The notes beneath the pieces were generated by a model, which saw only the letters and a list, made by a program, of their open reading frames with translations, did no database searches and was not told the origin of the DNA. This document shows positions 1 through 64,000 of a DNA stretch of 64,000 nucleotides, piece after piece; within the stretch, counting starts at the first letter, position 1, and each line of letters starts with the position of its first letter. The stretch comes from Methanotorris igneus Kol 5 (GTDB lineage Archaea > AGJL01 > Methanococci > Methanococcales > Methanococcaceae). The translations under genes and the position numbers were made by a program. The stretch lies in the NCBI RefSeq assembly GCF_000214415.1, contig NC_015562.1, positions 434,001 to 498,000 of the forward strand, read 5' to 3'.

Positions 1-682
1 ACCCTGGAGAACAAGAGTGGAGCATTGTAAGGATAGGAGTTATCTTTACTCCATAACCCACTGATGTTGGCACTCCAATAACAGGAACATCAACGAGAGA
101 TGTTACAAGAGAGGGTAAAGCCCCTTCCATACCTGCAACAACAATAATACAACAAACATCTTCTTCAATCATTTTTTTTAATGGTTTAAATAACCTATGG
201 ACTCCAGCAATCCCTACATCGTAGGATTTTATAACCTCACATCCCATAATCTCTGCTGTCTCTTTCGCCTCCTCTGCAACAGGTATGTCCGATGTTCCCG
301 CTGCTAAAATGCCAATCTTTCCAATTTTTTCTATTTTATGTCCTTTTTTTATTAATGCAAAGGTTCTTGCAGTTTCATTTATCCTCAAATTAAAATTCTC
401 CAAATCATATTTTTCCAATTCTTTTTTTAATGCATCAATATCTCTAACACGGGTAGCGAATGCAACGTTGTTCTTCTCTGCTAAACACACCATAATTTCT
501 GCTAAATCTTTGATATTTTTACTCTCACCATATATTGCCTCTGGTATCCCTGTTCTATGCTTTCTATTTACATCTAATTTGCAAAATTCTCCTAACTCTT
601 CAAAATAACTCAATTTCAATCTTTTTTCAGCTTCATCAATGTCAATTTCCCCATTTTTTAACTTTATCAAAATGTCTCTCAT
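1..682 (-). CDS. larB: LarB, nickel-pincer cofactor biosynthesis carboxylase/hydrolase (PurE-like), 3' end cut by window edge
   Basis: The gene reads leftward off the window, so its last residues are missing; about 227 codons are present of a family length near 250. It starts at an ATG (680-682) preceded by GGTGA. The C-terminal half shows the PurE/LarB signature: GMEGALPSL, then VPVIGVPTSVGYG, then LTMLHSCSPG. LarB carboxylates and hydrolyses nicotinate adenine dinucleotide in making the nickel-pincer nucleotide of lactate racemase-type enzymes. Many archaea carry larB without obvious racemase partners, so the role here may be broader. It was formerly annotated as a phosphoribosylaminoimidazole carboxylase homologue. 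The family call is secure; the substrate is inferred from the family. Confidence 0.85.
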   Translation of the reverse strand, partial: MRDILIKLKNGEIDIDEAEKRLKLSYFEELGEFCKLDVNRKHRTGIPEAIYGESKNIKDLAEIMVCLAEKNNVAFATRVRDIDALKKELEKYDLENFNLRINETARTFALIKKGHKIEKIGKIGILAAGTSDIPVAEEAKETAEIMGCEVIKSYDVGIAGVHRLFKPLKKMIEEDVCCIIVVAGMEGALPSLVTSLVDVPVIGVPTSVGYGVKITPILTMLHSCSPG

Positions 683-739
683 ACAATTCACCGAATAATA
701 ATGTAAGTATTTAGCTAATATTAAGTTGTAAGTGATATT

Positions 740-1501
740 TTATATCTTTTTCCAAATTACACCTCTTTCTTCAAGGAATTTAATGTATCTTCTTTTATCA
801 TCCCCTCTCAAACCTTTCCAATCAAAGGCAGCATAATCAAACTCCTGCTTGTTAATCATCTGCTCAAGAACCCTATCAGATACTGACGCATATTTTGGAA
901 CTATATAACCAACATAATAACCATTTAAAGCCAAATTTGTAAATCTTGGGGCATAATGCCCCCCGCCAAACCCAATAATCTTATCTCCCTCTGCATATTC
1001 AGTATTCTTAATTTGGTCAATTGTATCCACTATACTCTTTGCAATAATCTCTCCTGCCTCTTTTATAACCCATTCTCTCTCAGAACTCCCAATCTCTACA
1101 AATACTGCTGGAGCGTTTAAATCTGAAGGTCCATGATGAACAACTTCAAAAGAAACATCGAAGATGCCTATTTTTTCTTTATATTGGTTGTTATATTTGA
1201 ATATATTCCTTAATAAGAGGGTATTTAAAATAGGGTCGCATGGGCAGATTTCTTCTTTATTTCCGCCAAAACTATTATCTTCTGTTAAATTTCCTGGTGT
1301 GTGGACGGTTAATGTTGGTTTCCCACTTTCACTTCTATGCTTCGATAAAAAAATATATGCCTCTACCTTTGGTAAATCATCTTGTGTAATTTGAATTAGC
1401 TCCTTATCAATTTCAAAAACATCGAATCCATAATTTTCAATGCAGTTTTTTATATTTTGACTTGCCAAATCCTTTTTTGAAGAGATTAATAAATATTCCA
1501 A
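740..1501 (-). CDS. dtdA: D-aminoacyl-tRNA deacylase (archaeal/plant DTD2 type)
   Basis: A 253-residue protein of the usual length for the archaeal DtdA (GEK1/DTD2) family, which hydrolyses D-amino acids from mischarged tRNAs in the cytoplasm. Recognisable blocks are SKHRSESGKPTLTVHTPGN near residues 53-71, VVHHGPSDLNAPAVFVEIGS near 120-140, and IGFGGGHYAPRF near 175-187, the histidine-rich zinc-site region. The start is a TTG at 1499-1501, six bases after GGAGGG. It lies 57 bp from larB on the same strand. Upstream DNA is repeat-rich (a MITE-like end at 1542), so the promoter may be displaced or supplied by repeat sequence. Confidence 0.9.
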   Translation of the reverse strand: MEYLLISSKKDLASQNIKNCIENYGFDVFEIDKELIQITQDDLPKVEAYIFLSKHRSESGKPTLTVHTPGNLTEDNSFGGNKEEICPCDPILNTLLLRNIFKYNNQYKEKIGIFDVSFEVVHHGPSDLNAPAVFVEIGSSEREWVIKEAGEIIAKSIVDTIDQIKNTEYAEGDKIIGFGGGHYAPRFTNLALNGYYVGYIVPKYASVSDRVLEQMINKQEFDYAAFDWKGLRGDDKRRYIKFLEERGVIWKKI

Positions 1502-1541
1502 AGTAGTCCCTCCTTATGTTTATTAGCCGTTTTGCGTTATA

Positions 1542-1756
1542 TAGTCGTTCTACGAAATATAGTACTGTTCATAATCTTAAAATTTCAATTTTTAAGTAAT
1601 ATTTTTTGTTATTATACATTCTTTCAACCTAAAAAGTTTTATTATTAACTATAAATTCAGATACTTGAATTATATACTACTCTTCAATAAAAAAATAATG
1701 ACAATTATAGTTGTGTGCGTTGGAAGTTGAATATATGGGCAAAACCTAAAAGGTTT
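1542..1756. repeat. MITE fragments: two left terminal repeats (1542 and 1708)
   Basis: TAGTCGTTCTACGAAAT at 1542 matches the left end of the MITE at 60168. TAGTTGTGTGCGTTGG at 1708 matches other MITE left ends, and each follows a TA dinucleotide. After the second end comes the GGCAAAACC/GGTTTTGCC palindrome (1739-1760) typical of MITE interiors, which then runs directly into the MRE-B element. No matching right end is visible for either, so I read them as truncated copies. The rest of this stretch is AT-rich and I see no gene in it. Confidence 0.5.
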
Positions 1757-2159
1757 TGCCGTTCAAAACTGTTTAGTTTTTTGTGAGTATTTGTGAGTAT
1801 ATATATGTTTATGAGTTTTCGATATATTTATATAGAACTTTATAAAGATAAAAAGATAGATGGGTGGAGCTTGGGGTCATCTCGGAGCGAAGCGACGAGA
1901 ACTATAGTTGTGTGCGTTGTAGTTTGGAAATATGCTGCTGATGAATTTTTAACGGCTGTAAGCCGTTTCAAATTTTAAGGTGGCTTATTACTATTTGAAA
2001 TTTATTAAGGTATGAATAAGTTTAAAAAATTCCGCACACAACTATAAAAACCGTTAGGTTTTTATGTCCACGACAGGGGCAGAGACACTCTTGTGTGGCT
2101 GATGACGCCCAAGTCCAATATGGGTATTTACTCACCAATACTCATATTGGACAGACCCC
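1757..2159 (+). repeat. MRE-B copy 1: promoter-bearing structured RNA element, interrupted by a MITE
   Basis: The element runs from TGCCGTTCAAAACTG to CAGACCCC. Without the MITE at 1905-2044 and its duplicated TA it is about 261 bp, the size of MRE-B copy 2 at 32740-33000. It carries its own TATA region (about 1820-1835), with transcription expected near 1858. The predicted RNA holds GGCTGATGACGCCC and a 3' hairpin GTCCAATATG / CATATTGGAC extended by GTATT / AATAC. Its last bases encode the C-terminus of thymidylate kinase on the opposite strand (GLSNMSIGE, then stop). Confidence 0.7.
1905..2044. mobile_element. MITE (140 bp) nested in MRE-B copy 1
   Basis: The ends are TAGTTGTGTGCG and CGCACACAACTA, perfect 12-bp inverted repeats flanked by TA on both sides (1903-1904 and 2045-2046). 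The uninterrupted MRE-B copy at 32740-33000 provides the empty site: there the sequence passes from GACGAGAAC straight to AAAAACCG. It has no coding capacity. This is the clearest evidence in the window that the MITE family transposes, with TA target duplication. Confidence 0.85.
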
Positions 2160-2724
2160 ATAATTTGCTTTTGATGATTTTTAAGATCTCCTCATGCGAT
2201 TCATTAATACTCTTGTTTGTTGTATCAATAACAATAAAACCTTCTTTTTTTGCAAGTTTCAAATACTTGTTTTGAACCTTTTTTAAGAATTCTTCCTTCT
2301 CAAAAATTTCCTTTTCTTTTCCCAACCTTTTCATTCCCTCTTCAACATCAACAGTTAGCAACACAACAATATCTGGTTTCTTTGCAAATCTATTTATCTG
2401 CAAAATAAAATCTTCATCAACACCTTGGGATGTTTGGTAAGCAATGGATGAGTAAAGATACCTATCACAAACAACATGAGACTCTTTTAGCTTCTCCTCA
2501 ATTAATTTTACATGCTCAACTCTATCAGCAGCAAACAACAATGCAAGAGTTTCTTTTTCACATTTTTTTTTCCCTTTTAAAATTTCTCTTATTAATCTCC
2601 CAATCTGCCCCTCTGTTGGTTCACAAGTATAGAATGCATTTAACTTTTTTGTCAACAACTTTGCCTGTGTTGTTTTTCCACTTCCATCTATACCCTCAAA
2701 CACAATAAACATCCTCTTAAACAT
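2128..2724 (-). CDS. tmk: Thymidylate kinase with repeat-derived C-terminus
   Basis: A cytoplasmic kinase converting dTMP to dTDP. It has the P-loop [12 protein letters not shown] near residues 9-20, the [11 protein letters not shown] motif near 93-103 (DR[YH] substrate loop), and a lid region rich in Lys/Glu. The start chosen is the ATG at 2722-2724 with GGTGA upstream; a second ATG four codons in would give the form usual in relatives. The last nine residues (GLSNMSIGE) and the stop codon are encoded inside the MRE-B repeat (1757-2159), so the native tail was replaced or extended. The catalytic core is intact, so the enzyme is probably functional. Confidence 0.9.
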
Positions 2725-2802
2725 CTTCTCACCAAAAATTATATATTGCAGTAGTTAAATTATAATGATTAATCATTACAATTTAACAATTATGGTGGGA
2801 TT

Positions 2803-3057
2803 ATGCTCGATAATGTTGTTCTCATCGTTGCTTCAGCAGGGATTTTGTTGGCATCTATAAGATTGTGGAACGAGGAGGATAGAAAAAACATCCTCTATGC
2901 AAGATTGCACATTGCTGGTGTTATTGATATAGCATGTATAATCATCATGCTGATGATGAACCAGCCACTGTTGGCATTGGTTTATTTGATACTATGCCCA
3001 TTTGCAGCCCACGCTATTGCTAATGCAAATTATTATGATAAATACAACAAAGAATAA
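2803..3057 (+). CDS. Small MnhG/PhaG-like membrane protein, probable energy-converting hydrogenase subunit
   Basis: An 84-residue integral membrane protein with about three hydrophobic segments (residues 3-20, 37-53, 57-72). The stretch YARLHIAGVIDIA followed by LILCPFAAHAIANANYY follows the MnhG/PhaG subunit pattern (ARLH...D...P.AAHA.A.A.Y). In Methanococcales such standalone subunits belong to membrane-bound energy-converting hydrogenases (Eha/Ehb), often as EhbC-like proteins encoded away from the main operon. The start is an ATG behind GGTGG. It diverges from tmk with a 78-bp gap. Family assignment is fairly good; the exact complex is inferred. Confidence 0.6.
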   Translation: MLDNVVLIVASAGILLASIRLWNEEDRKNILYARLHIAGVIDIACIIIMLMMNQPLLALVYLILCPFAAHAIANANYYDKYNKE

Positions 3058-3175
3058 AAATGTTGTGCGTATGAAAAGTTTTTAAATTTAATAATCTTAT
3101 TCCAAAAGAAAAAATGAAAATTTACTTTTTTAGAGATTTAGAAATTAAATGATTTTTATTTTTTGGATTCTTTTA

Positions 3176-3291
3176 TAGTTGTGTGCGTTAGAAGTTGAAT
3201 ATAGCAATAAATTTTGTGGGGCATTAAGCATTAATTTCAAAATTTAATTTAAAAGGAGATAAATAAGTATGAAAAATTCGCACAATTGTGG
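3176..3291. repeat. MITE copy with degenerate right end
   Basis: TAGTTGTGTGCGTTAGAAGTTGAAT at 3176 repeats the left end seen at 1708 and 1905 and follows a TA. The right end, near CGCACAATTGTGG (3279-3291), is only a partial complement of the left. The interior is AT-rich without an ORF. Confidence 0.55.
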
Positions 3292-3482
3292 TCATATTCG
3301 TAGATACTGTACCCAAATTAAAATTAAAAAATTAAAATTTAATTAAGTTTGGATTATGATTAGAGACAATGTTTTTTACCTTTTTGGTTGTCGCTAAGAA
3401 AGCACTGCCCTTTAGGGCAGTGATGAATTAGGGGATGTGGGTGAGGCAAGCATAAGTTATATATAATCGAAATTTTAGTATA

Positions 3483-3742
3483 TCATTTATTGCCCTCAGT
3501 CCACGTTATTAATGGGTGGGATTCGGGCGAAATCAAAAAAGATTTCGCTATCCGAAGCTAACGCTTCGGTTTCAAAAATCCCATCGCTGGGGGCGTTGTG
3601 TTGAGAGAAGGTATCCCCGAATCTCCTAAATGGAGATAGGGGTAGTGGCTTTGGCGGAGCCGGGGAGGGTGAGGTTTTTAACCTCCGCTCTCCCGAAACT
3701 CCGCCCTTTAAGGGCGGAGAACCGTCATAGTAACGGTGGTAA
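3483..3742 (+). ncRNA. Candidate GC-rich structured RNA or hairpin chain
   Basis: A GC-rich block follows a promoter-like TATA (AGTTATATATAATCG, 3454-3468) at the right distance for a start near 3483. It contains successive perfect hairpins: GCGAAATC/GATTTCGC, CCGAAGC/GCTTCGG inside GGGATT/AATCCC, ATCTCC/GGAGAT within CCCC/GGGG, GAGGTT/AACCTC, CTCCGCCC/GGGCGGAG and ACCGT/ACGGT. A further hairpin, CACTGCCC/GGGCAGTG, lies upstream near 3402. In an AT-rich thermophile such a block usually marks structured RNA. The far end overlaps the 3' codons of the PocR-domain gene on the other strand. Confidence 0.45.
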
Positions 3743-4327
3743 TTTAAACTTTTTTTGCTTTTTAGTTGAATTTATTATTTTAATCATCTCTGCAAGTAAA
3801 TTGGTGATCTTTTTTTCAGAAATTGGTGATAACACCTCATTTAATATAATTTCAAATTTTCTCGCTTCCACACCTGAGCATTCTGAGATATAATCCAAAT
3901 CTATTTTTTCCCCTTTAAGATAAACTCCACAAACTCCGCAACATCCCACCACCTCATTGTCTATCATTATGGGCAACATATACTTACCAAATTTGGACCC
4001 ACAAGATGTCACAATTATGGGTGGTAACTTATCTTCCTTAACTATAATTATATTCCTTGAAGCAAAATCTTCAGCAATTAGACGTTCATCGCTATTTAAA
4101 AATTTTTTTACCAATTCGTATGATACTTGATTTGCTTTTTGGCATATCTTATTACAATCTGTGCCTTTTATAATTGAACATATGGGATTGCATACATATG
4201 ATGGGTAAATCATATTTCCCTCGGTATCATATGTTGTTATATTAAGCCCATATTCTTTCGCAATTCCAGAGAAAACTATTATATTTTCAATTGCGATCTT
4301 CTTTATTAGTTTTTCATAATTATCCAT
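3725..4327 (-). CDS. PocR-domain sensory protein
   Basis: A 200-residue soluble protein resembling the PocR ligand-binding domain. It has spaced cysteines CNPICSIIKGTDCNKIC near residues 46-62, then TSCGSKFG, then GCCGVCGVYLKGE near 127-139. In bacteria this domain precedes DNA-binding or kinase output modules and may bind small hydrocarbons or metals. Here it stands alone with no output domain, so its role is unknown. The start is an ATG behind GGTGA. The last residues (KFKLPPLL) come from the GC-rich hairpin block at 3483-3742, suggesting that repeat DNA has reached into the gene end. Confidence 0.7.
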   Translation of the reverse strand: MDNYEKLIKKIAIENIIVFSGIAKEYGLNITTYDTEGNMIYPSYVCNPICSIIKGTDCNKICQKANQVSYELVKKFLNSDERLIAEDFASRNIIIVKEDKLPPIIVTSCGSKFGKYMLPIMIDNEVVGCCGVCGVYLKGEKIDLDYISECSGVEARKFEIILNEVLSPISEKKITNLLAEMIKIINSTKKQKKFKLPPLL

Positions 4328-4460
4328 TTTTTCACCCTATATTGTGTAAAAAACAAAGATTTACTATAGTTTGTTATAATTATTTAACTATTGAAATTTA
4401 TATAGATTTTGTGCTATTTTCGTATCATGTTTAAATATTATTTGTAAATATTCGCACAAA

Positions 4461-4508
4461 AAGATATATATACATTTAAATGCAAACTTTTAAAATGGAG
4501 GTGGATTT
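4461..4508 (+). promoter_or_regulatory. hdrCB promoter and ribosome binding site
   Basis: An archaeal TATA box (GATATATATAC, 4461-4471) sits about 25 bp before a plausible start site, with GGAGGTGG eight bases before the hdrC ATG. Confidence 0.6.
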
Positions 4509-5096
4509 ATGCTCCTAAAATCCGAGAAAGACTTTGATAACAATTTTGTAAATGAAATTATAGAAACTGGAAGAACCATTCTTGGGGAGGGGCATGTTGC
4601 TTCTTTTAAAGCATGTTATCAATGTGGAACATGCACTGGAAGTTGTCCAAGTGGTAGAATAACTGCCTTTAAAACAAGAAAGTTAATAAAATATGCCCAA
4701 TTTGGGATGAGGAAGTTTGCTGTAGAAAGTGAGGATTTATGGATGTGCACAACATGCTATGAATGCTATGAAAGATGCCCAAGGGAAGTAAAAATCACAG
4801 ATATAATCAAAGTGATTAGGAATATTGCAGCAAGGGAGGGGAGAATGGCAAAAGCCCATAGAATGACTGCATTGTATGTATTTAAAACCGGGCATGCTGT
4901 TCCAATTAATGAAGAAACAAGAAAAGCAAGGAAATCAATAGGGTTAAGTGAAGTTCCCCCAACAACGCACAAATATCCTGAAGTGTTGGAGGTTATAAGG
5001 GGGATTATGAAGGATATGAAATTTTGCGATATTGTGGGAATATGCACTGAGAGTATGGAATTAAAACCTGTTGAATGGAAAGATATGTCTGAATAG
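4509..5096 (+). CDS. hdrC: CoB-CoM heterodisulfide reductase subunit C
   Basis: A 195-residue iron-sulfur protein of the HdrABC complex, which reduces the CoM-S-S-CoB heterodisulfide and bifurcates electrons toward ferredoxin. Two 4Fe-4S motifs are visible: [12 protein letters not shown] near residues 37-48 and [12 protein letters not shown] near 79-90. It is the first gene of an operon, followed after 8 bp by hdrB. Subunit A is not in this window, as usual for Methanococcales. In M. jannaschii, as I remember it, a second hdrCB pair precedes oxygen-defence genes, and the same arrangement is seen here. Confidence 0.95.
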
Positions 5097-5104
5097 GTGG
5101 TTTT

Positions 5105-5986
5105 ATGGAATTTGCTTTTTTCTTGGGATGTATTGCACCAAATAGATATCCAGGAATCGAGGCAGCAACAGTTAAGGCATTAAAAATGCTTGGCATAGAA
5201 GTAGTTGATATGGAGGGGGCGAGTTGTTGCCCAGCTCCAGGGGTTTTTGGATCCTTTGACTTAAAAACATGGCTTGCATTGGCGGCAAGGAATTTGTGCG
5301 TTGCAGAAGAGATGGGCATGGATATAATAACAATATGTAACGGATGCTATGGTTCATTGTTTGAGGCGAATCACATCCTTCAAGAAAACAAAGAAGCAAG
5401 GGACATGGTAAATAAAGTTTTATCAAAATATGGGCTGGAATATAAAGGAACTGTTAAAGTTAGACATCTTCCAGAAGTTCTCTACTATGATTTAGGTGTT
5501 GATGCAATAGCAGAGAGCGTAAAAAAGCCCCTCAATATAAATGTTGCAGTTCATTATGGTTGCCACTACTTAAAACCAACCGATATAAAACATTTGGAAG
5601 GTTCCGAAAGACCGAAGTCATTGGATGAACTTGTTGAAGCACTTGGGGCTAAGTCAATACCTTATAGGGATAAAAATATGTGCTGTGGAGCAGGAGGGGG
5701 TGTTAGAGCAAGAAACCTCGATGTTGCATTAGAAATGACCGACAACAAATTAAGAAATATGAAAGAGGCAGGAGCAGATTGTGTTACAGAAGTTTGCCCA
5801 TTTTGCCACCTTCAATTTGATAGAGGGCAAATTGAAATAAAGGAGAAATTTGGTAAAGAATACAACATACCAGTAATCCACTATTCACAACTATTGGGAT
5901 TGGCTATGGGCATGTCGCCAAAGGATGTTGCTTTGGACTTACATTTTATATCAACTGAACCATTAATCAAAAAACTTGGATTATAA
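5105..5986 (+). CDS. hdrB: CoB-CoM heterodisulfide reductase subunit B
   Basis: A 293-residue catalytic subunit that binds noncubane 4Fe-4S clusters and cleaves the heterodisulfide. The two CCG-type cysteine motifs are visible: [15 protein letters not shown] and CNGCYGSLF in the first half (residues 9-82), and [15 protein letters not shown] and CPFCHLQF in the second half (about 150-240). The ATG follows GGTGG. It is translated right after hdrC and followed after 12 bp by an AhpD-like gene, so it is probably cotranscribed with the stress genes. Confidence 0.95.
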
Positions 5987-5998
5987 AAAGGTGATAAA

Positions 5999-6313
5999 AT
6001 GAAAAATGAGGTTTTCTTTGGAGAAGGAATGAAAACAGTCAAAGAGAAGTATCCAGATTTGTATGAGGCAATTGTTAAATTAAATGAGGCAGCATTTACT
6101 GGAAAAGTTTTAGATTACAAAACTCAGAAGTTAATTGCAATAGGAATTGTTGCCTCAAAATGTGATGAGGTTGCAACAGAAAGACAGATGAGAAGTGGAA
6201 TGAAAGAACTCGGCATTACAAAAGAAGAGATTGCAGATGTCTTAAGAGTTGTTCTATTAACAAGTGGAATGCCTGCATTTACAAAAGCAATGAAAATTTT
6301 GGAAAAATTGTAA
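5999..6313 (+). CDS. Carboxymuconolactone decarboxylase/AhpD-like protein
   Basis: A 104-residue all-helical protein of the CMD family. It has the LDYKTQKLIAIGIVASK segment (residues 38-54) and an alternating helix pattern through DVLRVVLLTSGMPAF. The usual AhpD redox pair CxxC is reduced here to a single cysteine (SKCDEV), so peroxidase-partner activity through a CxxC disulfide is doubtful. It lies between hdrB and superoxide reductase in the oxygen-defence island, which suggests an accessory role in oxidative stress. The ATG follows GGTGA. Confidence 0.8.
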   Translation: MKNEVFFGEGMKTVKEKYPDLYEAIVKLNEAAFTGKVLDYKTQKLIAIGIVASKCDEVATERQMRSGMKELGITKEEIADVLRVVLLTSGMPAFTKAMKILEKL

Positions 6314-6359
6314 TGGCATATGCCTCAATTAAATTATTTAGTTTTGAAAGGGGAGAGCT

Positions 6360-6710
6360 ATGAATTATTTCTGTGGAATAAACAGAATGAAAGAAGGAAC
6401 AGACTTTGAAAAAAAGCACACTCCATTCATAGAATGCCCAGAAGTTGTTAAAGCAGATGAATATTTTGAGGTTAAAGTAACAACTGGAATCCCACATCCT
6501 ATGGAAGATGGACATTTTATCCAATGGATTGAGCTGTTTATGTCTGATATTTATTTGGCAAGAGTTGATTTTACCCAATTCATGAAACCAGAAATAGTAT
6601 TTGTTGTAAAAGCCCCTTCAAAAGGGCATGATAAGTTCACTCTTAAAGCCCTTATGAGATGCAATTTACACGGCATTTGGGAATATGAAAAAGAAGTTAA
6701 GGTTGAATAA
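6360..6710 (+). CDS. Superoxide reductase (neelaredoxin, desulfoferrodoxin family)
   Basis: A 116-residue one-iron superoxide reductase, which reduces superoxide to hydrogen peroxide without making oxygen. The Fe(His4Cys) centre ligands fit: HTPFIECP near residues 20-27, GIPHPMEDGHFIQWIEL near 43-59, and C-terminal MRCNLHGIWE near 99-108. There is no N-terminal desulforedoxin domain, so this is the neelaredoxin type. GGGGAG precedes the ATG. It is followed by rubredoxin, its usual electron donor. Confidence 0.92.
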   Translation: MNYFCGINRMKEGTDFEKKHTPFIECPEVVKADEYFEVKVTTGIPHPMEDGHFIQWIELFMSDIYLARVDFTQFMKPEIVFVVKAPSKGHDKFTLKALMRCNLHGIWEYEKEVKVE

Positions 6711-6744
6711 AATAATGAATAAAATAACAAAGGAGGGATAGAGA

Positions 6745-6900
6745 ATGGATAAGTACCAATGTATGTGTGGGTGGATATACGATCCAGAAGTTGGAGAACC
6801 TTCTCAAAACATAAAGCCGGGTACACCATTTGAAGCCCTTCCAGATACTTTTACATGTCCGCAGTGTGGATTAGGGAAAAATGCATTTAGAAAAATTTAG
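6745..6900 (+). CDS. Rubredoxin 1
   Basis: A 51-residue rubredoxin with ligands CMCGW near residues 5-9 and CPQCGLGK near 38-45, and the conserved [19 protein letters not shown] core. It starts at ATG 6745 behind AGGAGGG. It carries single electrons to superoxide reductase, rubrerythrin-like proteins or FprA. The first motif is CMCG rather than the usual CxxCG: one residue instead of two separates the cysteines, so the loop is one residue short. Confidence 0.9.
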
Positions 6901-6911
6901 GGGGAGGGAGG

Positions 6912-7190
6912 TTGATAACAACAAACCACCCCTTATATGAAGCATTGAAGGACATTCAAGATTTTAAATTAAGATTGGTGGAGTTTTTTAAGGATAAAAA
7001 AGTATTTCCAATAAAAAGTAAGGTGGAACTTGCCAACGCATTACCATGTGGATTGTCATTACCATGTGGAGAGATAGAAGCTGGAGAATTGGTAAAATTG
7101 TTAAATGAAGATGATTTCCCAATAAAAGACGCTGAAGATTTGGCTGTGAAATTGGCAAATAAATGCTTAATTGAGAAGGAAAATAAATAA
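6912..7190 (+). CDS. Hypothetical protein of the oxygen-defence island (92 aa)
   Basis: A small acidic, helical protein with a hydrophobic-cysteine repeat (NALPCGLSLPCGEIEAGEL, residues 43-61). The duplicated LPCG suggests a metal or redox site. The start is a TTG at 6912 just behind GGGGAGGGAGG; no better start is available. I recognise it only as an uncharacterised methanogen family. Its position between rubredoxin and a thioredoxin-like gene suggests a redox or stress function. Confidence 0.6.
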   Translation: MITTNHPLYEALKDIQDFKLRLVEFFKDKKVFPIKSKVELANALPCGLSLPCGEIEAGELVKLLNEDDFPIKDAEDLAVKLANKCLIEKENK

Positions 7191-7252
7191 GAGAATCAAA
7201 ACTTTGCAATTTTAATTTATAATTTTTGCTATTACTTAAAGATGGTGGTAAA

Positions 7253-7510
7253 ATGTTAATTGAAGTCTTTACATCACCAATGTGTCCGCATTGTCCAGCA
7301 GCAAAGAAAGTTGTTGAAGATGTTGTGGGTAAATTGAGTTGTGATGATATTGAAGTAAAGTATATTGATGTAACGGAAGACCCTGGTAGCGTAGATAAAT
7401 ACAGTATTATGGCTGTTCCAACTATTGTGGTTGATGGTGAAGTCGCATTTGTTGGAGCTCCTTCCAAGGAACAATTTGAAAATTATCTAAGAGAAAAGTT
7501 GAATAGGTGA
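7253..7510 (+). CDS. Small thioredoxin/glutaredoxin-like protein
   Basis: An 85-residue thioredoxin-fold protein with active site CPHC (in SPMCPHCPAAKK, residues 8-19) and the cis-proline motif AVPTIVVDGE near 49-58. It is shorter than bacterial thioredoxins and resembles the methanogen redoxins. The ATG at 7253 follows GGTGG; a longer upstream reading frame has no ribosome binding site. The next gene's ribosome binding site overlaps its stop codon, so it is cotranscribed with ferritin. Confidence 0.88.
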   Translation: MLIEVFTSPMCPHCPAAKKVVEDVVGKLSCDDIEVKYIDVTEDPGSVDKYSIMAVPTIVVDGEVAFVGAPSKEQFENYLREKLNR

Positions 7511-7517
7511 ATCATGG

Positions 7518-8015
7518 ATGATTAAAGAAAATATCTTAGATGCTTTAAATAAACAAATAAACAGAGAATTTTATTCCGCATATCTCTACTTATCTATGTC
7601 AGCTTATGCAGAATCTATTGGATTGAAGGGTTTTGCTCAATGGCTTAAAGTCCAAAGCCAAGAAGAATTGGATCACGCAATGAAGATATATGATTATGTC
7701 ATAGAAAGAGGGGGAAAAGTAAAACTATACTCCATAGAAGAACCAAAGAGCGAGTGGTCATCAATTATTGAAGTATTTGAAGATGGATATAAACATGAAG
7801 TATCCATAACTCAATCAATAAATGATATCATGGATCTTGCAATGTCTGAAAAGGATTATGCAACAGTAAATATGCTTCAATGGTTTGTAACTGAACAAGT
7901 TGAAGAAGAAGCGTCCTTTTCAGAAATTTTGGATAAATTAAAGCTAATTGGAGATGATAAAAGAGGTTTATTCATGCTTGATAAAGAACTTGGACAGAGA
8001 ACTTACTCTCCTTAA
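7518..8015 (+). CDS. Ferritin (iron storage, non-haem)
   Basis: A 165-residue four-helix ferritin. Ferroxidase ligands are visible in order: E ([13 protein letters not shown], about residue 17), [12 protein letters not shown] (about 49-60), and [14 protein letters not shown] (about 121-134). It oxidises and stores Fe2+, limiting Fenton chemistry. The start is ATG 7518; an overlapping ATG at 7514 hits a stop after three codons. AGGTGA sits seven bases upstream and overlaps the preceding stop. Confidence 0.92.
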
Positions 8016-8038
8016 CTACAAAAGATTTAGGTGGAAAT

Positions 8039-8218
8039 ATGACATGGTGGAAATGTTCTAACTGCGGATATTTATTTGAGGCAGATACAATCCCTGAAAA
8101 ATGTCCAAACTGTGGTGAAAAATGTACTTTTTATGATGTGACATGCTATACACCAGAATGTGGATGCCAAGGTTACGATCCAAAATTGGTTGCAAGAAAA
8201 GATCCACGTATCCTCTAA
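8039..8218 (+). CDS. Small rubredoxin-like double zinc-ribbon protein (59 aa)
   Basis: A short gene starting at ATG 8039 with GGTGG just upstream. The protein begins [13 protein letters not shown] and continues [11 protein letters not shown]. These two CxxC knuckles resemble the rubredoxin-like domain of rubrerythrins, followed by CYTPECGC near residues 40-47. It is probably a metal-binding electron carrier or partner of the adjacent ferritin. Genes this short are often left unannotated. Confidence 0.8.
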
Positions 8219-8321
8219 TAACTTAAGTTATCCTTGAATAGATTATCTAAACTACGAATACGAGTAAATACTAGTTAATTAAAAAATATTAAAAAAAATA
8301 AAAAACCCGGGAGGGGGCAAA

Positions 8322-9008
8322 ATGTGTGAAGAAACAATTTGTTGCATTGAAGGAGGTAGAATGCCTTTAATAGGTGAAAAATTTCCAGAAGTTGAAGTAA
8401 AAACTACACACGGAGTTATTAAACTGCCTGATCACTATAAAGGTAAGTGGTTTGTTCTATTTAGCCACCCAGCAGATTTTACACCAGTTTGTACAACAGA
8501 GTTTGTAGGATTCCAAAAAAGATACAAGGAATTTAAAGAACTCAATACTGAACTAATTGGTTTGAGTATAGACCAAGTTTTCAGCCATTTAAAATGGATT
8601 GAATGGATAAAAGAAAAATTAAATGTGGAGATTGAGTTCCCTGTTATAGCAGATGATAGAGGGATATTAGCAGAGCAATTGGGAATGATAAGCCCATATA
8701 AAGGAAATAACACTGTGAGGGCAGTATTTGTTGTTGATGATAAGGGAATCATAAGGGCAATAATATACTACCCACAAGAAGTTGGAAGAAATCTTGACGA
8801 AATCGTGAGGTTAGTTAAAGCACTTCAAACATCAGATAAAAAAGGAATGGCTATGCCTGCAAATTGGCCAAATAACGATATACTTGGAGATAAAGTTATA
8901 ATTCCACCAGCATCAACTATTGAAGAAATAAAACAAAGAAAAGAAGCTTGTAAAAAAGGAGAAATTGAATGTCTCGACTGGTGGCTATGTTATAAAAAAT
9001 TGGAATAA
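8322..9008 (+). CDS. Peroxiredoxin (1-Cys/Prx6-like archaeal type)
   Basis: Reduces hydrogen peroxide and organic peroxides. The catalytic motif is [13 protein letters not shown] (peroxidatic Cys), with Arg in the [12 protein letters not shown] segment. The C-terminal extension has cysteines in [17 protein letters not shown], as in archaeal Prx. Two starts are possible: ATG 8322 behind GGGAGGGGG, or ATG 8361 behind GGAGGT. The latter gives MPLIGEKFP, about 215 residues, and matches relatives better. The longer form would add a Cys-rich 13-residue leader. It is followed by a second rubredoxin. Confidence 0.92.
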
Positions 9009-9055
9009 TCCAAACATTAATTTTTATAATTCATTAACTTTTTTGGTGAATAGAA

Positions 9056-9295
9056 ATGGTTGAAATTAAATTATCCTGCAAATTGGATAATAGTTGTGAA
9101 AAACCAAGGTATAGGAAGTATAGGTGTAGGGTTTGCGGTTGGACATATGACCCATTAAAAGGGGATCCAAGCCAAAATATCCCACCAAAAACACCATTTG
9201 AAGAACTTCCAGATACTTGGGTTTGTCCAATTTGTAGAGGAAAAATTGGAAAAGAATCATTTGAACCCTTGGATGAATGGGTAGAATTTGATTGA
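9056..9295 (+). CDS. Rubredoxin 2 with N-terminal extension
   Basis: A 79-residue rubredoxin: [12 protein letters not shown] near residues 22-33 and [15 protein letters not shown] near 57-71 supply the four cysteines. An N-terminal extension of about 18 residues includes two more cysteines (CKLDNSCEK). It differs from rubredoxin 1 in length and in its standard CxxCG spacing, so the two probably serve different partners (Prx or FprA here, superoxide reductase there). Confidence 0.9.
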
Positions 9296-9308
9296 AGGAG
9301 GGGATTTT

Positions 9309-9659
9309 ATGAAAACGGCCTTTTTAGTATTTAGCTATGAAAAAAATGGAAAACCAAACATGCCTATAATGTTCCATACACTTTTATTTGCAAATGAGAT
9401 GAAGGAAAAAGGAGATGAAGTAAAAATTATACTCGAAGGAGAAGGTGTAAATTGGGCAAAAGATTTGCTCAATGAAGATCATCCACTTAAAAATCATTTT
9501 GAAAAATTAAAAGATGATTTTGTTGTTTGTGAAGCATGTGCAAGCATGTTTGGAGTTAAAGAGAAAATTGAAGGAAAATTAAAGTTAGATAATGATTTAT
9601 TTGGACATGTAAGCCTAAAAAAGTATTTGGATGATGGATATCAAATAATTGAATTATAA
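9309..9659 (+). CDS. DsrE-family small protein
   Basis: A 116-residue protein with DsrE-like features: FLVFSYEKNGKPNMPIMFHTLLFANEM at the N-terminus, then VCEACASMFGVKE near residues 76-88 containing the candidate sulfur-handling cysteines. DsrE folds carry or transfer sulfur. The ATG at 9309 follows GGAGGGG; the upstream in-frame extension has no ribosome binding site. It lies directly before fprA, and its physiological role there is unclear. Confidence 0.75.
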   Translation: MKTAFLVFSYEKNGKPNMPIMFHTLLFANEMKEKGDEVKIILEGEGVNWAKDLLNEDHPLKNHFEKLKDDFVVCEACASMFGVKEKIEGKLKLDNDLFGHVSLKKYLDDGYQIIEL

Positions 9660-9702
9660 ATGAAGAATTTAAAGTTTATTTAAAAATTTAAAAGTGGTAT
9701 CT

Positions 9703-10869
9703 ATGGTAGTAGAAATAAAAAAGGATATTTTCTGGGTTGGTGTGGTGGACTGGGAAATTAGGGACTTTCATGGTTATATAACCTCAAACGGTTCCACATA
9801 CAACTCCTATTTAATAAAAGATGAAAAAAACGTTTTGATTGATACCGCTAAGGGTTACATGTTTGATGAATTAATCAGAGGAATTAGCAGAATTATTAAT
9901 CCAGAGGACATTGACTATGTCGTTGTAAATCATGTAGAAACTGATCACAGCGGTTGTGTAGATAAAATAGTTGAACTTAGTGGAGCAACAGTAATTACGA
10001 ATGAGAAGGGGAAAGAACATTTATCTTTACATTATGATACAAAGGATTGGGATTTTATTATTGTAGATAGCGGAGATGAAATTTCCATTGGAAAAAGAAC
10101 TTTAAAATTTATAAAAACGCCTATGCTCCACTGGCCAGATAATATGGTGACGTACTGTAAAGAGGAAAAGATTTTATTCTCGAATGATGCATTTGGACAA
10201 CACTTAGCAAGTTCTGAAAGATTTGATTATGAAGTTGGGGACGAGATCCTTGAGTATGCAAAGGAGTATTTTGCAAATATATTAATGCCTTATAAGATGC
10301 TTATTCCTAATGCAATAAATTCCTTAAAAGATTTAGAGATAGAGCTTATATGTCCATCTCATGGTGTTATATGGAAGGAGAAAAAAGATGAAATCATAAA
10401 AAAGTATCTTGATTGGGCAAATGATAAAATAGAAAACAAAGCGGTCATTGTTTATGATACAATGTATAACTCAACCAAAAAGATTGCCCATGCTATTGCT
10501 GATGGTTTAATGGAAAATGGTGTTAAAGTAGCGATATACAAAATTTCTGAAACTCCTATGAATACCATCATTAGAGAAATTTTAGATGCAAAATACGTTC
10601 TTATCGGCTCTCCAACATTAAATCAAAATGTTTTACCTAATATTGCAAAATTTTTAGCTTATATAGAGGGATTAAAGCCAACCAATAAAATAGGAGTCGC
10701 TTTTGGCTCCTATGGTTGGATGGAAATGGCAACTGAAAAGATAAAGGAGGTGTTTAGGAAGTTGAATTTTGAAATCGTTGATGATGAATGCTTAAAGGTC
10801 AAATTTGTCCCAAAAGAAGAAGATCTAAAAAAATGTTATGAGTTTGGCCTTAAATTGGGGAGTTCATAA
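9703..10869 (+). CDS. fprA: F420H2 oxidase (flavodiiron protein FprA)
   Basis: Reduces O2 to water with reduced F420. It has a metallo-beta-lactamase domain (residues 1-245) with diiron ligands HVETDHSG near 79-86, MLHWPDN near 144-150, SNDAFGQH near 160-167 and CPSHGVIW near 222-229. A flavodoxin domain (about 250-388) begins VIVYDTMYNSTKKIAHAI, and GSPTLNQNVLP marks the FMN loop. I prefer ATG 9703 over GTG 9694. It is the terminal oxygen scavenger of the island. Confidence 0.93.
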   Translation: MVVEIKKDIFWVGVVDWEIRDFHGYITSNGSTYNSYLIKDEKNVLIDTAKGYMFDELIRGISRIINPEDIDYVVVNHVETDHSGCVDKIVELSGATVITNEKGKEHLSLHYDTKDWDFIIVDSGDEISIGKRTLKFIKTPMLHWPDNMVTYCKEEKILFSNDAFGQHLASSERFDYEVGDEILEYAKEYFANILMPYKMLIPNAINSLKDLEIELICPSHGVIWKEKKDEIIKKYLDWANDKIENKAVIVYDTMYNSTKKIAHAIADGLMENGVKVAIYKISETPMNTIIREILDAKYVLIGSPTLNQNVLPNIAKFLAYIEGLKPTNKIGVAFGSYGWMEMATEKIKEVFRKLNFEIVDDECLKVKFVPKEEDLKKCYEFGLKLGSS

Positions 10870-10880
10870 TTTTTAATGCA

Positions 10881-10952
10881 ATGAGAGTAATAAAGAATGT
10901 TGTATGTCCATTTTGTGGGAAAAAACAGCGAGATATTAGAAAGAATACTTAA
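10881..10952 (+). pseudogene. Possible relic of a formylmethanofuran dehydrogenase subunit B N-terminus
   Basis: A 23-codon frame starting at ATG 10881 reads MRVIKNVVCPFCG, which closely resembles the conserved FwdB/FmdB start (VKNVxCPFCG). It then loses similarity and stops at 10952. A second frame (10897-10992) overlaps it. The fwd operon at 43.5-48.4 kb lacks fwdB, so this is not a working copy. It may equally be a chance short ORF. Confidence 0.35.
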
Positions 10953-10964
10953 AGCCGTTAAAAA

Positions 10965-11056
10965 AATTAAACCCGGGTACTCCACACCCTAACACAAAAA
11001 CGTGCTGAGAGTGAGGGGGAACCTTTTCTGGCTTCTCACACTTTTAATTAAAAAAT
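10965..11056 (+). other. GC-rich hairpin region before the copper operon
   Basis: Within an AT-rich gap of 303 bp lies a short GC-rich patch. GTGCTGAGAG (about 11012) can pair with CTTCTCACAC (about 11032-11041), allowing one bulge, and is followed by CTTTTAATT. It could terminate the fprA transcript or be part of a leader for the copper genes. I see no match to a known riboswitch. Confidence 0.35.
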
Positions 11057-11172
11057 TTAAAAATTTAAAATTTAATTTGATAATTTAGTGATAATACTTT
11101 TGATTTTGTTGTTATTTTTGCTTTGTTTGAAATTTAAAGAATTTTAACTGCTATTTTATTTGGAGGGATAAA

Positions 11173-11388
11173 ATGAAGGAATTAAAATTAAAAATAGAAG
11201 GAATGAGTTGTGGCATGTGTGTAAATACTATAAAAAGACTTTTGTCAGAGTTAGATGGAATTATAAATGTTGATATAAACTTAGAAGAAGGAATTGGTAT
11301 TATAAAATATGATGAAGAAAAAATAAATGAGGATGAAATATTAAAAAATGAAGCATTTGAATTATATCCTGCAAAAAAGATTGAATAA
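11173..11388 (+). CDS. Heavy-metal-associated (HMA) copper chaperone
   Basis: A 71-residue ferredoxin-fold HMA domain with metal site GMSCGMC near residues 10-16. It probably hands Cu(I) to the ATPase encoded 30 bp downstream. The ATG follows GGAGGG. Confidence 0.88.
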   Translation: MKELKLKIEGMSCGMCVNTIKRLLSELDGIINVDINLEEGIGIIKYDEEKINEDEILKNEAFELYPAKKIE

Positions 11389-11418
11389 AATTTTTATTTT
11401 TTATTTTAAGGGATAGTT

Positions 11419-13800
11419 ATGAAAGTTAAAATAAAAATATCTGGCATGAGATGTGCTACATGTGCAAATAGTATTGAAAAAGTCTTAAATAAAATGGAAG
11501 GTGTTGATAAAGCGGTTGTTAATTTATTAGACGAGAGTGCAACAGTTGAATTTAATCCAGAAAAGGTTTCTTTAGAAGATATTGAAAATAAGATAGAGAG
11601 TATTGGATTTAAAGTAGTAAAAAATAGGGAAAGGGTTAGAATAAAAATAAAAGGCATGACGTGTGCCGTATGCGCTAAAACTATTGAGAAATTCTTAAAT
11701 AAAATGGAAGGTGTTGAGGCGGAGGTAAATCTTCCAGATGAGAGTGTAGAGGTAGTTTTTGACCCAAATGTCGCTAATATTGAGGAAATAATAAAAAGAA
11801 TAGAAACTTTGGGTTATGAGGTTGTAGGTGTTGGAGAGGAGGTTGATTTGGAAAAAGAGGGGAAGGAAAAAGAAATTAAAGATATGTTCAATAGGTTGGT
11901 GGTAGGGGCTGTTTTCTCAATAATACTGTTTTTGATGATGTATCTTAATGTTCCTTACAAAAGTTATATTATGTTTTTAATTTCAATTCCTCCATTAATC
12001 TATGTTGCATCACCAATTTTTAAGGCGGGATTTCATTCTTTAAAAAATAAAACCTTAAATATGGATGTTATGTATTCTATGGGTATTGGTATAGCATATA
12101 TCTCAAGTTTAATCTCAACTATTGGTTTATTGCCAAAAGAATTCATGTTCTATGAAACTGCAATAATGCTATCTACATTTTTGACATTGGGGAGGTATTT
12201 AGAGGCAAGAGCAAAGAGTAAAACCTCTGAAGCAATAAAAAAACTTATTAAATTGGGAGCAAAAACTGCAAGGGTTTTGAGAGATGGGAAGGAAGTTGAG
12301 ATCCCTATTGATGAGGTAATGGTTGGGGATGTTGTGATTGTAAAGCCGGGAGAGAAGATTCCTGTTGATGGGGTTGTTTTGGAGGGAGAAAGTTATGTTG
12401 ATGAGTCGATGATTACTGGTGAGCCAATACCTAATTTAAAAAAAGAAAATGATAAGGTAATTGGAGGGACAATAAATAAAAATGGAGTTTTAAAGATAAA
12501 AGCTGAAAGAGTAGGGAAAGATACACTTTTATCCCAAATCATTAGGTTGGTTAAAGAGGCGCAGGCATCAAAACCAGAAATACAGAGTTTAGCAGACAAA
12601 GTTGTTTCCTACTTTATACCAGTTGTTTTGGCAATTGCCACATTGTCTTTCATATATTGGTATTTCACGGAGGGTCTTTTATTTGCCACTACGGTGTTTA
12701 TATCTGTTTTGGTAATCGCGTGTCCATGTGCATTAGGATTAGCGACACCTACTGCAGTAACTGTTGCAATTGGAAGGGGGGCAGAGCTCGGAATATTAAT
12801 AAAGAATAGCAAGGTTTTTGATTTGTCTGAAAAATTGAGATTTGTAGTGTTTGATAAAACCGGAACCTTAACCATTGGAAAACCAGCAGTTAGGTATATA
12901 AAAACCGATATGGATCTGAGAGAATTTTTGTCCATTGTTGGAGCTTTAGAGAAAAATTCAGAGCATCCTTTAGCCAATGCAATAGTTAAAAAAGCAGAGG
13001 AATTAAATGTAGGGTTAAAAAAGGCTGAAAAATTTGACACAATAACTGGGAGGGGGATAGTTGGAATTGTTGATGGAAAAGAGGTTCTAATAGGCAATAA
13101 AAATTTAATCAAGGAAAAACTAAAAGAGTTAAAATATGAAAAAGAAATAGAAAAATTGGAAAAAGAGGGAATGACCGTTATAGTTGTTGCAATAAATAAA
13201 GAAGTTGTTGGGATAATTGCCATATCTGATAAAATAAAAAGGTATGCAAAGGAAACCATAGATATGCTAAAGGATATGGGCATTGAGGTTTATATGATAA
13301 CCGGAGATGCCAAAAAGACGGCAGAAATCATAGGAAAACAGTTGGGAATTGAAAATATATTTGCAGAGGTTTTACCAAATCAAAAGGCTGAAATCGTTAA
13401 AGAACTTAAAAAGAAGGGGGTTGTTTCATTTGTTGGTGATGGGATAAATGATGCTCCTGCTTTGTCAGTTTCCGATATTGGAATTGCAATAGGGAGTGGA
13501 ACGGATATTGCCATTGAGAGTGGGGATATAGTTTTGGTGAAGGATGATTTAAGGTATGTAGTTGGAGCAATAAAATTAAGCAGGAGGGCAATGAAACAGA
13601 TAAAATGGAATCTATTCTGGGCATTTGCATACAACACCTCTTTAATCCCAATTGCTGCAGGTTTGTTATATCCTTACGGAATATTCTTTAAACCAGAACT
13701 TGCAGGTTTTGCAATGGCAATGAGTTCTGTAACAGTCGTTAGCTTATCTCTATTGCTAAAAAAATACACTCCAATAAAAAATACCGAAATAAGAAATTAA
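11419..13800 (+). CDS. copA: Copper-translocating P-type ATPase with two N-terminal HMA domains
   Basis: A 793-residue P1B-ATPase exporting Cu(I)/Ag(I) across the cytoplasmic membrane. HMA domains carry GMRCATC near residues 9-15 and GMTCAVC near 79-85. Membrane helices follow from about 155. The TGEP loop (actuator), CPCALG transport motif, phosphorylation site DKTGT, HP motif (SEHPLANA) and [10 protein letters not shown] hinge motif are all present. The protein is full length with no frameshift. It forms an operon with the chaperone gene, and perhaps with the iron-sulfur flavoprotein 24 bp downstream. Confidence 0.95.
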
Positions 13801-13824
13801 AAAAATAACAAGTAAGGTGGAATA

Positions 13825-14412
13825 ATGAAGGTCTTTGGGATAAGCGGGAGTCCAAGATTGCAGGGAACTCATTTTGCGGTAAATTATGCCTTAGAATATT
13901 TGAAAGAGAAGGGGGTAGAGGTGAGATATTTCTCAGTTAGTAGAAAAACTATCAATTTTTGCATCCATTGCGATTACTGCGTAAAAAAGAAAGAGGGATG
14001 CATATATAAAGATGACATGGAAGAGGTTTATGAAAACCTTATCTGGGCTGATGGGGTAATAATAGGAACTCCAGTTTATCAAGGAAATGTATCCGGACAG
14101 TTAAAAACATTGATGGATAGATGTAGGGCAATATTAGCAAAGAATCCTAAAGTTTTAAAAGATAAGATAGGAATGGGCATTGCTATTGGTGGAGATAGAA
14201 ACGGAGGGCAAGAAATAGCTTTAAGAACTATACATGATTTCTACATAATAAATGAGATGATTCCTGTGGGAGGGGGTTCTTTTGGAGCAAACTTAGGAGC
14301 TACATTTTGGTCTAAAGATAAAGGAAAGAAGGGCATTGAAGAGGATGAAGAGGGATTGAGAGTTTTGAGGAAAACACTTAATAGGTTTTATGAAGTTTTG
14401 AAAAATAGATAA
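13825..14412 (+). CDS. Iron-sulfur flavoprotein (NADPH-dependent FMN reductase fold)
   Basis: A 195-residue protein with a flavodoxin-like N-terminus (GISGSPRLQGTHFAVNYAL) and the compact cluster motif CIHCDYCVKKKEGC (near residues 47-60) that defines methanogen iron-sulfur flavoproteins (Isf). The TPVYQGNVSGQLK segment binds FMN. These proteins reduce O2 or peroxide or carry electrons from ferredoxin. It closes the defence island. The ATG follows AAGGTGG. Confidence 0.9.
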   Translation: MKVFGISGSPRLQGTHFAVNYALEYLKEKGVEVRYFSVSRKTINFCIHCDYCVKKKEGCIYKDDMEEVYENLIWADGVIIGTPVYQGNVSGQLKTLMDRCRAILAKNPKVLKDKIGMGIAIGGDRNGGQEIALRTIHDFYIINEMIPVGGGSFGANLGATFWSKDKGKKGIEEDEEGLRVLRKTLNRFYEVLKNR

Positions 14413-14433
14413 AAAATGGATAAAAATTTATTC

Positions 14434-15009
14434 TTAATGCATTTTTGGAAGTTCTCTAGGGAGTATGTTTTTTTGCATCATTTCCTTGATAATTTCAACA
14501 AGTGCACCTACATAAGCTTGCTTCCCTCTTTCACAATTTTTCGGGAAAGGTAGGCATCTAACAGCATTTAAGTTAAAATTAGGTGTCTTATCTCTTTCTT
14601 TTAAAATTTCTAATGCCTCTATGGCTGAGATAATACTCCAAGAGCACACATTTTCATGGACTGCAATTATGAAGTGAGGATTAAATTGGGCAATCTGACT
14701 AGCTAATCTTTGAATTAATTCCTCCTTTTCCTTTTCATACACTTCTAGGCCACACAATTTTTTTGCCTTCCTACCAGGTTCGTTGTATAGGTCAATAAGG
14801 TAACAGCCTAAAAGCATAAAACACTGAAGGGAATTAGGAATCTTTCTACCATAAGCTTTCTCAAAAGCTTCCTTAGTTGCAGAATATAACTTAGAGTTAG
14901 CACAATAAAAGAAAGTACTTTTAGGAGGAGATTCTCCAATGAAGAGAACTTTTACTTTTATATTTTGTCTTGTTGGGTTGTATTTCTCTCTTATTTCTTC
15001 ATAGTTCAT
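14434..15009 (-). CDS. Uncharacterised protein with a uracil-DNA-glycosylase-like N-terminus
   Basis: A 191-residue soluble protein. KVLFIGESPPKSTFFYC near residues 19-35 resembles the GEAPG-type motif of the UDG superfamily, and FIIAVHENVCSW near 113-124 could form the second half of such a fold. The catalytic residues of known UDG families are not clear, so I do not call an activity. It is convergent with the iron-sulfur flavoprotein gene (21-bp gap). The ATG follows GGGTG. Confidence 0.55.
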   Translation of the reverse strand: MNYEEIREKYNPTRQNIKVKVLFIGESPPKSTFFYCANSKLYSATKEAFEKAYGRKIPNSLQCFMLLGCYLIDLYNEPGRKAKKLCGLEVYEKEKEELIQRLASQIAQFNPHFIIAVHENVCSWSIISAIEALEILKERDKTPNFNLNAVRCLPFPKNCERGKQAYVGALVEIIKEMMQKNILPRELPKMH

Positions 15010-15176
15010 TCTCTAACACCCTCTTAAATCTTTAAGGCTATCTGCATGTTTTGACCGAAATGTTTTTAAAGTTTTCTTTGTGAGTATTTGACAGGCTGAA
15101 ATTTACTGAAATTAATTACAAACAAATTTAAGAGTTTATGTGTTTTAAAAATTTTCTGTTTATTTTAAGTTGAAAT

Positions 15177-15240
15177 ATATATATACTTTATTATTTTTAT
15201 ATACTTTATTATTTTATATTATTTTATTGAGTTTAATGAG
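15177..15240 (+). promoter_or_regulatory. TATA-rich promoter of the secreted-protein gene
   Basis: A long run of TATA-like words (ATATATATACTTTATTATTT) ends about 40 bp before the ATG at 15241. The ribosome binding site is weak (only GAG), suggesting a short or leaderless message. Confidence 0.4.
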
Positions 15241-16269
15241 ATGAACTTAACTATGTTAAGAAAGTGCTTTACTATTCTATTGGCTATTCTTCTTTTAGCA
15301 TCTCCAGTTAGTGCATTCTTTTCTTTTGATTTTTCAATATCTCAAAATAGGGCAGTTGCAGGAGCAACGATTGCAGCTGAGACAATTGCAGATGCGATGG
15401 TTAGTAATTACATAGAAGAGAATCATCCAGAATATTCAGATGCCTATACTGTTGTTTCTCTGATATTTGACCCAACGGGAAAGATAATTGGTAAGTTATC
15501 TTCAAAAGGGCTAAAGTATGCTGATAATTTATATAGATACTTAAAAAAAGCAGATAATGGCAAAGGACTTGTAAATCCAGATGTCGCTAATAAAATATTT
15601 GATAAGGATTTAATTGAAAAATTGGCGGAGAAAGAAAATAAGGGATATGGCCCAAAAACAGTTGCAAAGAATACGGTTAAATTGTTAGAGGAAGGTATTA
15701 AACCAGAGAATATTAACAAATTGTTTAAAGATGCAGTTGAAAATGATAAAAAAGTTGGTTGGATAGATAATAGAATAGAAACTCTTGAGGAAAATGAAGT
15801 GGATATAGATACAATAAACGATTTTATGGAAAAAAGTTCAAATCCTTATGATGATTTGAGGCATCTAAATTGTAAGGTAGCAACATTAGTGGCATTAGGG
15901 ATTAGTAAAGATAACCTAAATAAAATCATAAAAAACTCAAAAAATATCAAAGATATATACAACTGCAAAGAAGATCTTAAAAAACTAAAAAAGATGGGAA
16001 TTACCAAGGAAAACTTAAATAAAATTATTGAAAATCTAAAGGACATTAAAGATATAACAAAAATAAGAAAAACCATAGGAGATTTAAAAAGAAGAAAAAT
16101 AAGTAAAGAGTCGATAAATAAACTAATAGAAAATGGTTATGATTTAGAGAAAGTAAAAGAGATAATTAAAGAGTTAAGAAATAAAGGAGTTCCTTCTAAG
16201 ATAATAGATGGTTTGATTAAGAAAGAATATTCTTTAAAAGAAATATCTGCATTCAATAAATTTAAATAA
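15241..16269 (+). CDS. Secreted or surface helical-repeat protein of unknown function
   Basis: A 342-residue protein with a clear signal peptide (residues 1-25, hydrophobic ILLAILLLASPVSA, cleavage after SA). A middle domain (30-100) includes AGATIAAETIADAM and a GKIIGKL segment. From about residue 110 there are repeated helix-turn units of 30-45 residues of the form GI(S/T)K(D/E)NLNKII(K/E)N, seen near 223 and 258 and in weaker copies (GIKPENINKL, KISKESINKL, VPSKIIDGLI). The unit resembles alpha-solenoid repeats. No catalytic motif is visible. It may be a binding scaffold or the carrier part of a secreted toxin system; neither is shown. Confidence 0.6.
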   Translation: MNLTMLRKCFTILLAILLLASPVSAFFSFDFSISQNRAVAGATIAAETIADAMVSNYIEENHPEYSDAYTVVSLIFDPTGKIIGKLSSKGLKYADNLYRYLKKADNGKGLVNPDVANKIFDKDLIEKLAEKENKGYGPKTVAKNTVKLLEEGIKPENINKLFKDAVENDKKVGWIDNRIETLEENEVDIDTINDFMEKSSNPYDDLRHLNCKVATLVALGISKDNLNKIIKNSKNIKDIYNCKEDLKKLKKMGITKENLNKIIENLKDIKDITKIRKTIGDLKRRKISKESINKLIENGYDLEKVKEIIKELRNKGVPSKIIDGLIKKEYSLKEISAFNKFK

Positions 16270-16483
16270 AATCACTGTAGTTCCCATCAAACATATAAAT
16301 ATGTATATTGTATCAAAATTCTTTAAATGTTAGGTTTTGTTTTTTTATTTTAATTTAAGAAGGTAGCTGAAGTTAATTCATGTTCATAATAATTATTAAG
16401 AAGATGGTTCTAATACCATTAGAAGTGTAAAATTAAAAATTATTACCTATCATTTACTTTAAAACAAAATCAGCAGGAATGCT

Positions 16484-17206
16484 TTAAAATTTATCCAAAA
16501 CATTAACAACTTCTCCAACAACAATAACTCCAGGGGGCTTTATGTCATGTTCTTTTGCTTTTTCAACAATATTGCCTAAAGTACCTTTTACTACTTTCTG
16601 TTTTTCTGTTGTTCCGTCTGTTATTATAGCTACTGGTGTGTTCTCATTTCTTTTTGGGTTTTTTAATAATTCTTTTACGTGTTTTTCAAGGTTCGTTATA
16701 CCCATAAGGATTATTATGGTGTCTGCATTTAACTCACTCAACTTAACCTGTTGGTGTTCTTTATCCTCTGCCTCATGTCCAGTAACTACTGTAAATGATG
16801 TTGCTACCTTTCTATGAGTAACTGGGATTCCAGCAACTTCTGGAACTGCTATCGCTGATGTTATGCCAGGAATTACCTCATAAGGTATATCATGTTTTTT
16901 TAATTCTAAAATCTCTTCTCCTCCCCTTCCAAAAACAAATGGATCCCCACCTTTTAATCTAACAACAATTTTTCCTTCTTTTGCTTTTTCTACAAGTATC
17001 TTATTAATTTCTTCCTGTTTATGAGAGTGTTTTCCTTTTCTCTTACCAACGTATATCAACTCAGCACTTTCTTTTGCGTACTTCAAAAGTCCCTTTCCAA
17101 CTAAATCATCATAAACTATAACATCTGCGTTTTGTATTGCCTTTAGGCCCTTTAAAGTTATTAGTTCCTCATCTCCTGGTCCCGCACCGACAAGAATAAC
17201 CTTCAT
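16484..17206 (-). CDS. cobA: Uroporphyrinogen-III C-methyltransferase
   Basis: A 240-residue SAM-dependent enzyme making precorrin-2, the common precursor of sirohaem, cobamides and coenzyme F430. Motifs are VGAGPGDEELITLKG at the N-terminus, VVRLKGGDPFVFGRGGEE near residues 82-99, and PGITSAIAVPEVAGIPVTHR near 109-128. I start it at ATG 17206 behind GGTGG. A longer frame runs 40 codons into the MITE at 17281 and is rejected. Precorrin-2 supply links this gene to the MCR operon 1.4 kb away and to cobJ at 31.9 kb. Confidence 0.93.
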   Translation of the reverse strand: MKVILVGAGPGDEELITLKGLKAIQNADVIVYDDLVGKGLLKYAKESAELIYVGKRKGKHSHKQEEINKILVEKAKEGKIVVRLKGGDPFVFGRGGEEILELKKHDIPYEVIPGITSAIAVPEVAGIPVTHRKVATSFTVVTGHEAEDKEHQQVKLSELNADTIIILMGITNLEKHVKELLKNPKRNENTPVAIITDGTTEKQKVVKGTLGNIVEKAKEHDIKPPGVIVVGEVVNVLDKF

Positions 17207-17280
17207 ATATCCACCTTCATTTTTAATTTTAAACACGATTAAAATATTTTTGAGTTTATAATATTTATATTGTCCCATTA

Positions 17281-17456
17281 TAGTCGTATGCGGAATTATA
17301 CGGCAAAACCCCCAGGGTTTTGCCATTAATTTTTTAACTCATTTATATACCAATAAATTTCAAATAGCAGTATCTTTTCTTAAAATTTGAAAATAAACTT
17401 ATATAATCCTTAAAAATTTAATTGTAGTTATATTCCAAATCTAACGCACACGACTA
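17281..17456. mobile_element. MITE (176 bp)
   Basis: Left end TAGTCGTATGCG and right end CGCACACGACTA are inverted repeats with one mismatch, flanked by TA on both sides. The interior has the GGCAAAACCC/GGGTTTTGCC palindrome near the left end. No ORF is present. Confidence 0.75.
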
Positions 17457-17650
17457 TATTCTTGTTTTGATTATTAACTGTTCTGAAATTATGTTTTAGA
17501 TCCATCTTTAAACTTAATTAAATGGTTATGAAATGTCACAAATTTAAATTTTAGGTAAAATATGTCCTCTGCAAATCTTATTTTGTTTTATAAGTGTTTG
17601 TTACCCATACACAAAAAAGAGTTCAAATAATATAATTTAATATTTTGTAT

Positions 17651-18049
17651 CTAAAAATTAATGTCTGGAATTCCTATTGTTGTTAATTTTGCATATTTTA
17701 CGTCATTCAAACTTTTTAACTTTTCAGTTAGTTCAATTATCCTTTCCTTTGAACCTTTAACGACAATAACTCTCAAAAGTTCATCATTTACAATAGATTG
17801 AAAAGAAACTAAAACAACATCTTTATAATTTTTTTCAATTTCTAATATCTGCTTATATACTTTTGGGTGATATATTAGAGTTATATCTCCTGCTTTTGAT
17901 TCTATTCTGTGAAGCCAGTTGTATTTTTTTACATAATCCACCAAAGCTTCCCTAATAACTTCAGATCTTGATTTGTTTAGTTCTTTTGTGATACCTTCCA
18001 ATTCTTTTAAAAGGTCTCTTTGAATAGTCATAGTTATTCTTTCCATCAT
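17651..18049 (-). CDS. NikR-like ribbon-helix-helix regulator lacking the nickel ligands
   Basis: A 132-residue protein with an N-terminal ribbon-helix-helix domain (RITMTIQRDLLKELEGI, residues 4-20) and a C-terminal ACT-like domain as in NikR. In canonical NikR the site is H...HxH...C. Here the segment reads VSFQSIVNDELLRVIVVKG, so the HxH pair and the Cys are absent. It is therefore probably not a high-affinity nickel sensor. It may sense another ligand and act on neighbouring genes; the divergently placed mrt operon is an obvious candidate, but no operator is proven. The ATG follows GGTGG. Confidence 0.75.
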   Translation of the reverse strand: MMERITMTIQRDLLKELEGITKELNKSRSEVIREALVDYVKKYNWLHRIESKAGDITLIYHPKVYKQILEIEKNYKDVVLVSFQSIVNDELLRVIVVKGSKERIIELTEKLKSLNDVKYAKLTTIGIPDINF

Positions 18050-18286
18050 GAAAAACCACCAATTAATAATACCTCTACTACTAACAACAAACGATTGATA
18101 ATAATTAAATAACCAAAAGTATTAAGACATGCGCTCTTATTTTTAGTATTATCCCATATAAAAATATTGTTATTAAATATCATTTGGACTATTCCTAATG
18201 TGATGGTATTAATATTATAAAATTTTGTCATCTAAAATATTACCAAACAAATAGAAAGTATTATATATGATGACATTAATTATATT

Positions 18287-18412
18287 GTGGTGGGAGGGGC
18301 TTTACACAAAGCCACATATACCATAGGAACCACTCCTACACTATAGCCATATTGCGGAGTTGTTGTCTCTATTTACACTGCTTCCATAGGCTCACCGATG
18401 ACATATATTTTT
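18287..18412 (+). ncRNA. Candidate structured RNA upstream of mrtB
   Basis: A GC-rich stretch lies in the 550-bp gap before mrtB. A TATA box (TATTATATATG, about 18259-18269) lies at the right distance. Ends GGTGGG and CTCACC pair, enclosing hairpins GGCTTT/AAAGCC and TAGGA/TCCTA plus a third arm beginning at TAGCC and closing at GGCT. It ends in a T-rich tract (from 18408) typical of archaeal termination. It is therefore probably an independent small RNA rather than part of the mrt leader. It may be an H/ACA or other guide RNA; I cannot name the class. Confidence 0.45.
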
Positions 18413-18498
18413 TTATTTTTTTATTATTTTTTTAGTAGAAATTATTAACTTATCATCTATATAAGTATTTTTATTTTACTATCCGTAAATAAATGAAA

Positions 18499-18600
18499 AA
18501 TTTTATATACCAAAAATCATACTATTCTTAAAAAGTTATTATATATTTATTACAAATTTTTATAAAATGTTCAATTAATAATAAAATTTAAGGTGTTGTT
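18499..18600 (+). promoter_or_regulatory. mrtBDGA promoter and leader
   Basis: A TATA element (AATTTTATATACC, 18499-18511) is followed by an AT-rich leader of roughly 65-70 nt and AAGGTG before the mrtB ATG. Confidence 0.55.
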
Positions 18601-19935
18601 ATGGTAATATATGAAGATAGAATAGATTTGTATGATGAAAGAGGGAAATTGTTGGAGGAAAATGTACCATTGGAAGCGATAAGTCCAATGATCAATCCGA
18701 CAATTGAGAAAATAATCAATGATGTTAAGAGATCTGTTGCTGTAAACCTCTCTGGGATTCAGAATGCATTAAAAACTGGAGCAGTTGGAGGTAAAGCATG
18801 TTTTTGTCCAGGGAGAGAAATTGATTTGCCAATAGTAGAAAATGCTGAAATTATTGCAGAAAAAGTAAAAAAATTAGTTCAAATTCAGGATGGGGATGAT
18901 ACAAACGTCAAATTAATCAACAAAGGAAATCAAATGCTAGTTCAACTCCCTTCAAAAAGATTGAAGATGGCTGCAGATTATACAGTATCCACCTTAGTCA
19001 CAGGAGCAGCAGTAATCCAAGCAATAATCGATACATTTGATGTAAATATGTTTGACGCCCCTGTTGTTAAAACAGCAGTTTTGGGAAGGTATCCGCAGAC
19101 GGTTGATTTCCATGGAGCAAACATTGCAGCATTGCTTGGACCACCAGTTATGCTTGAAGGATTGGGCTATGGGTTGAGGAACATCATGGCAAACCACATT
19201 GTAGCAATTACAAGGAAAAAGACACTGAATGCAGTTGCTTTGTCATCAATTTTAGAACAAACAGCAATGTTTGAAACAGGTGATGCAGTAGGGGCATTTG
19301 AGAGATTGCACTTACTTGGTTTGGCATTCCAAGGATTGAACGCAAATAACCTTGTTTATGAAATTGTCAAGGAAAATGGTAAAAATGGAACAGTAGGGAC
19401 TGTTGTTGCATCAGTAGTTGAAAGGGCTTTGGAAGATAAAGTAATTAGGCCAATGAAAACAATGCCTTCAGGATTTACTGTTTATGAGCCAGTAGATTGG
19501 GCATTGTGGAATGCCTACGCAGCAGCAGGGCTTGTAGCAGCAGTAATGGTAAACATTGGGGCTTCAAGAGCCGCACAGGGAGTGGCTTCAACCGTTCTTT
19601 ATTACAATGACATCCTTGAATATGAAACAGGATTGCCAGGAGTTGACTTTGGTAGAGCAGAGGGAACTGGAGTTGGATTCAGTTTCTTCAGCCACTCCAT
19701 CTATGGTGGAGGAGGACCAGGAACATTCCACGGAAATCATGTTGTTACAAGACACAGTAAAGGGTTTGCTATCCCATGTGCCGCTGCTGCAATGTGTTTA
19801 GATGCAGGAACCCAGATGTTCTCTGTTGAAAGAACATCAGCATTGGTGGGGACAGTTTATAGTGCTATTGATTACTTAAGAGAGCCATTGAAGCATGTTG
19901 CAATAGGGGCAAGAGAAGTTAAAGACAAAATTTAA
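18601..19935 (+). CDS. mrtB: Methyl-coenzyme M reductase II, beta subunit
   Basis: A 444-residue beta subunit of MCR, the nickel-F430 enzyme releasing methane from methyl-CoM and CoB. Recognisable blocks are [11 protein letters not shown] near residues 62-73, [10 protein letters not shown] near 119-128, and [21 protein letters not shown] near 373-393 at the active-site entrance. Gene order B-D-G-A without mcrC marks the operon as isoenzyme II (mrt). Length is normal. Confidence 0.93.
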
Positions 19936-19980
19936 GAAATATATCAATTCACTTTTTATAATTTTTAAAATGGTGAAATT

Positions 19981-20517
19981 ATGGAAGAAAATGGAATCGA
20001 AGTTGTTGACATCAAAATCTTCCCACACAGATACCTAAAACCTGAAACTTCTGAAAAAGTATTGAATGCCATCTATGATTTGGGTGATGATATAATTAGG
20101 GTTATTGTTCACGGCCCTTCTTTGCCAAAGTATGTTTACTATGGCCCTGCAAGAGGAATGCCAGTAAACCACTCAGATAGGAAAGTTATCAAAATTAAAG
20201 GCGAGGAAGTAGAGCTAACTGTTAAAGTTGGAGAGATTATTGTTACTGTTCCTTTTGAAAAGGCAATGGAAATAGAGAAAAAATTACATAAAATTTGCAA
20301 AGAGAACTTTCCTTATGGATATGACATTTATGTTGGGGCATTTACAAAAGTAAGACCAACAGTAACTGACTATCTAAAATATGGAGAGAGATTTGTCAAT
20401 GAAGTGGATAAAAGGTTAATTGGAATTACTGACCCAAGAAGTAAATTTGAATCTGCTGTCAAAATAATTCCAAAAGAAGAAAAAGAAGATGAGGAAAAAA
20501 GCAGTAAAGAGGAGTAA
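19981..20517 (+). CDS. mrtD: Methyl-coenzyme M reductase II operon protein D
   Basis: A 178-residue accessory protein, not part of purified MCR and probably involved in assembly or F430 loading. Typical features are IKIFPHRYLKPET near residues 11-23 and GPARGMPVNHSDR near 52-64. It ends in a long acidic/lysine tail. It lies 45 bp after mrtB; the ATG follows GGTGA. Confidence 0.9.
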   Translation: MEENGIEVVDIKIFPHRYLKPETSEKVLNAIYDLGDDIIRVIVHGPSLPKYVYYGPARGMPVNHSDRKVIKIKGEEVELTVKVGEIIVTVPFEKAMEIEKKLHKICKENFPYGYDIYVGAFTKVRPTVTDYLKYGERFVNEVDKRLIGITDPRSKFESAVKIIPKEEKEDEEKSSKEE

Positions 20518-20561
20518 TATGTCAGTAAATCAAAAAGCACTTAACTTAATGAGGTGATTTT

Positions 20562-21359
20562 ATGGCATACAAGCCTCAATTTTACCCAGGAGAAACATTA
20601 ATAGCAGAAAATAGAAGAAAGCACATGAATCCAAATTACGAGTTAAAGAAGCTGAGAGAAATTTCAGATGACGATTTAGTTAGGGTTTTAGGACATAGAA
20701 ACCCAGGAGAAAGCTACAAAACTGTTCACCCACCATTAGAAGAAATGGACTTTGAAGAGGATGTTATAAAAGAAATTGTAGAGCCAATTCCAGGGGCAAA
20801 AGAAGGTATTAGAGTTAGATACATCCAATTTGCCGATTCAATGTATAACGCTCCAGCTCAACCTTATGACAGAGCAAGGACATACATGTGGAGATTTAGA
20901 GGGGTTGATACTGGAACTCTATCAGGAAGGCAGGTTATTGAGATTAGGGAACTTGACTTGGAGAGAATTTCAAAATGGCTTGTTGAAACAGAAATTTTTG
21001 ACCCTGCAACATGTGGTATGAGAGGTGCAACAGTTCACGGACACTCATTGAGATTAGACGAGAATGGTCTTATGTTTGATGGATTGCAGAGATACATCTA
21101 CGATGAAAAAACAGGACATGTTATTTATGTAAAAGACCAAGTTGGAAGACCGTTAGATGAGCCTGTAGATGTTGGAGAACCCCTCCCACAAGAATATTTG
21201 GCAAAAATTACCACAATTTACAGAAAAGACAACATTGGAATGAGAGAAGACAAAGAGGCATTAGAAGTTGTTGAGATAATTCATATCGCAAGGACTGAGG
21301 GTGGATTTGGGTTAAATGTATTTAAAAAGGATTTAAAAAGAAGATTGGGTGAAAAGTAA
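20562..21359 (+). CDS. mrtG: Methyl-coenzyme M reductase II, gamma subunit
   Basis: A 265-residue gamma subunit with the family signatures [16 protein letters not shown] near residues 5-20, [18 protein letters not shown] near 44-61, and [17 protein letters not shown] near 153-169. Its stop TAA shares its last A with the mrtA start codon (translational coupling). mcrC, found between D and G in the mcr operon, is absent. Confidence 0.94.
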
Positions 21360-23014
21360 TGGATGCTGAAAAGAAACTATTCCTAAAAGCATTGAGGGAG
21401 AAATTTGAAGAGGATCCAAAAGAAAAATACACAAAGTTCTACGTATTTGGAGGATGGAAGCAATCAGCAAGAAAAAGAGAATTCTACGAATATGCACAAA
21501 AAATAGCAAAGGAAAGAGGAATTCCTGGATATAATCCAGACATTGGAGTCCCATTAGGGCAGAGAAAATTAATGACCTACAAAATATCTGGAACTGATGC
21601 ATTTGTAGAGGGGGATGATTTACACTTCTGCAACAACGCTGCAATTCAGCAACTTGTTGATGATATTAAAAGAACTGTTATCGTTGGTATGGATACTGCG
21701 CATGCAGTTTTAGAGAAGAGGTTAGGGGTAGAAGTTACGCCTGAAACAATCAACGAATACATGGAAACCATCAACCACGCATTGCCTGGAGGGGCAGTTG
21801 TCCAAGAGCACATGGTTGAAGTTCATCCGGGATTAGTTTGGGATTGTTATGCAAAGATATTCACTGGAAATGATGAATTAGCAGATGAGATTGATAAGAG
21901 GTTTTTAATCGATATAAATAAAGAGTTTCCAGAAGAACAGGCAGAAATGCTAAAGAGGTACATTGGAAATAGGACATACCAAGTAAGTAGGGTTCCAACA
22001 CTCGTTGTTAGATGTTGTGATGGAGCAACAGTTGCAAGATGGTCTGCAATGCAAATTGGTATGTCATTCATTACAGCATACAAACTCTGTGCTGGGGAGG
22101 CAGCAATTGCTGACTTCTCCTACGCTGCAAAACACGCTGATGTTATCCAAATGGGTACTTTACTGCCTGCAAGAAGAGCAAGAGGTCCAAACGAACCTGG
22201 TGGAGTTCCATTTGGTATATTTGCAGATATTATCCAAACTTCAAGGGTAAGTAATGACCCAGCAGAGATAACCTTAGAGGTTATTGGAGCAGCGGCAACA
22301 TTCTACGATCAAGTTTGGTTAGGAAGTTATATGTCAGGAGGAGTAGGATTTACCCAATATGCAAGTGCAACATATACAGATGATATCTTAGATGATTTTG
22401 TGTACTATGGATTGGATTATGTTGAGAAAAAATATGGTTTATGTGGAACAAAACCAACAATGGATGTTGTGAGGGATATTGCAACAGAAGTAACGTTATA
22501 TGGTTTAGAGCAGTATGATGAATACCCTGCATTGTTGGAAGATCACTTTGGAGGTTCTCAAAGAGCAGCAGTTACCGCTGCAGCAGCAGGATGTTCAGTT
22601 GCATTTGCAACAGGAAATTCAAACGCTGGAATTAATGGATGGTATTTAAGCCAAATCTTACATAAGGAATACCACAGCAGATTAGGATTCTATGGATATG
22701 ATTTGCAAGATCAATGTGGTGCTGCTAATTCATTATCAATTAGGAGCGATGAAGGTCTGTTGCATGAGGCAAGGGGGCCCAACTATCCAAACTATGCAAT
22801 GAACGTCGGACACCAACCAGAATATGCAGGAATTGCTCAGGCACCACACGCGGCAAGGGGAGATGCTTTCTGTTTCAACCCATTAATTAAGGTAGCGTTT
22901 GCAGATAAGCATCTTGTCTTTGACTTCAAATGGCCAAGAAAATGCATAGCAAAAGGAGCATTGAGGGAGTTTGAGCCAGCAGGAGAGAGGGATTTAATTA
23001 TTCCTGCCCATTAA
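21359..23014 (+). CDS. mrtA: Methyl-coenzyme M reductase II, alpha subunit
   Basis: A 551-residue catalytic subunit. Gln149 in [11 protein letters not shown] corresponds to the axial F430 ligand. [25 protein letters not shown] near residues 256-280 carries the His and Arg that are methylated in known MCRs. [20 protein letters not shown] near 322-341 is the canonical active-site stretch, and [17 protein letters not shown] holds the thioglycine/S-methylcysteine neighbourhood. All landmarks are intact. It overlaps mrtG by one base. Confidence 0.95.
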
Positions 23015-23138
23015 AATAATTTTCTTTAAAATAGTTTTTAATTTTTTGGATTATTTATTATTTAGGTAATCAATGATTTTTTCGAATTTATTAGTAAGTT
23101 CTAGATTTTCCTATAATTTTCTTTTTACCTTATTAATT

Positions 23139-24050
23139 TTACTGTTCATGCTCAATCCATCCAAAATACTTTTCAATTATATACCATGCTCCCTGCGGAG
23201 GGATTAAACCGATTTCAGTAATAATTGCATCGATGTATTGGGAGGGAGTAACATCAAAAGCAGGATTTCTTATTTTTATTTTTTTATATTTTCCCTCAAA
23301 TTCAACGACTTCCTCTGGATTTCTCTCTTCAATTTCTATTAATTCTCCAACAATTGTTTTTGGATGGAACTTGTAGGTTTCAGCAGCGGTTAAAAATGGA
23401 ATTCTTGCTTCATGTGCTATTAAGGCAATTTGGGATGTTCCTATTTTATTGACAAGGCATCCATTGGCAGTTATTGCATCTGCCCCCACAACAACAATAT
23501 CTACTTCTTTTATAAAATATCTAACCGCAGAATCTACTATTAATGTTACATCAATCCCCTCATCGCAGAGTGCTTTTGCTGTTAAATAACCTTGATTTCT
23601 TGGCCTTGTTTCAGTGCAGAAAACTTTAATATCTTTCCCCTCATGATACGCTGTTTTTATAACTTCAATTGCCGCCTCTGAATTGCAGTGCGTTAAGATT
23701 GTGTATCCATCTCTTATTCTCTTAGCCCCAATCTTACCAATATTTTTTGTGGCATTTTTTGAGGAGATTATAAATTCTTCTGCCTTTTTTATAACTGATT
23801 CTTTTGGGTTTTCATCCTTTAATCCATTTAAAACATATTTAACTGCATTTGGTAATGATACGGCAGTAGGTCTTGCAGACCTCAATAACTCCCCAGCTTC
23901 AAGGATTTTCTTTTTAAATTCTTCATCATCCAAATGCATTATAGTTTCTGCATATTCCTTTAACGCATTTGCCGCTGCTCTTGCTATCCTCCCCGCTCCC
24001 CTAACTTCCATGTTTTTTATTTTTTCGTAAGTTTCTTTTATGATATCCAT
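23139..24050 (-). CDS. Ribose-1,5-bisphosphate isomerase
   Basis: A 303-residue eIF2B-like protein converting ribose 1,5-bisphosphate to ribulose 1,5-bisphosphate in the archaeal AMP/RuBisCO pathway. Typical motifs are VRGAGRIARAAANAL near residues 15-29, GYTILTHCNSEA near 113-124, FCTETRPRNQGYLTAKAL near 143-160, and VGADAITANGCLVNKIGT near 191-208. The start is ATG 24050 behind GGTGA. An aIF2B or methylthioribose-1-phosphate isomerase role is less likely given the length and the RPRNQG motif. Confidence 0.88.
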   Translation of the reverse strand: MDIIKETYEKIKNMEVRGAGRIARAAANALKEYAETIMHLDDEEFKKKILEAGELLRSARPTAVSLPNAVKYVLNGLKDENPKESVIKKAEEFIISSKNATKNIGKIGAKRIRDGYTILTHCNSEAAIEVIKTAYHEGKDIKVFCTETRPRNQGYLTAKALCDEGIDVTLIVDSAVRYFIKEVDIVVVGADAITANGCLVNKIGTSQIALIAHEARIPFLTAAETYKFHPKTIVGELIEIEERNPEEVVEFEGKYKKIKIRNPAFDVTPSQYIDAIITEIGLIPPQGAWYIIEKYFGWIEHEQ

Positions 24051-24097
24051 TTTCTTCACCAATTAAAATTTAAAAAAATCTATTTATTTATCAATTT

Positions 24098-24406
24098 TGC
24101 CATTTGAAACTGTTTAATTTTTCATTGACGAATGTAGACATTAATGTATTTTCGTTTTCGAAATTTTTATATATGAGTTAATATACATATAAATATAAGG
24201 ATGATGCCTCTGATGAAGGTGGATACTGGAGACCTAAGGAGGCGGACTTTATCAGAGTTCTAAATCTTATGGGCGGAGTTGGGGTCCCCGCGACAGGGAT
24301 AGAGACCGATGATATGTTCCCGATGAACCCAGAGGGAACTGAGGCTGATGACATCCAAGTCCAACGTGGACATTATGTCTATGATTGTTCACGTTGGACA
24401 GACCCC
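24098..24406 (+). repeat. MRE-A copy 1: promoter-bearing structured RNA element
   Basis: A 309-bp element from TGCCATTTGAAACTG to CAGACCCC. A TATA box (TTTTTATATA, 24164-24173) predicts transcription from about 24198, giving an RNA of about 208 nt. Stems seen are GCCTC/GAGGC, CCC/GGG around GTCCCCGCGACAGGGA, GTTCCC/GGGAAC, and a terminal GTCCAACGTG/CACGTTGGAC. It differs from copies 2 and 3 at a few positions, including a 2-bp length change that breaks the ORF seen there. The 3' end supplies the stop of the CBS gene. Confidence 0.75.
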
Positions 24407-24777
24407 ATTAATTTTACAATATCTTTTGAACTTATTACACCAACAATTTTATCATCAAGTTCAGAACGGACATACAAATGATGGATGTTGTTTTCTATCA
24501 TAACTTCTACTGCTTTTTCGAGTGGTGCTTCAGGACTTATTGCAATGATTTTTGAGTTCATTATATCTTCAGCTTTTAAAGTATCTAAGTTCTCATGATA
24601 GTGTTTCAATATGTCAGTATCGGTAATAATTCCCCAAAATGCTTGGTTATCTGAAACTACAACTGATGAAATGTCATTTTCAGCCATTTTTTTGACAATG
24701 TCGGATATTTTATCATTTAAAGATACTTCAACAATTCCCCTCTTCATTATGTCTCTAACTAAGTATTTAGAAAGCAT
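24379..24777 (-). CDS. CBS-domain protein with repeat-derived C-terminus
   Basis: A 132-residue protein made of two CBS motifs ([16 protein letters not shown]... and [20 protein letters not shown]...), which form one Bateman module binding adenosyl compounds. It has no effector domain, so it probably regulates a partner. The start is ATG 24777 behind GAGGTG. The last eight residues GSVQREQS and the stop are encoded by MRE-A copy 1. The same tail occurs on the truncated gene at 34270, showing that the repeat is the donor. Confidence 0.85.
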
Positions 24778-24903
24778 TCTTCCCACCTCACAATAAATTA
24801 AAGGACATAACTATTTTTTTTTCACAATACTATATATAACTTCCTAATTAAAATAAAAAAAGAGTTGTTATTAAAGAGAATTAATATTGTTGTGATTTTT
24901 ATA

Positions 24904-25881
24904 TTAAAACTCAACTTCTATCCCTAAAATATCTCTCTTACCTTTCAAAATATCTTCTGCTATCATTGCACTCCCTACTGCCCCACTCTCTCCGCTCAAG
25001 ACGAAAATATTTCCATCAACATATTCTTTAATCATCTTTGGAATGTTTATTGGGTGTTTTAATGTTCCTATGGAACCTGCCAAAACAACATTTTTGCTCT
25101 TATTTAAAAACATTAGTGAATTTATCTCCATAGCCACGCTTAATACTAATGAATCTACTGCCAACTTACAGTTTTTGTCGTTGAAATAGTTGTTTATTAT
25201 TGCCATCTTTGTATCTTCAACCCCTTTATATAATTTTGCTATCTTTACAGCCCCTGCTTTTGAGAATGCCTCATTTGCGGTGATTTCTCCACTATCTATT
25301 TTTCTAATCAACTCCAAATCTAATGGACCATGCAACATACCTATTGCCCCAATGCAGGCATCAAAACCTCCAAAAATTTTCCCATCTTTTATAAGCAAGG
25401 TTACGGTGTTTGATGAAATATCAGAGAGTATAAAATCCTCAAATCCAAAGGTTTTGTATGCATTATAGGCAATGGATATTTTTTCTGGCGAGGCAATGTG
25501 AGAATACAATGCCCTAAACCTCTCATCCATGCATTCTATTCCCCTATGCAAGCCAGGAATAACAACTGCTGGAATATTTGCATTTTTTATTTCATCATAA
25601 ACCTTAGTTCCTCCCCCAACCTTCTCTCCAACACCTTCAATATTCACAACTCCCCTATTTTTCACTTTTTCTATTGGCAGGATTTTGTTTATACCATCAC
25701 CCATTGAGTATGTAACTGCCATTAAATCAATATCCTCTAAATCAACGTGTTTTTTCAATTCTTCAATGTATGATTTGTTTTTGAGCTCTGTTCTCCTTAA
25801 TTTAAAAATAATCTTCTCATTCCCATCTTTTATACATGTTGTAATTCCAGAGGTTCCATGGTCAATTCCTACTGTTATCAT
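24904..25881 (-). CDS. Methanogenesis marker protein 12
   Basis: A 325-residue ASKHA (actin/hexokinase) fold protein: GIDHGTSGITTCIKDG at the N-terminus, ILSDISSNTVTLLIKDGKIFGGFDACIGAIGMLHGP near residues 153-187, and GSIGTLKHPINIP near 272-284. This family is restricted to methanogens; the function is unknown. The ATG follows GGTGG. It stands alone on the minus strand. Confidence 0.85.
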   Translation of the reverse strand: MITVGIDHGTSGITTCIKDGNEKIIFKLRRTELKNKSYIEELKKHVDLEDIDLMAVTYSMGDGINKILPIEKVKNRGVVNIEGVGEKVGGGTKVYDEIKNANIPAVVIPGLHRGIECMDERFRALYSHIASPEKISIAYNAYKTFGFEDFILSDISSNTVTLLIKDGKIFGGFDACIGAIGMLHGPLDLELIRKIDSGEITANEAFSKAGAVKIAKLYKGVEDTKMAIINNYFNDKNCKLAVDSLVLSVAMEINSLMFLNKSKNVVLAGSIGTLKHPINIPKMIKEYVDGNIFVLSGESGAVGSAMIAEDILKGKRDILGIEVEF

Positions 25882-25964
25882 GTTTCCACCAACTGATGTA
25901 ATTCAATTTGATGAACATAACTTTTATATATTTCATGTAATTCAATTAACTTTGGTGATAATGT

Positions 25965-26076
25965 TAGTGTTTTATTATAACGGCAAAACTTTGTTTTGCC
26001 ATTAACATTCCAAATAATAGTTAATTGTCCCTTATAATTTAATGGGGATTTAGTGCATTTGTAAGGCGAACAACTA
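25965..26076. repeat. MITE copy, degenerate (about 112 bp)
   Basis: TAGTGTTTTATTATAACGGC aligns loosely with MITE left ends. The right end GCGAACAACTA is well preserved. The GGCAAAAC/GTTTTGCC palindrome lies near the left end. No coding sequence. Confidence 0.5.
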
Positions 26077-26118
26077 ATAGTCAAAGATAAAATTCTTGGC
26101 ATAATTTTTGGTGATAGG

Positions 26119-26871
26119 ATGAGGATATTTTATATCTCACTCTTTATTATCTCACTGATGTTGGTTTTATTCATTATCTTGCCTGTAATAAATATGCTCT
26201 TAAATCCAGGGGATGTTAAAGGAGCGTTGATGGACAAGGAAGTTATTGATTCATTACTTGTAAGTTTATATGCTGCATCAACAGCAACCATTATAGCGTT
26301 ATTTTTTGGTATCCCACTCGGCTATCTATTGGCGAGGTATGATTTTAGAGGGAAGGACTTTGTTGAGGCAATTGTGGATTTGCCAATGGCAATACCTCAT
26401 TCTGTTGTGGGGATTATGATTTTATCTTTCTTTTATAATAATCCTATAGGCATCTTTAATAATTTTGGGGCGTATATTGTTGATAATTTCTGGGGAATTG
26501 TGGTTGTTATGTTATTTGTTGGTGTGCCTTTTATGGTGAATAGTGCAAGAGACGGATTTTTGATGGTTGATGAAGAACTTGAGCATGTTTCGAGGACATT
26601 GGGAGCATCTCAAATGAGGACATTCTTTAATATATCTCTCCCTCTAATATACAACAACATTATATCTGGAAGCATATTAACATTTGCGAGAGGGATTAGT
26701 GAGGTCGGAGCAATCTTAATAGTTGCATATTTCCCAAAAACAATGCCGGTTTTGATATTGGAAAGATTTAATAATTTTGGATTAAGTGCTTCAAAACCTA
26801 TTGCAGTGATTATGATTTTAGTTAGTATTATGATTTTTGCATTACTTAGATTAGTTAGGAAAAGAAAATGA
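26119..26871 (+). CDS. wtpB: Tungstate/molybdate ABC transporter permease
   Basis: A 250-residue membrane protein with about six helices and the EAA loop EHVSRTLGASQMRTFFNISLP near residues 154-174, which contacts the ATPase. The similarity to WtpB/ModB permeases and the adjacent ATPase with a C-terminal TOBE-like domain support tungstate or molybdate import, needed for formylmethanofuran dehydrogenase. The binding protein WtpA is not in the window. Confidence 0.82.
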   Translation: MRIFYISLFIISLMLVLFIILPVINMLLNPGDVKGALMDKEVIDSLLVSLYAASTATIIALFFGIPLGYLLARYDFRGKDFVEAIVDLPMAIPHSVVGIMILSFFYNNPIGIFNNFGAYIVDNFWGIVVVMLFVGVPFMVNSARDGFLMVDEELEHVSRTLGASQMRTFFNISLPLIYNNIISGSILTFARGISEVGAILIVAYFPKTMPVLILERFNNFGLSASKPIAVIMILVSIMIFALLRLVRKRK

Positions 26872-26965
26872 TTTTAAAAGCAAAATTTAGGAGAAAAAGT
26901 AAATTACCAAAAATTTGGTGAAAAAATTTATTAAATATGCTTAGGGTAGTTAGGAGGGAAAGATA

Positions 26966-27904
26966 TTGCTAAGAATAGAGAATTTATCAAAAATTTGGAA
27001 GGAATTTCAATTAAAAAATATAAATTTGGAAATTAACAAAGAATACTGCATTATCTTAGGGCCAAGTGGTGCTGGAAAATCAGTCCTATTAAAATGCATA
27101 GCCGGGATTTTGAAGGTTGATAGTGGGAAGATATACTTTAATGGGGAGGACATAACAAATCTCCCCCCTGAAAAGAGGAATTTTGGTTATGTTCCTCAAA
27201 ACTATGCTTTATTTCCAAACATGAATGTCTATAAAAATATTGCCTATGGTCTGAGGATTAGGGGTTATCCAAAACCAAAAATAGATAAAAAAGTTGAAGA
27301 AATTGCCGAGTTTTTAAATATAAAACATCTCCTAAACAGAAAACCCACAACATTAAGTGGAGGAGAGCAGCAGAGGGTTGCATTAGCAAGGGCATTAGTC
27401 TTAGAACCAAATTTACTTTTACTTGACGAACCAACATCTGCACTTGATATGAACAATAAAGAAAAAATCATTGGTGAATTAAAGAGGGTTGGAGAAATTC
27501 TCCCAATAATTCACATAACTCACGATTTCGTTGAGGCAAAAACACTTGGAGAAAAAATAGCAATCTTCATGGATGGAAAGCTTGTGGAAGTTGGGGATAG
27601 GGAGATATTTAAAAAACCAAAAAACGAAAGAGTTGCTAAATTTTTGGGTTATAATATTGTTAAAATAAATGGAGAAAAGTTCGCAATAGCTCCGGAAGAT
27701 GTTGTAATTTGTAGGGGAAGTAAGGGGAAAATAGTCAATATCATAGATTGTGGGTTTTATAAAAAAGTTATGGTTGATTTTGAGGGAAATATTTTAAGAT
27801 GTATTTTAAAAGAAGATAAAGAAGATATTGATTTAAATAATTTAAATATAGGGGATAGGGTTGGTGTTAAATTTGAAAATAAAATATATTTAGTTGGAAA
27901 ATAG
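26966..27904 (+). CDS. wtpC: Tungstate/molybdate ABC transporter ATPase
   Basis: A 312-residue ATPase: Walker A GPSGAGKS near residues 32-39, Q-loop YVPQNYALFPNM, signature LSGGEQQR near 129-136, Walker B LLLLDEP near 149-155, and switch His in ITHDF. A C-terminal regulatory region (from about 230) is TOBE-like. The start is a TTG at 26966 behind AGGAGGG. It pairs with wtpB 94 bp upstream. Confidence 0.88.
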   Translation: MLRIENLSKIWKEFQLKNINLEINKEYCIILGPSGAGKSVLLKCIAGILKVDSGKIYFNGEDITNLPPEKRNFGYVPQNYALFPNMNVYKNIAYGLRIRGYPKPKIDKKVEEIAEFLNIKHLLNRKPTTLSGGEQQRVALARALVLEPNLLLLDEPTSALDMNNKEKIIGELKRVGEILPIIHITHDFVEAKTLGEKIAIFMDGKLVEVGDREIFKKPKNERVAKFLGYNIVKINGEKFAIAPEDVVICRGSKGKIVNIIDCGFYKKVMVDFEGNILRCILKEDKEDIDLNNLNIGDRVGVKFENKIYLVGK

Positions 27905-27924
27905 AAAAGTAAGAATTTTGGAGT

Positions 27925-28058
27925 TTATGTTCTAAATCTATCAGCAATTTTTTTGACATTTTCTGATATTTCAGTAGCTTTTTCAATAACTCTACTAATC
28001 TCATCGCACCCCTGTTTTGCTCTTCTGCACTTGCTGTCAATTCCTCAGGCTTACAACA
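27925..28058 (-). pseudogene. Relic of a methyl-accepting chemotaxis protein C-terminus
   Basis: On the minus strand the frame reads PEELTASAEEQNRG, then after a one-base deletion DEISRVIEKATEISENVKKIADRF and a stop. This is the end of the cytoplasmic signalling domain of a chemoreceptor (SAEEQ...I...). Everything upstream of about 28058 is lost. No other chemotaxis gene is visible in the window. Confidence 0.7.
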
Positions 28059-28199
28059 TTGAGGAAATGGATAAAGTTTATATTTATATTAATAAATATT
28101 TAAATATGTGATGGAATATTAAGGTCCCAAGGCAAAAAGTATATAAACTAATAATGTTAATAATAATGTTAACATTGTTAAGTAAATGCTATGTAAATA

Positions 28200-28330
28200 A
28201 ATTGGGCAAAATCAAAGATTTAGTTGAATAACTACGTTATTCAACTTCCCTGCAACCGAAGGTTGCAGTGGACGCTGCTCGAACCTTCGGTTCGATGACA
28301 AATTAAATGGCAAAACAAGGTTTTGCCATA
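28200..28330 (+). repeat. Hairpin chain of four perfect palindromes
   Basis: Four perfect stems with very short loops follow each other: GTTGAATAAC/GTTATTCAAC (28223-28245), CTGCAACC/GGTTGCAG (28250-28268), CGAACC/GGTTCG (28280-28294) and TGGCAAAAC/GTTTTGCCA (28308-28328). The last resembles MITE interiors, and the flanking ATATAACGCACGAAACATA resembles a decayed MITE right end. The rest of 28059-28464 is AT-rich and without a gene. Confidence 0.6.
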
Positions 28331-28464
28331 TAACGCACGAAACATAGCCATACATTTTTTCTAAAATTTGTAATTTATTTGCTAATTCTAAACACAACAC
28401 ACATTTTTTGAATTCCAATTATGTATTGAATTCTGTCTTAAACACCTAAATAGGAGGGATATTT

Positions 28465-29472
28465 TTGATAGATATAAAACAATTAAAAAGGTATGCTAAT
28501 CCATCTTATTTAACAATAAGAGAGGACAAAATTTTAGTTTGTAATAAAAGAGAGGCGAGATTATCAAGAGAAAAAATGAACAAGATAGAGGAAGAATTTG
28601 GCATTCCTGTGATATATTCAAGAACTTACGAAGAAGTTTCAAAAAAAGTTGGGAGATTCATAATTAGAAACAAAATAATAAACCCAAGAGACATTATTGT
28701 AGTTGGGTTAAGTGGAGGAAAGGATAGCTTAATGTTACTACACTTGTTAGAGCCATACAGGAGGAAGTACGGGATAGATATTCATGCAATTACAGTTGAT
28801 TTAAACGTAGATGGGATTAGGCCTTGGAGTGAGGATAGGGAGGGAATGAAACTCATAAAAGACCACTGCAAAAAATTAAATATCCCACACAAGGTTTTGA
28901 AATGTGATAAGAACGTTGTTGAGTTATCAAGAATATTATCAGAAAATGACAATGGGATTGAATATTCCCCATGCTTCTCTTGCTCAATTATAAGGAGGCA
29001 CTTATTAACAAAGTATGCAGATAGTTTAAAAGAAAAAGAAGGGAGAGACGTCAAAATTGCATTTGGGCATACTTTAGAGGACAACTCAGATACCGTATTG
29101 GCAAATATTCTTAAAGGGTGTGCTATAAAGGCACTTAAACCAATAAAACAATTCTATGAGAACGTCGTTGATTATAAGTACTTTAAAATAACCTTAAAAC
29201 CATGCACCATTATCAGGCCCCTCCTCCCAGTTTCTGAAAAGAGCATTATAAAAGCACTTAATGAATGTGGCATTGAATACTATAGAGACAAAGATGAATG
29301 TCCTTACAGTAGGAACAGAGGAGATAATATTAGAAGAAGGGCGCATGAAGTCCTCAGCCTCCTTGAAAAAGAAGTTAAGAATGTTAGGGAAATGGTTGTA
29401 AGTGCTGCAATAAAATCAGAAAACAAAATGAAAAAGAGTGAAGAAAAAGAAAACGAAGTAATTGACGAATAA
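28465..29472 (+). CDS. PP-loop ATPase of the TtuA/TtcA tRNA thiolation family
   Basis: A 335-residue ATP pyrophosphatase-type enzyme. The PP-loop is VGLSGGKDSLMLLHLL near residues 78-93. CFSCSIIRRH near 168-177 holds a CxxC typical of tRNA sulfuration enzymes, and a further cysteine lies in DECPYSRN near 272-279. A DUF-like N-terminal 75 residues precede it. The start is a TTG at 28465 behind AGGAGGG. It probably thiolates a tRNA base; the exact base is not known. A paralogue follows 77 bp downstream. Confidence 0.8.
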   Translation: MIDIKQLKRYANPSYLTIREDKILVCNKREARLSREKMNKIEEEFGIPVIYSRTYEEVSKKVGRFIIRNKIINPRDIIVVGLSGGKDSLMLLHLLEPYRRKYGIDIHAITVDLNVDGIRPWSEDREGMKLIKDHCKKLNIPHKVLKCDKNVVELSRILSENDNGIEYSPCFSCSIIRRHLLTKYADSLKEKEGRDVKIAFGHTLEDNSDTVLANILKGCAIKALKPIKQFYENVVDYKYFKITLKPCTIIRPLLPVSEKSIIKALNECGIEYYRDKDECPYSRNRGDNIRRRAHEVLSLLEKEVKNVREMVVSAAIKSENKMKKSEEKENEVIDE

Positions 29473-29549
29473 ATAAAAAAATAGAACAAAAAATAGAATA
29501 AATAAAAAATAACAACAAAAATCAAAAATAAAATACGAGGTAGAGCAGA

Positions 29550-30464
29550 ATGAAATGCAGTAAATGTGGAAAAGAAGCAATATACCACCAAAAATACTCT
29601 GGCTTATATTTATGCAAAGAATGTTTTATAAAGGATGTTGAGAGAAAAGTTAGGAAGGTTCTTGGCAGAAATATTATAAGAAACAATATGAAGATAGGCG
29701 TTGGGTTGAGTGGAGGAAAGGATAGTGTGGTTATGACATACATACTAAATAAATTCTTTAAGCCAATTCCAAATTCAGAAATTATTGTATTTTTTGTGGA
29801 TGAGGGTATAAAGGGATTTAGAAAAGTAGCGAGAAAATTTGTCGTGGAGTTTTGTGAGGAATATGGTATAAAATATAAAATCATCCCACTTGAGGAGGAA
29901 ATTGGAGTTAGTCTTGATGATATTGTGAAAATTGCAAGAGAAAAAAACCTAACTTTAAACCCATGTTCCTTTTGTGGTGTAATGAGGAGGAAATTATTAA
30001 ATAGGGTGGCATTGAAAGAGGGATGTAATTATTTAGCCATAGGACACAACTTGGATGACATGGCTCAAGCAGTAATGATGAACTATATAGATGGAGCCAT
30101 AGAAAAACTTGTTAGATTAGGTAAAGATGTGGAACATCCGCTTTTGGTGAAGAGGATAAGACCTCTAAAATATGTCCCAGAGGAAGAAGTTCAATTGTAT
30201 GCTGATTTAGTTGGACTAAAGTATCAAAAAGAACCCTGCCCATACTCATCAATCTCATATAGGGCAGAGATAAGTGAGATTATAGATAAACTTGAAGACA
30301 GTCATCCAGGAACAATGCATTCAATTGTAAGTGGTTTTGAAAAATTAATTAAGCACTTGGGTATTAAAATGGAAGTAAAAACCTGTAAGATTTGCGGAGA
30401 ACCAGCATCAGGGGATATCTGCAAGGTTTGCTTATGGATGGAAAAGTTGGGACTTAAAGCATAG
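29550..30464 (+). CDS. tRNA 2-thiolation enzyme, TtuA/Ncs6 family
   Basis: A 304-residue protein with an N-terminal zinc ribbon (CSKCGKEA ... LCKECF, residues 3-26), PP-loop GVGLSGGKDSVVM near 51-63, catalytic CSFCG near 137-141, GHNLDDMAQ near 167-175, and a C-terminal zinc ribbon (CKICGEPA ... CKVC). This is the complete TtuA/NcsA layout for 2-thiouridine in tRNA, which stabilises tRNAs in thermophiles. It is probably cotranscribed with the upstream paralogue. Confidence 0.87.
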   Translation: MKCSKCGKEAIYHQKYSGLYLCKECFIKDVERKVRKVLGRNIIRNNMKIGVGLSGGKDSVVMTYILNKFFKPIPNSEIIVFFVDEGIKGFRKVARKFVVEFCEEYGIKYKIIPLEEEIGVSLDDIVKIAREKNLTLNPCSFCGVMRRKLLNRVALKEGCNYLAIGHNLDDMAQAVMMNYIDGAIEKLVRLGKDVEHPLLVKRIRPLKYVPEEEVQLYADLVGLKYQKEPCPYSSISYRAEISEIIDKLEDSHPGTMHSIVSGFEKLIKHLGIKMEVKTCKICGEPASGDICKVCLWMEKLGLKA

Positions 30465-30628
30465 TCCTCACTATAAATAGTTAAAATGAAAAATTAAACG
30501 ATATTTATGCTTTATTTGAGAATTAATCAATCTTATCTTTCTCAAAATATTTTTATTACTCCCAAATACATGCAAAAATCAGCAAATGACTGTAAATTTC
30601 CCTTACATAAAGTAATAAAGGTGAATCT

Positions 30629-31798
30629 ATGGATAAAGTAGTAGTTACAATAGATGAGTTAAAAAAGATGATAAGGAACAATGAAGAGGATAAAATAGAC
30701 GAAATAGATATTGTCACAGCAGCAACATGCGGTATAATGTCTGGAACAATGGCAATCTTTTACATCCCAATGAATGACAGGTTTAGAAAAGCAGAGAAAG
30801 TATATTTAAATGGTATTAGAGGTTTCCCAGGACCATGTCCAAACGAATACCTTGGTAGTGTGGATGTGGTTGTTTTTGGAACTGAACATAATGGTGACTA
30901 TGGAGGAGGATTTTTGTTTAAGGATTTAGTGAAAGGAAAAGAGGTTGAGGTAAAGGTTGAATGTGATGGAAAAATATATGAGAGAGAAATAACTCTCGAC
31001 GAAATCCCAACTGCAAGAATGATTGGAACAAGAATGGCATTTAAAAATTATGTTGCAGTTACAAACTTTGGAGATGAACCAATAAAAACAATATTCCATA
31101 GAAAGTTTTTGAGAAAAGGAGAGGCATCATTCTCAGGTTGTGGAGAAATAAACCCATTACAAAATATGCACGTGGATGAGAAGGAACTTGTTGGTAAGAA
31201 AATTTTGTTGAATGGAGCTGAAGGTGTTATATTAGGATTTGGGACAAGATACTCTAAGGAAAAACCAAACATCATGATATCTGCAGATATGCACAATATG
31301 GATGCTTACTATTTGGGTGGCTTTATAACCTCAACAGGGCCAGAGGTATTTAACACTATAGCAATTCCAATAGAGGTGAATGAGAAGCATAAGGAGTATT
31401 TAAAGAAACTTGATGAAGATATTGATTTGCCATTAACGAATGTCATTGGTAGGAAAATTGTGGATGTTGGGAAATATTCAGAGGTTTGGAAAGATGTTGA
31501 TTTAAGACCACATATTAATGTATATAGGTGTAGAAATTGTGATTTTTGCATTGTTGAAGAGTTATGTCCAACAAAAGCAGTAAGAAGGGTGGAGTATTTA
31601 GGTGGGAGAAGGTTGCCTAATGAAGATTGTTTCGGATGTGGAGTTTGTGCAACAAGCTGTCCGTATGGAATATACCAAATGAAACTTGGTAGTATATTGG
31701 GCATTCCAATAACATGTAGGCAATCTGATAGAGAGAGGGCATTAAAACTTGCTGAAGAATTAAAAGAGAGAATTATTAAAGGGGAATTCAAGATTTAA
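30629..31798 (+). CDS. Methanogenesis marker protein 16 (homocysteine-biosynthesis DUF39 + ferredoxin)
   Basis: A 389-residue protein. The N-terminal HcyBio/DUF39 domain (about 1-290) includes TAATCGIMSGTMAIFYIP near 31-48 and GFPGPCPNEYLG near 66-77. The C-terminal domain has two 4Fe-4S motifs (CRNCDFC...LCP and CFGCGVCATSCP). DUF39 proteins make homocysteine from aspartate semialdehyde and sulfide with a ferredoxin partner; here both are fused. The match is to the methanogen-specific marker 16 branch, whose own reaction is unproven. The ATG follows AAGGTGA. Confidence 0.83.
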   Translation: MDKVVVTIDELKKMIRNNEEDKIDEIDIVTAATCGIMSGTMAIFYIPMNDRFRKAEKVYLNGIRGFPGPCPNEYLGSVDVVVFGTEHNGDYGGGFLFKDLVKGKEVEVKVECDGKIYEREITLDEIPTARMIGTRMAFKNYVAVTNFGDEPIKTIFHRKFLRKGEASFSGCGEINPLQNMHVDEKELVGKKILLNGAEGVILGFGTRYSKEKPNIMISADMHNMDAYYLGGFITSTGPEVFNTIAIPIEVNEKHKEYLKKLDEDIDLPLTNVIGRKIVDVGKYSEVWKDVDLRPHINVYRCRNCDFCIVEELCPTKAVRRVEYLGGRRLPNEDCFGCGVCATSCPYGIYQMKLGSILGIPITCRQSDRERALKLAEELKERIIKGEFKI

Positions 31799-31856
31799 CT
31801 TTTAAATACTTATTGTAAATATTCATTCATTAATGAATTCAAAAGGAGAGATGTTC

Positions 31857-32615
31857 ATGCTTTATGTTGTGGGAATAGGACCGGGAGGAGAAGAACATCT
31901 TACAAAAAAGGCAGAAGAGATTTTAAAGAACGTTGATTTAATAGTTTGCTATAAGGGGTACAAAAAATTTGTAGAGAGGTTTAACAAGCCAATATACACA
32001 ACTGGAATGAAAAAAGAGATTGAGAGGGTAGAATATGCATTAAGAGAAAGCAAAGATAAAGATGTTGCTTTGGTTTCAAGCGGTGATGCTACAATTTACG
32101 GTTTGGCATCTCTTGCTTATGAGTTAAATGAAAAGAAAAATTACAATGTTGAAATAGAAGTAATTCCCGGCATAACCTCTGCAAGTTCATGCTCTGCAAT
32201 CTTAGGGGCTCCACTTAACCATGACTTTGTTGTTTTAAGTTTGAGTGATTTATTAACTCCATTGGACATTATTTTAAAGAGGGTTAGATGTGCATTAGAG
32301 GGGGATTTTGTAATTGCAATCTACAACCCAATGAGCAAATCAAGAAAAGAACCGTTTTTAAAAACCATAGAAATTGTTAAGAGATATGCAGAAAAGAATA
32401 ATACAAACTATATTATTGGAATTGTCAAAAATGCAGGTAGGAAGAATGAAGAATATAAGATAATAACAATCAACGAGCTAATTAACAATTTAGAAAAATA
32501 CATGGAATTTATTGACATGAATACAACTTTAATAATTGGAAATTCGAATACAAAAATAATAGATGGAAAGATGGTTACCCCAAGGGGATATTTGAATAAA
32601 TATAAGATAGAGTAA
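31857..32615 (+). CDS. cobJ: Precorrin-3B/cobalt-precorrin C17-methyltransferase
   Basis: A 252-residue SAM-dependent tetrapyrrole methylase. VVGIGPGGEEHLTKKAEE begins the fold, VALVSSGDATIYGLA near residues 69-83 binds SAM, and PGITSASSCSAILGAPLNHDF near 105-125 follows. It performs ring contraction in cobamide synthesis (anaerobic CbiH role). ATG 31857 is eight bases after AAGGAG; two upstream in-frame ATGs are less well placed. It is isolated from other cobamide genes, as usual in this order. Confidence 0.88.
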   Translation: MLYVVGIGPGGEEHLTKKAEEILKNVDLIVCYKGYKKFVERFNKPIYTTGMKKEIERVEYALRESKDKDVALVSSGDATIYGLASLAYELNEKKNYNVEIEVIPGITSASSCSAILGAPLNHDFVVLSLSDLLTPLDIILKRVRCALEGDFVIAIYNPMSKSRKEPFLKTIEIVKRYAEKNNTNYIIGIVKNAGRKNEEYKIITINELINNLEKYMEFIDMNTTLIIGNSNTKIIDGKMVTPRGYLNKYKIE

Positions 32616-32636
32616 TGCATTTCCATACTACCATTA

Positions 32637-33008
32637 TAGTTGTTTGCCAATTTTATACGGCAAAACTTTGTTTTGCCATTTATTTTTTTAAAAGAACAAT
32701 AAACCAACATAAAATTCCAAATAAAGGCTAAAGAAGTAAGGGGTCTGTCCAATATGGGTATTGGTGAGTAAATACCCATATTGAACTTGGGCGTCATCAG
32801 CCACACGAGAGTGTCTCTGCCCCTGTCGTGGACATAAAAACCTAACGGTTTTTAAGTTCTCGTCGCTTCGCTCCGAGATGACCCCAGAGCCACCCATCTA
32901 TATTCTTATCTTTATAAAGTCTTATATAAATATATCGAAAACTCATAAACATATATATACTCACAAATACCCACAAAAAACTAAACAGTTTTGAACGGCA
33001 AACAACTA
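32637..33008. mobile_element. Long MITE copy (372 bp) enclosing MRE-B copy 2
   Basis: Ends TAGTTGTTTGCC and GGCAAACAACTA are perfect 12-bp inverted repeats with TA on each side (32635-32636, 33009-33010). The left part has the usual GGCAAAAC/GTTTTGCC palindrome. The rest is filled by MRE-B copy 2, which abuts the right terminal repeat. Confidence 0.7.
32740..33000 (-). repeat. MRE-B copy 2: uninterrupted promoter-bearing RNA element
   Basis: A 261-bp element read on the minus strand from TGCCGTTCAAAACTG (33000) to CAGACCCC (32740). It matches copy 1 (1757-2159) apart from a few substitutions and the MITE present only in copy 1. The terminal stem uses a G-T pair (GTTCAATATG/CATATTGGAC) and the inner stem GGGTATT/AATACCC is perfect here, so pairing is kept despite changes. 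Its TATA region lies near 32920-32940. Confidence 0.75.
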
Positions 33009-33091
33009 TATTTGCGATTATCTTAGTATTATTTACCATAAATTACACTCATCAAAAAATAAAAAATTATCTTAAACAATTTGGTGAAAAA

Positions 33092-34216
33092 ATGGAACTA
33101 CAAGAAATCAGAAGAGAACTTAATGATTATTTCTTAGAAAGAAGGGAAGAAATCGATATTGCTTTAACTGCGTTAATTGCAAATGAACACTGCATTTTCT
33201 TAGGAAATCCAGGAGTTGCTAAATCGCAATTGATTAGGGCAATTGCATCCCATATAAATGCCAATTACTTCGAAAAGCTTATAACGAGGTTTTCAACAGA
33301 GGATGAGTTATTTGGCCCATTAAGCATTAAAGAACTCAAGGAAAACGATAGATTCGTTAGGAAGACAGAGAATTATTTGCCAAATGCTGAAATTGCCTTC
33401 TTAGATGAGATTTTTAAGGCAAATAGTAGTATATTAAATGCATTATTATCAATAATGAATGAGAGAATTTACCACAATGGAGATGTTATCCAAAAAGTGC
33501 CCTTGATAAGTTTGTTCGGAGCATCTAATGAACTACCAGAGGAAAACGAGTTATTAGCATTTTACGATAGGTTTTTGTTTAGGAAGAAAGTAGATAGAAT
33601 AAAATCTATGCTAAATCTTGAAAAATTAATTGATTTAAATGAGAATTATAAACCAAAAACAACAATGGACATAGATGAAATAAAAAAATTGAGAGAAAAG
33701 ATAGAGAAGGTTGATATATCTAACATAAAGAGATATCTAATAGACATTAAAATGACGTTGGAGAATGAAGGCATCTATATTTCTGATAGAAGATTTAAGA
33801 AATCAGTTAAAGCAGTTAAGGCTTATGCTTTTTTAAATGGGAAGGATAATGCAGATGAGAATGATTTAGATATTTTAAGGCATATATACTGGGATGAGCC
33901 GAATGAGTTTTATAAGGTGTCAATAACCATTTTCAAAATCTCAAATCACTTCTCTGGCTTTGCTCTGGAGCAGAGGGAAATTTTAGATGCTCTAATGGGA
34001 GAATTAAAGAAGATAAACAAAGATAGGCTACCACTTGGAGGCATTGAATACAGAAAAGTTCTTGAAATTCTTGGAAAGATAAATAGCATTGCCATAACTT
34101 TAAAAGATGTTAAAAGAAAGGCAGAAGAGAATGGGAAACCATCTGAATTCGTGGAGGAGGTTTTAAAGGAAGCAGAAGGGCTAAAAAATTATGTAGAAGG
34201 TCTTTTGAAAAATTAA
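33092..34216 (+). CDS. MoxR/RavA-type AAA+ ATPase
   Basis: A 374-residue AAA+ protein: Walker A LGNPGVAKSQ near residues 36-45, Walker B EIAFLDEIFKA near 97-107, sensor 1 FGASNELPEE near 142-151, and an R-finger region DRFLFRKKVDR. These ATPases act as chaperones with VWA-domain partners; the VWA gene lies at 35108. Together with the interrupted membrane-protein gene between them this forms a three-gene unit. The ATG follows GGTGA. Confidence 0.85.
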   Translation: MELQEIRRELNDYFLERREEIDIALTALIANEHCIFLGNPGVAKSQLIRAIASHINANYFEKLITRFSTEDELFGPLSIKELKENDRFVRKTENYLPNAEIAFLDEIFKANSSILNALLSIMNERIYHNGDVIQKVPLISLFGASNELPEENELLAFYDRFLFRKKVDRIKSMLNLEKLIDLNENYKPKTTMDIDEIKKLREKIEKVDISNIKRYLIDIKMTLENEGIYISDRRFKKSVKAVKAYAFLNGKDNADENDLDILRHIYWDEPNEFYKVSITIFKISNHFSGFALEQREILDALMGELKKINKDRLPLGGIEYRKVLEILGKINSIAITLKDVKRKAEENGKPSEFVEEVLKEAEGLKNYVEGLLKN

Positions 34217-34269
34217 ATCCTTAAAAAGATACCAAATTTTAAAATTAACTTCTTATGTGGGGGAAAAAC

Positions 34270-35093
34270 ATGGAAAAAAGCATTAATGACATTAAAACCA
34301 AATATTTTTCTCTTGGTATTGCCCTTGGAATGACAATCGTGATTGCTTCATATGTTTTATTAAATTATGGATTTGAAAAGTGGGACGAATATCCTTTGAA
34401 CTATAGTAGGGTTTCAGAATTTAAGATATACGACGATACCTTAGAAATTAACAATATCTCCTACGGAAAAAATGTCCTAAGAATGAACAACTTCATAAAG
34501 CCAATCTTAGGAGAGGGGTCTGTCCAACGTGAACAATCATAGACAAATGTCCACGTTGGACTTGGATGTCATCAGCCTCAGTTCCCTCTGGGTTCATCGG
34601 GAACATATCATCGGTCTCCATCCCTGTCACGGGGACCCCAGCTCCGCCCATAGGTTTAACACTCAGTAAAGTCCGCCTCCTTAGGTCTCCAGTATCCACC
34701 TTCATCAGAGGCATCATCCTTATATTTACATGTATATAAACTCATATATAAAAATTTCGAAAACGAAAATACATTAATGTCCACATTCGTCAATGAAAAA
34801 TTAAACAGTTTCAAACGGCAAAATTATATGGGGTTGATATTACTGTTGTAGGTCATTATCCAAGAATAACATTGACTTATGTTGTTAAAAGACCAATAAC
34901 AAAAGATAACATTAAAATTATAAAAAATCATTTGGAAAATAATGGTTATAAGTATAGCAAAACTTACCATCCAACATTCTCAAATAAATATCTCCTTGTG
35001 TTTAAGAAAAATAATACCAGTCTTTACATAACCTATTATGAAGAAAGCAATAGAATCGAATTTTGTGAGGAATATTCCCTAATCAGAAAGTAA
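34270..35093 (+). pseudogene. Membrane-anchored protein gene split by MRE-A copy 2
   Basis: The 5' part (ATG 34270, GGGGG upstream) encodes an N-terminal helix (FSLGIALGMTIVIASYVLL) and a short outer domain ending ...NNFIKPILGE. It then runs into the repeat, which adds GSVQREQS and a stop at 34542. After the repeat (ends 34820) the same gene resumes with LYGVDITVVGHYPRITLTYVV (split here for length: LYGVDITVVGHY, PRITLTYVV) and continues to 35093 with a Lys/Tyr-rich domain. Removing 34515-34820 would give a continuous product of roughly 170 residues. The original function is unknown; a truncated membrane peptide may still be made. Confidence 0.75.
34515..34820 (-). mobile_element. MRE-A copy 2 inserted in a coding sequence
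   Basis: A 306-bp element on the minus strand, apparently identical to copy 3 (58799-59104) over its whole length, including the promoter segment and the RNA. It interrupts the gene at 34270-35093, which shows that the element has moved recently. I see no target duplication at its ends. Like the other gene-linked copies it lies antisense to the target, with its CAGACCCC end facing the upstream codons. Confidence 0.8.
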
Positions 35094-35107
35094 TTTTGGT
35101 GTAAGTT

Positions 35108-36472
35108 ATGAAAAATGTCATCGTTCATGATGCCTACGACAAGAAGGCATTTGAAAGTTTCCTAAAAAATAACAGATACCTAAAGGCACTTTTGAGAAAT
35201 TATAGCCAGTTCAGTCCATTACATGAAAAATTGGCAGAGGATACATTTTATGCTTTTTTTAAGTATGTTGTTGAATTTAATGAAGTTGTTGAGGAGGAAT
35301 TTAAAATAAACAAAATCATCCTTGAAAGTGGAATGAAGTCAATTGAATATGAGAAGACAAAGTTAATGACTGAATTGGATGAAGTTAATGCAGGAATGGC
35401 AACCAATATGTTCCTTGAGAGGTTTTTTGAGAACATTAAATCATTAAAACTCCAAAATGTCTATAAAGAACTTGCTGAAAGAGCTAAAAATAAAGAAAAA
35501 GGAAATAGTGAAGGCATAAGTTTAGATAGCGAAGGTGAAAATGCAGAACTTGATGAATTCGTGTCAAAAATAAAAGATGTTGCCAAAAATTCATTAAAAG
35601 AAATCTCTGAGGACATTGAAGATACGATAAATGGGATGAATGCAGTGTCTTCTTGGGGTAGTGGAAAGGGAAATAAAAATGCCTTAAATCCAGAAGAGAG
35701 AATAAAATTGGCATCAAAAATCTTGGAAAATAAAAACTTGCACAAAATCATTAAAAAACTTGGAAAATTAAAATTCATAGCGATAAATGAATACAAATCA
35801 AAGATAAAGCATTACAGTGGGGAGATTTATTCGATAAAAATAGGGGATGACTTGAAGCATTTATTACCAAAAGAACTTGTTAATTTTTCTGATGAAGTTT
35901 TATACCTTGATTTTTTAAGGAAATTTGTGGATAAAAAACTCCTAACCTATGATTTGGATAATGAGGTTAAAAAGAATAAAGGCCCAATTATTGTTTTATT
36001 AGACCACAGCGGTTCTATGTTTGGGGAGAGGGAAATTTGGGGGAAAGCCGTAGCTTTATCAATAATAGAGATAGCAAAAAGGGAAAAGAGGAAATTTGGT
36101 TATATTGCATTTGATGATGATGTGAGGTTTAAGAGGATATTTGAAGATATTTCCATTGATGACATTTTGGAGTTGGCATCATTGTATTATGGGGGAGGGA
36201 CAAATTTTGAACTACCATTAGAATGTGCAATGGAGATGATAGAGGAAGGTTTTGATAACGCAGATGTTGTATTGATCACCGATGGATATGCAGAAGTTAG
36301 TGATGAATTCTTAAAAAAATTGGATGATTTTAAAAAAGATAAAAAATTAAAATTGATATCCATCTTTATTGAGACGTATCCAACTGAAACAATAAAGAAA
36401 ATTTCAGACGAGTTTGTAAAGGTTTTTGATTTGACTGATGAAGAGGCTAAAAAAGTATTTAGAAAGCTGTAA
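35108..36472 (+). CDS. VWA-domain protein, partner of the MoxR ATPase (ViaA-like)
   Basis: A 454-residue protein. The N-terminal 290 residues are helical and charged. The C-terminal von Willebrand A domain carries a MIDAS motif (IIVLLDHSGSMFGE near residues 295-308, DxSxS as DHSGS), with YGGGTNFELPL and LITDGYAEV supplying the T and D. It works with the AAA+ protein encoded 1.9 kb upstream, by analogy with RavA-ViaA. The ATG follows GGTG. Confidence 0.85.
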   Translation: MKNVIVHDAYDKKAFESFLKNNRYLKALLRNYSQFSPLHEKLAEDTFYAFFKYVVEFNEVVEEEFKINKIILESGMKSIEYEKTKLMTELDEVNAGMATNMFLERFFENIKSLKLQNVYKELAERAKNKEKGNSEGISLDSEGENAELDEFVSKIKDVAKNSLKEISEDIEDTINGMNAVSSWGSGKGNKNALNPEERIKLASKILENKNLHKIIKKLGKLKFIAINEYKSKIKHYSGEIYSIKIGDDLKHLLPKELVNFSDEVLYLDFLRKFVDKKLLTYDLDNEVKKNKGPIIVLLDHSGSMFGEREIWGKAVALSIIEIAKREKRKFGYIAFDDDVRFKRIFEDISIDDILELASLYYGGGTNFELPLECAMEMIEEGFDNADVVLITDGYAEVSDEFLKKLDDFKKDKKLKLISIFIETYPTETIKKISDEFVKVFDLTDEEAKKVFRKL

Positions 36473-36574
36473 AATGTTTTTGTGGATTTATGTACTATAA
36501 ATACTAAATACTAAAGTTTCTCAAAAATTAAATGAATAGTAAAGTATTTACTAAGAAATTTTGAAAGTGGGAAA

Positions 36575-37513
36575 ATGATAGTTTATGGTCCAGTCCCATC
36601 AAGAAGATTGGGTTTATCATTAGGGATAGATCCAATTTATTATACATGCACCTTTGATTGCATCTACTGCCAACTTGGAAGAACAAGGTATTTAGTTAGT
36701 TCTCCAAAAGAGATTCCAAAAGAAATATTAGAAAAGTTTCCAACGGATGAGGATATTTACAATGAGGTTAAAAAGATAGTTGATAATTGTAGAGGTATTG
36801 ATTACATCACCTTTGCTGGAAGTGGAGAACCAACACTCTCTCCATATTTAAAAGATGCAATTGAAAGATTGAAAGAATTTAACATCCCAATTTGCGTTAT
36901 AACCAACTCATCATTGTTAAAATATAAAAAGGTTAGAAACGCATTAAAAGAAACAGATTTGGTTTCTGCAACATTGACCTCAACAAACCAGGAAACGTTT
37001 GAAAAAATCCATAGAACAAAAATAAAACTTAAAGATGTTGTTGATGGCTTGATTAAATTTAGAAGAGTGGCAAAAGAAACCATTTTAAATATCGAATTGA
37101 TGGTATTGGAAGGAATAAACGATGATAATGAAGTCATATACAAACTCAAAGAAATAATTGATAAAATAAACCCAAATAATATTGAAATAAACACACCAAT
37201 AAGACCACCATGCGAGAAATATGCAAAAAAAGTTAGTTATGGAAGGCTAAAAGAAATTAAAGAAATACTTGGAGAAAAAGCATACATAATAGAAACATGT
37301 AAAAAGAAGTATAAAGAATCATTAAACTCTAACTTCCTTGAAAGAATCTCCTCAATATTAAAAATAAGACCATGCACTGTTGAAGATTTAGCTAATGTCT
37401 TAGGATTGCATGTTTCAGAGGTTGGAAAGTATTTATATGCATTAAAAAATAGTGAAAATTTAGAATGCACTGAAATTGATGGGAAAAAATACTACTTCAT
37501 CAAAATCAAATAA
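36575..37513 (+). CDS. Radical SAM protein with C-terminal winged helix
   Basis: A 312-residue protein. The cluster motif is CTFDCIYC (CxxxCxxC) near residues 25-32, preceded by GPVPSRRLGLSLGIDP, and FAGSGEPTLSP near 80-90 is the SAM GGE-like motif. The last 60 residues look like a winged helix (TVEDLANVLGLHVSEVGKYL), suggesting nucleic-acid binding or regulation. The family is widespread in anaerobes without a known reaction. The 3' end overlaps the end of the convergent MinD-like gene by 8 bp. Confidence 0.8.
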   Translation: MIVYGPVPSRRLGLSLGIDPIYYTCTFDCIYCQLGRTRYLVSSPKEIPKEILEKFPTDEDIYNEVKKIVDNCRGIDYITFAGSGEPTLSPYLKDAIERLKEFNIPICVITNSSLLKYKKVRNALKETDLVSATLTSTNQETFEKIHRTKIKLKDVVDGLIKFRRVAKETILNIELMVLEGINDDNEVIYKLKEIIDKINPNNIEINTPIRPPCEKYAKKVSYGRLKEIKEILGEKAYIIETCKKKYKESLNSNFLERISSILKIRPCTVEDLANVLGLHVSEVGKYLYALKNSENLECTEIDGKKYYFIKIK

Positions 37514-38315
37514 ACTCTTTTAATTTTTCATATAACTCTTTTACTGCCTTTGATGCCTTTCCATTACCATCACAAAGCAAAATTTTATTTGCAATTAATT
37601 TTGGCACTTCAAAATCGTAAGGAATTGAATGGAAGATTTTAAATGGATAATCTATGCTGTTCATGCCTTTTTTGTTTTCAACAATTAAATAATCTATTCC
37701 AAAAAATCTCAATGTTTCAATTAATCTTAAACAATCATTAACACTTGATTTTGTTGGCTCCACTATGCACAATGCCAAATCAATATCTTTAACCGTGGCA
37801 AACAATGGACATCCAACACCAGGAGGGCCGTCAATAATTTCCAATTCAGATTTATATTGTTTAGCATGTCTCTTTATGTGCTCTATAATTTTTCCACTTC
37901 CACTTTCTCCAGGTTCCAACTCTCCCCATATCAATGGGAAGCCACAATTTCCTTCATAAATGTAGCCACTCTCATGGTTAATTGGTTCGATTGCATTATA
38001 TTCACATATCAATTCACAAGCCCCACATCCTTCACATAGTATTGGATTTATTTTATATTCCTCAATAGCACCAAATTTACAAATATCTTGGCATTTTCCA
38101 CAAAATGTGCAGTTTTCATTTATTTTATACAAGTCACGATAAATCACTTCTATTAACTTCTTATCTTTAACATCAAACATTAAATTGAAATTTGGTGCAT
38201 CGACATCACAATCCAATGCAATTATATTTAGCTCTCTTGAGAAGAGTTTTGCTAAGGATGTTGAGATGGATGATTTTCCTACCCCACCTTTTCCTGAAAC
38301 AATACCTATTTTCAT
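37506..38315 (-). CDS. MinD/Mrp-family ATPase with inserted ferredoxin domain (first paralogue)
   Basis: A 269-residue P-loop ATPase with deviant Walker A GKGGVGKSSI near residues 8-17. A ferredoxin insert follows at about 60-105: CTFCGKCQDIC and CEGCGACELIC, both clusters complete. Then come DGPPGVGCPLFA near 161-172 and VEPTKS near 188-193. This family is thought to act in iron-sulfur cluster or cofactor assembly. The start codon follows directly after the upstream paralogue's stop (TAAGATG), so the two are translationally coupled. Confidence 0.85.
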   Translation of the reverse strand: MKIGIVSGKGGVGKSSISTSLAKLFSRELNIIALDCDVDAPNFNLMFDVKDKKLIEVIYRDLYKINENCTFCGKCQDICKFGAIEEYKINPILCEGCGACELICEYNAIEPINHESGYIYEGNCGFPLIWGELEPGESGSGKIIEHIKRHAKQYKSELEIIDGPPGVGCPLFATVKDIDLALCIVEPTKSSVNDCLRLIETLRFFGIDYLIVENKKGMNSIDYPFKIFHSIPYDFEVPKLIANKILLCDGNGKASKAVKELYEKLKEFI

Positions 38316-38316
38316 C

Positions 38317-39111
38317 TTATCCCCAAATAATCCAATTTGCTATCTCTTCAATATCTTTCTTCAAATCACTATACTTCAAAAAACCCTCTCCTTTGCAGTA
38401 GGTTTCAACAATCCTTTTATCATAAGGAATTTTAAAATCATACTCAACATTTAAATTGTTGATTCCATATCTATTTAAAACAATCTTGTATGGGATTTTT
38501 AACTTTTCAATAATTTTTATTATCCTTTTTGCATCTGAAATTCCAAATGGTGTTGGTTCTGTAACTACAAGAACCTTATCTGAGTTAATTAATGCCCTTA
38601 CAACATTACAATGTATCCCAGCGGCAGTGTCTATAATATTAATTTCACAATTTTTTGATAGAGCATATTTCTTTGTTTCATCTACAATTTTACTTGTTTT
38701 AGTTATCCCAATGTTTGATTTTCCAACGATTAAATAACTACCATCAAATTTCTTTTCATAAATTTTCCCAATGCTTTTTTTCTTAAATTTTATGTTTGTT
38801 TTTATGCCACATGCCTTACATCCACTACATAACTCCTCAATAAATATGAGTTTATCATTTATTTTTAGCAATGCACCTTCCTTACAAACGTTGTTGTAAT
38901 TATAACTTATCCCTTCTCTTATGTCAGGAATTTCAATGAAAACCTCCTTTGCAAATTTTAAATCCTCACTAACTAAATATTCCAAATTTGGTGTCTCAAC
39001 ATCACAATCAACTAATGCAGTTGAATAATTTTCCATAAAATAAAAAAATAGATTTGCTGATAAAGTAGATTTCCCAGTACCTCCCTTTCCACCAGTTATA
39101 GCCACTATCAT
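38317..39111 (-). CDS. MinD/Mrp-family ATPase with degenerate ferredoxin insert (second paralogue)
   Basis: A 264-residue paralogue with Walker A GGKGGTGKSTL near residues 6-16. The insert keeps CSGCKAC but has lost the fourth ligand there, and most of the other cluster is missing (only NVCKEGALL remains). One 4Fe-4S cluster is therefore probably absent. I start it at ATG 39111 (GAGTGA upstream), overlapping the NifX-like gene by a few bases. The pair probably forms a heterodimer. Confidence 0.82.
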   Translation of the reverse strand: MIVAITGGKGGTGKSTLSANLFFYFMENYSTALVDCDVETPNLEYLVSEDLKFAKEVFIEIPDIREGISYNYNNVCKEGALLKINDKLIFIEELCSGCKACGIKTNIKFKKKSIGKIYEKKFDGSYLIVGKSNIGITKTSKIVDETKKYALSKNCEINIIDTAAGIHCNVVRALINSDKVLVVTEPTPFGISDAKRIIKIIEKLKIPYKIVLNRYGINNLNVEYDFKIPYDKRIVETYCKGEGFLKYSDLKKDIEEIANWIIWG

Positions 39112-39115
39112 GCTT

Positions 39116-39445
39116 TCACTCAAATTTCTCTAATTTTCCCTCTAAGAATAATTTAACGCACTCATCAATTGATGATGTATTGCATTTATAGACATCAATA
39201 CCCAATTTTTTAAACACATCGTATGCCTTTGGTCCTATATTCTGTACTATTAAAATATCTACATTGTAATTTCCAACAATGGATGCTGCAGTTGTCCCTA
39301 CTCCATGCATTCCTCCACGAGCAGTATTTTCTACTATCTCTTTATTTTTTATTTTACCATCTTCAATTTCTACAATAACAAATTCCTCACATCTTCCAAA
39401 GTGTGGAGAAATTTTTCCATTTTCTGTCGGTATTGCTATTTTCAT
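39116..39445 (-). CDS. NifX/NifB-type cofactor-binding protein (Fe-Mo cofactor biosynthesis family)
   Basis: A 109-residue protein: IPTENGKISPHFGRCEEF at the start, RGGMHGVGTTAA near residues 44-55, and IVQNIGPKAYDVFKKLGI near 70-87. This family carries iron-sulfur or FeMo-co precursors and occurs widely without nitrogenase. It is the first gene of an operon with the two MinD-ferredoxin ATPases, which often accompany it. No nitrogenase gene is present in this window. Confidence 0.88.
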   Translation of the reverse strand: MKIAIPTENGKISPHFGRCEEFVIVEIEDGKIKNKEIVENTARGGMHGVGTTAASIVGNYNVDILIVQNIGPKAYDVFKKLGIDVYKCNTSSIDECVKLFLEGKLEKFE

Positions 39446-39520
39446 AATATCCCTATTGAAACAATATTTTTAGATAAAATACACTTATGTGGTAAATTAT
39501 ATAAAGTTTACTCAATATTG

Positions 39521-40542
39521 GAGGTTGTCGAAAAATTATTTCATCAATGAATTTAAATATTACTCTCTAATACTAATAACTCTCATTAGTGTTAAAATAT
39601 TATGAACGATTGCTACTGCTAAAGTAGCTCTACATCTACTTTCAGGTAGTTTTTCATTTAGAGTTAATCTAAATTTAGTTTTTAGCCCTCCAAATATCGC
39701 TTCTATTACCCCTCTAATTTTATACAGTTTCTTATCAAACAATTTTTTAACTTTCTTTCTGATTTTAGAAATACCGTAATCCCATTTAAACTCTTTTGTT
39801 TTAACTATTGGAATGAGGTCTATGGATAACAACTCTCTAAGTAAATCTTCATCATCGTAACCACCATCCAACAATATTATCGCACCTTTCACAAAATCTA
39901 AAGATTTTATCATTTTTAGTAAGTTTTTACTGTCTGAACTATATCCATTATCCCATTTTACCATAACAATCGAAATTAATCCATAATCTTTATAATAGCA
40001 AGCTAATACGTGCATTTTGTCAAAAACCCGATACTTTACCTTTTTTATTTCATTATTCACAACTCTGATTCTTTCACAATACACTCTTAATAAATGGACT
40101 CCAGTGGAATCAGCTATGTAAATTATAACCGATGATTTTAACGAATTAGCAATAATTAAGTGTAATCCAACGATTATTTTAGTTAAATCGCTTATTTTAA
40201 TCCTCTGAAAAGCTTTTCCGTATGTGGAGCTATCTATATGCTTTTTATGTAAATAATCGGAAAGAGTTTCTAAATCTCTTAAACTAATTCTAAAAATGTG
40301 TTTTATTATTAGAGTAGCTATATATTCATTGTAACTTATAGCTAAAGGCCTTCCTACTTTGCGTTTTTCTTTATATGGAAGTAAAATATTTATAATAAAT
40401 GAAACAAAATCATAAGTGTACTTAATATTGAATATCTTAAACCTCTTATCGTAGGCTTTCCAGTATCCTTTTCTTTTGGTTTTTCTGCCGCTCATAATTA
40501 TTATTACTATTATTTATAGTATTCGTATTTTTCGACAACCTC
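39521..40542. mobile_element. Intact insertion sequence (1022 bp) with 9-bp target duplication
   Basis: Terminal inverted repeats GAGGTTGTCGAAAAAT (left) and ATTTTTCGACAACCTC (right) are perfect over 16 bp. The target duplication is TCAATATTG (39512-39520 and 40543-40551). It carries one transposase gene and sits between two genes without breaking either. A 9-bp duplication and the DDE layout fit the IS5 superfamily (IS903-like size class); the exact group is not certain. Confidence 0.9.
39560..40495 (-). CDS. DDE transposase (IS5-like)
   Basis: A 311-residue transposase. The basic N-terminus is followed by a helical region. Catalytic residues are probably D in IYIADSTG near 125-132, D in ILLDGGYDDEDL near 202-213, and E in RGVIEAIFGGLKTKF near 264-278. 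The last follows the Y..R..IE..F...K signature of IS4/IS5-type enzymes. The frame is intact, so the element may be active. The element's ends do not match the MITE or MRE ends. Confidence 0.88.
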   Translation of the reverse strand: MSGRKTKRKGYWKAYDKRFKIFNIKYTYDFVSFIINILLPYKEKRKVGRPLAISYNEYIATLIIKHIFRISLRDLETLSDYLHKKHIDSSTYGKAFQRIKISDLTKIIVGLHLIIANSLKSSVIIYIADSTGVHLLRVYCERIRVVNNEIKKVKYRVFDKMHVLACYYKDYGLISIVMVKWDNGYSSDSKNLLKMIKSLDFVKGAIILLDGGYDDEDLLRELLSIDLIPIVKTKEFKWDYGISKIRKKVKKLFDKKLYKIRGVIEAIFGGLKTKFRLTLNEKLPESRCRATLAVAIVHNILTLMRVISIRE

Positions 40543-40671
40543 TCAATATTGTTCTACATATTCAAATATATAACATTTAAACATTTAAATATATTTTAAA
40601 AACATTGAAATTAATTGATATATCGAAAGGTTTAAATATTGGTTAGAAAAATGTCTATTTGGGTGGTAGTT

Positions 40672-40914
40672 ATGATAATAAGAGTGTTTGGAACTGGATG
40701 TCCAAAATGCAATCAAACATACGAGAATGTTAAAAAGGCAGTTGAAGAACTTGGCATAGATGCAGAGATAGTTAAAGTTACTGACATAAACGAGATTTCT
40801 GAATGGATATTTGTTGCTCCAGGGGTTGCATTTGATGATGAGATAGTTTTTGAAGGAAAAGTTCCTACTGTTGAAGAAATTAAAAAAGAACTGAAAGATT
40901 ATTTGGGGGGATAA
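40672..40914 (+). CDS. Mini-thioredoxin (MTH895/TM0996-like redox protein)
   Basis: An 80-residue thioredoxin-fold protein with active site CPKC (FGTGCPKCNQTYENV near residues 6-20) and VAPGVAFDDEIVFEGKVP near 49-66 as the cis-proline region. The start is ATG 40672 behind GGTGG. It overlaps in operon style with the CGGC-domain gene (1-bp gap). The IS lies just upstream, so promoter use may have been altered. Confidence 0.85.
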   Translation: MIIRVFGTGCPKCNQTYENVKKAVEELGIDAEIVKVTDINEISEWIFVAPGVAFDDEIVFEGKVPTVEEIKKELKDYLGG

Positions 40915-40915
40915 A

Positions 40916-41302
40916 ATGAAAGTAGCAATTATCGCATGCCAAAAAATGGTTGAAATGGGATGTCCTGGAAAAGAGGCATGTGTATCTTGCTTTAAAGCAA
41001 TAAATGAAAAAAGTGGAGCATTTGAGAGATACAAGGATGTTGAGTTAGTTGCGTTTACAACATGCGGGGGATGTCCAGGAAAGAGATTCCCAATGAGAAT
41101 TAAAATGCTAAAAAATGCATGCAATGCCGAGGCAATCCACATAGCGAATTGCTCTTTATTAGAACCAAAATGCCCATATATAAACTTTGAAGAAATAGCA
41201 AAGAAATTGATGGAAGAATTGGAAGTTCCTATTGTATTTGGAACACACACATTAGTTAAAAAAGGAGAAGTTGTTTGCACATGTGGAGACAAGAAAGAAT
41301 AA
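40916..41302 (+). CDS. CGGC-domain protein, probable metal-binding
   Basis: A 128-residue protein rich in cysteine: GCPGKEACVSCFKA near residues 19-32, TTCGGCPGKR near 48-57, ANCSLLEPKCPY near 81-92, and CTCGDKKE at the end. These match the CGGC domain, predicted to bind zinc or iron-sulfur. It is coupled to a thioredoxin-like gene, suggesting redox control. Function unknown. Confidence 0.82.
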   Translation: MKVAIIACQKMVEMGCPGKEACVSCFKAINEKSGAFERYKDVELVAFTTCGGCPGKRFPMRIKMLKNACNAEAIHIANCSLLEPKCPYINFEEIAKKLMEELEVPIVFGTHTLVKKGEVVCTCGDKKE

Positions 41303-41305
41303 ATG

Positions 41306-43123
41306 TTAAATTTTCTTTTTTAATTTTTTCTTGTTTTTCTTTTCTTTTTCCTTTTCTTTTAATTTTTGCTCCATTATCCATTTGTAAATAATGCCCTTAT
41401 AACCTACTTCTTTAAATCCCTCAAGTACCTTCTCCCAGTTTTCTTTTTCTCTATAAAGGCAAATGGCTTTTTGAATCTTTTTTTCTCTGTATGTGTATGG
41501 TACATAAACTTTTTCCATTGTTAATGGGTTTATCCCACTATAATACATTGTTGTTGATAATGTCATAGGTGTTGGTGTGAAGACCTGAACTTGTCTTGAA
41601 TAGCATTTATATTCATGTATAAACTCTGCAAGTTTAATCATGTCCTTTATCCTGCAATTTGGATGGGCAATTAACCAGTATGGAAGGACTTCTTTTGTCC
41701 CTCCAACTTCCTCTGCAATTTTCCTATATTCTTCCAAAAACCTTTTGAACAAATTTCCATCTGGTTTTTGTATTGCTTGGCAAGTGTTTTTGGATATATG
41801 CTCTGGAGCAACCTTCAATCTCCCAGAGGCGTGGTATTTGCAAATATCTTCCAAATACTTCCTCCCATATTCCTTATCATACATCACCAAATCATACCTA
41901 ATTCCAGAACGTACGTAAACTCTAACATCATCTCCAACTAAATCCCTTATTTTTTTGAGTAAATCAATTACAGGTTTGTGGGATAAGTTTAAATTCTCAC
42001 ACGGCTCAGGATATAGGCAGTTTTTTGGACATTTGTGGGCAATTCCCTTTTTACAACCCATTTTATACATGTTTGCGGTTGGAGCTCCGACATCTTGAAT
42101 AACTCCCTTGAAATCCTCATGGTTGAGGAGTCTCTTTATCTCATTCAATATTGATTTCTCACTCCTGCTTTGAATTACCTTACCTTGATGGTACAATATT
42201 GAGCAAAATGAACACCCTCCAAAGCAACCCCTATGCGTCACAACAGAAAATTGAACAGGCACTATTGCAGGAATGTGGCATTTGTATGATGGATGGGGCT
42301 TTCTTTCAAATGGAAGTTCATAGATTTCATCAATTTCCTTTTCAGTTAAGTAAGTTGGTGGAAATTGGACAACATATTGGTTTCCATGCCTTTGGATAGT
42401 CACTTTATCCATAGTCATTAATTTTCTGTGCATTTCGGCATATTTTATCTTATCATTTTTGACATCCTCATAACTTGGTAGTTCAACGATATCATATTTT
42501 TCTTTTAATTCTTCCACTTTTTTTCTATTACACCTAATAACCGTCCCATTTACTTCTAAATCTCTAATATTTTCTCCGCTTTCTAATGCTTTTGTTATTG
42601 CCAATATGCTCTTTTCTCCCATTCCATACATTAGGATATCTGCCTTCGCATCCAATAAAATACTCCTCCTCACTTCATTATCCCAATAATCGTAGTGGGC
42701 AAATCTCCTTAAAGATGCTTCAATTCCCCCCAAAGCTACGGGAACTCCTTTAAATGCCCTCTTGATTAAATTTGTATATACTATTGTTGCCCTATCTGGT
42801 CTTTTTCTTATTCCCTCTGGAGAACATGCATCAAAGTCCCTAACCCTTTTTTGGGGGGTGTAGTGAGCAAGCATACTATCCAAGTTCCCAGCAGTAACTG
42901 CAAAGAAGTAGTTTGGTTTCCCAAGTTTTTTTATATCATCCAAATTCCTCCAATCTGGCTGGGATATGATTCCAACTCTATAGCCATGCTTTTCCAAATA
43001 CCTTCCAACAACAGATGCTCCAAATAAAGGGTGGTCTATATAAACATCTCCAGTGACAATAATAACATCAAGTTCTTCCCATCCTCTTTCATCCATCTCT
43101 TCCTTACTCATTGGTAAAAACAT
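41306..43123 (-). CDS. YgiQ-family radical SAM protein (UPF0313)
   Basis: A 605-residue protein. The N-terminal domain (about 1-280) includes DVIIVTGDVYIDHPLFG and GGIEASLRRFAHYDYWD. The radical SAM core holds CFGGCSFC (CxxxCxxC) near 305-312. The C-terminus is a long lysine-rich tail from an A-rich tract. The reaction is unknown, although the family is nearly universal in anaerobes. The start is ATG 43123 behind GAGTG; an upstream GTG is less likely. It converges with the CGGC gene (3-bp gap). Confidence 0.88.
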   Translation of the reverse strand: MFLPMSKEEMDERGWEELDVIIVTGDVYIDHPLFGASVVGRYLEKHGYRVGIISQPDWRNLDDIKKLGKPNYFFAVTAGNLDSMLAHYTPQKRVRDFDACSPEGIRKRPDRATIVYTNLIKRAFKGVPVALGGIEASLRRFAHYDYWDNEVRRSILLDAKADILMYGMGEKSILAITKALESGENIRDLEVNGTVIRCNRKKVEELKEKYDIVELPSYEDVKNDKIKYAEMHRKLMTMDKVTIQRHGNQYVVQFPPTYLTEKEIDEIYELPFERKPHPSYKCHIPAIVPVQFSVVTHRGCFGGCSFCSILYHQGKVIQSRSEKSILNEIKRLLNHEDFKGVIQDVGAPTANMYKMGCKKGIAHKCPKNCLYPEPCENLNLSHKPVIDLLKKIRDLVGDDVRVYVRSGIRYDLVMYDKEYGRKYLEDICKYHASGRLKVAPEHISKNTCQAIQKPDGNLFKRFLEEYRKIAEEVGGTKEVLPYWLIAHPNCRIKDMIKLAEFIHEYKCYSRQVQVFTPTPMTLSTTMYYSGINPLTMEKVYVPYTYREKKIQKAICLYREKENWEKVLEGFKEVGYKGIIYKWIMEQKLKEKEKEKKNKKKLKKKI

Positions 43124-43174
43124 AAAAATCACTCTTTAAATTTTTGTTTTATAAGCTATAAAAAAGGTTGCATA

Positions 43175-43322
43175 TAGTTGTTCGCGAAATTATACGGCAA
43201 AACCTTGTTTTGCCATCAATTTTTTTGAAAGGAGAATAAATCAGGTGTTTAATTTTAGGAAATGGATTATTCTACCCTTAAATTTATTAGCGGTTATAAC
43301 CAATTATTAATGCGAACAACTA
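43175..43322. mobile_element. MITE (148 bp)
   Basis: Ends TAGTTGTTCGC and GCGAACAACTA are perfect inverted repeats, flanked by TA on both sides (43173-43174, 43323-43324). The GGCAAAAC/GTTTTGCC palindrome lies near the left end. No ORF. Confidence 0.8.
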
Positions 43323-43429
43323 TAATACCCACCGTAAATTCCCAACTTTGAAAAAACAAAAATTTTTGTCTTATATACTTTTGCTGTATTCACTTTACCT
43401 TCAATACCTCACTCAAATTATATGTGAGC

Positions 43430-43528
43430 AAAACACACATTATTATATATAATTTTCTATTTGAAATTAGAAGAATTATTTATATACTTCAAAAATAATG
43501 TTGAATATGACTCACATGAGATGAGAGT
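43430..43528 (+). promoter_or_regulatory. Promoter of the HTH-ferredoxin gene and fwd operon
   Basis: A TATA box (TTATTTATATAC, 43477-43488) precedes ATG 43529 by about 40 bp. Just downstream, ACTCACATGAGATGAGAGT (about 43510-43528) is an imperfect palindrome overlapping the translation start, and ATGTGAG occurs again near 43422. These may be operator sites for the encoded regulator; this is inference. Confidence 0.45.
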
Positions 43529-43966
43529 ATGCCAGAGCATATACTGTCAGGGATAAAAGCACTTGTAGCAATGAAGATGAGAAAGGAGGGAAAATTACAA
43601 AAAGAGATTGCAGAGTACTTAAATATGGACAGGTCAATAGTTTCCCACTACCTTCACGGTAGATATCCTTCAGATAGGGTTATGAAAGTCTCAGAAGTGA
43701 TAGTAGAACTTCCAGTAGAGTATGGAGCAAGGATAATCCACTCTCTAAGTAACGACAAGTATATTGCAAAGAAACTCATAAAAGTTATCTACAATGCCAA
43801 GATAAAAATTGAAAAGGATAAATGCCTTGCCTGTGGAGCATGCCTCGGCTGTGAGGCAATATCAATAGAAGGTATTGAAGTAAAAATTAATGAGAATCGT
43901 TGTGTTTTATGTGGAGAATGCATAAGCAAATGTCCTATGAATGCTTTAAAATTTGTGGAGGAATGA
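43529..43966 (+). CDS. HTH-ferredoxin regulator at the head of the fwd operon
   Basis: A 145-residue protein. An N-terminal helix-turn-helix ([24 protein letters not shown], split: [24 protein letters not shown], about residues 22-46) is fused to a C-terminal two-cluster ferredoxin: [10 protein letters not shown] near 98-107 and [12 protein letters not shown] near 124-135. It could sense redox or iron-sulfur status. Its stop (43966) overlaps the fwdF start region, so it is cotranslated with the operon it probably controls. Function is inferred from domain layout and position. Confidence 0.82.
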
Positions 43967-43968
43967 AC

Positions 43969-45027
43969 ATGCAAATAAAAGAAGAATACAACGGAACCAT
44001 AACAATATCAAGAGAGGGTGTAGAAAAGAGAGTTTTAACATGGAGTGACCACATCTGTGTTGGTTGTGGAATTTGCCACGATATCTGTCCAACAAAAGCA
44101 ATTACAATGGGACCTTTAGGGGCTATTGCTAAAGGAGACATTGACGCTCCAAAATTAGACATTGACGGGAATGTTTGTGTTCTCTGTGGAATGTGTGCAT
44201 GTGCATGTCCATTCAACGCTATTGATTTGAAAATCAACGATAAATCAATAAAAGAACTTCCACAATATCCAAAAATATTAAGAAATATAACATTGAGCCA
44301 AGAAACTTGTGTATTATGTGGACAGTGTGAAATTGTCTGTCCTCAAGGTGCTATAGAGGTAGAGAGGGAGTTACCACCAAGAAAGAACTTGGTTCTTGGA
44401 GAAATCAGCATAAACAAAGATAAGTGTGTTCTTTGTGGAATTTGTGCTGAATACTGTCCAGCAGATGCAATTGACTTAATTCCAAACGACATGAACTCAT
44501 TAAGCCCAAAACCAATAAAGGATATTGTTGTTGATACAGATGCATGTGTATTCTGTAAAGTTTGTGAAAAAGCATGTCCACATGATGCAATAGAGGTTAT
44601 CTGTTACAAGTGTCCATTGGCTAAGAGAATTGAAAAACCAAAATTATACACAGATATCAAAGGAAAAACAACAATTGATAAAGATTTATGTGTTACATGT
44701 GGATGGTGTGAAAATATTTGTCCAGTAAATGCAATTAAAGTTGAGAAGCCATTTGAAGGAGAACTCATTATTGATGAAAAAGCATGTAACGCATGTGGTG
44801 CTTGTGTTGCAATCTGCCCATGTAATGCATTGACATTCCCAAAACCAGCAGACAAAGCACAAAAAGTGCCAAGATTGGCAGTTAACCAAGATTTATGTGT
44901 CCTCTGTGGAGCTTGTGCAAAGTCATGTCCAGTTAGTGCAATAACAGTTAAGAGAACAAAGATTAACATGACAGAAACAAAAGCAACCGCATGGAAGAAA
45001 GCATTTGAAAAATTATTGGCAAAATAA
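43969..45027 (+). CDS. fwdF: Formylmethanofuran dehydrogenase polyferredoxin subunit F
   Basis: A 352-residue electron wire with eight CxxCxxCxxxCP motifs (first [12 protein letters not shown], last [12 protein letters not shown]), enough for eight 4Fe-4S clusters. It passes low-potential electrons to the CO2-reducing FwdABCD complex. The start is ATG 43969, seven bases after GGAGG; an ATG at 43963 is too close to it. A longer upstream frame overlaps the regulator gene and is rejected. Confidence 0.92.
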
Positions 45028-45062
45028 GGATAATCAAAATTACATAAATTTGAGGTGATTAA

Positions 45063-45302
45063 ATGTATAAGTTAGTGGTATATCCGGAAAAATGCCACGG
45101 TTGTGGGAACTGTGTTGTATCATGCCCTGTAAACGCAAAAGATCCAAACACATGGGGAGGAAAAGGACCGGAAACTGATGAAGTTGTTATAAGAGTAGAG
45201 AATGGAGTTGTAACTATAGTAAATGGCGACTTATGCGGTGGATGCGGTGCATGTATTGAGGCTTGTCCAGTTGATGCAATAAAGTTGGTCATTGAAAAAT
45301 AA
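45063..45302 (+). CDS. fwdG: Formylmethanofuran dehydrogenase ferredoxin subunit G
   Basis: A 79-residue 2[4Fe-4S] ferredoxin: CHGCGNCVVSCPVNAKDP near residues 11-28 and CGGCGACIEACPVDAI near 59-74. The loop between them (WGGKGPETDEV) is typical of FwdG. The ATG follows GAGGTGA, 35 bp after fwdF. Confidence 0.92.
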   Translation: MYKLVVYPEKCHGCGNCVVSCPVNAKDPNTWGGKGPETDEVVIRVENGVVTIVNGDLCGGCGACIEACPVDAIKLVIEK

Positions 45303-45357
45303 TTGTGGGATCTATAAGATGATTGAGATGATAATTGATTTAGATTAAGGTGATAAG

Positions 45358-45744
45358 ATGAAAAAATTCTATTTAAATACTGGAAGAACTATTTGGCAAG
45401 GGGAGGCAATAGAAGCAGGAAAAAACTTAGATTTATATGTTAAAGCAGCTGCAGTTTGTTACATAAATGAAGATGAAATGAAAGATTTAGGGCTTAAAGA
45501 AGGAGACAAGATAAAAGTAAAATCAGAGTATGGTGAAGTTGTTGTATTTGCAAAAAAGGCAAGAGAGCCGATGCCAAAAGGAATGGTCTATATACCAATG
45601 GGACCTTGGGCTAACAAAATAGTATGTCCAGAAACGGATAGTACCGCAATGCCATCACTTAAAGGGCCAGTATTAGTAGAAATTGAAAAGACTGATGAGG
45701 AATTTTTAGACATGCCAAAATTAATGAGAACATACTTAGAATAA
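45358..45744 (+). CDS. fwdD: Formylmethanofuran dehydrogenase subunit D
   Basis: A 128-residue molybdopterin-dinucleotide-binding subunit. LNTGRTIWQGEAIEAGKN begins the fold, and KVKSEYGEVVVFAKKA and PMGPWANKIVCPETDSTAMP (near 80-100) complete the pterin-binding surface. With FwdB, encoded elsewhere, it forms the formate dehydrogenase-like part that reduces CO2 to formate. Confidence 0.92.
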   Translation: MKKFYLNTGRTIWQGEAIEAGKNLDLYVKAAAVCYINEDEMKDLGLKEGDKIKVKSEYGEVVVFAKKAREPMPKGMVYIPMGPWANKIVCPETDSTAMPSLKGPVLVEIEKTDEEFLDMPKLMRTYLE

Positions 45745-45830
45745 CTTAGAATAAACTATTAAAAAATTGAGCAATACCTAAACGAGTTGATAAACCAAAT
45801 AATCAAAAAAATTAAAAAGAAGGTGGTTAA

Positions 45831-47534
45831 ATGGAATACATTATAAAAAATGGGATTGTTTACGACCCCTTGAATGGAATAAATGGAGAAAAAATGGACA
45901 TTTGTGTTAAAGATGGGAAAATAGTTGAGGATGTTTCAAGTGGTGCAAAAGTTATTGATGCACGTGGAAAAGTTGTAATGCCAGGTGGAATTGATTCTCA
46001 CACCCACGTTGCTGGACCAAAGGTTAATATTGGTAGAATGTTTAGGCCAGAAGATAGTAAAAAAGAAATCTACGCAAAAAAAGGATTAAGAACTGGGACA
46101 GGATTTTCAGTTCCATCAACATACAAAACTGGTTACCAATACTCAGAGATGGGATACACAACTGTTATTGAGGCAGCAATGCCTCCATTAATAGCAAGAC
46201 ACGTACATGAAGAATTTATGGAAACACCACAAGTAGATAAAGCTGCAATGCCATTATTTGGAAACAACTGGTTTGTCTTTGAATATTTAAAAGAAGGGGA
46301 TCTTAAAAAATGTGCTGCTTACGTAGCATGGCTTTTGAGAGCAGCAAGAGGTTTTGCAATAAAGATAGTTAACCCAGGTGGAACAGAAGCATGGGGTTGG
46401 GGTAAAAACGTCCACAGCATTGATGACCCAGTTCCATACTTTGACATAACACCAAGAGAAATCGTTAGAGGTCTTGCAGAAGTTAACGAAATGCTTGGAT
46501 TACCTCACTCAATCCACGTTCACCCAAACAACTTAGGACACCCAGGAAACTGGGAAACAACACTTGCAACAATGGACTGTGTCAAAGGCATCAAAGCAAA
46601 ACCAAGATATGGGGAAAGGGAAACTGTATACTACAACACACACACTCAGTTCCACTCATATGGAGGAACCTCATGGAAGGACTTTGAAAGTAAAGGTGTT
46701 GAGATTGCTGAGTATGTGAACAAGCACGACCACCTTGTAATTGATGTTGGACAAGTTACACTTGATGAAACAACAACAATGACCGCAGATGGGCCAATGG
46801 AATACGACTTGCACATGACAAATGGTTTGAAATGGGCAAACTGTGATGTTGAGCTTGAGACAGGTTCAGGGGTTGTCCCATTCATCTACTCCCCAAAAGG
46901 ACCTGTCTACGCTGTCCAATGGGCAATTGGTTTGGATTTATTCTTAAACACAGACACAGACAAAGTATTATTAACAACTGACCATCCAAATGCAGGGCCA
47001 TTCACAAGATATCCAAGAGTTATTGCATGGTTAATGAGCAAAAAATACAGAGATGAATGGTTATACAACAAAGTCCACAAGTGGGCAATACAAAGAAGCC
47101 ATGTAGCAGATAATGATAAGGAATATGACTTATATGAAATAGCAAAAGTCACAAGAGCAAACCAAGCAAAAGTTTTAGGTTTAAGCAAAGAGAAAGGACA
47201 CCTTGGTGTTGGAGCAGATGCGGACATTGCTATTTATGACATAAACCCAGAAGAAAAAGATGGTAAGAAAATAGAGAAAGCATTCAGATATGCTTCATAT
47301 GTATTGAAGAAAGGAGAAGTTGTTGTTAAAGATGGAGAAGTTGTTAAAGAAATCTATGGAGACACAATATACGTAGATGTTAGAGTAGATGAATCCTTAG
47401 AGCAAGAAATTATGAAGGACTTAAGAGAGAAATTCACAAGATACTACTCAATCAACTTAGACAACTACCCAGTCCAAGATGCTTATGCAAACAGCTGGAA
47501 AGTTATCAAAATTGATGCAACAGACATAAACTAA
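45831..47534 (+). CDS. fwdA: Formylmethanofuran dehydrogenase subunit A (amidohydrolase)
   Basis: A 567-residue binuclear-metal amidohydrolase that condenses formate with methanofuran. Metal ligands include HTHVAGPK near residues 57-64, the lysine in FAIKIVNPGG near 176-185, HSIHVHPNNLGH near 225-236, and the aspartate in TTDHPNAGP near 382-390. The ATG follows AAGGTGG. The protein is full length. Confidence 0.94.
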   Translation: MEYIIKNGIVYDPLNGINGEKMDICVKDGKIVEDVSSGAKVIDARGKVVMPGGIDSHTHVAGPKVNIGRMFRPEDSKKEIYAKKGLRTGTGFSVPSTYKTGYQYSEMGYTTVIEAAMPPLIARHVHEEFMETPQVDKAAMPLFGNNWFVFEYLKEGDLKKCAAYVAWLLRAARGFAIKIVNPGGTEAWGWGKNVHSIDDPVPYFDITPREIVRGLAEVNEMLGLPHSIHVHPNNLGHPGNWETTLATMDCVKGIKAKPRYGERETVYYNTHTQFHSYGGTSWKDFESKGVEIAEYVNKHDHLVIDVGQVTLDETTTMTADGPMEYDLHMTNGLKWANCDVELETGSGVVPFIYSPKGPVYAVQWAIGLDLFLNTDTDKVLLTTDHPNAGPFTRYPRVIAWLMSKKYRDEWLYNKVHKWAIQRSHVADNDKEYDLYEIAKVTRANQAKVLGLSKEKGHLGVGADADIAIYDINPEEKDGKKIEKAFRYASYVLKKGEVVVKDGEVVKEIYGDTIYVDVRVDESLEQEIMKDLREKFTRYYSINLDNYPVQDAYANSWKVIKIDATDIN

Positions 47535-47607
47535 ACTCTGCTCAATAATAATTTTTAAATTTTCCAATTAAATTTTTCAAAATTAAAAGATTGAAATGGT
47601 GAGAATG

Positions 47608-48429
47608 ATGAAGGAGTTGATCCTTACCTTAAAAGAGGATATCATTGTTCCAGTAGAGATGGATGCTGTCATTCCAGAAAAGATAGAAAACATGACATTG
47701 GATGAAATAAAGAACATTGAATTGCCACAAGGAAACAAAAAAGTTTTATTAAAAGATTTATTTGATGTTGAGTTAAATGAGGATGCTGATGTATCAAGAA
47801 TAATCATCAAAAACTCCACCATTAAGTTGAAAAGAATTGGAGAAAAGATGACAACAGGGGAAATTATTGTTGAAGGAGACGCTGGAATGTATGTTGGCTG
47901 TGAGATGAAAGGGGGAAAAATCATTGTTAATGGTAATGCTGACAGCTGGGCTGGACAAAACATGAAAGGTGGAGAGCTAATTATTAAAGGAAATGCAAAA
48001 GATTACGTTGGTTCTGCATACAGAGGAGATTGGAGAGGTATGAGTGGAGGAAAAATCATTGTTGAAGGAAATGTTGGAAACGAGATTGGGGAATACATGA
48101 GAGGGGGAGTTATTCACGTAAAAGGAAACGCTGGTTTAATGGCGGGAATCCACCAAGAAGGAGGAATTATAATTATAGAGGGGGATGTTGACGCAAGAGT
48201 TGGTGGAGAGATGAAAAAAGGAGCAATCGTTGTTTATGGAAAAGTTGAAGAGCTCCTCCCATCATTCAAATTTGAGGGAGTTGTTGAGGATCCAGTCATA
48301 AAACTATCTAAAAAGGACGAAGGAACACCAATTAAAGGTAAATTCTACAAGTTTAGCGGGGATTATGTATACAACAAACCAAAAGGACAGTTATATATCT
48401 CCGTTGAAAGCAATCCTGACTTAATTTAA
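47608..48429 (+). CDS. fwdC: Formylmethanofuran dehydrogenase subunit C
   Basis: A 273-residue parallel beta-helix (GXGXG, glutamate synthase alpha C-terminal-like). Repeated units are IIVEGDAGMYVGCEMKGG, IIVNGNADSWAGQNMKGG, LIIKGNAKDYVGSAYRGD and further copies. It bridges FwdA and FwdB. I start it at ATG 47608, with GGTGA five bases upstream; an ATG at 47596 would overlap the ribosome binding site. It is the last gene of the operon; fwdB is absent here. Confidence 0.93.
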   Translation: MKELILTLKEDIIVPVEMDAVIPEKIENMTLDEIKNIELPQGNKKVLLKDLFDVELNEDADVSRIIIKNSTIKLKRIGEKMTTGEIIVEGDAGMYVGCEMKGGKIIVNGNADSWAGQNMKGGELIIKGNAKDYVGSAYRGDWRGMSGGKIIVEGNVGNEIGEYMRGGVIHVKGNAGLMAGIHQEGGIIIIEGDVDARVGGEMKKGAIVVYGKVEELLPSFKFEGVVEDPVIKLSKKDEGTPIKGKFYKFSGDYVYNKPKGQLYISVESNPDLI

Positions 48430-48656
48430 ACTAAAATCCTCTTTTTTATAAATTTTATATTTTGATTATATATATTTATAATTTAAATTTATAAATAATT
48501 CTTGCTAAATAAAATTATGCATGACTCGTATTCTAATTTTAACTAAATAGTTATTTTTCTTTTTCTCTAACTTTCTATCCAAATAACCCTAAAAATTGAT
48601 TAATTAAAAACAAAAACCTATAATATTTAATACACGCCCTAAAAAATAAATTTAAG

Positions 48657-49925
48657 TTATTCGTCTGGAATTTTTGCCCTAATGAAGTGGCTTTTATCTT
48701 TTTTAAAACTTATTGTTGCATCTATACCAATTTTTGTTGTTGTTTTGTATTCGAGGTTTGATGACGGGTCTAATGATGAACCTTTTGCCCCCCTAATGAT
48801 AATTATATCTTCATCCCCTTGAACCCTTGTAGCAATTGCAAATTCGACATCATTAATATCGTAAATATCTATATCCTCATCTACAACAACCACGTGCTTT
48901 AAACTTGGGTGAGAAGACAATGCCGCTAATATAGCGTTTTTCCCATCCCCTTCTGTCTTTTTCTCAATTTGCACAACTGCATGAAGCCAGCAGCATCCCC
49001 CTTCAGTTAAAACAACATTCTTCACTGTTGGAACGACATTTCTTACACCTTTAAAAATCCTCGGCTCTTGTGGCATCCCCATTAATAACCTATGCTCTTT
49101 TCCTCCTGGTAATAGAGCATGGAAGATAGGTTTTTCTTTTCTTTTTAGGGAAGTTATTTTTATCACTGGCTGCTTTCTAACAATATCATAAGTTCCAGTT
49201 ATATCTACAAAAGGACCTTCATCCTCCATGTCTTTTGTTATTTTTCCCTCAATGATGAATTCTCCCTCTGGAACTAACAATCCATTATCGCACTCCATAA
49301 CCTTCAACGGCTCTCCCATCAACGCAGATGCAAATCTCAACTCATCAAATGTTATATCTGCGGATGTACTTGCTGCTAAAAGAACAGCAGGATGCACACC
49401 TATAACAATTGCCACATCCATTTCGTCCTTCTCTTTCATATTTTTTGTATATAAGTAGTGGAGATGCCTTTGCTCTACCATCCTAATGACTAAATGCTCA
49501 TCTTTTACTAAAATCCTATGAATTGATGCATTATAGCCAAAATCTTCATCTTTAACAATAACAACACCAGAAGTTATGTATGGTCCAGCATCTTTTTCGT
49601 AGTATGTTGGTATTGGGTACTCTTTTAATTTATCCAAATCATCCTCAACATACTTGTTTTTTAATGACTTATCAACAACCAACTTTCCTTCTTTCTCATT
49701 GTCCATTGCCTTTAAAATGTGCATCATCAAATCTTCTTTCTTTATCCCCAAAGATTTGGCCAACACTTCTCTATTGCAGAGGTTACCTATAACTTCGTAT
49801 CCATCAACATCTTTTATATAAACTGGTTGTCCATCGTATTTCTTTAATATCCTTGAAACTCCAAATTTCTTTGATGCCTTTTCAACAACAATTGGATTTA
49901 TTTCATTTATTAATTCCCTAAGCAT
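48657..49925 (-). CDS. UbiD-family decarboxylase (probable anhydromevalonate phosphate decarboxylase)
   Basis: A 422-residue prenylated-FMN-dependent decarboxylase. Active-site blocks are SIHRILVKDEHLVIRMVEQRHLH (split: SIHRILVKDE, HLVIRMVEQRHLH, about residues 133-156), GVHPAVLLAAST near 181-192, MGEPLKVMECDNGLLVPEGEFIIEG (split: MGEPLKVMECDN, GLLVPEGEFIIEG), and EDEGPFVDITGTYD near 236-249. In archaea this branch decarboxylates trans-anhydromevalonate phosphate in lipid synthesis; that role is inferred from the family. Confidence 0.87.
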   Translation of the reverse strand: MLRELINEINPIVVEKASKKFGVSRILKKYDGQPVYIKDVDGYEVIGNLCNREVLAKSLGIKKEDLMMHILKAMDNEKEGKLVVDKSLKNKYVEDDLDKLKEYPIPTYYEKDAGPYITSGVVIVKDEDFGYNASIHRILVKDEHLVIRMVEQRHLHYLYTKNMKEKDEMDVAIVIGVHPAVLLAASTSADITFDELRFASALMGEPLKVMECDNGLLVPEGEFIIEGKITKDMEDEGPFVDITGTYDIVRKQPVIKITSLKRKEKPIFHALLPGGKEHRLLMGMPQEPRIFKGVRNVVPTVKNVVLTEGGCCWLHAVVQIEKKTEGDGKNAILAALSSHPSLKHVVVVDEDIDIYDINDVEFAIATRVQGDEDIIIIRGAKGSSLDPSSNLEYKTTTKIGIDATISFKKDKSHFIRAKIPDE

Positions 49926-50103
49926 TTTTCCACCTATTAAAAATATATGTTGAAATATTGCACGTTGGAGTTAAAAATATATATACCTTCTCAACTAATT
50001 TTAAGTTTGTATTATTTACAGAAATCGATGAAATTGGGTTCAATATTCGATTTCAAAATATTAAAATATTTAACCTAATTACTCATTGTAAAATGGGGAT
50101 ACA

Positions 50104-50436
50104 ATGCACAAAGAACAACTAATGGAATTACATCAATTTTTTGTTCACGTCGTTAGGGAATTACTTGATGACAATGATAATTGTGATTCAGAGTATTTAA
50201 GGATTTATGAGAAGTTAGATATAAAACCCCATTATATCCACAAACTAAAAGTTGAACAAAGAGCGGCAATTTTTCTACTCTCTGCAAGCATTGCAGAAAT
50301 TCTATCTAAAAATGGCGAAAAAGTGCCTGAAAATTTAGCCAGGAGATTGGCAGAAAATGCCTTTAAATATTTGAATAATAAAAGAACCAAAAGCAATAAG
50401 GGCAAAAAATTACGAAACTCTAAACGAAACTTTTAA
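50104..50436 (+). CDS. UPF0058 family small protein
   Basis: A 110-residue helical protein. HKEQLMELHQFFVHVVREL at the N-terminus and HKLKVEQRAAIFLLSASIAEIL near residues 55-76 match the UPF0058 family found in Euryarchaeota. The C-terminal tail is very basic (KRTKSNKGKKLRNSKRNF); its last codons coincide with one arm of a 27-bp direct repeat (50414-50440). Function unknown, possibly nucleic-acid binding. Confidence 0.8.
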   Translation: MHKEQLMELHQFFVHVVRELLDDNDNCDSEYLRIYEKLDIKPHYIHKLKVEQRAAIFLLSASIAEILSKNGEKVPENLARRLAENAFKYLNNKRTKSNKGKKLRNSKRNF

Positions 50437-50583
50437 AAAATTAAGCAAAACCTGTCGGTTTTGCAGCTCGAAGCTTCGCTTCGATTTCATCAAAGGGATG
50501 CACTACCTCGCTTCGCTCGGTAGTGCCTCTTAGCTTTTTATAAGAAAACTCTAAAAGAAACTCTAAACGAAACTTTTAAAAAA
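50414..50583. repeat. Hairpin cassette flanked by 27-bp direct repeats
   Basis: The 27-bp word beginning GAAACTCTAAACG and ending CTTTTAAAAAA occurs at 50414-50440 and again, unchanged, at 50557-50583. Between them lies a hairpin chain: GCAAAACC/GGTTTTGC, CGAAG/CTTCG, and GCACTACC/GGTAGTGC with loop TCGCTTCGCTC. The left arm overlaps the end of the UPF0058 gene. This looks like insertion of a hairpin cassette with duplication of the gene end. Confidence 0.6.
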
Positions 50584-50708
50584 GTTTTCATAAAAAAGAA
50601 CTTAAGAATAATTTTATTTAAAATTAAATATTCCCAATATTTATAATAAATTTAAATAAATAAATGTTTAATTGTTTTTTAATGTTTTAAAAATTTAGGA
50701 GGTAGAGT

Positions 50709-51641
50709 ATGTTTGATCCAAAGAAGTTTATTGAGGAAAGTATAAAAGAAATAAGAGAACAAATTGGAAACAGAAAGGCAATTATTGCACTAAGTGGAGG
50801 AGTAGACAGTTCAGTTGCAGCAGTATTAACCCACAAAGCAATCGGAGATAGACTTTTGGCAGTTTTTGTTGATACTGGATTGATGAGAAAAGGAGAACCG
50901 GAAGAGGTAACAAAAATTTTCAGAGACCAGTTAGGGTTGAATTTCAAATGTATTGATGCAAAAGATAGGTTCCTAAATGCATTAAAAGGAGTTACAGACC
51001 CAGAAGAAAAAAGAAAGATTATTGGAAGAGTATTTATTGAAGTGTTTGAGGAAGTTGCAAGGGAGAATGGGGAGGAAGTTTTAGTTCAAGGAACCATAGC
51101 ACCAGATTGGATTGAGAGTGAAGGGAAAATAAAAACCCACCACAACATTGCACTGCCTGGAGGAATGGTTTTAGAGGTCGTAGAGCCGTTGAGAGATTTG
51201 TATAAGGATGAAGTCAGGTTGGTAGCAAAAGAGTTAGGATTACCAGATAAAATTGTCCATAGGCAACCTTTCCCAGGGCCAGGTTTAGCAGTTAGAATTT
51301 TGGGAGAAATTACAGAAGAAAAATTAAACATCTGTAGAGAGGCAAATGCTATTGTTGAGGAGGAAATAGAGAAAGCAGGATTGGATAAGGAATTATGGCA
51401 ATATTTCGCTGCAGTTTTAGATACAAAAGCAACAGGAGTTAAGGGAGATATTAGGGATTACAATTGGATTGTTGCTTTAAGATTCGTTAAATCCATTGAT
51501 GCAATGACTGCCCATGTTCCAGAACTTCCATGGGATGTTTTGAAGAGAATAAGCAAAAGAATAACATCAGAAATTCCAAATGTAGCGAGAGTTGTGTTAG
51601 ACATAACAGACAAACCACCAGCAACCATAGAATTCGAATGA
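50709..51641 (+). CDS. guaAB: GMP synthase, ATP-pyrophosphatase subunit B
   Basis: A 310-residue subunit converting XMP to GMP with ammonia from a separate glutaminase subunit (the archaeal split form). PP-loop [14 protein letters not shown] near residues 26-39, HHNIALPGG near 143-151, [17 protein letters not shown] near 183-199, and the C-terminal PPATIEFE are all present. The ATG follows AGGAGGT. The neighbourhood with UPF0058 and UbiD resembles M. jannaschii as I remember it. Confidence 0.93.
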
Positions 51642-51702
51642 AACTTTTTAAAAATCCTCTCTTATATTTATTGAGTGTGGTGCATAATTGATACATCTAA
51701 AT

Positions 51703-53046
51703 TTATATTTTAGCATCTTTATTTAACTCTTCGATATACTTCCTTATTTCTTCAACCTTCTCCTTCATTATATCTTCTTTTTCTGCTTCCAAATTCAACC
51801 TTAAAAGTGGTTCAGTATTGGAAGGTCTAATGTTAAACCAAAAATCTTTACAATAAATTGATATACCGTCAATCTCTTCAATTTTGCAGTTTTTGTATCT
51901 TTCTTTTATCTTTTCCATAATGTATTTTTGGTCTTTTACTTTAAAGTTAATCTCTCCACTATGGAAGTATTTTTTGTATTCCTTTGCTATTTCTGAGAGT
52001 TTTTTACCTTCTTCTTCCATTGCCTTTAGTATGTAATTTAATGCTAACAATGGGCTTTCGAAATAACCAATCTCCTTAAAGTAGAAGTGATTACTCAACT
52101 CTCCAGCAAAGACGGCATCAATTTCATGCATAAGTTTTTTTATGAAGTAGTGTCCTACTCTACACTTAACACCCTCGCCCCCAAATTTCTCAATGGTTTC
52201 GAGAACTATCTTACTACACCTCAAATCATATATTATTTTTGTATTTTCATATTCCTTTAAAATTTCCTTTGCAATAATTGCTGTTAAAATATCTCCCTGC
52301 AAAACATTACCTTCTTCATCTATAATACCAATCCTATCTCCATCTCCATCAAAAATAATTCCTAAATCAGAATTATTTTCTTTAACTGCTTTAATTATAT
52401 CCTTTAGGCATTCCATTTTTAATGTATCTGGTTGGTGGGCAGGGAAAGTTCCGTCAGGATAGTCATTTATGAAAACTTTATCCTCAAACAACTCGTTTAA
52501 TATTTCTTTTTCAGCAATAGTTGTTGCACCATTTGCAAAATCAACAGTTATTTTTTTATCTGATTTTTCACATCTCTTTAAGAAAAACTTCTTATAACTC
52601 TCAATAATATCAACTTTTAATTTTTCCAAATCAATATCCTCAATTTCCTTAGTAGTTTCTTCATTTAGCTCGTAATTTTTAAATATTGGTTTAATTTTTT
52701 CGATTGGTGATAGTGGAATTGCATCTTTATCGCACATCTTAAATCCAGTGTATTGGGGAGGGTTGTGGGAAGCAGTTAAAATAATCCCCAAATCATAATT
52801 ATCTTTTGTTCCAAAATACATTAGAGGTGTTGAGATAACTCCTGCATACCTCACTCTACACCCCTCTTCCAAAAGTCCATAAATAAATGGTTTAACCAAT
52901 GCCTTCGAGCCCATTCTTACATCAATTCCAACTAAAATTTCTTTGCCGTTGTATTCTCTGCCAATACTCCTCCCTAAAGAATATGCAAACTTCTCATTTA
53001 ACTCTTTGTCATAAATTCCCCTTATATCATATGCTTTAAATACCAA
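51703..53046 (-). CDS. Phosphomannomutase/phosphoglucomutase-family phosphohexomutase
   Basis: A 447-residue alpha-D-phosphohexomutase. Phosphoserine loop ILTASHNPPQYTG near residues 89-101, metal site DGDGDRIG near 238-245, sugar loop GELSNHFYF near 321-329, and phosphate loop RPSNTEPLLR near 411-420 are intact. The E.SGH consensus is ELSNH here. It may act on mannose, glucose or glucosamine phosphates. The start is a TTG at 53046 behind GGAGGGG. Confidence 0.88.
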   Translation of the reverse strand: MVFKAYDIRGIYDKELNEKFAYSLGRSIGREYNGKEILVGIDVRMGSKALVKPFIYGLLEEGCRVRYAGVISTPLMYFGTKDNYDLGIILTASHNPPQYTGFKMCDKDAIPLSPIEKIKPIFKNYELNEETTKEIEDIDLEKLKVDIIESYKKFFLKRCEKSDKKITVDFANGATTIAEKEILNELFEDKVFINDYPDGTFPAHQPDTLKMECLKDIIKAVKENNSDLGIIFDGDGDRIGIIDEEGNVLQGDILTAIIAKEILKEYENTKIIYDLRCSKIVLETIEKFGGEGVKCRVGHYFIKKLMHEIDAVFAGELSNHFYFKEIGYFESPLLALNYILKAMEEEGKKLSEIAKEYKKYFHSGEINFKVKDQKYIMEKIKERYKNCKIEEIDGISIYCKDFWFNIRPSNTEPLLRLNLEAEKEDIMKEKVEEIRKYIEELNKDAKI

Positions 53047-53168
53047 AATTAACCCCTCCGAATATTTGAAAGAAATAACTCTAAATTCAATTTTAAGGGA
53101 CTGTATTAATTAACATTATGTATTTGATGCATATATAACATTAACATTTAACTCATGAAGGTGATAAC

Positions 53169-54425
53169 TTGTTCATTGGGATAGACGATACAGACAGCCC
53201 AAATAAATACTGCACAACATACATAGCAACATTACTGGTTGAAAAGTTCAAAGAAATGGGGTATAATGTTGAAATGCCAAAATTGATAAGAATGAATCCA
53301 ACGGTTAAATATAAAACAAGGGGAAACGGTGGAGTATCTATAAGGATAATTGAAGACAAAAAATTAAGCGATAATGAGAAAAGGGAAATAAAAGATATTG
53401 TTATTGAATATGTGGAAAATTATGCAGATTTTGAATATGAAACAACAAACCCTGGAATTGTTTTTTTGGATGAAGAGAATTATGCAAAAAACAAAGATTT
53501 ACTAAATAGTTATTACAAAAAGGTTCTTTATGATATCGTATCAATAGATTATGTTGAAAGTATTTTGAAAAAAATCAATGCTGAGTATATTAAATACAAA
53601 AAGGGATATGGCATAATAGGAGCATTAGGAGCGATATCATCAAATCCTCCCTACACTTATGAACTCTTGGCATATAGAAAGAGAGAAAATTGGGGAAAAG
53701 AGAGATTTGTGGATGAAAAATCAGTATTTGAAATGGATGAGAAAACATTTCCCTTTACCTTTAACAATGTAGATTATGATGAAGGCAAATCAATAATAGC
53801 CCCACACACAAAATGTCCAGTCCTTTATGGAATAAGAGGAATAGATAAGGACATCCTAATAGAAGCAATGAAAATGATAAAGAGCGAGGAGATAGACAGG
53901 TATATGATATTCAAAACCAATCAAGGAACTGATGTGCATTTGAGATATATGAAAATAAAGGATATCTACCCAAACACTGGTGTAATTGTTTATGGAAAGG
54001 TTGTCAAAGAACCAAAAAACTTACCTGGAGGACATGTAGTGTTTAGAGTAAGTGATGGTACGGGAGAAATTGACTGCATTGCCTATGAACCAACCAAAAA
54101 ATTCAGAAACATTGTTAGGAAGTTGATAGTTGGGGATTTAGTTGGAGTTTATGGGACTGTTAGAGAAAAACCATTTGAAATAAATATAGAAAAATTAAAA
54201 ATAATTAAACTGGCTAAAAAATACACAAAAGACAAAAAATGTGAATGTGGAGGAACTTTAAAGGCAAAAGGAAAAAAAGGAGGCTATAAATGCAGAAAAT
54301 GTGGGAAAGTTATAAAATATGATGAGATAAAGTTGATTGAAGTTGAGAGAGACATTACAGAGGGCTTTTATGAAGTTCCACCATCTGCAAGAAGGCATTT
54401 AAGCAAGCCAATTTTGTTATTCTAA
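53169..54425 (+). CDS. tiaS: tRNA(Ile2) 2-agmatinylcytidine synthetase
   Basis: A 418-residue enzyme attaching agmatine to C34 of tRNA-Ile2 so that it reads AUA codons. FIGIDDTDSPNKYCTTYIA near residues 2-20 starts the kinase-like core, and KTRGNGGVSIRI and APHTKCPVLYGIRGI (near 213-227) follow. An OB fold (VIVYGKVVKEPKNLPGGHVVF) and a C-terminal zinc ribbon (CECGGTL ... CRKCGK) complete it. The start is a TTG at 53169 behind GGTGA. Confidence 0.92.
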   Translation: MFIGIDDTDSPNKYCTTYIATLLVEKFKEMGYNVEMPKLIRMNPTVKYKTRGNGGVSIRIIEDKKLSDNEKREIKDIVIEYVENYADFEYETTNPGIVFLDEENYAKNKDLLNSYYKKVLYDIVSIDYVESILKKINAEYIKYKKGYGIIGALGAISSNPPYTYELLAYRKRENWGKERFVDEKSVFEMDEKTFPFTFNNVDYDEGKSIIAPHTKCPVLYGIRGIDKDILIEAMKMIKSEEIDRYMIFKTNQGTDVHLRYMKIKDIYPNTGVIVYGKVVKEPKNLPGGHVVFRVSDGTGEIDCIAYEPTKKFRNIVRKLIVGDLVGVYGTVREKPFEINIEKLKIIKLAKKYTKDKKCECGGTLKAKGKKGGYKCRKCGKVIKYDEIKLIEVERDITEGFYEVPPSARRHLSKPILLF

Positions 54426-54427
54426 TT

Positions 54428-54773
54428 GAAACCTTTTAAAAAGGTTTCATCCAAATAGGGTAGGATAGGGTTGTGTGCGAATTTTTTAATGATATATTTA
54501 AACCAATAATTAATTTTAAATTAGCGTTTAGCCATGAACTAAAATTTTATTATAATGTACCATACTTCACTTCGCTCAGCATTCTCTCGGAAAAGTTTGA
54601 ACTCTGCAAAATGATATTCAAGATGACATTGAACCATTTTTATCCCAAAATGAAATCTTTTAAAAGAAACTTTTAGAAAAAGTTTGGTTTCATCAAAACA
54701 GACTATCTAATCCTAAATTTCATTTATTTGGTTTTGAATGAATTTTTTAGTTTTACCAAAATAAATAAAACAA
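54428..54773. other. Gap after tiaS: terminal hairpin and degenerate repeats
   Basis: GAAACCTTTT/AAAAGGTTTC (54428-54448) forms a perfect hairpin just after the tiaS stop, a possible terminator or hairpin-cassette unit. GGTTGTGTGCGAATTTT at about 54468 looks like a MITE left end, ACTTCACTTCGCTCAGCATTC near 54564 resembles the terminal loop of the hairpin cassettes, and CTTTTAGAAAAAGTTTGGTTTCATC lies near 54671. A short ORF (54473-54676) crosses all of these and is not believable as a gene. Confidence 0.5.
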
Positions 54774-54782
54774 GTGATCTGC

Positions 54783-55424
54783 ATGCTGAAGAATATTTTA
54801 AAGGGAGAAATTGAGAAGAAAACGATAACCCAACTTTATGGCCCTCCTGGAGCAGGAAAGACAAACATCTGCATAATATCATCAATAAACACAATAAAAA
54901 AAGGAAAAAAAGTAGTTTATATTGATACTGAGGGAAGTTTATCCTTAGAAAGGATAAAACAAATTTGCCCCAATGATTTTGAGGATATTTTAAAGAATAT
55001 GATAATATATGAACCCTATGATTTTGAAGAGCAAACTGAGGTCATTGAGAAAAAAGTCCCACTATTAAATAATGTTGGTTTAATTGTTGTTGATGGTATT
55101 GCATCTTTGTATAGGTTAGAGTTGAGTGATGATGTAAATAAAAACGCAAGGTTAAATAGAATTTTGGGTAGGCAAATCTTAAATCTACTTAAAGTAGCAA
55201 AAAAGAATGATTTAGCAATACTAATAACCAACCAAATTAGAGATACATTAGATGGATTTGAGGCAACTGGAGGAAGGATTTTAGAGTATTGGAGCAAGAC
55301 CATTGTAAGAATTGAAAAATACGAGCAATACAGGGAGGCAATATTGGAAAAGCATAGATATGCAAAGGAAGGTGAAAAAGTTAGGTTTAAAATTGTTGAT
55401 AGGGGAATTGAAATTATTGATTAA
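54783..55424 (+). CDS. radB: DNA repair and recombination protein RadB
   Basis: A 213-residue RecA-fold ATPase, a shortened archaeal RadA paralogue without the N-terminal DNA-binding domain. Walker A GPPGAGKTNI near residues 20-29, Walker B VGLIVVDGIASLYRL near 99-113, and ILITNQIRDTLDGF near 144-157 (sensor) are present. It acts as a recombination mediator. The start is ATG 54783; upstream in-frame GTG is not needed. Confidence 0.9.
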   Translation: MLKNILKGEIEKKTITQLYGPPGAGKTNICIISSINTIKKGKKVVYIDTEGSLSLERIKQICPNDFEDILKNMIIYEPYDFEEQTEVIEKKVPLLNNVGLIVVDGIASLYRLELSDDVNKNARLNRILGRQILNLLKVAKKNDLAILITNQIRDTLDGFEATGGRILEYWSKTIVRIEKYEQYREAILEKHRYAKEGEKVRFKIVDRGIEIID

Positions 55425-55436
55425 GATTAACAATTA

Positions 55437-55575
55437 TAGTCGTGTGCGTTAGAATTTGAGATATAACTGCAATAAATTTTTTAAGGGCTATACAAGTTAT
55501 TTCAAATTTTAAAAAAGAATAACCTACTATTTGAAATTAATGGCAAAACCCATAGGTTTTGCCGTATATTATAGT
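55437..55575. repeat. MITE copy with altered right end (about 139 bp)
   Basis: The left end TAGTCGTGTGCGTTAGAAT follows TA. The right side keeps the GGCAAAACC/GGTTTTGCC palindrome and CGTATATTATAGTC but lacks the complementary CGCACACGACTA, so it is probably damaged. Confidence 0.55.
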
Positions 55576-55651
55576 CAGTGACAAAACTCTCTAAATTGAA
55601 TAAGTAGTTGTTAATAAAGGTATTGAGATTATCGACTAAAAGAGGGAAATC

Positions 55652-55867
55652 ATGGAAACATTGTTAGATAAAAAACCAGGAGTTTATGTGGTTAAGGATA
55701 TCTTAGGGGGTCATGGATGTAAGCAGAGGTTTTATGAGTTAGGTATTTGCCCAGGAAAGAGAATAACGCTGATAAATTCTGGAGATTGTGGGCCTATATT
55801 GGTTAGAGTTGGAAATACTAAAATAGCACTTGGTAGGGGGATGGCAAGTAAGATAGTTGTGGAGTAA
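55652..55867 (+). CDS. feoA: FeoA-domain protein
   Basis: A 71-residue SH3-like FeoA protein: GGHGCKQRFYELGICPGKRI near residues 19-38 and RVGNTKIALGRGMASKI near 52-68. FeoA supports FeoB-mediated ferrous iron uptake; no feoB is nearby, so it may be a standalone regulator. The ATG follows GAGGG. Confidence 0.85.
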   Translation: METLLDKKPGVYVVKDILGGHGCKQRFYELGICPGKRITLINSGDCGPILVRVGNTKIALGRGMASKIVVE

Positions 55868-56000
55868 AATGTGCAAACAATACACTTTCATAAAAGTGTT
55901 ATTAAAATTTAACTAAATTGTATCAACTACTATGCATATTTATATAATGTATTTATACATATTTTTGCACATATGTGAATGTAGGTTTTGGTGATTGATT

Positions 56001-56324
56001 ATGTTACTGTTTAAATTATTCGTTGAAAAAGATAATGTTGGGAAGGCAATAAACGCACTGACTGAGGGAGGTATTACAGGGTTTTTCCTTCATGAATGCA
56101 AAGGTATATCACCAAAAAAATTCAAAGTAATATTAGAAAATTTGGATGAGGTTGTGGAAGCCATTAGAGAATTGAACGATGCTATAATTATCAAAACTGT
56201 TATAGATAAAAAGAAGGCAAAAATTTTGGAGGATATAATTGAAGAAAAACTGGCAAACGAAAGATACACAATAATAAAAATACCAATAAACAAAATAAAA
56301 ATTAACACCTGCAAAAAAAGGTAA
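56001..56324 (+). CDS. Small PII-like protein, first of a tandem pair
   Basis: A 107-residue protein beginning MLLFKLFVEKDNVGKAINAL with [16 protein letters not shown] near residues 25-40. Its pattern of beta-alpha-beta units recalls PII/ferredoxin-like folds. The neighbour 11 bp downstream is a clear paralogue sharing the [16 protein letters not shown] block. Start ATG 56001 behind GGTGA. These paralogues sit next to the UPF0251 regulator and atwA, as I remember for M. jannaschii. Function unknown. Confidence 0.7.
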   Translation: MLLFKLFVEKDNVGKAINALTEGGITGFFLHECKGISPKKFKVILENLDEVVEAIRELNDAIIIKTVIDKKKAKILEDIIEEKLANERYTIIKIPINKIKINTCKKR

Positions 56325-56335
56325 GAGGAGGTATC

Positions 56336-56671
56336 ATGAAAGTTCTTGTTTATCTATTCATTAGGAGTGAAGATTTGGGAAAAGCAATAAATGCACTGAC
56401 TGAAGGGGGTATTACAGGGTTTTTCTTGTATGACTACAAAGGTATGTCCCCACAGGACTGGAAGGGATTTTTGCTGAATGAAGACCCCGAAAGTGCGGTA
56501 AAAATTATCAATGATTTATCTGAAAATGCCATTTTGATAGGAACGGTGTTGAATACAGAAAGTGTTGAAACCTTAGAAAAGGTTATTCATGATAGGTTGG
56601 CAAATGATAAATATACAATAATTGAAATCCCAATTGAAGACATTAAAGTGAATATGCCTGATAAAGAATAA
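56336..56671 (+). CDS. Small PII-like protein, second of a tandem pair
   Basis: A 111-residue paralogue of the preceding gene with the same [16 protein letters not shown] block, followed by [13 protein letters not shown]. It also shares the C-terminal (D/E)RLAND(K)YTIIEIPIE segment. A tandem duplication is evident. The ATG follows GAGGAGGT. The pair may form a heteromer that senses a small molecule; no ligand site is recognised. Confidence 0.7.
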
Positions 56672-56693
56672 TGCTACAATAGTTGTGATATTT

Positions 56694-57086
56694 ATGAGAT
56701 TTAGAAGAGGAAGACCAAAAATTCCACGTTTGATATCAGAAGAACCAAAATTAAAAGTATTTAAACCACAAGGTATTCCAGTAAAGGATTTAGAAATAAT
56801 AAGATTGGAGGTTGATGAATTAGAGGCAGTAAGGTTAGTGGACTTATTGGGATATGAGCATGAAGAAGCAGCAAGGGCAATGGGTATTTCAAGGAGGGTG
56901 TTTTGGAATATTCTAAAATCGGCAAGAAAGAAAATTGCAGATGCATTGATTAATGGAAAAGGCATAAGGATAGAAGGCGGGTATTATAAAATAAGAGAAT
57001 GCAAATTTGATGAAAAGTGTGGAAAATACAAATACTGCAGATTCAGGCTAAAACCTTGTGAAGTATTTGAAAGTCATGAAGAATAA
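56694..57086 (+). CDS. UPF0251 (DUF134) DNA-binding protein
   Basis: A 130-residue protein with a sigma-70-region-4-like helix-turn-helix. [15 protein letters not shown] at the N-terminus, [35 protein letters not shown] (split: [35 protein letters not shown]) in the middle, and a C-terminal cysteine cluster ([20 protein letters not shown], near 104-123) that may bind metal. It could regulate atwA, with which it is cotranscribed. The start is ATG 56694. Confidence 0.82.
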
Positions 57087-57099
57087 AAAGGTGGTTTTT

Positions 57100-58698
57100 A
57101 TGTTATTGTTGGAAGTAAAAAATGTCTCGAAGGCATTTGGGGATAATGTAGTGCTTAAAAATATAAGTTTTGAACTCAGAGAGGGAGAGGTCTTAGGTAT
57201 TTTGGGGAAGAGTGGTGCTGGAAAATCGGTATTGTTGCACATGCTAAGGGGAATGGAAGGCTATGAGCCAACTGAAGGACAAATAATCTACCATGTTTCA
57301 ATATGTCCAAAATGTGGATATGTTGATGTCCCATCAAAAGAAGGAGAAAAATGTAAGTGTGGAGGGACATTTGAAAAGATAACTGTTGATTTTTGGAATG
57401 ATAAGAAATACACATACAACCTAAAGAAAAAAATTGCTATCATGCTTCAGAGAACTTTTGCATTGTATGGGGAAAAGTCAGTTATTGAAAACATCTTAGA
57501 GTCCCTTTACAGTGCCGGATATGAAGGAAACGAAGCAATAGATTATGCGTTAAAATTAATTAAAATGGTTAAGTTAGAGCATAGGATAACACATATTGCA
57601 AGGGATTTAAGTGGTGGAGAAAAGCAGAGGGTTGTTTTAGCAAGACAGATAGCAAAACATCCGTTTATATTCCTTGCTGATGAACCAACAGGGACACTTG
57701 ACCCACAAACCGCTAAGTTGGTTCACGATGCATTGAAAAAATTGGTTATAGATAAAAATATAGCAATGGTTATTACCTCTCACTGGCCAGAGGTTATTGC
57801 CGAACTTGCTCAAAAGGCAATCTGGCTTGAGAAAGGAGAAATTAAGATGCAAGGTAGTGCTGAGGAAGTTGTTAATGAATTCATGAAAACAGTAACTGAA
57901 TTTAAGAAATTTGAAGGTGTTGAGATTAAGGATGAGATAATAAAACTTGAAAATATTGAGAAAAAATACTGTTCAGTTGAAAGAGGGGTTGTTAAGGCAG
58001 TTGATGGGGTGACTTTAACAATAAACGAAAGGGAAATATTTGGTCTTGTTGGGCTTAGTGGAGCAGGAAAAACAACACTGTCAAAAATCATTGCCGGGGT
58101 TTTACCTCCATCAAAGGGTAAATACTTCTTCAGGTTAGGGGATGAATGGATTGACATGACAAAACCAGGACCAATGCACAGGGGAAGAGTTAAGAGATAT
58201 ATAGGTATTCTATATCAGGAATATGCATTATATCCACACAGGACAGTTTTATACAACTTAACTGAATCCATTGGTTTAGAATTGCCTGGAGAATTTGCAA
58301 GAATGAAGGCAATTCACGTATTAACATCAGTTGGATTCTCCGAAGAAGAGGCAGAGGCAATACTTGAAAAATATCCAAAAGAATTGAGTGTTGGGGAGAG
58401 ACACAGAGTTGCATTAGCACAAGTCTTAATTAGAGAGCCGCACGTTGTTATCTTAGATGAACCAACAGGGACAATGGATCCAATTACAAGGAATACTGTT
58501 GCAGAGTCCATCCATAAATCAAGAATGGAATTAGATCAAACATACATAATTGTCTCTCACGATATGGACTTTGTATTGAATGTCTGTGATAGAGCAGCAT
58601 TAATGAGAAACGGTAAAATTGTAAAAATTGGAAAACCAGAAGAAATAGTTAAGATATTAACAGAAGAAGAAAAAGAAGAAATGCTTGGGCATCAATAA
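57100..58698 (+). CDS. atwA: Methyl-coenzyme M reductase activation component A2 (double ABC ATPase)
   Basis: A 532-residue soluble protein with two ABC ATPase domains. Domain 1 has Walker A GKSGAGKS near residues 36-43, a cysteine insert ([19 protein letters not shown], near 69-87), and LSGGEKQR. Domain 2 has GLSGAGKTT near 316-324 and LSVGERHR, and both domains have LADEPTGT / LDEPTGT Walker B. It drives ATP-dependent reductive activation of F430 nickel in MCR, so it serves the mrt operon at 18.6 kb. ATG 57100 follows AAGGTGG. Confidence 0.92.
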
Positions 58699-58798
58699 GA
58701 AACTTTAAAATTAGGCTCATCTGTATATTTCAACTGATACTTTTGTATGTTTTAACTCTGAGAGATATTTAAACAATCCCACATAATGCTTATAAAAA

Positions 58799-59104
58799 TG
58801 CCGTTTGAAACTGTTTAATTTTTCATTGACGAATGTGGACATTAATGTATTTTCGTTTTCGAAATTTTTATATATGAGTTTATATACATGTAAATATAAG
58901 GATGATGCCTCTGATGAAGGTGGATACTGGAGACCTAAGGAGGCGGACTTTACTGAGTGTTAAACCTATGGGCGGAGCTGGGGTCCCCGTGACAGGGATG
59001 GAGACCGATGATATGTTCCCGATGAACCCAGAGGGAACTGAGGCTGATGACATCCAAGTCCAACGTGGACATTTGTCTATGATTGTTCACGTTGGACAGA
59101 CCCC
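58799..59104 (+). mobile_element. MRE-A copy 3: promoter-bearing structured RNA element
   Basis: A 306-bp element, apparently identical to MRE-A copy 2 (34515-34820, other strand). TATA TTTTTATATA lies near 58865; the RNA probably starts near 58898 and ends at the GTCCAACGTG/CACGTTGGAC hairpin and CAGACCCC. Here it lies between genes (about 100 bp after atwA). A 69-codon frame inside it is not conserved in copy 1 or subfamily B, so I treat it as non-coding. Confidence 0.78.
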
Positions 59105-59502
59105 CTTTTAAAACCAATATGGCAAACATTTAATATTTTTAACAAATCTGCCACTTAATTGCTTCTTTTAGCTGATGCGATTTATTTGATAAAACACATT
59201 TTAAGATTTTTTACTTTTTTAATGGTTGATTTTGGGGGATTTTTTAGTATTCAAATCAAACAGGGCAATATTACTACTTATTTGCTTAAATTAATAAATT
59301 TGTTACTTATCACATTAGCGAAACTCAATTTATAAAAAAGATATTGATTAGTACAGAAGTTGATAGAATAACTATAAATGTTCGCCTAAAATTACATATG
59401 AGCCAAAAAGTTAAACGAAAACCTTAGGTTTTCGTAATCCAAACCTTACGGTTTGGTTTCATCGAAACGGGACAGAATGCCCCGCTTCGCTCGGCATCCT
59501 TC
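59105..59502. other. Gap with hairpin cassette (59412-59492)
   Basis: AT-rich and gene-free to about 59380. Then follow CGAAAACC/GGTTTTCG (59416-59434), CCAAACC/GGTTTGG (59439-59456), connector TTTCATC, and a terminal stem ATGCC/GGCAT with loop CCGCTTCGCTC. This order mirrors the cassettes at 50440-50550 and 62516-62660. A decayed MITE end (ACTATAAATGTTCGCC) lies near 59379. Confidence 0.6.
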
Positions 59503-60126
59503 TTATTCGTCATCAACATAATTTCTTAAAACTCCTATACCTTCAATTTCACACTCAACGACATCTCCTTTTTTAAGCTCTCCAACCCCCGGAGGAGTTC
59601 CAGTTGAAATAATATCTCCAGGATAAAGTGTCATTATTGAAGATACAAATTCAATCAACTCATAAACATCAAAAATCATGTTTTTGGTGTTTGATTTTTG
59701 CTTTATTTCTCCGTTTACTCTACATTCAATATTTAAATTCATTGGGTCAATATCTTTAACTATTCTCGGCCCTATTGGGCAGAATGTGTCGAATGACTTT
59801 GCCCTTGTCCATTGTCCATCCTTCGCTTGCAAGTCCCTCGCTGTTACATCATTTAGGATTGTGTATCCTAATATGTAATTGTCTGCCTCATTTTTTTTAA
59901 TATTTTTTCCTTTTTTCCCAATAACTACTGCCAATTCGACTTCATAATCCACTCTTTTTGAAATTTTAGGTCTTATGATGGTATCTTCATGATAGATTAT
60001 TGATGATGGGGGTTTCATGAATATTATCGGCTCTTCTGGAATTTCCATGTTTAACTCTTTTGCATGGTCTATGTAATTTAACCCCACACAAATAATTTTT
60101 GTTGGTTTTATGTTTTTTATATCCAT
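59503..60126 (-). CDS. Fumarylacetoacetate hydrolase-family protein
   Basis: A 207-residue FAH-fold enzyme. ICVGLNYIDHAKELNMEIPE (residues 12-31), PIIFMKPPSSI, metal ligands in DYEVELAVVIG near 63-73, DVTARDLQAKDGQWTRAKSFDTF (split: DVTARDLQAKD, GQWTRAKSFDTF), and STGTPPGVGELKKGD near 176-190 are typical of acylpyruvase or 2-hydroxyhepta-2,4-diene-dioate isomerase branches. The natural substrate is uncertain. ATG 60126 follows GGTGA; a longer frame reaches into the upstream MITE and is rejected. Confidence 0.85.
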   Translation of the reverse strand: MDIKNIKPTKIICVGLNYIDHAKELNMEIPEEPIIFMKPPSSIIYHEDTIIRPKISKRVDYEVELAVVIGKKGKNIKKNEADNYILGYTILNDVTARDLQAKDGQWTRAKSFDTFCPIGPRIVKDIDPMNLNIECRVNGEIKQKSNTKNMIFDVYELIEFVSSIMTLYPGDIISTGTPPGVGELKKGDVVECEIEGIGVLRNYVDDE

Positions 60127-60167
60127 ATACTTCACCATTTTCATTTTATTGAATTTGGATTTAAGTA

Positions 60168-60373
60168 TAGTCGTTCTACAAAATATGATACTGTCCATAA
60201 TATTAAATTTTCAATTTTAGGTAATTTAACAAAACTCCAATTTAAATTAGAGTTATGCTAAATGTCATTTAATCGGAGCTCATGAAGTGAGCGTAGATTT
60301 AAAACCTTCGGTTTCGAAGCGAAGCGAAGAGCTGCAAAATCCGCAAGGATTTTGCTTAATTGTAGAATGACTA
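60168..60373. mobile_element. MITE (206 bp) carrying a hairpin chain
   Basis: Ends TAGTCGTTCTACAAAAT and ATTGTAGAATGACTA are inverted repeats with one mismatch, flanked by TA (60166-60167 and 60374-60375). Inside, near the right end, are GCTCA/TGAGC, AAACC/GGTTT and GCAAAATCC/GGATTTTGC hairpins. It shows that the MITEs and hairpin cassettes can share one unit. Confidence 0.75.
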
Positions 60374-60384
60374 TAATGGATATT

Positions 60385-62448
60385 TTATATTTTTTCTTTA
60401 ATACTATAATTCCTCTCAATCCTTATGCTTCCATAACCATCCACAATAGCGTGATAATTTGGTGGGATAACAATTGTTGAGTCATATTCCTCAACTATCG
60501 CAGGGCCCTCAAATGTTGCTCCAGGCCTAAGTTTATCTCTATTGTAGATTGGGGTTTCTTCCCATCCATTGCTGAAATAAACTTTCCTATAGCATTTAGG
60601 TTTTGGAACATACTCTTTTATCTCATTGTATTTTATCTCTGGCTTTGTTAATAAACCAACAATTGTGACTCTTGCATTAACAAATTCAACATTCTCATCC
60701 AATGAGCTAAATTTATAAATTGCCTCATGTTTCTTGTGGAAATTATTTATAACCTCCTCTAAATTCCCAGTCCATGGGATTGTTATATCATACGATTGCC
60801 CTTTATATCTAACATCAATTTGCTTAATTATTTTTATTTCCTCAAAACCATCAACTTCTTTAATTCCTTCTTCTATCAATTCAACAAATATATTTTCTAC
60901 TTCTTCTTCATCAACTTCATCTGCATCCTTTAATATACTTTTAACTTTATCAACTCTGCAATCAGATAGCAAAAGCCCCAACGCAGAGAAAACCCCACAT
61001 GAAGGGGGAATTAATATTGATTTAATTTCCATCTCTTCCGCCAACTCAACACCATGCAACGGTCCTGCTCCTCCAAAAACATACATAACAAAGTCCCTTG
61101 GGTCATATCCTCTCTCTACCGTAACTATTCTCAATGCCTTTGCCATTATTGTATTTGCCAATCTTATTATTCCCAATGCAACATCCTCTATGCTCTCTCC
61201 AATCTTTTCCGACAATTTTGATATTGCCTTCTCTGCCAAATCCTTCCTTAATGTTAATGCTCCTCCACTAAGCTTGTCTCCCAATCTTCCAAGAATTAAA
61301 TTTGCATCTGTTATTGTTGGTTTATCATTTCCCTTTCCATAACAAACCGGCCCAGGATCGGCACCAGCGCTTATTGGACCAACTCTCAACGCATTTCCCT
61401 CATCAATCCATGCTATAGTCCCTCCACCAGCACTGACCTCTGCTAAATCAATAAATGGAAACCTAACGGGGTAACCAGAACCCTTAACTAACCTCCCAGC
61501 GTGAACTTCCCCACCAACTTCATATTCATTTGTTATTAATGGGGCGTGGTTGATTATTGTTGATGCCTTTGCAGTAGTTCCCCCCATATCGAAGCCAATA
61601 ACTTTCTCATCCCCCAAAATTTTTGAGTAATAAGCTACTGCGATTGCCCCAGCTGCGGGGCCAGATTCGATAAATGCCGCAGGCCTTTCAGTGGCATATT
61701 TAATGTTAGACACTCCTCCATTACTCTGCATAATATAAAATTTCCCATTAAATCCTTCATTTCTTAAAGAAGTTATTAAATTTTTGAGATATTTTGACAT
61801 TAAAGGTTTTAGGTAGGCATTTACCACAGTAGTGCTTGTTCTTTCATATTCTTTATATTCGGGATCGATTTCGTGGGAGGTAATAACATCAACATCTGGG
61901 TAGAGTTTTCTTATTATTTCCTTTGCCTTCTTTTCATGGATTGGATTTTTGTAACTATGTAAGAAAGAGATAACAACAACCTCATATCCTTTATTTTTAA
62001 TTTCTTTGGCAATTTTACATAGTTCCTCTTCATTTAGTGGCGTTATTATTTCTCCATTTGCGCCTATCCTCTCCTCAACCTCATATCTATCTCTTCTTTT
62101 TATCAATGGCTTTGGTTTTTCAAAAAATAAATCATAAAGTTTAGGTCTTCTCTGCCTTCCTATTTCAATAACATCCCTGAATCCCTTTGTTGTTATTAAT
62201 GCAATCTTTGGGGGTAAAAGATGTTCCTGCCCTAAAAACATGTTTGTTCCTAAGGTAGTTGCATGGACAAGAATATCTATCTCATTAAAATTTATTTTTG
62301 CCTCCTTTATTGCATTAATTGCCCCAATTGCTGGACTTTTTGGTGTTGTTGGGACTTTTGTTATATGGAACTCTTTGCTATCTTCATCAAAATAAACAAG
62401 GTCTGTAAATGTTCCTCCAATATCAATACCAACTCTGTATCTTCCCAT
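60385..62448 (-). CDS. hyuA: Hydantoinase/oxoprolinase family protein, subunit A (HyuA)
   Basis: A 687-residue ASKHA-fold ATPase subunit. GIDIGGTFTDLVYFD near residues 7-21, SGPAAGAIAVAYY and GFDMGGTTAKAS near 275-310, and GGAGPLHGVELAEEM near 462-476 are the phosphate-binding and hinge motifs. It is likely to act with a HyuB subunit on hydantoin, oxoproline or acetone-type substrates; HyuB is not in the window. Start ATG 62448 behind GAGGGGG; the longer frame is an AT-rich extension. Confidence 0.88.
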   Translation of the reverse strand: MGRYRVGIDIGGTFTDLVYFDEDSKEFHITKVPTTPKSPAIGAINAIKEAKINFNEIDILVHATTLGTNMFLGQEHLLPPKIALITTKGFRDVIEIGRQRRPKLYDLFFEKPKPLIKRRDRYEVEERIGANGEIITPLNEEELCKIAKEIKNKGYEVVVISFLHSYKNPIHEKKAKEIIRKLYPDVDVITSHEIDPEYKEYERTSTTVVNAYLKPLMSKYLKNLITSLRNEGFNGKFYIMQSNGGVSNIKYATERPAAFIESGPAAGAIAVAYYSKILGDEKVIGFDMGGTTAKASTIINHAPLITNEYEVGGEVHAGRLVKGSGYPVRFPFIDLAEVSAGGGTIAWIDEGNALRVGPISAGADPGPVCYGKGNDKPTITDANLILGRLGDKLSGGALTLRKDLAEKAISKLSEKIGESIEDVALGIIRLANTIMAKALRIVTVERGYDPRDFVMYVFGGAGPLHGVELAEEMEIKSILIPPSCGVFSALGLLLSDCRVDKVKSILKDADEVDEEEVENIFVELIEEGIKEVDGFEEIKIIKQIDVRYKGQSYDITIPWTGNLEEVINNFHKKHEAIYKFSSLDENVEFVNARVTIVGLLTKPEIKYNEIKEYVPKPKCYRKVYFSNGWEETPIYNRDKLRPGATFEGPAIVEEYDSTIVIPPNYHAIVDGYGSIRIERNYSIKEKI

Positions 62449-62515
62449 AAAAATCCCCCTCAAAATTAATAAAATTAAATTAAAAAATAAAAAACAAAAT
62501 AACAATTATCTATAC

Positions 62516-62660
62516 CTCCGAGCGTCAGCGAGGAGGTATTTCCTTTTTGATGAAACCAAACCGTAAAGTTTGGGCTACGAAAACCGAAAAGGTTTTCGTT
62601 TAATCGAACCGAAGGTTCGAGCTACAAAACTCGAAGAGTTTTGTTCAACTTTTTCTAAAA
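62516..62660 (-). repeat. Hairpin cassette between hyuA and ftsY
   Basis: Successive stems are CCTCC/GGAGG (62515-62537), CCAAAC/GTTTGG, CGAAAACC/GGTTTTCG, CGAACC/GGTTCG and CAAAACTC/GAGTTTTG, joined by GCTAC, TTTAAT and GCTAC connectors. Read on the minus strand the order and connectors match the cassette at 59412-59492, but the stem sequences differ. No gene is present. Confidence 0.65.
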
Positions 62661-62667
62661 GTTTCAA

Positions 62668-63855
62668 TTAGAATTCTCTCTCCGTTGAGAACTTAACCTC
62701 TTCCTCCCCAAACAATTTATTCACCATCCAATCTACATCAAACTCAATTAGATCCTCATACCTCTGTCCAACACCCAAATACAAAATTGGCTTTCCAATA
62801 GCATAGGCAATAGATAATGCAGCCCCTCCTTTTGCATCTGCATCAACCTTAGTTAAGATAACTCCATCAATATTCACTGCATTGTTAAACTCCTCTGCCT
62901 GATAAATTGCATCATTTCCAGCCAATGCGTCCCCAACAAATATAACCAAATCTGGCTTTGTAACTCTAACAACTTTCTTAATCTCATCCATTAAGTTGAC
63001 ATTTGTTGCCTGCCTTCCTGCAGTATCTGCCAAAACAACATCAATACCTCTTGCCTTTGCATGCTGTATGGCATCATAGATTACTGCTGCACTATCAGCT
63101 CCTTTTTGATGCTTTATAACCTTAACTCCAACATTTTTTGCATGTTCTTCCAATTGCTCAATTGCTCCTGCTCTAAATGTGTCTCCTGCTGCTAAAACAA
63201 CAGAATAACCCTTATTTTTTAATTTATATGCCAACTTTGCAATAGATGTGGTCTTTCCAGTTCCATTGATTCCTACAAATACAAATACTGCCGGTTCTCC
63301 TTTTTTCTTTTTTTCTTTAATAATTTCCTCAACATCTATATGTTCTTGTGATAAAATTTCTTTTATAGCATTTTTTAATGCATTTATTGTAATTTCTTCT
63401 GGGTCATCATTAGGAGAGATTTTCATTCCAACCAACTGGTTCTTCAATGATTCAATAATCTTTTCAGCAACAACATAAGCAACATCCGCTTCCAACAACT
63501 CTAACTCCAACTCTTCCAAAACATCCTCAATATCATCCTCAGTTATAACAACCTCTTTTTTAAGAACTTTTTTAATTGTTTTTGTAATTTTGAACCTATC
63601 AAAGAAACTGATTTCTTTCTTTTGCGGAGTTTCTTCTATTTTTTCTATTGTTTTTTCTTTTTCCTTATCTTTGGTTGGGGTATCACGTTTTAAAAATCCG
63701 AATGGCGATTTTTTTTCACTTTTTTCCATCTGAGTTTGGGGTTTTTCTTCCTTTGATTGTTCAATAGTTACTTCTTTTGCTTCTCCTTTTTTGTATATTT
63801 TTTCAGTGAGTTTTGAGATGGTCTTTCCCAGTTTTTCCTTTAATTTTCCAAACAT
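62668..63855 (-). CDS. ftsY: Signal recognition particle receptor FtsY
   Basis: A 395-residue SRP GTPase. A charged N-terminal A region (residues 1-90, Lys/Glu-rich) associates with the membrane. The NG domain has G1 [15 protein letters not shown] near 195-209, G3 ADTAGRQ, G4 [10 protein letters not shown] near 337-346 and GVGQRYEDL near 368-376. It receives ribosome-SRP complexes at the membrane. Start ATG 63855 behind GGTGA. Confidence 0.93.
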
Positions 63856-63949
63856 GATTGTCACCATGAAAATTTTTCATTGTTCTTAAACTTTTTACCT
63901 TTATATATATTAATTTAGTATGTTTAATATTGTGTCACAAAAATGAACA

Positions 63950-64000
63950 AAACCGAAAAATTTATATAGAACTTCAACGGTATGTATGTAATGAAGATAA
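63950..64000 (+). promoter_or_regulatory. Promoter-like sequence at the window end
   Basis: GAAAAATTTATATAG (about 63955-63969) is a good TATA candidate, divergent from ftsY. An ATG at 63993 (ATGAAGATAA) could start a gene that lies outside the window. Confidence 0.35.

What the first reader, a model, noticed from the sequence alone, without database searches (positions are those of the whole stretch)
34270..35093. MRE-A insertion splits a gene between a MoxR ATPase and a VWA protein
The frame ends ...NNFIKPILGE before the repeat and resumes LYGVDITVVGHYPRI after it. Excising 34515-34820 restores one continuous membrane-anchored protein. The interruption is direct evidence of insertion into coding DNA and may have disabled or remodelled a three-gene chaperone system.
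Basis: seen in the sequence. Interest (0 to 1): 0.72.

Follow-up and report, generated by a model that had tools for sequence, protein, structure and literature searches.

The report
Miniature IS607 transposon splits archaeal gene
A 302-base stripped-down jumping gene, which keeps the guide-RNA end of an IS607/TnpB transposon but none of its proteins, has landed inside a small membrane-protein gene in a hyperthermophilic methanogen and cut it in two; this is mostly an ordinary mobile-element event, but it explains a whole repeat family and points to an oddly altered TnpB clade.

Summary
The interruption is real but needs correcting. Keeping the target GGC (34817-34819) gives one continuous frame, ...KPILGE-A-KLYGVD. 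Uninterrupted homologues spanning the junction exist in Methanocaldococcus sp. FS406-22 and, more distantly, M. jannaschii, at other loci.

'MRE-A' is a non-autonomous IS607-family element: no inverted repeats, no target duplication, inserted at (G)CC/GG(C). It shares both ends with TnpA(serine recombinase)+TnpB elements, including a complete 2,001-bp copy in this genome. It retains the covarying right-end RNA (reRNA/omega-RNA) on the minus strand, with the host gene as predicted guide. Empty sites in the sister species confirm the boundaries at three other copies.

The 'three-gene chaperone system' is not supported: in 10 Methanocaldococcus genomes MoxR and VWA are 1-34 bp apart with nothing between. 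The split gene is a lineage-specific extra.

Unexpected: all 18 TnpBs of this IS607 clade examined have glutamine at the third RuvC aspartate position (DRD to [ND]RQ), while seven other TnpBs in these genomes keep it, so cleavage-based homing is uncertain.

The parts
34515..34816 (-). Miniature non-autonomous IS607-family element ('MRE-A'), net insertion of 302 bp; left end GTTTGAAACTGTT begins at 34816, right end GGACAGACCCC finishes at 34515
   Evidence: Copy alignment fixes the ends; ends shared with IS607 TnpA/TnpB elements; boundary by empty sites at other copies
34817..34819 (-). Target trinucleotide GCC (GGC on +), retained and not duplicated; contributes an Ala codon in the uninterrupted frame
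   Evidence: Empty sites in G001 at three other copies carry GCC, GCT, GCT at the same place
34515..34640 (-). Right-end structured RNA (reRNA/omega-RNA) overlapping the remnant of the TnpB 3' coding region: closing stem GGGGUC/GACCCC, P3 GGAUG/CAUCC, inner GUUCCC/GGGAAC, terminal hairpin GUCCAACGUG/CACGUUGGAC
   Evidence: Folding; covariation between families and species; overlaps the 3' end of tnpB in parents
34495..34514 (-). Predicted guide: host sequence directly 3' of the right end, TCTCCTAAGATTGGCTTTAT
   Evidence: Position by analogy with TnpB reRNAs, whose 3' end reads into the flank (PMC8612924, PMC10711439); inference, no RNA data
34270..34514 (+). N-terminal half of the split gene (hydrophobic, probable membrane anchor); now runs into the element and stops at 34540-34542
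   Evidence: no Pfam or NCBIfam hit
34820..35093 (+). C-terminal half of the split gene, open but without an ATG start (first TTG at 34872)
   Evidence: matches FS406-22 homologue L038:1366-1878
33092..34216 (+). Intact MoxR-type AAA+ ATPase (374 aa)
   Evidence: PF20030 E 2.1e-56, PF07728, PF17868
35108..36472 (+). Intact VWA-domain protein (454 aa)
   Evidence: PF13519 and VWA relatives; 89% identical in the sister species
32740..32999 (-). Related miniature element of the second family ('B', 260 bp) between a cbiH-like gene and moxR
   Evidence: Shared ends GCCGTTCAAAACTGTT / TTGGACAGACCCC
24099..24406 (+). Another A-family copy at the very 3' end of a CBS-domain gene; its empty site TTTTGCC|ATTAATTT is seen in G001
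58800..59104 (+). A-family copy 99% identical to the finding's copy
1758..2159 (+). B-family copy carrying a further nested palindromic insert

Best explanation
The repeat is a miniature, protein-less derivative of a methanococcal IS607 transposon. A complete IS607 element elsewhere in the genome supplies TnpA, a serine recombinase, which moved this 302-bp copy into a GG(C) site of a small membrane-anchored protein gene by dinucleotide crossover. That left no inverted repeats and no target duplication. The insertion brings in-frame stops and splits the gene into a stub of about 82 host codons and a start-less tail of about 90 residues, so the gene is most likely inactivated. Shown: ends, copy number, target use at three other copies, shared ends with TnpA/TnpB parents, a covarying right-end RNA domain, intact junction-spanning homologues. 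Inferred: mobilisation in trans by TnpA; transcription of the right-end RNA on the minus strand with host sequence as guide; that TnpB loaded with it would recognise the uninterrupted allele next to GCC. Whether it would cut is doubtful because the third RuvC aspartate is Gln in this TnpB clade. The split gene is a lineage-specific gene lodged between moxR and vwa, not a conserved member of a three-gene chaperone system.
For: Exact common ends over 27 elements with no duplication. Sister-species empty sites: TTTTGCC|ATTAATTT exact at the 458099 copy; GCT|GCG and GCT|AAAT at two others. Same left ends upstream of tnpB or same right ends downstream of it at 11 TnpB genes in G000. IS607 TnpA by NF033518 E 2e-72 and PF00239, with four TnpA copies in G000 and one complete 2,001-bp LE-TnpA-TnpB-RE element at 1154257-1156257. 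A-element DNA matches parents at 70-96% at the left end and about 66-84% in the right part. P4 hairpin 247 of 250 cells paired, 7 of 10 pairs with double changes over 25 distinct sequences. IS607 has no TIR or TSD and targets GG (PMC6188088). Joined protein aligns across the junction with FS406-22 (BLASTP E 1e-8 for the single pair; 1.8e-4 per genome) and with M. jannaschii (2.8e-8, profile). MoxR-VWA gap 1-34 bp in 10 genomes.
Against: No empty site for this very locus is available, because no other genome held carries the gene between moxR and vwa. The homologues that span the junction are only about 30% identical. Two of the three empty sites have GCT rather than GCC. No expression, transposition or RNA data. 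TnpA acting on miniature copies is inferred from shared ends only. P4 pairs were located partly by their complementarity, which inflates the paired percentage.
Confidence: 0.87

Rival explanations
1. The miniature element belongs to the IS200/IS605 (Y1 HUH transposase) world, as haloarchaeal PATEs do, and was moved as single-stranded DNA next to a short target.
For: No TIR or TSD, target next to the left end, near-terminal hairpin, tnpB-derived right end: all shared with IS605-derived PATEs (PMC3119063). IS605-type elements with Y1_Tnp exist in G001 and G029.
Against: No Y1_Tnp in G000. The Y1 elements in G001/G029 lack these ends. Elements with these ends carry IS607 serine recombinases.
Confidence: 0.06
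2. The insert is tolerated or exploited: it remodels expression of the moxR-vwa cluster (promoter, terminator or antisense guide RNA), or yields two functional short proteins.
For: Both halves remain open without further stops; the element is structured and carries AT-rich, TATA-like DNA near its left end.
Against: The C-terminal half has no ATG and only a TTG 17 codons in; moxR and vwa are intact and adjacent in relatives without the gene. An insertion nearly identical to another copy may simply be young.
Confidence: 0.12
3. The two halves are two unrelated genes and the repeat sits in an ordinary intergenic gap.
For: No uninterrupted copy at the same locus in any genome held.
Against: Frame continuity over 179 codons; FS406-22 and M. 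jannaschii homologues span the junction; no relative with separate halves in 61 genomes; the retained GGC gives a gapless alignment.
Confidence: 0.05

Closest known systems
IS607-family insertion sequences (TnpA serine recombinase + TnpB), e.g. the M. jannaschii-like copy L178, FS406-22 plasmid copy L179
   Same: Same left end (GCC-TTCCGAAACTGTT / GCC-GTTTGAAACTGTT), same right end (...GACCCC), no TIR, no TSD, GG/CC target, reRNA at the right end overlapping tnpB
   Different: The miniature element has lost tnpA and nearly all of tnpB and must be moved in trans
PATEs (palindrome-associated transposable elements) of Haloquadratum, PMC3119063
   Same: Short, no TIR, no TSD, near-terminal palindromes, derived from tnpB-bearing elements by core deletion
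   Different: PATEs derive from IS605/IS1341 (Y1-type) elements; these derive from IS607
SMN1 and similar archaeal non-autonomous elements (PMC3718332)
   Same: About 300 bp, mobilised in trans by a related IS transposase
   Different: SMN1 depends on ISC1733; here the partner is IS607 and a guide-RNA domain is retained
MJRE palindromic repeats of M. jannaschii with coding potential (recalled from memory; paper not in the held library)
   Same: Interspersed palindromic repeats in Methanococcales, some inside genes
   Different: Not compared by sequence; this copy breaks rather than extends its host frame
TnpB-reRNA homing (ISDra2, PMC8612924; ISXfa1, PMC10711439)
   Same: Right-end RNA whose 3' end reads into the flank, target motif next to the left end
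   Different: Third RuvC Asp replaced by Gln in all 18 TnpBs of this clade examined; activity untested

Membership tests
IS607-family (non-autonomous derivative) | Ends shared with an element encoding an IS607 TnpA serine recombinase | tested here: met
   Ends at L102 44-2044, L179, L180 with NF033518/PF00239 TnpA
IS607-family (non-autonomous derivative) | No terminal inverted repeats, no target-site duplication | tested here: met
   Flank table and empty sites
IS607-family (non-autonomous derivative) | Insertion at a GG (CC) dinucleotide | tested here: met
   CC at the left joint and CCCC at the right in nearly all copies; exact GCC empty site for one copy, GCT in two
IS607-family (non-autonomous derivative) | Movement in trans by IS607 TnpA | not testable with these tools
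   Needs a transposition assay
IS200/IS605 / PATE | Partner Y1 (HUH) transposase sharing the ends | tested here: not met
   No PF01797 in G000; Y1 elements in relatives have other ends
TnpB-reRNA (omega-RNA) bearing element | Structured RNA at the right end, overlapping the tnpB 3' end in parents, ending at the element boundary | tested here: met
TnpB-reRNA (omega-RNA) bearing element | RNA expressed and bound by TnpB | not testable with these tools
   No RNA data
TnpB nuclease (for the parents' TnpB) | RuvC D-E-D active site | tested here: not met
   D and E present, third D position is Q in all 18 clade members; seven other TnpBs in these genomes keep DRD
Conserved three-gene MoxR-X-VWA system | Homologous middle gene between moxR and vwa in relatives | tested here: not met
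   Gap 1-34 bp in 10 Methanocaldococcus genomes; absent in G001

The most novel reading that the evidence does not exclude
The methanococcal IS607 TnpB clade has lost RuvC cleavage (third Asp to Gln) but kept RNA-guided DNA binding, and the many miniature elements act as a dispersed set of trans-acting guide RNAs, each programmed by its own flank, that mark or silence sites instead of cutting them. The copy in this window would be aimed at the uninterrupted allele of the gene it broke.
Probability: 0.13. Interest if true: 0.78.

Novelty: new variant of a known kind. Interest (0 to 1): 0.45.

Why it matters
It turns an unexplained repeat family of a hyperthermophilic methanogen into a defined class: miniature IS607 elements that discard every protein gene yet keep the guide-RNA end. 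It gives exact insertion rules from empty sites, removes a supposed three-gene chaperone system, and exposes a TnpB clade with an altered catalytic residue, so that guide RNAs persist beside a nuclease that may no longer cut. That makes it testable whether TnpB's use to its transposon depends on cleavage.

Tried and rejected
2) A 305-bp insertion (GCC as element DNA): replaced by 302 bp after empty-site comparison and the gapless homologue alignment. 3) IS200/IS605 origin: first favoured, then rejected when parents proved to carry serine recombinases and no Y1 gene was found in the genome. 4) Rfam: no family at gathering score, and only chance-level hits at E up to 10. 5) k-turn or C/D sRNA reading of the GATGA/CTGA motifs: not pursued, since the motifs are part of the reRNA domain. 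6) P3 stem statistics: my automatic register was wrong for the B and D families, so only P4 numbers are relied on; P3 is read by eye. 7) Genome-wide scan for more homologues of the split protein: none. 8) Phage and plasmid collections: no phage match; one plasmid match, the IS607 of NC_013888. 9) Empty-site alignments at 194757, 348791 and 366917 were uninformative because the flanks have diverged.

Full report
Setting. The window is G000:C1:434001-498000 of a closed 1,854,197-bp genome. Size and company (Methanococcales, a draft sister species in the same genus) fit Methanotorris igneus; that name is inference. G029 is Methanocaldococcus sp. FS406-22, since its 12,197-bp contig gives the same match as plasmid NC_013888. 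G028 has the size I recall for M. jannaschii (inference).

Observation. MoxR (33092-34216) and VWA (35108-36472) are intact. Between them an N-terminal half (34270-34514) and a C-terminal half (34820-35093) flank a repeat. The joined frame spans 179 codons stop to stop, against a shuffled 95th percentile of about 90 and a maximum of 131.

What the repeat is. Nine long copies share exact ends. Pattern searches for the two ends found 27 elements under 600 bp with ends GCCGTT(TG/CA)AAACTGTT...GGACAGACCCC or close variants, mainly in an A family (about 305 or 353 bp) and a B family (about 261 bp, larger with nested inserts). They have no inverted repeats and no duplication. The same right ends lie just downstream of seven tnpB genes, and the same left ends just upstream of four more, in the same genome. 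Elements with these ends in M. jannaschii (tnpB there appears interrupted), FS406-22 and the sister species encode a serine recombinase that matches NCBIfam transpos_IS607 (E 2e-72) and PF00239, plus TnpB. G000 has four TnpA copies and one complete 2,001-bp element. BLASTN maps both ends of the A element onto these parents. One frame of its minus strand, MGGAGVPVTGMETDDMFPMNPEGTEADD, resembles the TnpB C-terminus GGVGVPVTGVEVDDLLSNEPRGELRP. So 'MRE-A' is an internally deleted IS607 element.

Boundaries and target. Sister-genome empty sites exist for three other copies. At 458099 the empty site reads TTTTGCC|ATTAATTT where this genome has TTTT-GCC[element]ATTAATTT. At 802053 (a CBS-domain gene intact in the sister and in 12 other relatives) it reads GCT|GCG against GCC[element]GCA. 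At 643970 it reads GCT|AAAT against GCC[element]AAAT. The GCC is thus target sequence that is kept, not duplicated. This agrees with IS607 crossover at GG and lack of duplication (PMC6188088; PMC10711439). For the finding, the net insertion is 34515-34816 and the ancestral frame reads KPILGE-A-KLYGVD.

The split protein. It has no Pfam or NCBIfam match. A 170-aa FS406-22 ORF aligns across the junction (31% over 99 positions), with LGEIKLSG facing LGEAKLYG. A profile search adds a 202-aa M. jannaschii ORF, also across the junction. Both are at other loci. No relative among 61 genomes encodes separate halves, and a scan of the GTDB contigs found no further homologue.

The supposed three-gene system. 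In ten Methanocaldococcus genomes the moxR stop and vwa start are 1-34 bp apart; here the gap is 891 bp. In the sister species moxR and vwa are on different contigs and neither has the gene beside it. A paralogous MoxR-HEAT-like-VWA locus occurs in relatives with an unrelated-looking middle protein of about 210 aa (the HEAT label is by eye). Nothing here shows a chaperone system disabled.

Right-end RNA. On the minus strand the last 130 nt fold into a closing stem GGGGUC/GACCCC around inner stems and a terminal hairpin. The hairpin covaries over 25 distinct sequences from several genomes, paired in 247 of 250 cells, with seven of ten pairs showing double changes; the segment was located partly by complementarity, so the percentage is inflated. 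P3 reads GGAUG/CAUCC, GGACG/CGUCC, GGGUG/CACCC and GGGUU/AACCC in different elements (by eye). In TnpB elements this is the reRNA, and its 3' end reads into the flank as a guide (PMC8612924, PMC10711439). Here the guide would be TCTCCTAAGATTGGCT..., which in the uninterrupted gene lies directly next to GCC. That is inference.

A twist. The TnpBs of this clade keep the first RuvC Asp (GVDSNL) and the Glu (FEDL), but the position of ISDra2 D361 (DRDENAALNI in 8bf8) is Gln (NRQFVGCFNI). All 18 clade members examined read [ND]RQ, whereas seven other TnpBs in the genomes examined read DRD. Homing by cleavage is therefore uncertain; binding without cutting is possible. The numbering of D361 as catalytic is from my own knowledge.

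Verdict. The insertion is real and the gene is most likely broken. The element is a new variant (IS607-derived, guide-RNA-bearing) of a known kind (non-autonomous tnpB-derived elements such as PATEs). The chaperone-system claim fails.

Noticed in passing
L153, L156, L159, L162-L167, L169-L176, L178 (TnpB loci): Every IS607-type TnpB examined in this clade has [ND]RQ in place of DRD at the third RuvC position, in at least four species, while seven other TnpBs in the genomes examined keep DRD.
   Followed up: partly
G000:C1:802053-802404 (L085): A second A-family copy splits a CBS-domain gene (102|37 codons) that is intact in the sister species and 12 other relatives.
   Followed up: yes
L024-L028, L094, L099, L101, L103: A palindrome of about 48 bp (ACATAAAAACCTAACGGTTTTTAAGTTCCCGTCGCTTCGCTCCGGGAGAA) is nested at the same place in A elements and inside the tnpB 3' end, where it adds codons ending ERSDGNLKTVRFLCP; a small palindromic insert with coding potential.
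   Followed up: no
window 1758-2159 and G000:C1:653981-654382, 573932-574386: B-family copies carry a further nested element with ends ATAGTTGTGTGCG / CGCACACAACTAT, apparently a separate small inverted-repeat element.
   Followed up: no
L064-L069 (G001, G023, G027-G029, G024): A paralogous locus MoxR - about 210-aa HEAT-like protein - VWA exists in relatives; in G024 the VWA copy looks disrupted.
   Followed up: no
G000 elements at 366917, 348791, 458099, 643970, 754301: Many copies sit at or just beyond the ends of genes, so host frames end inside or next to the element; insertions that destroy genes are the minority (2 of 27).
   Followed up: partly
G001:C8 (L126) and G001:C20 (L044): In the sister species moxR and vwa are separated by rearrangement.
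   Followed up: no
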